Positions 1 to 24,535 of a DNA stretch of 24,535 bases are shown here, in pieces. Numbering within the stretch: the first letter of the stretch is position 1; every line of letters begins with the position of its first letter. The notes under the pieces are model-generated. The model saw only the letters and a program-made list of their open reading frames with translations. It ran no database searches and was not told the DNA's origin. The position numbers and the translations under genes are program-made. This stretch comes from a virus. The stretch spans positions 1 to 24,535 of IMG/VR virus record IMGVR_UViG_3300010883_018845; one strand, 5' to 3'.

Positions 1-1500
1 ATTTAACGCATGGGACACTTCTCGTCGGTCATTCCAATTTACAAATGCTAAGCTACTCTGTCTACCATCTAAAGGTGATAGTGCAACTTTAGAAATTCGG
101 GCCTGGGCCTCAAGTTTAGACATGGTAATTTTTATTTGAGGAAAGGCACGAAAATATTTTTGAATTAGCTTTTTAGCCTCAATAATATCAATCTCTAAGG
201 TATGTGCTAGTTTCATAGGCCCCATTCCATAAATTAGGCCAAATGTAATTGCCTTAGCTGCTTGACGTTCTATCTTTGTTACCTTATCATATGGTGTTTC
301 AAAAACTAAAGAGGCCGAATTTGTATGAAGATCTTTACCTGATTCTAATGCAGTTTTAAATTTTGGCTCCTGACTTATATGCGCTAATAGTCTAAGCTCT
401 TGGCCTGAAAAGTCGGCCGCAATAATCCTATAGTCAGCATTTTGAGCTGTAAAGGCTTCCCTGTATTCTTTAGTTGCAGGTATATTTTGCATGTTAGGTT
501 TTGCACTAGCATATCTGCCTGTATGTGCACGGCCTAATTGCCAAAATTCTGCATGTATACGTCCATCAACAGGATGAACACTTTTTTCATAAAAGTCTTC
601 GCCATATGTATTCACTCGTTTCATCGCCATCCGATAGTCTAACAACGCTTTTACAGTGGGGTTTGACTTATAAGCTTTAAGAGCTGTAGTACTTGTGGAC
701 GTAATAGGTGCTTGACAAATTGTACTTAAAATTGGTAATATTTGTTTAGGAGATTTATAGTTTATATCTACCGCATTAAATAAATCCAAATTACAATACT
801 GTTTAAAAGCGTTATCTAAGACGCTTTTATAAGTCTTAGCTTCTGATTCTGCAGCATTACACAAAGTCAGCCATTTAGCTCGATCTAGATGAATTCCATT
901 CAATTCGAGGTCTCCTGTTGCTCGTACACATTCGTTTTCTAAATCAGCAAGAAGACCCATATTACGTTTTTTAATTTCCTGCATTAGATAATCATACAGC
1001 TGTAAAAGATATTTTACATCATTTTGTGCATATTTAACTTGTTCTGCAGTAAACTCTGCACCGTATACCATTTTGGTAAATGTTAATTGTTCAGTTTTTG
1101 GTAATATTATATTTAGATAACTCTCGAGAAGATTAGCTAATCCATGACGTGCATTTAACACCCCTTGGGTAATTAAACAGTCTAGTAAAAAGGTATCTTT
1201 CATATTTTGCATATCCAGATAAAAATTAGATTTAAGCATTTTATAATCAAATTTAGCATTATGTAATACTTTTATAAGATCTGGATTTTCTAAGTAGCTT
1301 ATAAGATCCGGCATAGAATTTTCGAGTTTAGCTACATCAATAACATATTGATGAGTTTCATCACCAAGAGCGATCAATAGTACTTTGTCACTTAATGGAT
1401 CTAATCCAGTAGTTTCTGTATCTAAAGCGATTCGCTTTTTTTGTTTGAGTACTTCTAGAGCCTCAGCGAGTTGTTTTTTATTTGTTATATAAGTCATCAT
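1..1500 (-). CDS. polA: Family A DNA polymerase with 3'-5' proofreading exonuclease (partial, C-terminus beyond window)
   Basis: Replicative DNA polymerase of the phage. The 500 visible codons start with ATG ATG at 1500/1497, overlap the end of the sigma factor gene by about 20 bp and stay open to position 1, so the C-terminus, including the palm motif C (HDE), is missing. The N-terminal part is a DnaQ-like proofreading domain with all three motifs: LDTETTG (D27/E29), HNAKFD (about 80-85) and YAQND (about 158). The polymerase part shows motif A as ADFSGQELRLL (about residue 361; the usual form is DYSQIELR) and motif B as RQAAKAITFGLIYG (about 417). The residue equivalent to E. coli Pol I position 762 is Phe. 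There is no 5'-nuclease domain, as is usual for phage enzymes. All Trp codons seen are TGG. Identification is secure from the motifs. Confidence 0.95.
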   Translation of the reverse strand, partial: MMTYITNKKQLAEALEVLKQKKRIALDTETTGLDPLSDKVLLIALGDETHQYVIDVAKLENSMPDLISYLENPDLIKVLHNAKFDYKMLKSNFYLDMQNMKDTFLLDCLITQGVLNARHGLANLLESYLNIILPKTEQLTFTKMVYGAEFTAEQVKYAQNDVKYLLQLYDYLMQEIKKRNMGLLADLENECVRATGDLELNGIHLDRAKWLTLCNAAESEAKTYKSVLDNAFKQYCNLDLFNAVDINYKSPKQILPILSTICQAPITSTSTTALKAYKSNPTVKALLDYRMAMKRVNTYGEDFYEKSVHPVDGRIHAEFWQLGRAHTGRYASAKPNMQNIPATKEYREAFTAQNADYRIIAADFSGQELRLLAHISQEPKFKTALESGKDLHTNSASLVFETPYDKVTKIERQAAKAITFGLIYGMGPMKLAHTLEIDIIEAKKLIQKYFRAFPQIKITMSKLEAQARISKVALSPLDGRQSSLAFVNWNDRREVSHALN

Positions 1501-2314
1501 ATAAAAATGGTTGCAATAAGCCTCTTAAGCGTTTTGAGTTCATTTTTTGTAAAACCTTCTGTTTAATTTGTCGGATACGTTCACGTGTCAAGCCGAGATC
1601 AACGCCTATTTCTTCTAAAGTGTAGTTGCGTACTTGATCAATTCCAAAATACATAGATATAATATGTTGTTCACGTTGTGAAAAATTATGTAAGACGGTT
1701 TGTAATTCTTGTTTTAAAGAGTTTAAAAAGTCATCTTTTTCTGCTGCCGTAGGCTCAGTCGGGATTACTTCCTCTAATGTCTTCTTATTTTCAGTTTGTG
1801 GAGCGTCTAATGGAACATAAGAATAGGAAAACTTAGCATCTACAAGTAATTTTTCACGGCCAATTTTAACGAGATGTTGTTGCAACTCTTCTATAGTAGG
1901 AGGCCGCCCCTTTTTAGCTGTGAGCTCATGTTTAATACGAGATAATTTAGTTATATTGGTAATTTTATTTACAGGTAAACGAATTAATTTTGCATTTTCA
2001 TGTATGCTATTCATAATGGATTGGCGTATCCACCATACCGCATACGTTATAAAATTGTTTGTCCTTGTTAAATCAAACTTATGAAAAGCTTTTACTATTC
2101 CTAAATTTCCTTCTGCAATTAACTCTTCCAAGGTTAAACCTTGATTTTGATACTGTTTCGCCACTGAAACCACAAATTTTAAGTGGGATGATAATAATTT
2201 ATTATAAGCAGTCTGATTACCAGCTCTTGCTTCCGTAAGTAATTTACGTTCTTCTTCTCGCGTAATTGTTCCACATTTACCTAATAATTTAAAGTAAGAC
2301 TCTAAGCCTGCCAT
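1478..2314 (-). CDS. RNA polymerase sigma factor, sigma70 family (primary/RpoD-like)
   Basis: A sigma70-family protein expected to redirect host RNA polymerase to phage promoters. It has region 2 (LKFVVSVAKQYQNQG, then EGNLGIVKA and YAVWWIRQSI, the core-binding and -10-binding helices), region 3 and a region 4 helix-turn-helix (LEEIGVDLGLTRERIRQIK) near the C-terminus. The short length and the opening LESYFKLLGKCGTIT resemble the roughly 290-aa primary sigma factors of Bacteroidota (from memory, not a search). I chose the ATG at 2314 (278 aa). An upstream TTG at 2359 would add 15 residues, but that stretch lies inside an inverted repeat that looks like untranslated leader. It lies between a holin-like gene and the polymerase gene. 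Phages more often encode short divergent sigma factors, so a primary-type factor is unusual. All Trp codons are TGG. Confidence 0.93.
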   Translation of the reverse strand: MAGLESYFKLLGKCGTITREEERKLLTEARAGNQTAYNKLLSSHLKFVVSVAKQYQNQGLTLEELIAEGNLGIVKAFHKFDLTRTNNFITYAVWWIRQSIMNSIHENAKLIRLPVNKITNITKLSRIKHELTAKKGRPPTIEELQQHLVKIGREKLLVDAKFSYSYVPLDAPQTENKKTLEEVIPTEPTAAEKDDFLNSLKQELQTVLHNFSQREQHIISMYFGIDQVRNYTLEEIGVDLGLTRERIRQIKQKVLQKMNSKRLRGLLQPFLYDDLYNK

Positions 2315-2328
2315 AATTTTAATAAAGC

Positions 2329-2400
2329 GGGCATACAGATTCTGGGACTGGTCAATCAATAAGGAGTTGTATGACTATATTAAATCAAATCTGTATGCCC
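2329..2400 (-). promoter_or_regulatory. 13-bp perfect inverted repeat in the sigma factor leader
   Basis: GGGCATACAGATT at 2329-2341 is matched perfectly by AATCTGTATGCCC at 2388-2400, leaving a 46-nt loop. In the minus-strand transcript the stem begins 12 nt after the stop of the holin-like gene and closes 14 nt before the ATG of the sigma gene. It could be a processing site, a translational control element or a binding site. It has no U-tract, so it is a poor intrinsic terminator. The total length of 72 nt and a 7-bp end stem are tRNA-like, but no T-arm can be formed on either strand. What I see is the repeat; its function is inferred. Confidence 0.55.
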
Positions 2401-2412
2401 TACTTTAAAGTT

Positions 2413-2607
2413 TTACTTCTTTTTTCCTAAAGCGCCCAAAGCATCAACAATACCTTGGCCAGCTAGATAAGATGGTACAATTACAGTAATAGTGTCAATA
2501 ATAGAAGCAGATGCTTCTGCACTGATGCCTATCCACTCTGTTAACACGACGGCAAAAACGCCGCCCAATGCTACCCAAAGTTTCCTGCTTGTTAATTTTT
2601 CATTCAT
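2413..2607 (-). CDS. Small membrane protein, holin-like
   Basis: A 64-aa protein with a charged N-terminus (MNEKLTSRK), a hydrophobic segment around residues 10-28, a second hydrophobic segment around 35-55 and a short basic tail (KKK). This is the layout of small two-helix phage holins, which permeabilise the inner membrane so that endolysin can reach the wall. No endolysin gene is seen nearby, so the role is inferred from topology only. It could equally be another small phage membrane protein. The start is ATG, preceded by CAGGAA about 14 nt upstream, a Shine-Dalgarno-type signal. It ends at TAA just before the inverted repeat of the sigma leader. Confidence 0.6.
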   Translation of the reverse strand: MNEKLTSRKLWVALGGVFAVVLTEWIGISAEASASIIDTITVIVPSYLAGQGIVDALGALGKKK

Positions 2608-2632
2608 AAAACGTGTAATTCCTGATTAGTTA

Positions 2633-3244
2633 TTAAAAAGTATAAACGAATTTAGCTGGGCTATACACATGTCGGATATAATTTAAAATTAATTGCACAC
2701 CTATATTCGCAATAATTCGATTTCCAACTTGTATAATTCCAGCATTAAGATCTTGTGCTCGTTGACAACTGCCGCCTTCAGCAGCGTCTGCATTTTTATC
2801 AAAATTACCGAGCGTCTTGATCATGCTTTCTAGTGTATGAGATTTATGTTTACAAAAAGCTGCAACGGAGTTTCCTTCTGATCGTAAGTCAATCCAATGC
2901 TTATCTGCATTATTCTCTTGAAACGCCCAATTAAATAATAAGTTCCGAAATTTAGCGTTATCTACACATGACACTACACATGTATATGGATTAAGTTCAG
3001 CTGGGCTGACTATGCGTGTATCGATGCCGGTGAATCCATATTGATCACTGATACTATTTATCTTCTTTTCCATGAAGTCATCTTCTGTAAAGTTTTGATA
3101 TAGTAAATTAGGTGTATCTACAGTGTCATCGTCACAAAATGTTATTGGCACATCTTGTAATTGGTTGTGGTAGTTTAAGTGATATAACTGAGCTGCTAGC
3201 CAACTGCCTATGCCCCCAGCTCCTACAATAAGAATGTTTTTCAT
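2633..3244 (-). CDS. ThiF/MoeB/E1-like adenylyltransferase
   Basis: A member of the E1-like superfamily, enzymes that adenylate the C-terminal Gly of ubiquitin-like or sulfur-carrier proteins. Visible signatures are the nucleotide-binding glycine loop VGAGGIGSWLA (about residues 7-17), the acidic DDDTVDTPNLLYQ segment (usual form DxDxVxxxNLxRQ; the Arg is Tyr here), a following Lys (EKKINSI) and SCVDNAKFR near the middle. The CxxC zinc pairs of MoeB/ThiF are absent. Cys in GGSCQRAQ (about residue 160) is a candidate for the catalytic thioester Cys. At 203 aa it is shorter than typical MoeB. Its ATG overlaps the end of the JAMM protease gene by 4 bp (ATGA), indicating translational coupling, and a Gly-Gly-ending small protein is encoded two genes further upstream. 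That context favours Ubl activation over thiamin or molybdopterin synthesis. Confidence 0.88.
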   Translation of the reverse strand: MKNILIVGAGGIGSWLAAQLYHLNYHNQLQDVPITFCDDDTVDTPNLLYQNFTEDDFMEKKINSISDQYGFTGIDTRIVSPAELNPYTCVVSCVDNAKFRNLLFNWAFQENNADKHWIDLRSEGNSVAAFCKHKSHTLESMIKTLGNFDKNADAAEGGSCQRAQDLNAGIIQVGNRIIANIGVQLILNYIRHVYSPAKFVYTF

Positions 3245-3675
3245 ATTATCTCCGTAGTTGTTGTTGGGATAAACTTCCTATCTGTTTCATCCCCATTATA
3301 ATAAAATGTACTTAACTTATCATACTTAGGTGAGTAGATAATATAAATGCCTGCGTACCCAGCTCCATTTATATCTATTTGAGAGGGTATAGGTAAGCTG
3401 TGAGGATGTGTATGGAAGATACCTACTAAGTCTTTTGTATTTGTTTTATCGAATTGTTTTGTTTTAGATAAAACATTAAAAAATTCATTGGGATCAGGGA
3501 CGTAGTTAGCTCCTTGATCTTCTTTACTTACATTTGTTAAGGTATTAAATTGATCGCAAGTGTAAGTACCCTGGCCAGCATAACCGACCAGAGCCCCACA
3601 CACTTCTTTCGAAGAAAATTTATTGCCATATGAAATGAGGTTATCATAAACCTCTTTTGAAATACTAAAACGCAT
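3241..3675 (-). CDS. JAB/JAMM (Mov34/MPN) metalloprotease, deubiquitinase-like
   Basis: A 144-aa stand-alone JAMM domain, the fold of zinc isopeptidases that remove ubiquitin-like proteins. The full catalytic signature is present: Glu in SSKEVCGALVG (about 22-32) and HTHPHSLPIPSQID (His-x-His-Pro ... Ser-x-x-Asp, about 98-111). It starts at ATG overlapping the TAA of the 229-aa gene (TAATG). Its first stop is a TGA that overlaps the ATG of the ThiF-like gene. If TGA means Trp here, as in six other genes of the window, the protein would gain six residues and stop at TAG (3223-3225). Sitting directly next to an E1-like enzyme and near a Gly-Gly-ending protein, it most likely processes or removes that protein. 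The specific substrate is inference. Confidence 0.9.
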   Translation of the reverse strand: MRFSISKEVYDNLISYGNKFSSKEVCGALVGYAGQGTYTCDQFNTLTNVSKEDQGANYVPDPNEFFNVLSKTKQFDKTNTKDLVGIFHTHPHSLPIPSQIDINGAGYAGIYIIYSPKYDKLSTFYYNGDETDRKFIPTTTTEII

Positions 3676-4364
3676 TATCTACGTTTTGTAGTTTTTGTGC
3701 TTTTAACTGCTTGTTTTTGACGATACTCAGCAATTAAATGATTAGGAGCAGAATGCTCTATTTGTTCTTTTGTGAAAAGTCTTTTCACTTGTGTTTCGCT
3801 GACATTAAGTCCTCTATAAAGGGTACCTATATGAATATTATATCTAGGTGTTGTTACTTCAATAGGCTTTTTAGTATCATGTACACCAATTCCGCCAGTC
3901 TTTACACTAGGACGTTTCCTTGGCATATGATTCACAAAATCAGGAGTACCAGAACTTACATGTCCTACGTCTACTCCCATGTAGGTACGTCTGTACGCAT
4001 CTAAACAGCTATAAGTAATTGGGTTACCACGTGTATTTAATACATTTCTGGAGTTTAATTCATTAACGAGACTTGCTTGACACATGCCTTCCTCAATTTT
4101 GCTATTAATCCACTGACGTGTTGATGGGTCCTTCATTGTACCACAGTCTAGATTTAAATTAGCTTCTAAACAAAGATTTTTAACAACAGTGTCTGAGATA
4201 TTTAGGGATTGGCCTACTTTATGAACAAACTTAATATTTGGATTAGAAAAAGATCCAAGCTTATTTTTAAATTGGATGAATTGTTTTCTAATATAGTTTT
4301 TGGCTTCTTGTCTAAGTTCACCAGTTAATCGTTTACTATTTTTCATTATGGATAAAGTATTCAT
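3675..4364 (-). CDS. Hypothetical protein in the ubiquitin-like cluster
   Basis: A 229-aa protein that I do not recognise. It is basic, especially at the N-terminus (first about 50 residues rich in Lys/Arg) and at the C-terminal tail (KSTKTTKRR). The middle contains MKDPSTRQWINSKIEEG (about 105-121), which together with the following Leu-rich segment could be a helix-turn-helix-like DNA-binding unit, and several Cys residues without a clear zinc pattern. The basic character suggests nucleic-acid binding, which is only a guess. The ATG at 4364 is preceded by AAGGAAAC, a reasonable Shine-Dalgarno signal; a second in-frame ATG follows six codons later. Its TAA overlaps the start of the JAMM gene. 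It lies between the Gly-Gly protein and the JAMM/E1 pair and may be a target or adaptor. Confidence 0.75.
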   Translation of the reverse strand: MNTLSIMKNSKRLTGELRQEAKNYIRKQFIQFKNKLGSFSNPNIKFVHKVGQSLNISDTVVKNLCLEANLNLDCGTMKDPSTRQWINSKIEEGMCQASLVNELNSRNVLNTRGNPITYSCLDAYRRTYMGVDVGHVSSGTPDFVNHMPRKRPSVKTGGIGVHDTKKPIEVTTPRYNIHIGTLYRGLNVSETQVKRLFTKEQIEHSAPNHLIAEYRQKQAVKSTKTTKRR

Positions 4365-4413
4365 TTATTGCTTTGTTTCCTTTTTTATTGTTTTTATAGT
4401 ATGTTGTCTTAAT

Positions 4414-4450
4414 AATAAGGAGAGATTTAAATTTTAAACCTCTCCTTATT
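4414..4450. terminator. Long hairpin downstream of the Gly-Gly protein gene
   Basis: AATAAGGAGAG at 4414-4424 pairs perfectly with CTCTCCTTATT at 4440-4450. The AT-rich loop between them can extend the stem further (TTTAAA repeats). In the minus direction it lies just after the TAA of the 76-aa gene and about 50 nt before the start of the 229-aa gene. There is no clean U-run after it, so it may be a weak or bidirectional terminator or an RNA-processing or stability element. The stem itself contains AAGGAGAG, a Shine-Dalgarno-like sequence that would be hidden in the helix. Confidence 0.55.
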
Positions 4451-4459
4451 TAAGTTTAT

Positions 4460-4690
4460 TTAACCGCCAACTAAGGCGTTTGTTAAAGTAATATCTTCAG
4501 CAGCGAGCAGGTCATCTAAAGAGACGCTGTCTACGCTTGTCTGTTGGCCATTAAGATAGGCCCATTTACCGTTGTCTTCACATTCAACTTTTAATCGTTC
4601 CATTACATTTATTGCAGTATCGATGACTTCATCGTGGCCGCGGCTTGATACGATTTTTAAAGTTACTGTCTCTGTGAGTCCTTTTATCAT
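4460..4690 (-). CDS. Candidate ubiquitin-like / sulfur-carrier-like protein ending in Gly-Gly
   Basis: A 76-aa acidic protein whose last two residues before TAA are Gly-Gly. Predicted order: strand (VTLKIVSSR, about 9-17), strand (DEVIDTAI), helix (NVMERLKVECED), strand with YLNGQQ (about 45-50), then SLDDLLAAEDITLTNALVGG, which mirrors the (V/L)NG ... L..GD.V.L ... GG layout of ThiS/MoaD/ubiquitin-type beta-grasp proteins. This is pattern matching by eye, not a profile hit. Its ATG overlaps the stop of the 718-aa gene (ATGATAA), so the two are coupled. An E1-like enzyme and a JAMM protease follow two and one genes downstream. The natural reading is that the C-terminal Gly is activated by the E1-like protein. 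Whether it modifies proteins, lipids or a sulfur acceptor cannot be told from sequence. Confidence 0.68.
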   Translation of the reverse strand: MIKGLTETVTLKIVSSRGHDEVIDTAINVMERLKVECEDNGKWAYLNGQQTSVDSVSLDDLLAAEDITLTNALVGG

Positions 4691-6843
4691 GAATTTTTAC
4701 TGGTTAGTGTGTTTATATGTTGTGCCACACGTGAATCATTATGCAGCGCAAAGATTCTGTTGACAAGTTTGTCTTGTCCAACTTGTGATGTCGATTTGTC
4801 TACAATACAGATATAGTGCCCACTGTAAAAGTCATAGACTCCACAGCTACGGGCGGTTTCGTCTGCAGTGACATCAGGCTTTTCTAAAAAGTAAGTACGT
4901 ATGTCACCTTCAATTTTGTAACCAAATTTAGACTTTCCACCTACCTGCATTGTTTCTGCTGTTATATTAAACAGAGTTTCCGTTTCCTGTAGAAGCAGTT
5001 TACTTTTTTCGACAGCGTCTACATAAGCTTGTTTACCATCAAGGATAAGTTGCTTAATATCATCAGCTTGTACATCATATACAGCTGAGCCATCAAGTAA
5101 AACAGTTATTACTTCTAGGATATTGTTTTTCTTAGAAAGTCTAATTAATTTATGTGTGTCAGAGACAGGGAATTCCCTTTCTCCTAAGACTAAGTACATT
5201 TTACCTCTACGTCTTTCTAGCGGAAATTTCATAGTTACTTCTGTACAATCGAACTGGTCTGATACCGCAATATCAATTCCAATCTGAAGATAACGGTGAA
5301 AGAATAAAGAGCACGTACTTACACTTTTTAAGAAGCTATCATAGTCGGTTTGATTTTCAAAGCATAAAGCACGTTCAAGTACTTTTTCTAGCTCTTGTGC
5401 ATTTATACGTCGTTCATTCACATACCAACGTATACTAGTAATACCTCGTGAGTTTGTACTCTCTTGGTGTGTTACTGAAAATATTACATCACCAATTTTT
5501 CCAGATATCGCATTATGACCCTCAATAATAAATCCAGTAATAAGTTTTACAAAAGATTGTATCACTGTATCAAAATGAATATCAGAAATATTTTGAAACC
5601 TTGTAAGATGTCTTACAATTGCGTATGGCCAATTTTCCAAGGCCGTAGTAGTAATATCAGTAGAGATTTTAAGTTCTTGACCTTGATATTCAATTGTCGA
5701 ATGCGTAAATACCATGTCATTTATTTTTAGCTCTCCACCTTCTTTTTGTAAGACCTTTATTTTATCACTGGCCTTTTGTTGGAGCCTCTCCTGCGCTTCT
5801 GATTCACGTTTTACTCTAGTTTTACGGTTCATAAAGCGTTTTACAGCTTGTGTAAGCTCTACGTTTGTTAGTAACCCAAAGTGTTCTTTGGTAATACCTT
5901 TTGCACGACCACATTCATTAATAATATCCGCCTGTTCGGGGATAGCAGGCTCATCATCTAAAAAGAAATATTTTCCTAAGCATGTTTCATAGGAACTTTT
6001 ATCCATGTAAATGAACCTCCCTATATCACAGTAGTCATATACAGGGTGCGTATGAGGTATTATGAAGAATGAAAAATCTTCATAAGAACGCCTGTTGTAA
6101 TAGTAAGACTTGCCACCTGTACCATGTTTTACAATAACAAACCTATAATTGTCTGCCTCACCTACGTAAACTAATAAACCCATGTCTTCAAGCCGATTTA
6201 AAATTTCGTCTTGCTTAGAGGTAATAGCGTCCTGTTTAATTATAGACTGTGAAAGAGTCGGCCATAGTTTTTGTAATAGAATTCCTAGCGGCTTCATTTG
6301 TTCGTCGTCTATTCCAGATGAGTCAGCGTTATTAAATTCCTCTAAATTAGCTATCATATGTTGTTTACACAACTCTATCCCATCTGCTACTGTAGTTATA
6401 GACTGGATTCCATCTAATGCACACTTACGTTCAGCTAATAAATTTAAAAATAAATCTAACATTTTTAATTCATCGGTATTTATATCGCTAAGAGTCGGTA
6501 ACATCAAACCCCTTTTGGGATTTGGCATATCATATCGACTATTAGTTGTGTACATATAACAATCTGATAGTTTGTGTTGTTTCATTGCATTAATTACCGA
6601 GACTGTTGTATTGCTTTGATCAGTTGGTACTTTACGTAACTGAATGTCGCATGTATCGGTTATACAACGAAACGCCAAAATAGTATCTGTTAGGGAAAAA
6701 TGCCAAAACGATCCGTTCAAAGAAATTTCTTTCCAATCAGTATGTTTCTCTGCAACTGTTTTCAAGTCAGAGAGTTGTGAGGAGCTTAAATTCAATGAAT
6801 ATAAATTGTTTACGGCGGGTAAAAGTTGTAATGTTGTTCTCAT
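4687..6843 (-). CDS. Large hypothetical protein (718 aa) coupled to the Gly-Gly protein
   Basis: A 718-aa soluble-looking protein with no signal peptide or clear membrane segment. I recognise no family. Visible pieces are an N-terminal mixed region, a hydrophobic beta-rich segment around 225-295 including IIPHTHPVYDYCD (about 260-272; a His-x-His but without the Ser/Asp of a JAMM site), a charged probable coiled coil around 325-370 and a Cys-containing C-terminal half. It sits directly upstream of the Gly-Gly protein with a stop-start overlap, so it is the best candidate for the missing conjugating partner, scaffold or substrate of the ubiquitin-like system; that is inference. The stop is TGA followed immediately by TAA. 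If TGA is Trp here, the protein gains one residue. The ATG is preceded by ACCAGGAA. All other Trp codons are TGG. Confidence 0.85.
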   Translation of the reverse strand: MRTTLQLLPAVNNLYSLNLSSSQLSDLKTVAEKHTDWKEISLNGSFWHFSLTDTILAFRCITDTCDIQLRKVPTDQSNTTVSVINAMKQHKLSDCYMYTTNSRYDMPNPKRGLMLPTLSDINTDELKMLDLFLNLLAERKCALDGIQSITTVADGIELCKQHMIANLEEFNNADSSGIDDEQMKPLGILLQKLWPTLSQSIIKQDAITSKQDEILNRLEDMGLLVYVGEADNYRFVIVKHGTGGKSYYYNRRSYEDFSFFIIPHTHPVYDYCDIGRFIYMDKSSYETCLGKYFFLDDEPAIPEQADIINECGRAKGITKEHFGLLTNVELTQAVKRFMNRKTRVKRESEAQERLQQKASDKIKVLQKEGGELKINDMVFTHSTIEYQGQELKISTDITTTALENWPYAIVRHLTRFQNISDIHFDTVIQSFVKLITGFIIEGHNAISGKIGDVIFSVTHQESTNSRGITSIRWYVNERRINAQELEKVLERALCFENQTDYDSFLKSVSTCSLFFHRYLQIGIDIAVSDQFDCTEVTMKFPLERRRGKMYLVLGEREFPVSDTHKLIRLSKKNNILEVITVLLDGSAVYDVQADDIKQLILDGKQAYVDAVEKSKLLLQETETLFNITAETMQVGGKSKFGYKIEGDIRTYFLEKPDVTADETARSCGVYDFYSGHYICIVDKSTSQVGQDKLVNRIFALHNDSRVAQHINTLTSKNS

Positions 6844-6870
6844 AGTTTTCTGTTTCCTGGTTAATCGATT

Positions 6871-7299
6871 TTAATCGAATAAGTTTGCCTTTTCCTCTTG
6901 TACAGGAGTTGCAAACATTTTCTCTAACTCATTTGTGTTACATGCTGCGAATACTAAGTAGTTATTCTGGTCCGGAAATGTTTTTACGGCCATTCCAACA
7001 ATGTCACGTAAATTCTTAACTTGATAATGCTTAAGAAGTTTTGCAACAGTTGAGTTTGCAGCAAGATTGCCCTTTTCATCCAGAGTTAACCACAGACCTT
7101 GTATTTTTAATCCACCCTTGGAATCTTTTACCCACGTATCAGATATGTTAAATGTTCGTCCATCTGACTGTGATACTTTAAATAAAACCTTTTTTGATAT
7201 AGACCCGCTTACGGGAACTTCAATTTCTTCAATTGAATCAACTGTTACGGTTCTATCAAGTTTTCCGATTCCTAAGTCTAGTATATTTGTGTCTGTCAT
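6871..7299 (-). CDS. Hypothetical protein, first gene of the leftward ubiquitin-like cluster
   Basis: A 142-aa acidic protein not assigned to a family. It is mostly short alternating hydrophobic strands in the first two thirds (IEVPVSGSISKKVLFKVS, then NISDTWVKD), followed by a helix-rich segment with STVAKLLKHYQVKNLRDIVG (about 83-102) and a strand (NYLVFAA). The segment G.L...S..AKLL resembles small single-domain OB-like proteins of phage replication regions, but the match is too weak to name. It is the first gene after the terminator that follows the ribonucleotide reductase gene, and it is separated by 27 nt from the 718-aa gene. The ATG is preceded by AACCAGAAGAG. Confidence 0.75.
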   Translation of the reverse strand: MTDTNILDLGIGKLDRTVTVDSIEEIEVPVSGSISKKVLFKVSQSDGRTFNISDTWVKDSKGGLKIQGLWLTLDEKGNLAANSTVAKLLKHYQVKNLRDIVGMAVKTFPDQNNYLVFAACNTNELEKMFATPVQEEKANLFD

Positions 7300-7334
7300 A
7301 GTTTGTCTCTTCTGGTTATGTTTTTGTTTAGTTT

Positions 7335-7374
7335 AAAAAAAAACTAGCTATATATATGCCCTATATATAACTAG
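7335..7374 (-). terminator. Rho-independent terminator after the ribonucleotide reductase gene
   Basis: On the minus strand the arms CTAG(T/C)TATATATA can form a roughly 13-bp stem (7344-7374, one G-T wobble) around a GGGC loop, followed at once by nine T residues (7343-7335). It lies 26 bp after the TAA of the nrdJ-like gene. Stem plus U-run is the classic intrinsic terminator, and it separates the reductase transcript from the 142-aa gene and the ubiquitin-like cluster. Confidence 0.85.
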
Positions 7375-7377
7375 CTT

Positions 7378-7394
7378 TCTTATACCAATTTATA
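7378..7394 (-). repeat. 17-bp intergenic repeat, copy 1 (possible promoter-like element)
   Basis: The minus-strand 17-mer TATAAATTGGTATAAGA occurs here and again, exactly, at 23970-23986. Both copies are in intergenic DNA. It contains TATAAA and TATAAG, which resemble -10 boxes. Here it lies between the nrdJ stop and the terminator hairpin, so a transcript starting from it would begin at the hairpin. Function is unproven. Confidence 0.4.
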
Positions 7395-7399
7395 CTGCT

Positions 7400-9448
7400 T
7401 TATGCAGTAGTCTTTTCTTTACTTTCTACTGGAAGATTTCCATTGGTAGAAGGTTTATCAAAATCGAGCTCGCATGTATCATTATTGCAAAATCGCTCGA
7501 CTATAGCCTCACTACCTTTAACTTGTCGAAAGCTTAGGTAGCCTAACTTTTCTATCTTTGTGTTATATTCCTTTTCTGTTATTTCTTCATATGGCATTTG
7601 ACGATAAGCGCCCTTACCTGTTTTAGGTAAAAAGGAGATACCTTTTAATTGATATTGAAAATAATTAAGCGCTGCGGCTATCTGATGCCCCTCTGTTTCT
7701 GGATCGAATGTTACAGTACAGGAGACTTGGTTATCAGCCCAATTTCTTTGCATAAAAGCGGCCAAGCTGAGTTGTTCCCACATAGATACTTCAGAAACTG
7801 TACGAATACCTTCACCAACATCTACAGGAATTTCTACAACCATAGTTGTATCTTCACTGCCATAAGCCGGTTCAACTTTATAATTAGCATTTTGTAGAGG
7901 TGTAATAAGCGGCGATAGTTTAGATAGACGTATGCGTCGAATATAAAAACGACTCTCAGGATAATGTAACCCTGGTGTAGCACCAGCTAATAAAGATACA
8001 GTCCCTGATGGTTTTACAGATGTTGTCTTTATACTTCGCGGGACCGCGAGCCAATCAGAGTATAATTTATCATAGCCTTGTATACTATCGTAACCAAATT
8101 CAAGCCATTTTTTAAGTTCACCATGACCTCTTTGTGTAATAAATTGCGCGATACCACTTACGGAGCATCCAATCCTTCTGTTACGTAACATTACACGATT
8201 TGTTTCTGGCCAATGAGTTTTACCTAACGTAACTGTTTTTGCATAAAGATAGGCATACTTAATTGTTTTGATATAATCATCTAAATTTTCGTGATTGTTG
8301 GGGAATGTTTCTACTAAACAACAGAGCTCATATGATTCAAGAGATTGTTCTAGACAAGGATTTCCACCAGCAACTCGCTGATCTTTCCTGTCCGCACCAT
8401 TTCTCATACGTGAGTAGTTTTGCATATTAGATAGCCATGCGAAGCCGGGCTCCCCATTATCATTTATGCGTTTTGCAGTTTCAGTATAATCCATACCTAA
8501 CTCTGCAAAAACTGAATTATTACTGGTCCATCCATACTCTTCCCTATGAGGATTTACTTTATAGTTTTTTAATTGGATGTATTCCTCGCTATTCATCTCT
8601 CCAAACACAATCTCAGCTGTTCGTCGTACATTACCTGCAACGACACACTTTCCTATAAGATTCATAATATCTACAATAGTAGTTATAGTTATTGGAGATC
8701 CAGTGTTTGCATCCAACTTTTGTATAACTTGTGTATGAAGACTTTTTAATGGTTTGTGTCCTGAGGAGACACCTCCAAAACCTTTTATTGGCTGTCCTTC
8801 GTCACGAATTAGATCATAATTAAATGTTAGAGGAGCTGTTCCTAAAAAGTATGAGTCTAATAGTAAACGTAAACTTTCTACCCACCCTTCTCTAGAGTCA
8901 GGTATTTGATAACAATCTGTTGGCCGGGAAGTATTTTGACCTTTAATTAATACTTGTTCTGCGCCTTTGGTATCAAACCCAACCCCTACTCCTAACATAC
9001 TTGCATCCATTAGAAAGCAGAAGGGTTTTGATAAATCTTCTTTTAGCGTTATTGTACTAACAAAGGCACAATTATTTAAAGCTGCAAAAAGATTTCGTTC
9101 TTCAGTAATTGCAGTGCCCATAGCCCATAATCCTCTACCAGGAGGTAAAAATTTCATATTAAATATTCTATCATACATTTCTTGAGCGGAACGTTGAGCT
9201 TGCCATGCGTTCCATCCAAGTTGATGTGAATCAATCCAATTTTTTTGCATGTTGTAAGTTCCATCTACAACACGTCGGACAGTTTCCCACCAATTTTCGT
9301 TTTTATTATCTGATTTTACACGGCTATAGGTTCTCATATATACGAGTTCACCTAGACCATTAAACCCAAAAGGTGGGCGTCTTCTTTTATATTTTTCGAC
9401 AAATGTGTCGGTTAGTTCAAACTTTTTATATTCTTGTTGAGTTAGCAT
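7400..9448 (-). CDS. nrdJ: Class II (adenosylcobalamin-dependent) ribonucleoside-triphosphate reductase
   Basis: Reduces ribonucleotides to deoxyribonucleotides for phage DNA synthesis, using coenzyme B12 instead of a metal-oxygen cofactor. The 682-aa protein matches the monomeric Lactobacillus leichmannii type: N-terminal FVEKYKRRRPPFGFNGLGE (about 16-34), FLPPGRGLWAMG (about 100-111), the active-site NNC at 127, GNVRRTAEIVFG (about 272-283), the thiyl-radical motif NPCLEQ (C365, E367), ELCCLVET (about 374-381) and the C-terminal re-reducing pair CNNDTC (654/659). Length is slightly below the 739 aa of the prototype. It overlaps the upstream 76-aa gene by 23 bp and ends at a strong terminator. 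All 14 Trp codons are TGG, unlike the genes just upstream. Host supply or uptake of B12 is implied. Confidence 0.96.
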   Translation of the reverse strand: MLTQQEYKKFELTDTFVEKYKRRRPPFGFNGLGELVYMRTYSRVKSDNKNENWWETVRRVVDGTYNMQKNWIDSHQLGWNAWQAQRSAQEMYDRIFNMKFLPPGRGLWAMGTAITEERNLFAALNNCAFVSTITLKEDLSKPFCFLMDASMLGVGVGFDTKGAEQVLIKGQNTSRPTDCYQIPDSREGWVESLRLLLDSYFLGTAPLTFNYDLIRDEGQPIKGFGGVSSGHKPLKSLHTQVIQKLDANTGSPITITTIVDIMNLIGKCVVAGNVRRTAEIVFGEMNSEEYIQLKNYKVNPHREEYGWTSNNSVFAELGMDYTETAKRINDNGEPGFAWLSNMQNYSRMRNGADRKDQRVAGGNPCLEQSLESYELCCLVETFPNNHENLDDYIKTIKYAYLYAKTVTLGKTHWPETNRVMLRNRRIGCSVSGIAQFITQRGHGELKKWLEFGYDSIQGYDKLYSDWLAVPRSIKTTSVKPSGTVSLLAGATPGLHYPESRFYIRRIRLSKLSPLITPLQNANYKVEPAYGSEDTTMVVEIPVDVGEGIRTVSEVSMWEQLSLAAFMQRNWADNQVSCTVTFDPETEGHQIAAALNYFQYQLKGISFLPKTGKGAYRQMPYEEITEKEYNTKIEKLGYLSFRQVKGSEAIVERFCNNDTCELDFDKPSTNGNLPVESKEKTTA

Positions 9449-9656
9449 ATAGTTCTATGATTGCAGTAATCTCCTTAGTAGGTAAATAAACAGTATGTAT
9501 AATAGTTGCTGGATAATCTTCCAACACACTCTCTACATTGTGTGGTATTAATTTTGTATAAACTTCATTATGTTCCGGAATATGACCTATACCAGTAAAC
9601 ATAGGAGTAATAATTTGATATACAGATGTATCATTGGGAATTGTTTTTATAAGCAT
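9426..9656 (-). CDS. Hypothetical small protein
   Basis: A 76-aa protein that I do not recognise. It is rich in Ile/Thr/Pro with several short predicted strands and no Trp, Cys pair or membrane helix. Its 3' end overlaps the start of nrdJ by 23 bp. Its ATG lies inside a possible read-through extension of recU (see that gene). The position in a tight overlapping series and the absence of competing frames support it being real. No function can be given. Confidence 0.65.
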   Translation of the reverse strand: MLIKTIPNDTSVYQIITPMFTGIGHIPEHNEVYTKLIPHNVESVLEDYPATIIHTVYLPTKEITAIIELYANSTRI

Positions 9657-9685
9657 AAGTCTAAATACTGGTTAATATTGGTTAG

Positions 9686-10096
9686 TCAGTCCTTTTTAAA
9701 ATCTTTAATTGGTATAGATTTACGTGTATTTCCATACCAATATTCTTTAACGATAGATAGCGGTGTTACAAATGCCTCGTTATCATATAGTTGTGTAAAG
9801 TGAATGAGAAAAAATCCAATTCCCCCCAACTCCTCTACTAATTCTAAGTAGTTTAATTGATGATCGTGGATATTGGCTAACGGAAAGCTGGTCTTACTTT
9901 TTGTTTCTTTAGCATCAAAGGCAATAAATTTACCACCCTTTATAAGGCCAGTATAATCTACAGTTGATCGTTGAGCAATCAACCCTTTACTTGTATATAA
10001 TATAGGCACTGGGACTTTTAATATCAAGGCCTCTTTTGCTTTCCTATAATTTAAATTTGCTTTATTAGCACGTTTTTCAAGTTGATTTACTCTCAT
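9686..10096 (-). CDS. recU: RecU-like Holliday junction resolvase
   Basis: Resolves recombination or replication intermediates by nicking four-way DNA junctions. The core of the family is clear: QRSTVDYTGLIKGG (about 40-53), IAFDAKETK (about 56-64, the catalytic D...E-x-K set), SFPLANIHDHQLNYL (about 69-83) and GGIGFFLIHF. At 136 aa it is shorter than Bacillus RecU (about 200 aa), the missing part being mostly N-terminal. The ATG overlaps the TAA of the RmlD-like gene (TAATG). The first stop is TGA at 9686-9688. If TGA is Trp, 13 more residues (WLTNINQYLDLCL) are added before TAA at 9647-9649, overlapping the next start. Its first 22 codons are duplicated 2.77 kb upstream (see 12717-12863), so this gene marks the edge of an acquired cassette. 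Confidence 0.9.
   Translation of the reverse strand: MRVNQLEKRANKANLNYRKAKEALILKVPVPILYTSKGLIAQRSTVDYTGLIKGGKFIAFDAKETKSKTSFPLANIHDHQLNYLELVEELGGIGFFLIHFTQLYDNEAFVTPLSIVKEYWYGNTRKSIPIKDFKKD
10031..10096 (-). repeat. Direct repeat, downstream copy (5' end of intact recU)
   Basis: Codons 4-22 of recU (10031-10087) are identical over 57 bp to 12798-12854. The flanking AGCTAATGAGA just before the recU start is also shared with the end of the glycosyltransferase gene at 12.87 kb. Together the two copies bracket the three-gene sugar cassette. Confidence 0.92.
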
Positions 10097-10791
10097 TAGC
10101 TTAGTGCCTTATTCATTTTTTTGATATCCATGATTAAATTTGAAGGTGTAGATTCATCGAGTTTTGTACTAGTAGGTTTGACGTTTTTAGCAGTCCGCTT
10201 AGCTAAATCATACATTGTTTTAACCTCGGTTCCGACATTATATATTCCATGTGAATCTTTAGTGATTAATTTAATTATTAAGTCTGCGATTACAGATACA
10301 TAATCAAAATTTCCAGTTTGCGTTGTTCACGCTGTATCAAAGGTAAATGGCTCTGCTTTATGTGTAGATCGTATTAATAAAAAGTTATCAGCTTTTAACT
10401 GTACATAACCATCGGCCAGTAATTTAGTGTAGCCATACCAATTTCTACAATGAACAGGTACGTCATTCTCTGTAGCATTGTCTTTACTAAAGGTATATAG
10501 ATAGTCCGTTGATATATGAACTAATTTTTTATTATATTGATTACATAAATCGACCAAGTCTGAAACAGCTTTATAGTTAATAGCCCAATGTTCTTTTCTT
10601 TTAGTACTGTACGTATCAGTACAGGCTATACAATTAATTATTGTGTCAAAGGGATATTTAAATCATGCTTCATACGTTGAGGGAGTAGTAAAATTAAATC
10701 TTTCTGATTTTTTTCTACTAATATAAGTTCAGCCAGTCTGTTTTACTAGTTCTGAGCCAAGTAGTCCATCACCTAAAATAAGTATATTCAT
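10096..10791 (-). CDS. RmlD-like NAD(P)-dependent sugar reductase (TGA read as Trp)
   Basis: A 231-aa short-chain dehydrogenase of the dTDP-4-dehydrorhamnose reductase type. It has a nucleotide-binding ILGDGLLGSELV (about 5-16), INCIACTDTY, STDYLY (about 90) and the catalytic YGYTKL (Y-x-x-x-K). It is shorter than typical RmlD (about 290 aa), so the exact sugar substrate is open; reduction of a 4-keto-deoxysugar is likely because a sugar 3-dehydrase lies two genes upstream. It is only readable if TGA is Trp: in-frame TGA at 10729-10731, 10663-10665 and 10327-10329, with two TGG. Under the standard code only a 76-aa fragment would remain. It starts 5 bp after the oxygenase stop and ends TAATG into recU. 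Confidence 0.88.
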
Positions 10792-10796
10792 TTTAG

Positions 10797-11465
10797 TTAG
10801 ATAGACTCATAGTATTCACCTAATATCATGCGGACGTTAGCATTAACACTTTTTTTATCAGCTCTTTCATGCTCTTCGTAATCAGAATATAACATTGCTC
10901 TAAAGTCAAAACTAACTCTAGTAAAGTTTTCATCATTCTCTTTATTTCCATGACGACAATTTGCCCCATCTCATATAATATATTCACCATACTTTGCATT
11001 TAATGGTTTATAATCACCTTTACCCTCGTCAGATTCAGCCCAAACAGCATTTGTATTAATAGAGTCTGTGAGAGATAAATAAAAATTTCTTTCATTAACA
11101 CTGTGACTGTAATCTTTATCTCTATGCCATTTACCTACTGATATATTATTTAAAAATTGTGTTCTAAAAGTTGGTATTTTTTGAAAAACAATTTTATTGC
11201 CATTAAAATGTGGTTTAACTATATGTTCGATAAATTTATTATAGGTATCTAAAAATTTACTGCTCTTAATCTGTTTATAAAATTTCTTATGATAAATTGT
11301 ACTCTGCTCAGTTTTCATGGTAAAAAGTTCTGGATACTCCACCGAATCGTGTAAATTTTCTAAATCAGTTCTACCTAAAATATCACATAATAAAGCTCTA
11401 AAATTGTATGTAGCAGTATCATAGTTATAATACTTTCAGTGATTTGGATTATATTTGCCTAACAT
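10797..11465 (-). CDS. Putative 2-oxoglutarate/Fe(II) oxygenase-like protein, StrG/streptomycin-type (TGA read as Trp)
   Basis: A 222-aa protein resembling the family of small oxygenase-like proteins in antibiotic- and surface-sugar clusters. Iron ligands are suggested by WHRDKDYSH (His-x-Asp, about 111-119) and CRHGN (distal His, about 169-173), and a 2-oxoglutarate-binding Arg by TRVSFDFR (about 183-190). Between them lie FYLSLTDSINTNAVW and ESDEGKGDY. Two in-frame TGA codons (11436-11438 and 10971-10973) encode Trp; the second gives IIWDGANCRHG, just before the distal His. Two further Trp are TGG. The ATG overlaps the TAG of the dehydrase gene by 7 bp. It probably hydroxylates or oxidises a sugar or a sugar-linked group in the same pathway, but the substrate is inferred from context. 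Confidence 0.8.
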
Positions 11466-12715
11466 TCTGTAAACCCTTTTAATTGTGCTTGTATATAGTT
11501 AAAAATTTCTTCTGTATAATGAGGGGATGCGCCAATAAAGAAGACCCTCTGTAATACTTTATTTGCATTTGGATAGTTTTTATAATTATCTAAGTGTTTA
11601 TATCCTGGATGCAATAATATATTTCCTGCAAAATAATTTCTGGTTTGTACTTTCATATCTTCAAAGTATTTGACAAGTTTATTTTTTTGGCTTTTATTTC
11701 GACATATAATCGGAGTTCCAAATCAGGATGTTTCGGCTAAAGCTAATTCTTCAGGCAGGTAGACATCAGGAACAGTCTCCGTAATAATTTTATGTAATGT
11801 ATTTTTACTGTATCTTCGCCGCTTGTGTATTTCCTGAAATTTATCTAGCTGAACAAGCCCCATAGCCCCTTGTAAATCTAACGGTTTTAAATTGTAGCCC
11901 ATATGTGTAAAGACGTATTTATGATCTATAAGATCGTCGTAGTCTTCTAATCACTTATCAAACCTATTGCCGCACGTTCCGCAGGCCAATAAATTTGCTG
12001 AACCAACACAATGACAATCTCTGCCTCAAAAAGCCAAACTTCTAGCTGTCGTAACAATACGTTCATCATTTGAAGAGACCATACCCCCTTCACCGGTAGT
12101 AATATGGTGTGCTGGATAAAATGAACATGAGGATGCAACTGTATAGTCAGTTAATAATTTATTTCTTCATTTACTGCCAAGTGAATCACAATTATCCATT
12201 ATAAGTTTGATACCATACTTATCTTTTATCTCTAATAATTTATCAAAATCTGGTGGATTACCTAAAACAGGTGATATAAATATGGCTTTTGTTTTGGTGG
12301 TAATAGCAGCCTCAATTAAATTTACATCAAAGTTTAAGGTTTCAAATTCTATATCTATAAAAATTGGCTTTAACTGATTTTGTACAACTGGCGCTATAGT
12401 TGTTGGAAAACCTACTGGTGATAAAATTATTTCATCACCATCTTTCCAATTGAACACTTGTTTAAGTGCTCCAATCATAACAAGGTTAGCCGAACTTCCA
12501 CTATTAACCATTACTGAGTATTTTTGAGTAAACATTTTTGAAAACTTCTTTTCAAATTTGTGCACATTTTCTCCAGATGACAGTCACTTACCATTCATTA
12601 AGGCCTCTATCGCAGCTTCCAATTCCACCTCACTTCAGTAGGGGCCAGAATAATAAATTGGGGTCTGATTAGGTACGAATGGATTGGAGTTGTATATATA
12701 GTTAGGTAACTTCAT
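11459..12715 (-). CDS. rfbH: DegT-family PMP/[2Fe-2S] sugar 3-dehydrase, E1/RfbH type (TGA read as Trp)
   Basis: A 418-aa enzyme of the DegT/DnrJ/EryC1 fold, closest to CDP-4-keto-6-deoxyglucose-3-dehydrase (E1), which makes 3,6-dideoxysugars. The usual PLP lysine is replaced by His in FYPAHHITTGEGG, the hallmark of E1. The iron-sulfur cysteines fit as well: Cys in DNCDS lies 27 residues before the catalytic His and 58 before the first Cys of GRDCHC, with another Cys shortly after (spaced one residue wider than in E1). Other signatures are GKWLSSGE, NSGSSAN, DHKYVFTHMGYNLK. Six Trp are TGA (12635, 12584, 12167, 12026, 11951, 11723) and one TGG. The reductase partner E3 is not seen nearby. First gene of the cassette between the recU repeats; stop is TAG. 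Confidence 0.92.
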
Positions 12716-12716
12716 A

Positions 12717-12863
12717 TTACACATTGTCCCATCGTTTATTAATTAATGTATGGTTTTGTAAAAAAACTGGTAATTCTTTTTTGGTCCCCATCTTCAACTC
12801 TTTTGCTTTCCTATAATTTAAATTTGCTTTATTAGCACGTTTTTCAAGTTGATTAACTTTCAT
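12717..12863 (-). pseudogene. Truncated duplicate of the recU 5' end
   Basis: A 48-codon frame whose first 22 codons (MKVNQLEKRANKANLNYRKA and on) are those of recU with two changed codons (2 and 3). After codon 22 the sequence departs into an unrelated stretch that ends at TAA, 1 bp before the dehydrase start. It lacks every catalytic part of RecU. The best explanation is a remnant left when the dehydrase-oxygenase-reductase cassette entered at the recU start. It may still be translated and could act as a leader for the dehydrase, but nothing shows that. Confidence 0.8.
12798..12863 (-). repeat. Direct repeat, upstream copy (recU 5' remnant)
   Basis: 57 bp at 12798-12854 are identical to 10031-10087. 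Near the start codon the two copies differ by two substitutions and a 6-bp indel, and identity resumes upstream as AGCTAATGAGA. This is the left edge, in transcription order, of the cassette that ends at intact recU. Confidence 0.92.
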
Positions 12864-12869
12864 ATCTCA

Positions 12870-13553
12870 TTAGCTCATCCCCTTATAATCAGCTAGGTAA
12901 TATTTATAAATTTCTTTTTCCGGAAAGATTTCTACTTTTCCTTTACACCTTGGCTCAATATAAATTAGAATGTTTGCCGCTGTTTTGTATACTTCAGGGA
13001 TAAAGTAGTCTGTTAAAAAATATTCGTCTGCAGCAAAGAGGTGAGCAGCATCCGTTGGGTGATTAAAGTTTGCACTAATATATTTTTCAATTAAAGAAGC
13101 GGTGTTAAAGGGAAGGCCTTTAGCTCCTATCATACCTGCCATATAGTATCGACGGTTTTTGCGATTAAATGCTCCTTGTCGATCATGCGCAATCCAACTT
13201 TTACATACGGTGTAATCTGTTTTTAGCCATTCTTTTATACTTATAAGATCGTTTTCTTGCAGTATAAAATCTAGATCTCTGCATACAGTTACCTCACAGT
13301 CATCAAAAGCTTCATACCTTCAGAAACATCCTGCGCGGCCTTTTGCAATTGGTTTTTTGATTAGTTGCACATTACCCATAATAGAAAGAGCTTGTATAAT
13401 ATCTTTGGGAGCTGTATCATCGTAATATAGTCGAAAAAATCAGTCTGGTAAATGCTGTTGTAGAAATTTTGCCGACCTAGGAGCGTGCCTAGCATATTTA
13501 GTATATGCTCGAGGGGAAGACCCAAATAAGCACGTAGAGATAACTTTATACAT
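12870..13553 (-). CDS. Glycosyltransferase-like protein (TGA read as Trp)
   Basis: A 227-aa protein of the type found among sugar-transfer genes of surface-polysaccharide loci. The middle reads CFWRYEAFDDCEVTVCRDLD (about 76-95): an aromatic-Arg followed by an acidic segment and a C/V-R-D-x-D motif that fits a metal/nucleotide-sugar DxD site. After it comes IKEWLKTDY. Two in-frame TGA codons (13440-13442, giving LPDWFF, and 13320-13322, giving CFWRYE) encode Trp; two Trp are TGG. Under the standard code only disjoint fragments are visible. The ATG overlaps the upstream methyltransferase stop by 8 bp and the TAA leads directly into the recU remnant. Sugar donor and acceptor are unknown. Confidence 0.75.
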
Positions 13554-14070
13554 TTATAACCTCTGGCTTTTGCCACCACGTTGTTTCCCATTTTGAGCCA
13601 TCCCTATTTGTATAATTAAAGGTACCTGTATAATCAGGGCCTTTAGTCACTGTTTTAGGTCAGGACTTTAATTTATCTATGGCTGGTTGATATCCAGGTC
13701 GTTCAGCATTGTCAAGCATTAAAAATCCATTAGGTTTTAATAGTCGTATAGAGTCCAATACACATGCAATTCTATCTCGTCCATCAACTAAGATAAGGTC
13801 AAAAGACTCATCTTCGAATTCAGAGCATACAGTGTTGCATGGTCGTGAAACATGTTTTACTAACGTATTGCTTGGGGTACTTTTTTGTATTTTAGTGGCC
13901 CAATTTAAGTCATGTTCTATTGAAATTAATTTATTAACTTGTGGTGCTAACCATTTGGTGGAGCCTCCACAGCCAAATTCTAAAATATCGGCATTAGGAT
14001 TCTTTTCTAAAAATGTTTCTAAAAAAATAACTGCACCTTTTGTTAATCACGGGTATCCAGTATTATACAT
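13546..14070 (-). CDS. SAM-dependent methyltransferase, class I (TGA read as Trp)
   Basis: A 174-aa Rossmann-type methyltransferase. The SAM-binding motif is ILEFGCGGSTKWLA (about 29-42), followed by ISIEHD (acidic end of strand 2), LILVDGRDR (about 93-101) and LKPNGFLMLDN (about 108-118). The N-terminal PWLTKGAVIFLE and the late KSWPK both use TGA for Trp (14047-14049 and 13660-13662) at positions where this family normally carries Trp; five other Trp are TGG. Such proteins often methylate sugars or O-antigen ends; here the neighbours are glycosyltransferases, so a sugar or glycoconjugate substrate is likely. Its ATG overlaps the TAA of the upstream gene (TAATG). Confidence 0.88.
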
Positions 14071-14597
14071 TATTTTGTCCCCATATATTTTATAGAAGTT
14101 ATATTTGATCCCTGAACATTCTTCTCGCCTAGGCATTCAACTGTATAGCCCAGTTCCCTAAACGTAGCTCCATCATAATGTGAGACATGCTCCTCATGTG
14201 GATTATTATGAAGATGCCCTTGCTTATAAATTCCCCATGGACACCCAAGTAAAATAATATTTTTACAAATCTCTTCTAGCTTACTTAAAGTTGCTGCAAG
14301 CTCCGTTTCTTGGATATGTTCAGGACCGTGCCACCAAATAATATTATCATAGATAATATCTGTAGCTACATTTCTGACATCGCCTTGTATTACCTTCTGA
14401 ACAAACTCTAAAGTTTTTAAGTATTTAATATTCGGCTTAAAAATTTCAAGAACTGTAATTTGTGCATTACTATTTTTTAATTGGGCTGATAAGTCAAATC
14501 GATCTGTTCTAGCTCCTACATACAATACGGAAGCATTGTTTGTGAAGAGATCGGGGGCTAAGCGGTTAATACTATCTAATCTATTTGTAGGTAACAT
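14070..14597 (-). CDS. Methyltransferase-like protein of the glycan block
   Basis: A 175-aa protein with an apparent Rossmann start (SVLYVGARTDRFDLS, about 23-37), an acidic residue after the second strand (VLEIF), VIQGDVRN and IIYDNIIWWHGPEH (about 81-94), the last resembling the D-x-x-x-WWHGPEH segment seen in some class I methyltransferases. The first glycine motif is less regular than in the downstream methyltransferase, so cofactor binding is less certain. All Trp codons are TGG. It begins immediately after the upstream glycosyltransferase TAA and overlaps the next methyltransferase by TAATG. Likely modifies the same sugar chain; the substrate is unknown. Confidence 0.7.
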   Translation of the reverse strand: MLPTNRLDSINRLAPDLFTNNASVLYVGARTDRFDLSAQLKNSNAQITVLEIFKPNIKYLKTLEFVQKVIQGDVRNVATDIIYDNIIWWHGPEHIQETELAATLSKLEEICKNIILLGCPWGIYKQGHLHNNPHEEHVSHYDGATFRELGYTVECLGEKNVQGSNITSIKYMGTK

Positions 14598-15440
14598 TTA
14601 TTTCTCTGGTTTGATTAATGTTTTATCAGGCATTTTAAACTTATGTATTGCAGTTTTATTAGGAGTATTTTCATACCAATTCGGACAGTATTGGTTATCT
14701 TTATGCCATTGGCCGCCTGGGTTCCATTTACCCCTAGTTTCCCCAATATTTTGTATTCGACCTATATATGGATGGACTTCTAACCTGTCTCGCCTATAGT
14801 AATGATTGAAAGGTCTCGCCCAAGAGCCTTGATCGGTAATTTTGGTGCCTTTTAACCATGCTTCATGATAAGTATCTTTACCAAACCCACCAGCACCTCC
14901 AATACTTCCAAATATCCCTAGTTTTGAAGCACTTATTTCCTCATAGATATGCCTAAATAAACCAAAGCCCCAACAACTAAACCATGAACACATATAAGTT
15001 TTGTCTAGATTCTCACTAATATTATGTTTCTCCGGTGTTCGATTATAACCGGATATAGAAAAAACTTTTGGGTCTGAATTAAAAGTTTTATTTGCCCATT
15101 CCATATACAGCAGACAATCTTTGGCTGGAACTGTGTCATCTTCTAAATGAATAACGAAGTTAGTATCTGTTTTATCAAAGGCTTGCCTTAGTAGGTATCT
15201 AGTGTTTCCTGCACAGCCAAGATTTTTTTTATGGCCGATGGCCATAGCAATATTTTTTATTAGCGGACTATCGTTGATTCTCTGTTTCATTAGCGCTGTC
15301 TCAGCAGGCTGCCCACCATCAATAGATATAAATATAGTATAATTTTCTACATCTTCACAGTGTTCTAATGCTGAAAACATTGTTGCAAAATAATCAGCTC
15401 GTTTCCAACTTTTAATTGCAATAACTTTATTTTTATCCAT
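14598..15440 (-). CDS. Glycosyltransferase, GT2/GNT-I-like
   Basis: A 280-aa GT-A-fold transferase. The N-terminus (VIAIKSWKRADYFATMFSAL) is the usual first strand and helix, FISIDGGQP binds the nucleotide sugar, GCAGNTRYLL follows, and VIHLEDDTVPAKDCLLYM (about 96-113) carries the metal-binding acidic triplet E-D-D. A later CSWFSCWGFGLF segment forms an acceptor-site region. There is no membrane segment. It overlaps the upstream GT4 gene by 8 bp, so the two are coupled. All Trp codons are TGG. It adds a sugar in the same pathway as its neighbours; donor and target are not known. Confidence 0.85.
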   Translation of the reverse strand: MDKNKVIAIKSWKRADYFATMFSALEHCEDVENYTIFISIDGGQPAETALMKQRINDSPLIKNIAMAIGHKKNLGCAGNTRYLLRQAFDKTDTNFVIHLEDDTVPAKDCLLYMEWANKTFNSDPKVFSISGYNRTPEKHNISENLDKTYMCSWFSCWGFGLFRHIYEEISASKLGIFGSIGGAGGFGKDTYHEAWLKGTKITDQGSWARPFNHYYRRDRLEVHPYIGRIQNIGETRGKWNPGGQWHKDNQYCPNWYENTPNKTAIHKFKMPDKTLIKPEK

Positions 15441-16674
15441 GGATTATATCTCTCCATTGAGCTTTAATATTATTTACTGCAGTTCTTTCCTTTACAATTA
15501 GACCGCCCATTTTTGCCCCCGATTTCCAGTGATCGTAGTTATTTTTGACTTCGTTCATGCACTCTATTACAGACTCCATTACTGGTTCGTATTGCATACC
15601 GGTAGCTGCTCCCACGTCTGCGTTACCTGAATAAGAAGCATTGTTCGTTTCTTTACACTCGACCCATAAAATACCTGGCACATCGAGTAGGTCTAAGTGA
15701 CTTGTATTTTTACTTAAAATAACAGGAGTGCCTTGCATTAAAGCTTGGCGTGGTGTTATACTATAAGATTCTCCAGCGGAGATAAAAACGTAGCAATTTA
15801 GCGAGTCCCACCACTGTGCGAAGTCGTGATCAGTTAAAGTTTGATTGTTAAAATCGACTTGGGCGCCAAACTGGCTATATATAGTCTTAAAGGTTAATAA
15901 CATGTCCGCGGTATTAGCCTGACGTCTCGAGTGTATTTTTAATAAATCAGTTTTCGTCTTACACTTATTAAATGCTTCCATTAGGATATCTACTTTTTTA
16001 CGTTCCCAAAGACCTCCAGAAAAACCAAATACAAATTGGTCTTTACTACCCGTTGCTGATTGTGTATAATAATTTGCATAATGCTCCACTTTTTTAATTA
16101 CGGTTTGGGGATAGGCTGCCATTAAGGAATGTTGTAACCACGTATTAGAAACTACTACTTTATCATACAGCTCCATAAAAGGTTTTAAGGAGGCAAAACT
16201 TGCTTGTTCCCACATGAGATAAAGAATTAGTTTCGCATTGAGAGATTTTTTATATTTAAAAAAATCTAAAACATTATTGTCATACTCCCTGGGTAGGGGC
16301 CCACAAAAGCCACCCACATTAAGGACTACACCATCTTTGTATGGCAGTGGATCTTCTATATGTAAATTTTCTTTTAAACGAAATTTATTAATCCATTCAA
16401 AATCTTTCAGCCAGGGATCCGCATGCACTGGAGCTAGACTGGCCACCTCTTCTAGAAAGCCGTGCATAAACGGTTTACGATCAGGCGGGCAAGCAAAGGA
16501 AACATTTTTATATTCAGAAAATATGTTGTCGTATAGATTTGGTAGGTGAGCGCCAATTCCATCCGCTCTTCGAACAAATCCGCGGAGGATAATAGATGGA
16601 TCTGAATACTTTTCTTTAGCAGGGGATATTTTTATCCGCGATAAATGCCCCTCTAATTCAATTGGTGTCATCAT
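15433..16674 (-). CDS. Glycosyltransferase family 4-like (GT-B fold)
   Basis: A 413-aa GT-B enzyme. The C-terminal donor domain is clear: FVFGFSGGLWERKKVDILMEA (start about 214), CYVFISAGESYSITPRQALM (about 294-313), then QGTPVILS, the latter being the E-x(7)-E-like region where nucleotide sugar binds (here the second acidic residue is replaced). The N-terminal half contains GIGAHLPNLYDN, an acceptor-domain glycine loop. It is the first gene of the glycan block, starting at a double ATG about 25 bp after a hairpin. It is coupled by an 8-bp overlap to the next glycosyltransferase. It may glycosylate virion proteins or host surface sugars; choosing between them needs data beyond this sequence. 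Trp codons are TGG only. Confidence 0.88.
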   Translation of the reverse strand: MMTPIELEGHLSRIKISPAKEKYSDPSIILRGFVRRADGIGAHLPNLYDNIFSEYKNVSFACPPDRKPFMHGFLEEVASLAPVHADPWLKDFEWINKFRLKENLHIEDPLPYKDGVVLNVGGFCGPLPREYDNNVLDFFKYKKSLNAKLILYLMWEQASFASLKPFMELYDKVVVSNTWLQHSLMAAYPQTVIKKVEHYANYYTQSATGSKDQFVFGFSGGLWERKKVDILMEAFNKCKTKTDLLKIHSRRQANTADMLLTFKTIYSQFGAQVDFNNQTLTDHDFAQWWDSLNCYVFISAGESYSITPRQALMQGTPVILSKNTSHLDLLDVPGILWVECKETNNASYSGNADVGAATGMQYEPVMESVIECMNEVKNNYDHWKSGAKMGGLIVKERTAVNNIKAQWRDIIHG

Positions 16675-16697
16675 ATATATTATTTGCCCTTAATAAA

Positions 16698-16729
16698 TTA
16701 GGGAGGCTGTTGATATCTAGCCTCCCTAA
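16698..16729 (-). terminator. Terminator-like hairpin after the DUF669 gene
   Basis: TTAGGGAGGCT (16698-16708) pairs with AGCCTCCCTAA (16719-16729) across a 10-nt loop, a perfect GC-containing 11-bp stem. On the minus strand it follows the TAA of the DUF669 gene by about 12 bp and is followed by TTTATTAAG, a short imperfect U-tract. It separates the recombination genes from the glycan block and probably attenuates read-through. Confidence 0.65.
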
Positions 16730-16741
16730 TAAGTTATTTAA

Positions 16742-17191
16742 TTAAGCGAATAGTTTCGCAGATTTATCATCTGTTACTGTAGTGGCAGTTGTAGTACTTG
16801 AATTATCAAGTCCAGAGAACCTGCTCATTACATTGACAGCATTACCTTGATTATTATTTTTAATCTCCACATAGGTACTTGCTGTTAGTCCTACCATTTG
16901 GCCTGCCACTTCTGTTTCATCTATATCATCTGAATCAACAGCCTTGCTACCAGCTGCTTTTAGAAAGTTATATAGATAAACATATGCTTTAGGTGTTAAG
17001 GTAAAATTATTCCATAACTTACGGCCTTTATATTGACCTTCAGTTACTGCAAATTGTGCGCTTATCATTTGTGTTCCTGTAGAGGCTGTTCTAAGTTCAG
17101 CTTTTTCTACAACAACGTTATATCTATCTTCAGGTAAAGCCTCAAAACTTCCGCCCGAGTTTTCACCTATATCTTTAAAGTTAATTCCCAT
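16742..17191 (-). CDS. DUF669-family phage single-stranded-DNA-binding-type protein
   Basis: A 149-aa protein of the family usually found next to Sak4/ERF recombination genes in phages. Its N-terminus SFEALPEDRYNVVVEKAELR (about 15-34) followed by TASTGTQMISAQFAVTEG and YKGRKLWNNFTL (about 53-64) fits the family pattern (sfe.lP.G.Y.v.ve.aE...tksG...l...f.v.eG.ykGRklf..f). The C-terminal tail is low in complexity (Ser/Thr) and acidic, as in single-strand-binding proteins that recruit partners by an acidic tip. It follows the Sak4-like ATPase by about 20 bp and ends at a hairpin. The ATG is preceded by AACCAGGAACA. A role in ssDNA binding during recombination is from family context. Confidence 0.85.
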   Translation of the reverse strand: MGINFKDIGENSGGSFEALPEDRYNVVVEKAELRTASTGTQMISAQFAVTEGQYKGRKLWNNFTLTPKAYVYLYNFLKAAGSKAVDSDDIDETEVAGQMVGLTASTYVEIKNNNQGNAVNVMSRFSGLDNSSTTTATTVTDDKSAKLFA

Positions 17192-17211
17192 TTTATTGTT
17201 CCTGGTTGGTG

Positions 17212-18132
17212 TTATGTATTATTTAAGTCGCGGATAAAAAGCCCTGCTTCATCATCCTTTAAATCTAAGAAACTATCTACAAGATAGTCGCTTTTAAGTT
17301 TAGTCATTACATGCTCTTCACCTAACTTAGCTACGAGGCCAGATAATTTTTGTAATGATGTATCAGTTATACCTGCGGTACGAAGTGTTTTACCATTAAA
17401 AACCACGTCAGTTGTTCTATGTGATAGGCCGTCAAGAGCCTCTTGTTGGTTAAATACTACAGGCTCTCGTTCTAAGCCTTCTATCCCTAAATGTTTGACC
17501 ATTTCTTGATACTCAAAGTCAAATTCAGGAGGTAAAGAATTTGTGCGATCTTTATGAGTAATGGCTTTGCGCACACCTTCACTATCTTTGATTAACTCTA
17601 ATACTGTGTCAAACATATAAGGTAGGCCTTTAGGCCCATCTGGTTGTGTACCAATAACTTGCATAAATTCAGATTTATCTGTACTGTATAATAACTTTGA
17701 CTTAGCAGTTACGATAATGTTTAAATCTAAAGCTAATAGTTTGTGTACAATACCACGTACTTCTGCATTCATTGTTTTGTAATCGATCGGTTGAATTACA
17801 TAGGCCGGATTGCCGGTTTTAACTTTCATACGACTTAATTGAATATCTTGAATTTTATCCCAAATATTAGAGAAAGAATCAATTATTAATGTTTTAAAGT
17901 CTGCAGGATCTTTTAGTAGTTCATCTAACGCTTGATGAATTCTTTTTGGTTCTGCTGTATCAAGTCGTTGAAATGTAAATTTGTCACCATAATGTTCCGA
18001 GCCTCGTTCTGTATCTATTATGGCCGGATTTGGAAAGTGTAAACTGGTGACAGTTTTACCAGTCCCGGTATCGCCATAAATGTACATCTTTAATCGTGTG
18101 CCTTTCGAGGCGGCTTGTTCAAATAAGCTCAT
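17212..18132 (-). CDS. Sak4-like RecA-fold ATPase (AAA_24), single-strand annealing/recombination
   Basis: A 306-aa ATPase acting in phage recombination and replication-fork repair together with an SSB-like partner, which is encoded just downstream. The Walker A motif is YIYGDTGTGKTVTSL (about 18-32) and Walker B is LIIDSFSNIWD (about 94-104). MSTQPDGPKG-type residues near 170 (VIGTQPDGPKGLPYM) are typical of this group. The C-terminal 90 residues are less conserved. Its ATG lies 18 bp after the exonuclease stop, with AATCAAGGT as the ribosome-binding signal. Trp codons are TGG only, although the gene immediately upstream uses TGA for Trp. Confidence 0.92.
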   Translation of the reverse strand: MSLFEQAASKGTRLKMYIYGDTGTGKTVTSLHFPNPAIIDTERGSEHYGDKFTFQRLDTAEPKRIHQALDELLKDPADFKTLIIDSFSNIWDKIQDIQLSRMKVKTGNPAYVIQPIDYKTMNAEVRGIVHKLLALDLNIIVTAKSKLLYSTDKSEFMQVIGTQPDGPKGLPYMFDTVLELIKDSEGVRKAITHKDRTNSLPPEFDFEYQEMVKHLGIEGLEREPVVFNQQEALDGLSHRTTDVVFNGKTLRTAGITDTSLQKLSGLVAKLGEEHVMTKLKSDYLVDSFLDLKDDEAGLFIRDLNNT

Positions 18133-18150
18133 ATATTTTAAGTACCTTGA

Positions 18151-18804
18151 TTAGTGTTTAATATATTGTGTTAATAATTTATAGATTTCATAAGTAGAGT
18201 CTACATCTTTTAAGCAGTACTCTGCTATTGCATCAATTTTTCCAGCATGATAATAAGCTTCCACATCTTGTGCTTTTACTTCACCAGTTTTAGGTGAAGG
18301 AACTTTAAATAAATCACATGCTAGATCTAAGGATACAACATTAAATCGGTCCCAGTCTGCAAGGATCATCTGCACATCAAAATGAGGATATTTTTGAAAT
18401 CGTCTTAATTCTAAAAAGTCCTTACTTGTAGCTTTTATACCATGTTTTATAGAGCGTTTGATGATTCATGGTACATCAAAACCGAGTCCATTGTAATGTA
18501 CATATTTTCCGCTGTGCTTTGAGGCAATGCCTCACCAACGTGTTAATATATCTTGCTCTGAACCGGTCAGTGCTACAGAATCAAACTTTCCTGTATTAAG
18601 AACCTTTTTAATACCAATACAAACAATTTCACCAAGAAACGGTGAGGTTCCCATTGTACGTCGTCGTGTCTCATCGTAATCGTCATGCTCTAAGTAATTA
18701 GTGCCGATAAGGCGTGTTAGTTTGTTATGGAGATAAGCTGCTTGTGAATCGGTAAGAGGGTCTTTTTGGGGGATGGTTTCTATATCAAAAACAATAATGT
18801 CCAC
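18151..18804 (-). CDS. PolB-like 3'-5' exonuclease, DnaQ fold (TGA read as Trp)
   Basis: A 217-aa nuclease of the DEDDy group related to the exonuclease domain of family B polymerases. The motifs are in order: IIVFDIETIP (Exo I, D-x-E, about 3-12), YNGLGFDVPW (Exo II, N-x-x-x-F-D, about 104-113) and EYCLKDVDSTYE (Exo III, about 191-202). Two in-frame TGA codons encode Trp: 18532-18534 (TRWWGIA) and 18466-18468 (DVPWII). Two Trp are TGG. Read with the standard code it falls into two halves separated by 150 bp, and Exo II lies in the gap, so recoding restores the active site. It is followed directly by the Sak4-like gene. A role in processing recombination intermediates is from context. Confidence 0.93.
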
Positions 18805-18871
18805 ATTAGTTTTCTGGTTTAAAGTTATTATTATTATACTTTAATATAGACAATTTTAATTCCGTAAGCAA

Positions 18872-19639
18872 CTAAATAATTTGTAATTCGTTGCACGGCG
18901 CCGTATAAATGTTACTGTATTCCTTGTTTGGAAATTTAGTGTAGAATGCACTTTTAACTAATTCAGGTGTATTTGTTCTTTCACTTAAATGTCCAAAAAT
19001 AATCCACTGTGTTTTAGTAAAATTTTCTTTAACTACCTCATCAATAAATTGCATAGTTTGATCATTAGATAGATGGCCAAACGGGCTCATGATTCTATTT
19101 TTTAATATATCATCATATTGCTCATTATTCTGTAGCATTGTAATATCATGAGCTGCCTCAATAAAATATGCGTCACAATCAGTTAAGGTTTCTTTCATAA
19201 GTTTAGTAAAACTTCCAGTATCAGTTAGGTAGCCAAAACGCTTACCTGTGGAAAGCTCTTTAACAATATAACCCATACCGCCATTCTTCGAGTCATGGCG
19301 TGTTGAAAAGGCTGAGATTCTAAAATCTTTTATTGTTACAGCTTGTCCTCCTTCAAATTCATTTATATAATCTTCACATTGTTTGAAGATTCTTTCCGTT
19401 AATGGTTCATAAGATTTCTTATGTATGTAAATTGGTACTTTTAATTTTCGGCATAAAACACCGGCTCCAGCAACATGATCACTGTGTTCGTGACTACAAA
19501 AAATAGCATCAATTGGAAATTCATCGTTAGAGAAAATCCGCTTCATACTTACACCGCAATCGAGTAATATACTTGTTGTATCATTATATACCCGTGTACA
19601 GTTACCAGAGCTACTACTATAAAGAGAATGTATGTACAT
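18872..19639 (-). CDS. Metallo-beta-lactamase-fold nuclease, YycJ/WalJ-like
   Basis: A 255-aa MBL hydrolase. The N-terminus YSSSSGNCTRVY and ILLDCGVSMKRI is the WalJ/YycJ pattern, followed by the metal-binding CSHEHSDHVAGAG (H-x-H-x-D-H, about 49-61), RHDSKNGGMGY, YLTDTGS (Asp ligand, about 135) and FGHLS (His, late). WalJ-type enzymes act as DNA exonucleases in repair and recombination; that role is supported by neighbouring nucleases and the Sak4 ATPase. It starts at TAATG over the end of the membrane-anchored nuclease gene and ends at TAG. Confidence 0.9.
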   Translation of the reverse strand: MYIHSLYSSSSGNCTRVYNDTTSILLDCGVSMKRIFSNDEFPIDAIFCSHEHSDHVAGAGVLCRKLKVPIYIHKKSYEPLTERIFKQCEDYINEFEGGQAVTIKDFRISAFSTRHDSKNGGMGYIVKELSTGKRFGYLTDTGSFTKLMKETLTDCDAYFIEAAHDITMLQNNEQYDDILKNRIMSPFGHLSNDQTMQFIDEVVKENFTKTQWIIFGHLSERTNTPELVKSAFYTKFPNKEYSNIYTAPCNELQII

Positions 19640-20010
19640 TAATTAATCCTTATTTCCTCCCATTTTACATTTTTTTGTTTTACAGCTTCTTTTATACGTT
19701 TTTGTTTTTTAGTTAGCCTAGCTTTACCAGTTTTAACTTCAATAAAGGTTATTTCGTCTTTACCAAAAATAATATAATCGATTGGGTTGCCACAAAATAA
19801 TGCGTCTTTGGGGTTATGGTTAAAATACTTTAAAAAGGGCACTAATTTTTCAGCTATTTGCCCAGTTATTATTTCACTACTTTTCTTTTGAGACAGAAGT
19901 GTTGAATATTGTTCTGCTAATTGATGACATTCCTTCTGTATTTTTTTATAGCGTTTAAAATAGAAAGCATATGGAACAGCTAAGAAAAGCAATATTACGA
20001 GGTAGTCCAT
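19639..20010 (-). CDS. Membrane-anchored Holliday-junction-resolvase-like endonuclease
   Basis: A 123-aa protein with one N-terminal hydrophobic segment (YLVILLFLAVPYAFYF, about 3-18), a charged helical linker and a compact restriction-like nuclease domain: GQIAEKLVPF (Glu), GNPIDYIIFGKDE (Asp about 79) and TFIEVKTGKARLTKKQ (E-x-K about 91-93). This is the Endonuc_Holl type, a Holliday junction resolvase-related family that includes membrane-tethered members. Together with RecU it gives this phage two junction-resolvase-type nucleases. It overlaps the MBL gene by TAATG and starts 2 bp after the CCA-enzyme homologue. Confidence 0.85.
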   Translation of the reverse strand: MDYLVILLFLAVPYAFYFKRYKKIQKECHQLAEQYSTLLSQKKSSEIITGQIAEKLVPFLKYFNHNPKDALFCGNPIDYIIFGKDEITFIEVKTGKARLTKKQKRIKEAVKQKNVKWEEIRIN

Positions 20011-20012
20011 AA

Positions 20013-21488
20013 TTAAGTTTGATTTTTAATTGTATCGCAAAGAAATTGACAATAGACACCACATTTAAGTTTGCCATCATCAAAAATTTCGGAGTCATCT
20101 TTTAATATCCCTGTCCACGTTTTAAAAAGGTGGGCCTTATCGAGAGGACATTTAATTTTATTAACTTCACGAATTGCGCGTTTTAAATTAGTTGTTTTAT
20201 TAGCTAATCGGCCGTACAGTACCTTATTTTCCAAATATTGTTGTACTGGTTCCACAGCTTCATGTGGATTGTCAGTAGAATAACGAATATAGTTATGGAT
20301 TGCAGACTCTGATAATACGAGTTTAAATTGCGTAGGGGAAATTTTGACTAACTCTTTATTAATACGGCTACGAAACGCATGTACTTTTGCCATGGAGATA
20401 TCTTTACGACCTGTCCCATGGCGATCTGCAATCCGTAGATCAATTAAATCATGAATATTCTTAGGCCCAACTCGTTCGATTAATTTTCGAATATTTTTAA
20501 TAGGAACCTTTGCATAAGCATCAAATAAATGATTTCGGACGAGTAAGGAGACTTTCTGACTTAGTTGTTTAGGAAAACCCCACCTAAATAAAATTCGTTC
20601 AGATAACATAGCTCCTACAATTTCATGACTATAAAAATGCATGCCTGTTTCTGTGTGAATTTGTGTATGAGGTTTAGCAATATCATGAAGCAGGGCCGCA
20701 AGTCGAATAACAACACTATTTGTTTGGCCAATTTTAACACTGTCTAATGCGTACATAATGTGTTGATAAAGATCGAGATTGGCACGTTTATTGGATTGTG
20801 GAATCCCTACACAGAGCATTAGTTCTGGAAATAAGCTATCAAGTAATTTAGTTGAACGTAAGATATTAAAGACCCTACTGGGCACTTGACATTCTCCGAA
20901 CACTTTAATAAACTCTTGGCGAATTTGACTCGTATGAGCCATTGTAATTTTTAAATAGAATTTTTTAATTGACTCATGTGTATCTGCAGCTAATTTCCAA
21001 CCTTCTCCCAAGGTTCCTACTAATACAGGACCGCTAAATAAGCGAACTTTAGACTCAAGAAGACTTGATTCGCCATTAATTAAACGAATTATTTTGTTAT
21101 CTATATCTTGCTTTGCATTATAGAAATTTAACCAAGTATTTTTGATTGGGTTATAATACAGAGCTTGTATAGTATATCCTCGATGTTTGGCATCGGCTTC
21201 AAAGGAAAGAGTAGAACTGTAACTACAATACGTATGATCTAATTTTATAATTTGCAATGGGCGAATAATAAAAATATTACTTCTGTAGTGTATTTTAAAA
21301 GTACTGTTATGTGGGTCTGTAGAAACCACAAATTCTTTAAACTGTGCCTGTAGTTCAGCGAAAGAGGCGGCAACAGCAACACAATGTCTCTTAGGAGACT
21401 TCTTTAAATACATATCCCGTGCAGTTTCATCACTGATATAAGCTTGATAACCGCGGGATTCTATAAGTTTTATAATACTGGCATACAT
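20013..21488 (-). CDS. CCA-adding-enzyme/poly(A)-polymerase homologue with degenerate nucleotidyltransferase site and intact HD domain
   Basis: A 491-aa protein aligned by eye with tRNA nucleotidyltransferases. The head domain is recognisable (ESRGYQAYISDETARDMYL), but the G-G-x-x-R-D loop reads S-D-E-T-A-R-D and the metal-binding D-x-D reads R-H-C, so catalysis of CCA addition is unlikely. RRDFTIN is HRGYTIQ. The C-terminal HD domain looks complete: DLYQHIMYALD (His), AALLHDIAKP (H-D), FYSHEIVGA (His) and IADRHGTG (Asp), consistent with a metal-dependent phosphohydrolase. I chose the ATG at 21488, preceded by GAGGATATATAAAA, over a TTG ten codons upstream. It is either a pure HD hydrolase on a dead nucleotidyltransferase scaffold or an RNA-binding factor. 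No tRNA is encoded in this window. Confidence 0.82.
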   Translation of the reverse strand: MYASIIKLIESRGYQAYISDETARDMYLKKSPKRHCVAVAASFAELQAQFKEFVVSTDPHNSTFKIHYRSNIFIIRPLQIIKLDHTYCSYSSTLSFEADAKHRGYTIQALYYNPIKNTWLNFYNAKQDIDNKIIRLINGESSLLESKVRLFSGPVLVGTLGEGWKLAADTHESIKKFYLKITMAHTSQIRQEFIKVFGECQVPSRVFNILRSTKLLDSLFPELMLCVGIPQSNKRANLDLYQHIMYALDSVKIGQTNSVVIRLAALLHDIAKPHTQIHTETGMHFYSHEIVGAMLSERILFRWGFPKQLSQKVSLLVRNHLFDAYAKVPIKNIRKLIERVGPKNIHDLIDLRIADRHGTGRKDISMAKVHAFRSRINKELVKISPTQFKLVLSESAIHNYIRYSTDNPHEAVEPVQQYLENKVLYGRLANKTTNLKRAIREVNKIKCPLDKAHLFKTWTGILKDDSEIFDDGKLKCGVYCQFLCDTIKNQT

Positions 21489-21490
21489 TT

Positions 21491-21775
21491 TTATATATCC
21501 TCTAATTTTGCGCCACAATAATCAGTGACCTTGGCAAGGCTCCAAACACGACTTTTAATGATATGAAAATCACATACACATGTACTATAAGTCGTTGGCC
21601 ATCGTTGTTTATTATTGTGATCCGTACGCGCTTGACCTGTCGCTTTGGTGCGAGCATATTCACTCCCCAAGCGACAGTTTCCACGCCGTTGATTACCTTT
21701 GTAGTACCAGTAGAATTTACAATTTCCACAGCTTCGTACTATTCGATAGTTTGTTCTTGTAACTTCGTCTTCCAT
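21491..21775 (-). CDS. Small Cys-rich protein, probable zinc-binding
   Basis: A 94-aa basic protein with CGNCKFYWYY near the N-terminus, NCRLG soon after and TCVCDFH (about 65-71) and one more Cys (DYCGAK). The pattern C-x-x-C ... C ... C-x-C-x-x-H suggests a zinc ribbon or finger, common in small phage proteins of unknown role. I place the start at ATG 21775, overlapping the deformylase stop (TAATG), rather than the GTG at 21787. The TAA is followed 3 bp later by the CCA-enzyme homologue. No function is assigned. Confidence 0.72.
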   Translation of the reverse strand: MEDEVTRTNYRIVRSCGNCKFYWYYKGNQRRGNCRLGSEYARTKATGQARTDHNNKQRWPTTYSTCVCDFHIIKSRVWSLAKVTDYCGAKLEDI

Positions 21776-22326
21776 TATTCTATGCACAGTTTGCCCATAA
21801 GATGATCATATTCATGCTGAACTATTTGTGCATATGGTCCAAGGTGGCCATAGAACTTTGTAGTTTGAGGAATAGAATTACTTAGGGTTTGATAAGTCAG
21901 AGTTACATTAGAGCGCCGCTGTTTCTTTTTCGACGGCACTGTGTGAGTTCTAAGACTAAGACAACCTTCTTCCAGCTTAATACGTTTACCACTCAAGACT
22001 ACATCGGGATTGATAATTTCTTGCCAACTCCAACTTTTATAGTCGTTTGTAGGCCACCGCATAACAAAAACTGCTGGATACACAGATTCCTTTGGCCAAA
22101 GTTGATTAGCTGCTAAGCCCAGACAATTGAAACTTAACGCATTGGCTGCTGCTTTTAAATCTACAATGAACTGCTCAATTTCCGATTCCCAAAGACTTAC
22201 CTTATCAGACGTAATTTGGGTTAACGAGGTTTCTTGTAACTTTGATAATGGAATTACTGGTTGAGCTTTTTCTTTCAGTATTGGAGCGGGATATTGATTT
22301 ATGAGTTCTGAAGTTTTATCCTTCAT
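21775..22326 (-). CDS. def: Peptide deformylase
   Basis: Removes the N-formyl group from nascent proteins. All three active-site motifs are present: CLGLAANQLW (about 79-88), EEGCLSLR (about 120-127, metal Cys) and QHEYDHLMG (about 170-178, two metal His and the catalytic Glu). I prefer ATG 22326 (183 aa) because QYPAPILKEKAQPV then falls near the N-terminus as in the family; the upstream ATG at 22368 would add 14 residues. The gene overlaps the 78-aa upstream gene by 11 bp. There is a loop of about 30 residues between the first helix and the GLAANQ motif. Phage deformylases are known in marine phages, where they help translate phage proteins or keep photosystem proteins active; here the purpose is unknown. 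Confidence 0.93.
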   Translation of the reverse strand: MKDKTSELINQYPAPILKEKAQPVIPLSKLQETSLTQITSDKVSLWESEIEQFIVDLKAAANALSFNCLGLAANQLWPKESVYPAVFVMRWPTNDYKSWSWQEIINPDVVLSGKRIKLEEGCLSLRTHTVPSKKKQRRSNVTLTYQTLSNSIPQTTKFYGHLGPYAQIVQHEYDHLMGKLCIE

Positions 22327-22552
22327 TAACTGCGTCCATAAACAGTTGATACGCGTCATCTGCCCCATCTACTTTTAAATCATTTTCAATAAATGATTTT
22401 CTTTGATCCGGGTCAGTAGGTAAGGTAGTTACTAAACCAGATGCAGTAATAGCAAACTGTGTGCCTGGAGGGTTACACCAAGTTGCTAATGTTTCTTTAC
22501 GTTCTTGTCTTTGTGAGGGTGTTAATCGTTTCCAATTAAAACGTTTTGACAT
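22316..22552 (-). CDS. Hypothetical small protein
   Basis: A 78-aa protein with a basic N-terminal part (SKRFNWKRLTPSQRQERKE) and an acidic C-terminal half (NDLKVDGADDAYQLFMDAV). I do not recognise it. It is likely to be real: it has one of the best ribosome-binding sites in the window (AAGGAGAATCACAATG), lies between the helicase and the deformylase and overlaps the latter by 11 bp. Trp codons are TGG. Confidence 0.75.
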   Translation of the reverse strand: MSKRFNWKRLTPSQRQERKETLATWCNPPGTQFAITASGLVTTLPTDPDQRKSFIENDLKVDGADDAYQLFMDAVNEG

Positions 22553-22563
22553 TGTGATTCTCC

Positions 22564-23943
22564 TTATAGTTTTTTTAATACGTTAGCACGTTTACGTGCT
22601 TGAGCGGCTAGTAAGCCAACCTGACGATCTACAAAATCAATAATGCTTGCAGAAGTTTTGCCTTCAGCTTTTCGCATTAATCTTCCTGCACTTTGTCTAA
22701 GTTTCACTTCTGACCGCATCGGCGCACACATAAATAACACTTCTAGTTTTGGAATATCAATACCTGTACTAAATAAAGCGTAGGTAGATACAACAATACG
22801 TTTTTTTCCAGCAACTAGTTGAGCCATTCGTGCTTTACGTTCTTTTTTTGACATTTTAGAGGTGAGCATTACGGCGTCATCCCCTAACTCTTTGGTTAAG
22901 TGTTCTACTTGAGAAATACGTAAGCATAAAAATACTAACATTTTATCTGGGTATTCTTTTGCTGCGGTACAAATTAATTCATTTCGTGTTTTGTCCATAG
23001 AGAGGTCAGCTATCATTTCCTGGTAGTCTTGCGACTGTATTAACGGAAATGTGTAAGACGTCTCTATCGGTTTATACTCGGGTGTAATTAAAATGTCCTT
23101 AAATTTCTCCTTTGGAACAGTGTGGATTTTTGGTCCAGTAGCTAAAAATATAACTTTAGTAAGACCATCGTCCCTTTTTGGTGTTGCTGAAATGCCCCAT
23201 TTATACTTTGCTTTCAATGAGGTCATCGTGTGGTAATAAGTACTTGCTGCTACAATGTGTACTTCATCCGCAATTATCATACCTACGTTCTTATTTAGTA
23301 AGCCAAATTGTTCTTCAGAGAGTCGTGCCATTGTTTGATGAAGCGCGACTGTAATAGGCTTTACACTAAATTGTCCATCCCCAATAAAACCAATATTATC
23401 TGTAGTTAAATTTGTAAATTTTACAAATGCATTAATCGTTTGGTGTGCAAGTTCTAAAGTATTAACTAAAAAGATAGTTGATTGTTTCATTTTAAGAATA
23501 AGAGCTAAAGCAAAAATAGTTTTACCAGCACCAGTCATTGCCTCTAAAACTCCTATAGTTTTGTTATTACACGCATCTACCATATCTTGTTGATAATCAC
23601 GTAGAGTAGGTGTAAATTGTACTTTATTAAAGTAGTCTGATAAATCCTTTGTATAACGGTTATCAGTAATATCTGATTTAGAAACTTTTCCGTCTTCGTG
23701 GATTATAAGTAATATGTCATTTAAAGCTCCAATAGGAACTGTAATTGAGCCAAATTTATTCTTTTCGGGCTCATTGTAGTATGTCACATGACGTGGAACT
23801 CCCCAATTTGCAAGACCTAAATTCAGCCCCTGGCGAAATAAAGGATTTTCAATTGTTAAAAATTTTCTTATTTTTTTAAGGCTAATAAGAGGAAGCCCTG
23901 TAATATACGCCATATTGGATAAAATTATAGTTGGACTTTTCAT
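22564..23943 (-). CDS. Superfamily 2 DEAD/DEAH-type DNA helicase
   Basis: A 459-aa SF2 helicase of the type-III-restriction/UvsW-like shape used in phage replication or recombination. Motifs in order: Q-type start TLRDYQQDMVDA, Walker A AMTGAGKTIFAL, Walker B IIADEVH, motif III ISATPKR, motif IV region MLVFLCLRIS, motif V VVSTYALFSTGIDIP and motif VI QSAGRLMR. I chose ATG 23943: it is preceded by TCAAGGATTAC at a good distance, and the usual N-terminal strand (TIILSNMAYITG) and LTIENPLF follow. The longer reading from 24054 would run through the probable promoter region. It is the first gene of the leftward unit, and a 17-bp repeat lies in its leader. Trp codons are TGG only. Confidence 0.93.
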   Translation of the reverse strand: MKSPTIILSNMAYITGLPLISLKKIRKFLTIENPLFRQGLNLGLANWGVPRHVTYYNEPEKNKFGSITVPIGALNDILLIIHEDGKVSKSDITDNRYTKDLSDYFNKVQFTPTLRDYQQDMVDACNNKTIGVLEAMTGAGKTIFALALILKMKQSTIFLVNTLELAHQTINAFVKFTNLTTDNIGFIGDGQFSVKPITVALHQTMARLSEEQFGLLNKNVGMIIADEVHIVAASTYYHTMTSLKAKYKWGISATPKRDDGLTKVIFLATGPKIHTVPKEKFKDILITPEYKPIETSYTFPLIQSQDYQEMIADLSMDKTRNELICTAAKEYPDKMLVFLCLRISQVEHLTKELGDDAVMLTSKMSKKERKARMAQLVAGKKRIVVSTYALFSTGIDIPKLEVLFMCAPMRSEVKLRQSAGRLMRKAEGKTSASIIDFVDRQVGLLAAQARKRANVLKKL

Positions 23944-23969
23944 GTAATCCTTGATTAAATATTCATTGT

Positions 23970-23986
23970 TCTTATACCAATTTATA
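23970..23986 (-). repeat. 17-bp intergenic repeat, copy 2 (helicase leader)
   Basis: Exact second copy of the minus-strand 17-mer TATAAATTGGTATAAGA at 7378-7394. Here it lies 27 bp upstream of the helicase ATG. It contains a TATAAG that could serve as a -10 for leftward transcription, but no convincing -35 lies 16-18 bp before it. It may instead be a site for a phage-specified sigma factor or regulator. Confidence 0.45.
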
Positions 23987-23999
23987 GAGATAATTACTA

Positions 24000-24028
24000 T
24001 TGACCTGGCTTCATAATTTCGATATATT
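24000..24028 (+). promoter_or_regulatory. Sigma70-type promoter for the rightward operon
   Basis: TTGACC (24000-24005), a 17-bp spacer and TATATT (24023-24028) form a near-consensus sigma70 promoter facing right. It is about 57 bp before the ATG at 24085, leaving a short leader with AACCAAAAGAAAATAAA. It lies in the only divergent intergenic region of the window (23944-24084), so it probably drives the rightward, presumably later, genes. Confidence 0.7.
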
Positions 24029-24084
24029 AAGAAATAAGGTTTATTAGTAAACATTACAACAATTAACCAAAAGAAAATAAAATT

Positions 24085-24535
24085 ATGAGTGAAACTAACA
24101 AAAAATTACTAGAGGACCTATTTTTTAATGGGTATGCTACATGCGACGTCGAGCTGTTAGATAAAAAAATCGTTGCAACAATACGGAGTTTATCAGCTAA
24201 AGACCAATTAACAATTGAAAATAGTTTGAGTACCTTAAAAGGTTCAACCGCATTTGTTTTACATACTTACAGTTTAAAGTTATTATCATTTACATTAACT
24301 AAATATGGGAAAGAGGAGTTTAAAAATCCGGTTGAGGCGCTTGAGTTTTTAGAAACACTTCCTGGAATAGTTATTGATTATTTTCCAAACGAAGGTAATC
24401 GCAAAGGAATAAAGTATTCTTATAAAACATTTCTAGCAATGTATTATAAGAATCTTGCCGCCGATGCGTTAGTAAATAAAGATTTAACAAAATCATTTTT
24501 GTATGCGAATACTGCCTATCAATATGATGCGAATA
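24085..24535 (+). CDS. Hypothetical rightward protein, possible virion/tail-assembly protein (partial)
   Basis: The first gene of the opposite transcriptional unit, 150 codons to the end of the window with no stop. The sequence begins MSETNKKLLEDLFFNGYATC and includes VATIRSLSAKDQLTIENSL (about 31-49) and FVLHTYSLKLLSFTL (about 57-71). This layout reminds me of small virion or tail-assembly-chaperone proteins of marine phages, but that is recollection, not an assignment. Helical content is high and no Trp or in-frame TGA occurs. Its change of strand relative to the replication genes is typical for the start of a structural module. The C-terminus is missing. Confidence 0.7.
   Translation, partial: MSETNKKLLEDLFFNGYATCDVELLDKKIVATIRSLSAKDQLTIENSLSTLKGSTAFVLHTYSLKLLSFTLTKYGKEEFKNPVEALEFLETLPGIVIDYFPNEGNRKGIKYSYKTFLAMYYKNLAADALVNKDLTKSFLYANTAYQYDAN

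Follow-up and report, generated by a model that had tools for sequence, protein, structure and literature searches.

Ubiquitin-like systems of bacteria, such as Bil and CBASS type II, are known chiefly as anti-phage defences. In the Bil system, the ubiquitin-like protein (Ubl) consists of two domains and needs to be cut by BilC, the E1 is large and contains two modules, and a clear E2 is present (PMC11354881). Operons of type 6d of Iyer et al. 2006 comprise a small protein with C-terminal Gly, a JAB protease and an adjacent E1 (PMC1779556); the PRTRC cassettes belong to this type. Ubl and JAB proteins are also encoded in the tail blocks of phages lambda and T1 (TAPI/TAPK), where JAB occurs with NlpC/P60 and E1 is absent. 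Pairs of E1 and JAB genes comparable to those described below are present in crAss001-like phages, Flavobacterium phage Fpv1, Acinetobacter phage ME3 and Salmonella phage Arash, while no paper describing phage Ubl operons or ThiF/JAB genes of crAss phages was found by a search of the open-access literature.

Gene layout and genomic context

The window, a stretch of 24,535 nucleotides, originates from an uncultured, probably tailed phage, and the phage origin of the operon was supported. Five ORFs, all located on the minus strand at 2633–6843, encode, in order, a 718-aa protein, a 76-aa protein, a 229-aa protein, a JAB protease and a ThiF-like E1. The first-pass annotation had described these genes as co-directional, which was confirmed, and as coupled. 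The latter holds for the genes of the 718-aa and 76-aa proteins (overlap of 4 nt), the 229-aa protein and JAB (1 nt), and JAB and ThiF (4 nt), but the genes of the 76-aa and 229-aa proteins are separated by 95 nt containing a strong conserved intercistronic RNA hairpin (4408–4454, minus strand; 21 bp, 3-nt loop; MFE −21.2 kcal/mol, z = −7.4).

Scanning of viral contigs with the JAB, 718-aa, 76-aa and RNR queries revealed the operon in a sole relative, IMG/VR 3300022227_001926, while no operon was found in bacterial and archaeal genomes scanned with ThiF and with the alignment of the 718-aa protein. In an alignment of diverse ThiF sequences, conservation was nowhere sufficient for use as a scan query. 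The full gene order and the C-terminal Gly-Gly of the 76-aa protein are retained in the relative, and dN/dS between the two contigs is 0.03–0.17 for each gene of the block; the block genes are therefore real and constrained by purifying selection. The hairpin differs between the contigs by three compensatory double changes, every pair being retained in both sequences. No match was found in the Rfam search of the window.

The transcription unit probably begins with an upstream gene (6871–7299, minus strand) for a 142-aa protein with the acidic tail EEKANLFD, 98.6% identical in the relative, where the surrounding gene order is conserved. It is preceded by a conserved terminator-like hairpin, which separates the unit from the RNR gene (7334–7384, minus strand; −22.8 kcal/mol, z = −5.9) and followed by nine T, or eight in the relative. 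Directly downstream of the ThiF gene, a holin-like protein of 64 aa is encoded (2413–2607, minus strand; phrog_9987 holin, E = 1.3e-4). The 142-aa protein had no match in the databases searched, and tblastn in phages found no homologue of either the 142-aa or the 229-aa protein. The latter (3675–4364, minus strand) is probably a helix-turn-helix DNA-binding protein: two HTH-like stretches were noted by eye, the second resembling the ‘recombinase’ domain of serine recombinases, and a weak sub-threshold match to RWP-RK was obtained.

The operon is placed together with replication genes, namely, RNR, Sak4, SSB, helicase and DNA polymerase, and not with virion genes; modification of virion proteins, suggested at first pass, is therefore less likely. 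This location, as well as the presence of E1, also separates the operon from the tail blocks of lambda and T1. In crAss001-like phages (gp75–gp78) and Fpv1, E1 and JAB genes are likewise found in the replication block, near primase, UDG, resolvase or RNR, and a neighbouring protein carries the motif HSH...C[LT]G. However, JAB of these phages is of the PRTRC-A type, a search nearby gave no small ORF ending in Gly-Gly, and the neighbouring proteins have no detectable homology to the 718-aa protein.

E1-like adenylyltransferase and JAMM protease

The first-pass identification of both enzymes was borne out, each domain scoring above the Pfam curated cut-off. The ThiF/E1-like adenylyltransferase (203 aa; 2633–3244, minus strand) matches PF00899 with E = 6.3e-12 (45.6 bits, cut-off 28.1) and has the features of prokaryotic E1 enzymes of the ThiF superfamily: the nucleotide-binding loop GAGGIGSW, residues D38, K61 and D95, and cysteine C160 at the catalytic position (codon 2765–2767), invariant across the ThiF sequences compared, which come from plasmids, phages and E. 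coli. Tyr occupies the position of Arg in the usual NLxRQ motif (NLLYQ) and the N-terminal extension is absent, so adenylation by this E1 may be impaired.

The JAMM/JAB metalloprotease (144 aa; 3241–3675, minus strand) matches PF14464 with E = 5.3e-11 (42.9 bits, cut-off 25). Its active site, HTHPHSLPIPSQID (positions 3373–3414), is an intact HxHx7SxxD motif, and residues E24 and H88-T-H90-(7)-S98-xx-D101, characteristic of JAMM/JAB deconjugases, are present. The earlier claim that all catalytic residues are retained stands for the protease; in the E1, the motif Arg is replaced, as stated above. The top NCBIfam match of JAB is archaeal desampylase NF041370 (E = 9.6e-18; 64 bits, below the cut-off of 130), and its nearest solved structure is Pyrococcus JAMM1, solved with the ubiquitin-like SAMP2.

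By sequence comparison, the E1 and the gene layout are nearest to PRTRC, although the operon as a whole differs from it. As in PRTRC, a standalone small C-terminal-Gly protein is encoded on a mobile replicon, with free-standing JAB and E1 genes adjacent to each other downstream of it (order Ubl – (other) – JAB – E1). PRTRC_ThiF (TIGR03736) is the top NCBIfam match of the E1 (E = 5.4e-10), with 39 bits falling below the cut-off of 144.75. In contrast, the phage JAB, with its desampylase-type active site, did not match PRTRC_A (TIGR03735), in which the motif is HSHxxMxxFFSxTD; no match to the Ubl family PRTRC_C (TIGR03738) was found in the window at E ≤ 10; and no operon protein matched PRTRC_B/Prok-E2_D in Pfam or NCBIfam, the profile–profile and HMM tests also being negative. 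A ParB match is absent from the phage operon, and the 718-, 229- and 142-aa proteins are additional. Salmonella phage Arash encodes a small C-terminal-Gly protein, JAB and E1 in gp246–gp248 together with an unannotated 66-aa ORF, but this is a PRTRC-type set, with a GTKG end resembling that of PRTRC-C and a protein similar to Prok-E2_D.

Defence systems were compared as well. With BilABCD the operon shares Ubl, E1 and JAB in a single operon, but it encodes a single 76-aa protein with free Gly-Gly, an E1 of 203 aa and no clear E2. CBASS type II (Cap2/Cap3) likewise includes E1-type and JAB enzymes, but no CD-NTase, E2-E1 fusion or effector was found among the operon proteins. The composition, which the first-pass annotation could not recognize, therefore differs from PRTRC, Bil, CBASS type II and the lambda tail genes. 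Counteraction of a host defence, also raised there, had no pointer to it, and we regard it as very unlikely that the phage E1, JAB and modifier disturb host CBASS type II, Bil or Bub, for example, by stripping tags or competing for them. The JAB protein does match the PADLOC JAB and E1-E2 defence models and, weakly, the CBASS isopeptidase Cap3; its matches, however, place it nearer desampylase than the JAB proteins of defence systems, the operon lies inside the replication block, and stripping of host tags needs neither a free-standing modifier nor an E1.

Candidate modifier and the 718-aa protein

The 76-aa protein (4460–4690, minus strand) is a candidate ubiquitin-like modifier with the end ...DITLTNALVGG. 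The exact C-terminal Gly-Gly, typical of ubiquitin-like proteins, is present in the window and in the only relative, although two sequences that are 93% identical say little about its conservation. Among 112 ATG-started ORFs of at least 50 aa in the two contigs, three end in GG, and two of these are the 76-aa pair. A beta-grasp fold had been expected. The elements E-H-E-E-H-E were predicted by AlphaFold, but the model is weak (mean pLDDT 66) and Foldseek gave no significant match, the best matches being HPr-like and the archaeal ubiquitin-like SAMP2 ranking 22nd (E = 0.62). No match to Ubl/ThiS families was obtained in family profile searches, and alignment against shuffled sequences gave no or barely any gain for ThiS (p = 0.34) and MoaD (p = 0.05), which is not convincing. 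By eye, the end of the protein looks ThiS-like.

It is quite improbable that E1 and JAB form a real pair with the true substrate encoded elsewhere in the genome, the 76-aa protein having an HPr-like or other small fold. The HPr-like fold matches, the missing Ubl family match, and the 95-nt gap with the hairpin between the 76-aa gene and the enzyme genes agree with such an arrangement; against it, a protein of 76 aa with an exact Gly-Gly end would hardly be encoded beside E1 and JAB by chance, and the Gly-Gly is retained in the relative.

The main rival to conjugation is a sulfur carrier, in which the 76-aa protein, after adenylation by E1, would carry a C-terminal thiocarboxylate as the sulfur donor for a nucleotide, tRNA or cofactor, JAB freeing the carrier from adducts. 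In the alignment, C160 corresponds to the E. coli ThiF cysteine that participates in sulfur transfer, and archaeal SAMPs serve in both conjugation and sulfur transfer; the desampylase-like JAB and the ThiS-like look of the modifier end also fit. However, no rhodanese, cysteine desulfurase, ThiG, MoaE or tRNA thiolase was found among the operon proteins scanned, the lack of rhodanese, ThiG and MoaE domains speaking for conjugation, and a conjugation function has been argued by Iyer et al. for E1/JAB operons that lack rhodanese (PMC1779556). The sulfur carrier is considered unlikely.

The initial finding of no obvious E2 agrees with the absence of E2 matches among the operon proteins in Pfam and NCBIfam. 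A candidate for the transfer (E2-like) role, or for a scaffold, is the 718-aa protein (4687–6843, minus strand), 80% identical in the relative, for which no family, fold or phage match was found in profile searches and by tblastn in phages; its AlphaFold model is unusable (pLDDT 32). The transfer role suggested earlier gained a motif, HxH...ExCxG (HTHPVYDYCDIGRFIYMDKSSYETCLG; residues 264–290, with H264xH...E286xC288xG; 5974–6054, minus strand), resembling that of crAss gp78. The pattern HxH...CxG occurs in 0.8% of shuffles, or 0.1% when E is required; outside the two families, it was seen in 1 of ~237 ORFs. Homology to crAss gp78 or PRTRC-B, on the other hand, was rejected, hhalign and hmmsearch with shuffled controls being negative. 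The C-terminal YICIVD, considered as a further E2-like site, was dropped, as no test supported it.

Proposed tagging cycle and its significance

In our assessment, with a probability slightly above even, the operon encodes a minimal phage reversible ubiquitin-like conjugation system, expressed together with the replication genes. The homology and catalytic residues of both enzymes, the desampylase-like JAB, the retained Gly-Gly, the gene order kept under purifying selection, the gene logic shared with type 6d operons and phage Arash, and the E1 and JAB pairs in replication blocks of crAss001-like and Fpv1 phages speak for this reading. In the cycle that we infer, the ThiF-like E1 would adenylate the 76-aa modifier at its exposed Gly-Gly and keep it as a thioester on C160; the modifier would then be moved to amino groups of targets, either without an intermediary or with the 718-aa protein as carrier, perhaps on C288, and the JAMM protease would remove the tag again. 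The protease is not needed for maturation, as the modifier is encoded with Gly-Gly at its very end. Modifier levels would be held above those of the enzymes by the hairpin that follows the modifier gene, and the likely targets would be replication or host-takeover proteins, including the 142-aa and 229-aa partners. The archaeal SAMP/UbaA/JAMM1 system is similar in its small Gly-Gly modifier, single MoeB/ThiF-type E1, JAMM desampylase and the absence of an obvious E2; it differs in that the operon is phage-borne with additional partner proteins, and any homology of the 76-aa protein to SAMP is putative. Against conjugation are the missing Ubl family match, unconvincing ThiS and MoaD alignments and weak model of the 76-aa protein, the absence of a recognizable E2, the possibly impaired adenylation by the E1 and the single close relative.

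More tentatively, and with a probability clearly below even, this phage lineage may have evolved a complete ubiquitin-like cascade of its own, in which E1 and a desampylase-like deconjugase are joined by a di-Gly modifier and by the 718-aa protein as a transfer protein of a new class, and which reversibly tags replication or takeover proteins in infection. Such a cascade would be one of several independent phage solutions, along with those of crAss001-like phages, Fpv1, Arash and ME3.

E1, JAMM protease and a tag-like small protein among DNA-replication genes look like a reversible tagging set of novel make-up. Since E1 and JAB pairs are present in cultured phages (crAss001, Fpv1, Arash, ME3), the proposal can be tested without the uncultured phage. 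To our knowledge, plasmid PRTRC cassettes have no established function, and the small phage version may therefore be a tractable model for them. If the proposal is true, a modifier, E1 and deconjugase owned by a phage would mean that tagging serves phage replication too.

Organization and genome context of the operon

The unit found in the window, an IMG/VR virus record of 24,535 bases, is represented by six minus-strand genes, in 5' to 3' order those of a 142-aa protein (6871-7299), a 718-aa protein (4687-6843), a 76-aa protein (4460-4690), a 229-aa protein (3675-4364), the JAMM protease JAB (3241-3675) and the E1-like ThiF (2633-3244). Downstream follow genes for a 64-aa protein resembling holins and for a sigma factor. 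The first-pass annotation had correctly placed the five genes that it named, all on the minus strand; the operon that it observed was confirmed, and its interpretation as a ubiquitin-like system was borne out in part. On a narrow balance, we favor reversible conjugation of a ubiquitin-like protein during replication.

Around the unit, Pfam and PHROG searches match class II RNR (682 aa; 7400-9448), Holliday junction resolvase, SSB, Sak4, glycosyltransferase, DNA helicase, metal-dependent hydrolase, tRNA nucleotidyltransferase-like protein (20013-21518) and peptide deformylase (21775-22368), the last two being phage-encoded. The relative, IMG/VR contig 3300022227_001926 (34.7 kb), encodes a PolA-type DNA polymerase in its continuation, and a tail-sheath-like protein and PhoH on the opposite strand. 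Accordingly, the operon is grouped with replication genes, and the relative's genes suggest a phage with a contractile tail. The phage-encoded RpoD-like sigma factor (1478-2359; regions 2-4; 70% identity) is far more divergent than its neighbors.

Candidate modifier, enzymes and the 718-aa protein

The exact C-terminal Gly-Gly of the 76-aa protein, the loss of which in relatives was named beforehand as evidence against a modifier, is kept in one relative, 93% identical; few ORFs of the window and relative contigs end in GG. The AlphaFold model contains E-H-E-E-H-E elements (mean pLDDT 66), and Foldseek gave no significant match, with HPr-like folds first, SAMP2 at rank 22 and a TGS domain at rank 44. 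Neither the ThiS nor the PRTRC_C family matches the protein, and alignment scores with E. coli ThiS and MoaD scarcely exceed those of shuffles. Sulfur transfer, the main rival to conjugation, is considered rather unlikely. For the conjugation system, the 76-aa protein is a probable modifier because of its size, terminus and neighbors, a basis that does not include a beta-grasp fold.

ThiF (45.6 bits, Pfam cut-off 28.1) and JAB (42.9 bits, cut-off 25) both pass. The E1 glycine loop, D38, K61, D95 and C160 are invariant in alignments of the window ThiF, plasmid PRTRC E1s, cultured-phage E1s and E. coli ThiF; Tyr replaces the Arg of NLxRQ, which is also lost in the E1s of crAss001, Fpv1 and a Thermoanaerobacterium plasmid homologue. 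JAB retains HxHx7SxxD; its closest curated family is haloarchaeal desampylase (E=9.6e-18, under the model cut-off), and its closest solved structures are those of Pyrococcus JAMM1, alone and with SAMP2.

For the 718-aa protein, a family, a structure and a phage homologue were sought and none was found; its AlphaFold model was unusable, and profile-profile and HMM searches gave no link to crAss gp78 or PRTRC-B. Residues 264-290, HTHPVYDYCDIGRFIYMDKSSYETCLG, carry the pattern HxH-(8..30)-CxG, which occurred in 0.8% of shuffles, or 0.1% with E two residues ahead of Cys, values that are too favorable because the motif was spotted before the test. Among 248 ORFs of at least 150 aa in the examined loci, the pattern is present in both 718-aa orthologues, all nine crAss gp78/Fpv1 gp57 proteins and one other ORF. 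An E2-like role may serve as a lead only.

Divergence and transcript structure

Across the unit, protein identity between the window and the relative is 80-99%, with dN/dS of 0.03-0.17. Synonymous divergence is about 0.23-0.30 in the 142-aa, 76-aa, JAB and ThiF genes and 0.61-0.77 in the 718-aa, 229-aa and RNR genes, low and high values alternating along 1478-7299. This unevenness, together with a patchy identity profile, suggests mosaic recombination among relatives.

The RNR and 142-aa genes are separated by a hairpin that runs into nine T (7334-7384) and is conserved in the relative. Between the 76-aa and 229-aa genes, upstream of the enzyme genes, lies a 21-bp intercistronic hairpin (4408-4454), every pair of which also forms in the relative, where three pairs carry compensatory double changes and one differs by a G-U change; the shuffle control (63/500) is weak, with two sequences only. 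Since it lacks a T run, this hairpin may be an mRNA-processing or stability element and could raise the modifier above the enzymes.

Comparison with known E1/JAB systems

CBASS type II, requiring a CD-NTase and fused Cap2, and lambda-type systems, with a tail context and no E1, do not fit the operon. Nor does Bil fit, which requires a two-domain Ubl and a large E1 (PMC11354881). Among the five E1/JAB operon types of Iyer et al. (PMC1779556), type 6d comprises a small C-terminal-Gly protein, a helical protein, an E2-like protein, JAB with an N-terminal domain, and E1; in our reading, it corresponds to the plasmid PRTRC cassettes compared here. Their logic is the same, but the window JAB, Ubl and E2 candidates fall outside PRTRC families, and the window E1 scores far under the PRTRC cut-off.

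Salmonella phage Arash carries a 66-aa ORF that is absent from its annotation (L006:107-307; OQ632216.1, about 180513-180713, reversed). This ORF has a good ribosome-binding site and an end, ...RRTGTKG, resembling PRTRC-C proteins; annotated gp251 overlaps it in a different frame. Together with gp248 (weak Prok-E2_D match), gp247 (PRTRC_A, 1.8e-21) and gp246 (PRTRC_ThiF, 7e-15), it suggests a complete phage PRTRC-type set. In Acinetobacter phage ME3 (L007:2164-4190), the JAB gene is broken at its HxH motif: ME3_135 stops at ...VVVMDIH, and the remainder is apparently in ME3_131. Within the interruption lie a group I intron (RF00028, 81 bits, 2856-3192), a tRNA gene and short reading frames, apparently relics of homing endonucleases.

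The cultured phages crAss001 (gp76/gp77; L015:4950-9433, gp75-gp78) and Fpv1 (gp53/gp54; L019:4719-9901, gp52-gp57) contain E1 and JAB pairs within replication blocks, accompanied by a conserved YMHSH...C[LT]G protein (gp78/gp57); no small Gly-Gly-ending ORF is visible near them. The gp78 protein could represent a new E2-like family. Since crAss001, Fpv1 and Arash also have E1/JAB genes, a phage E1/JAB cassette is not unique to the window; what sets the window apart is that a small protein ending in Gly-Gly and a desampylase-type JAB occur together with the 718-, 229- and 142-aa partners.
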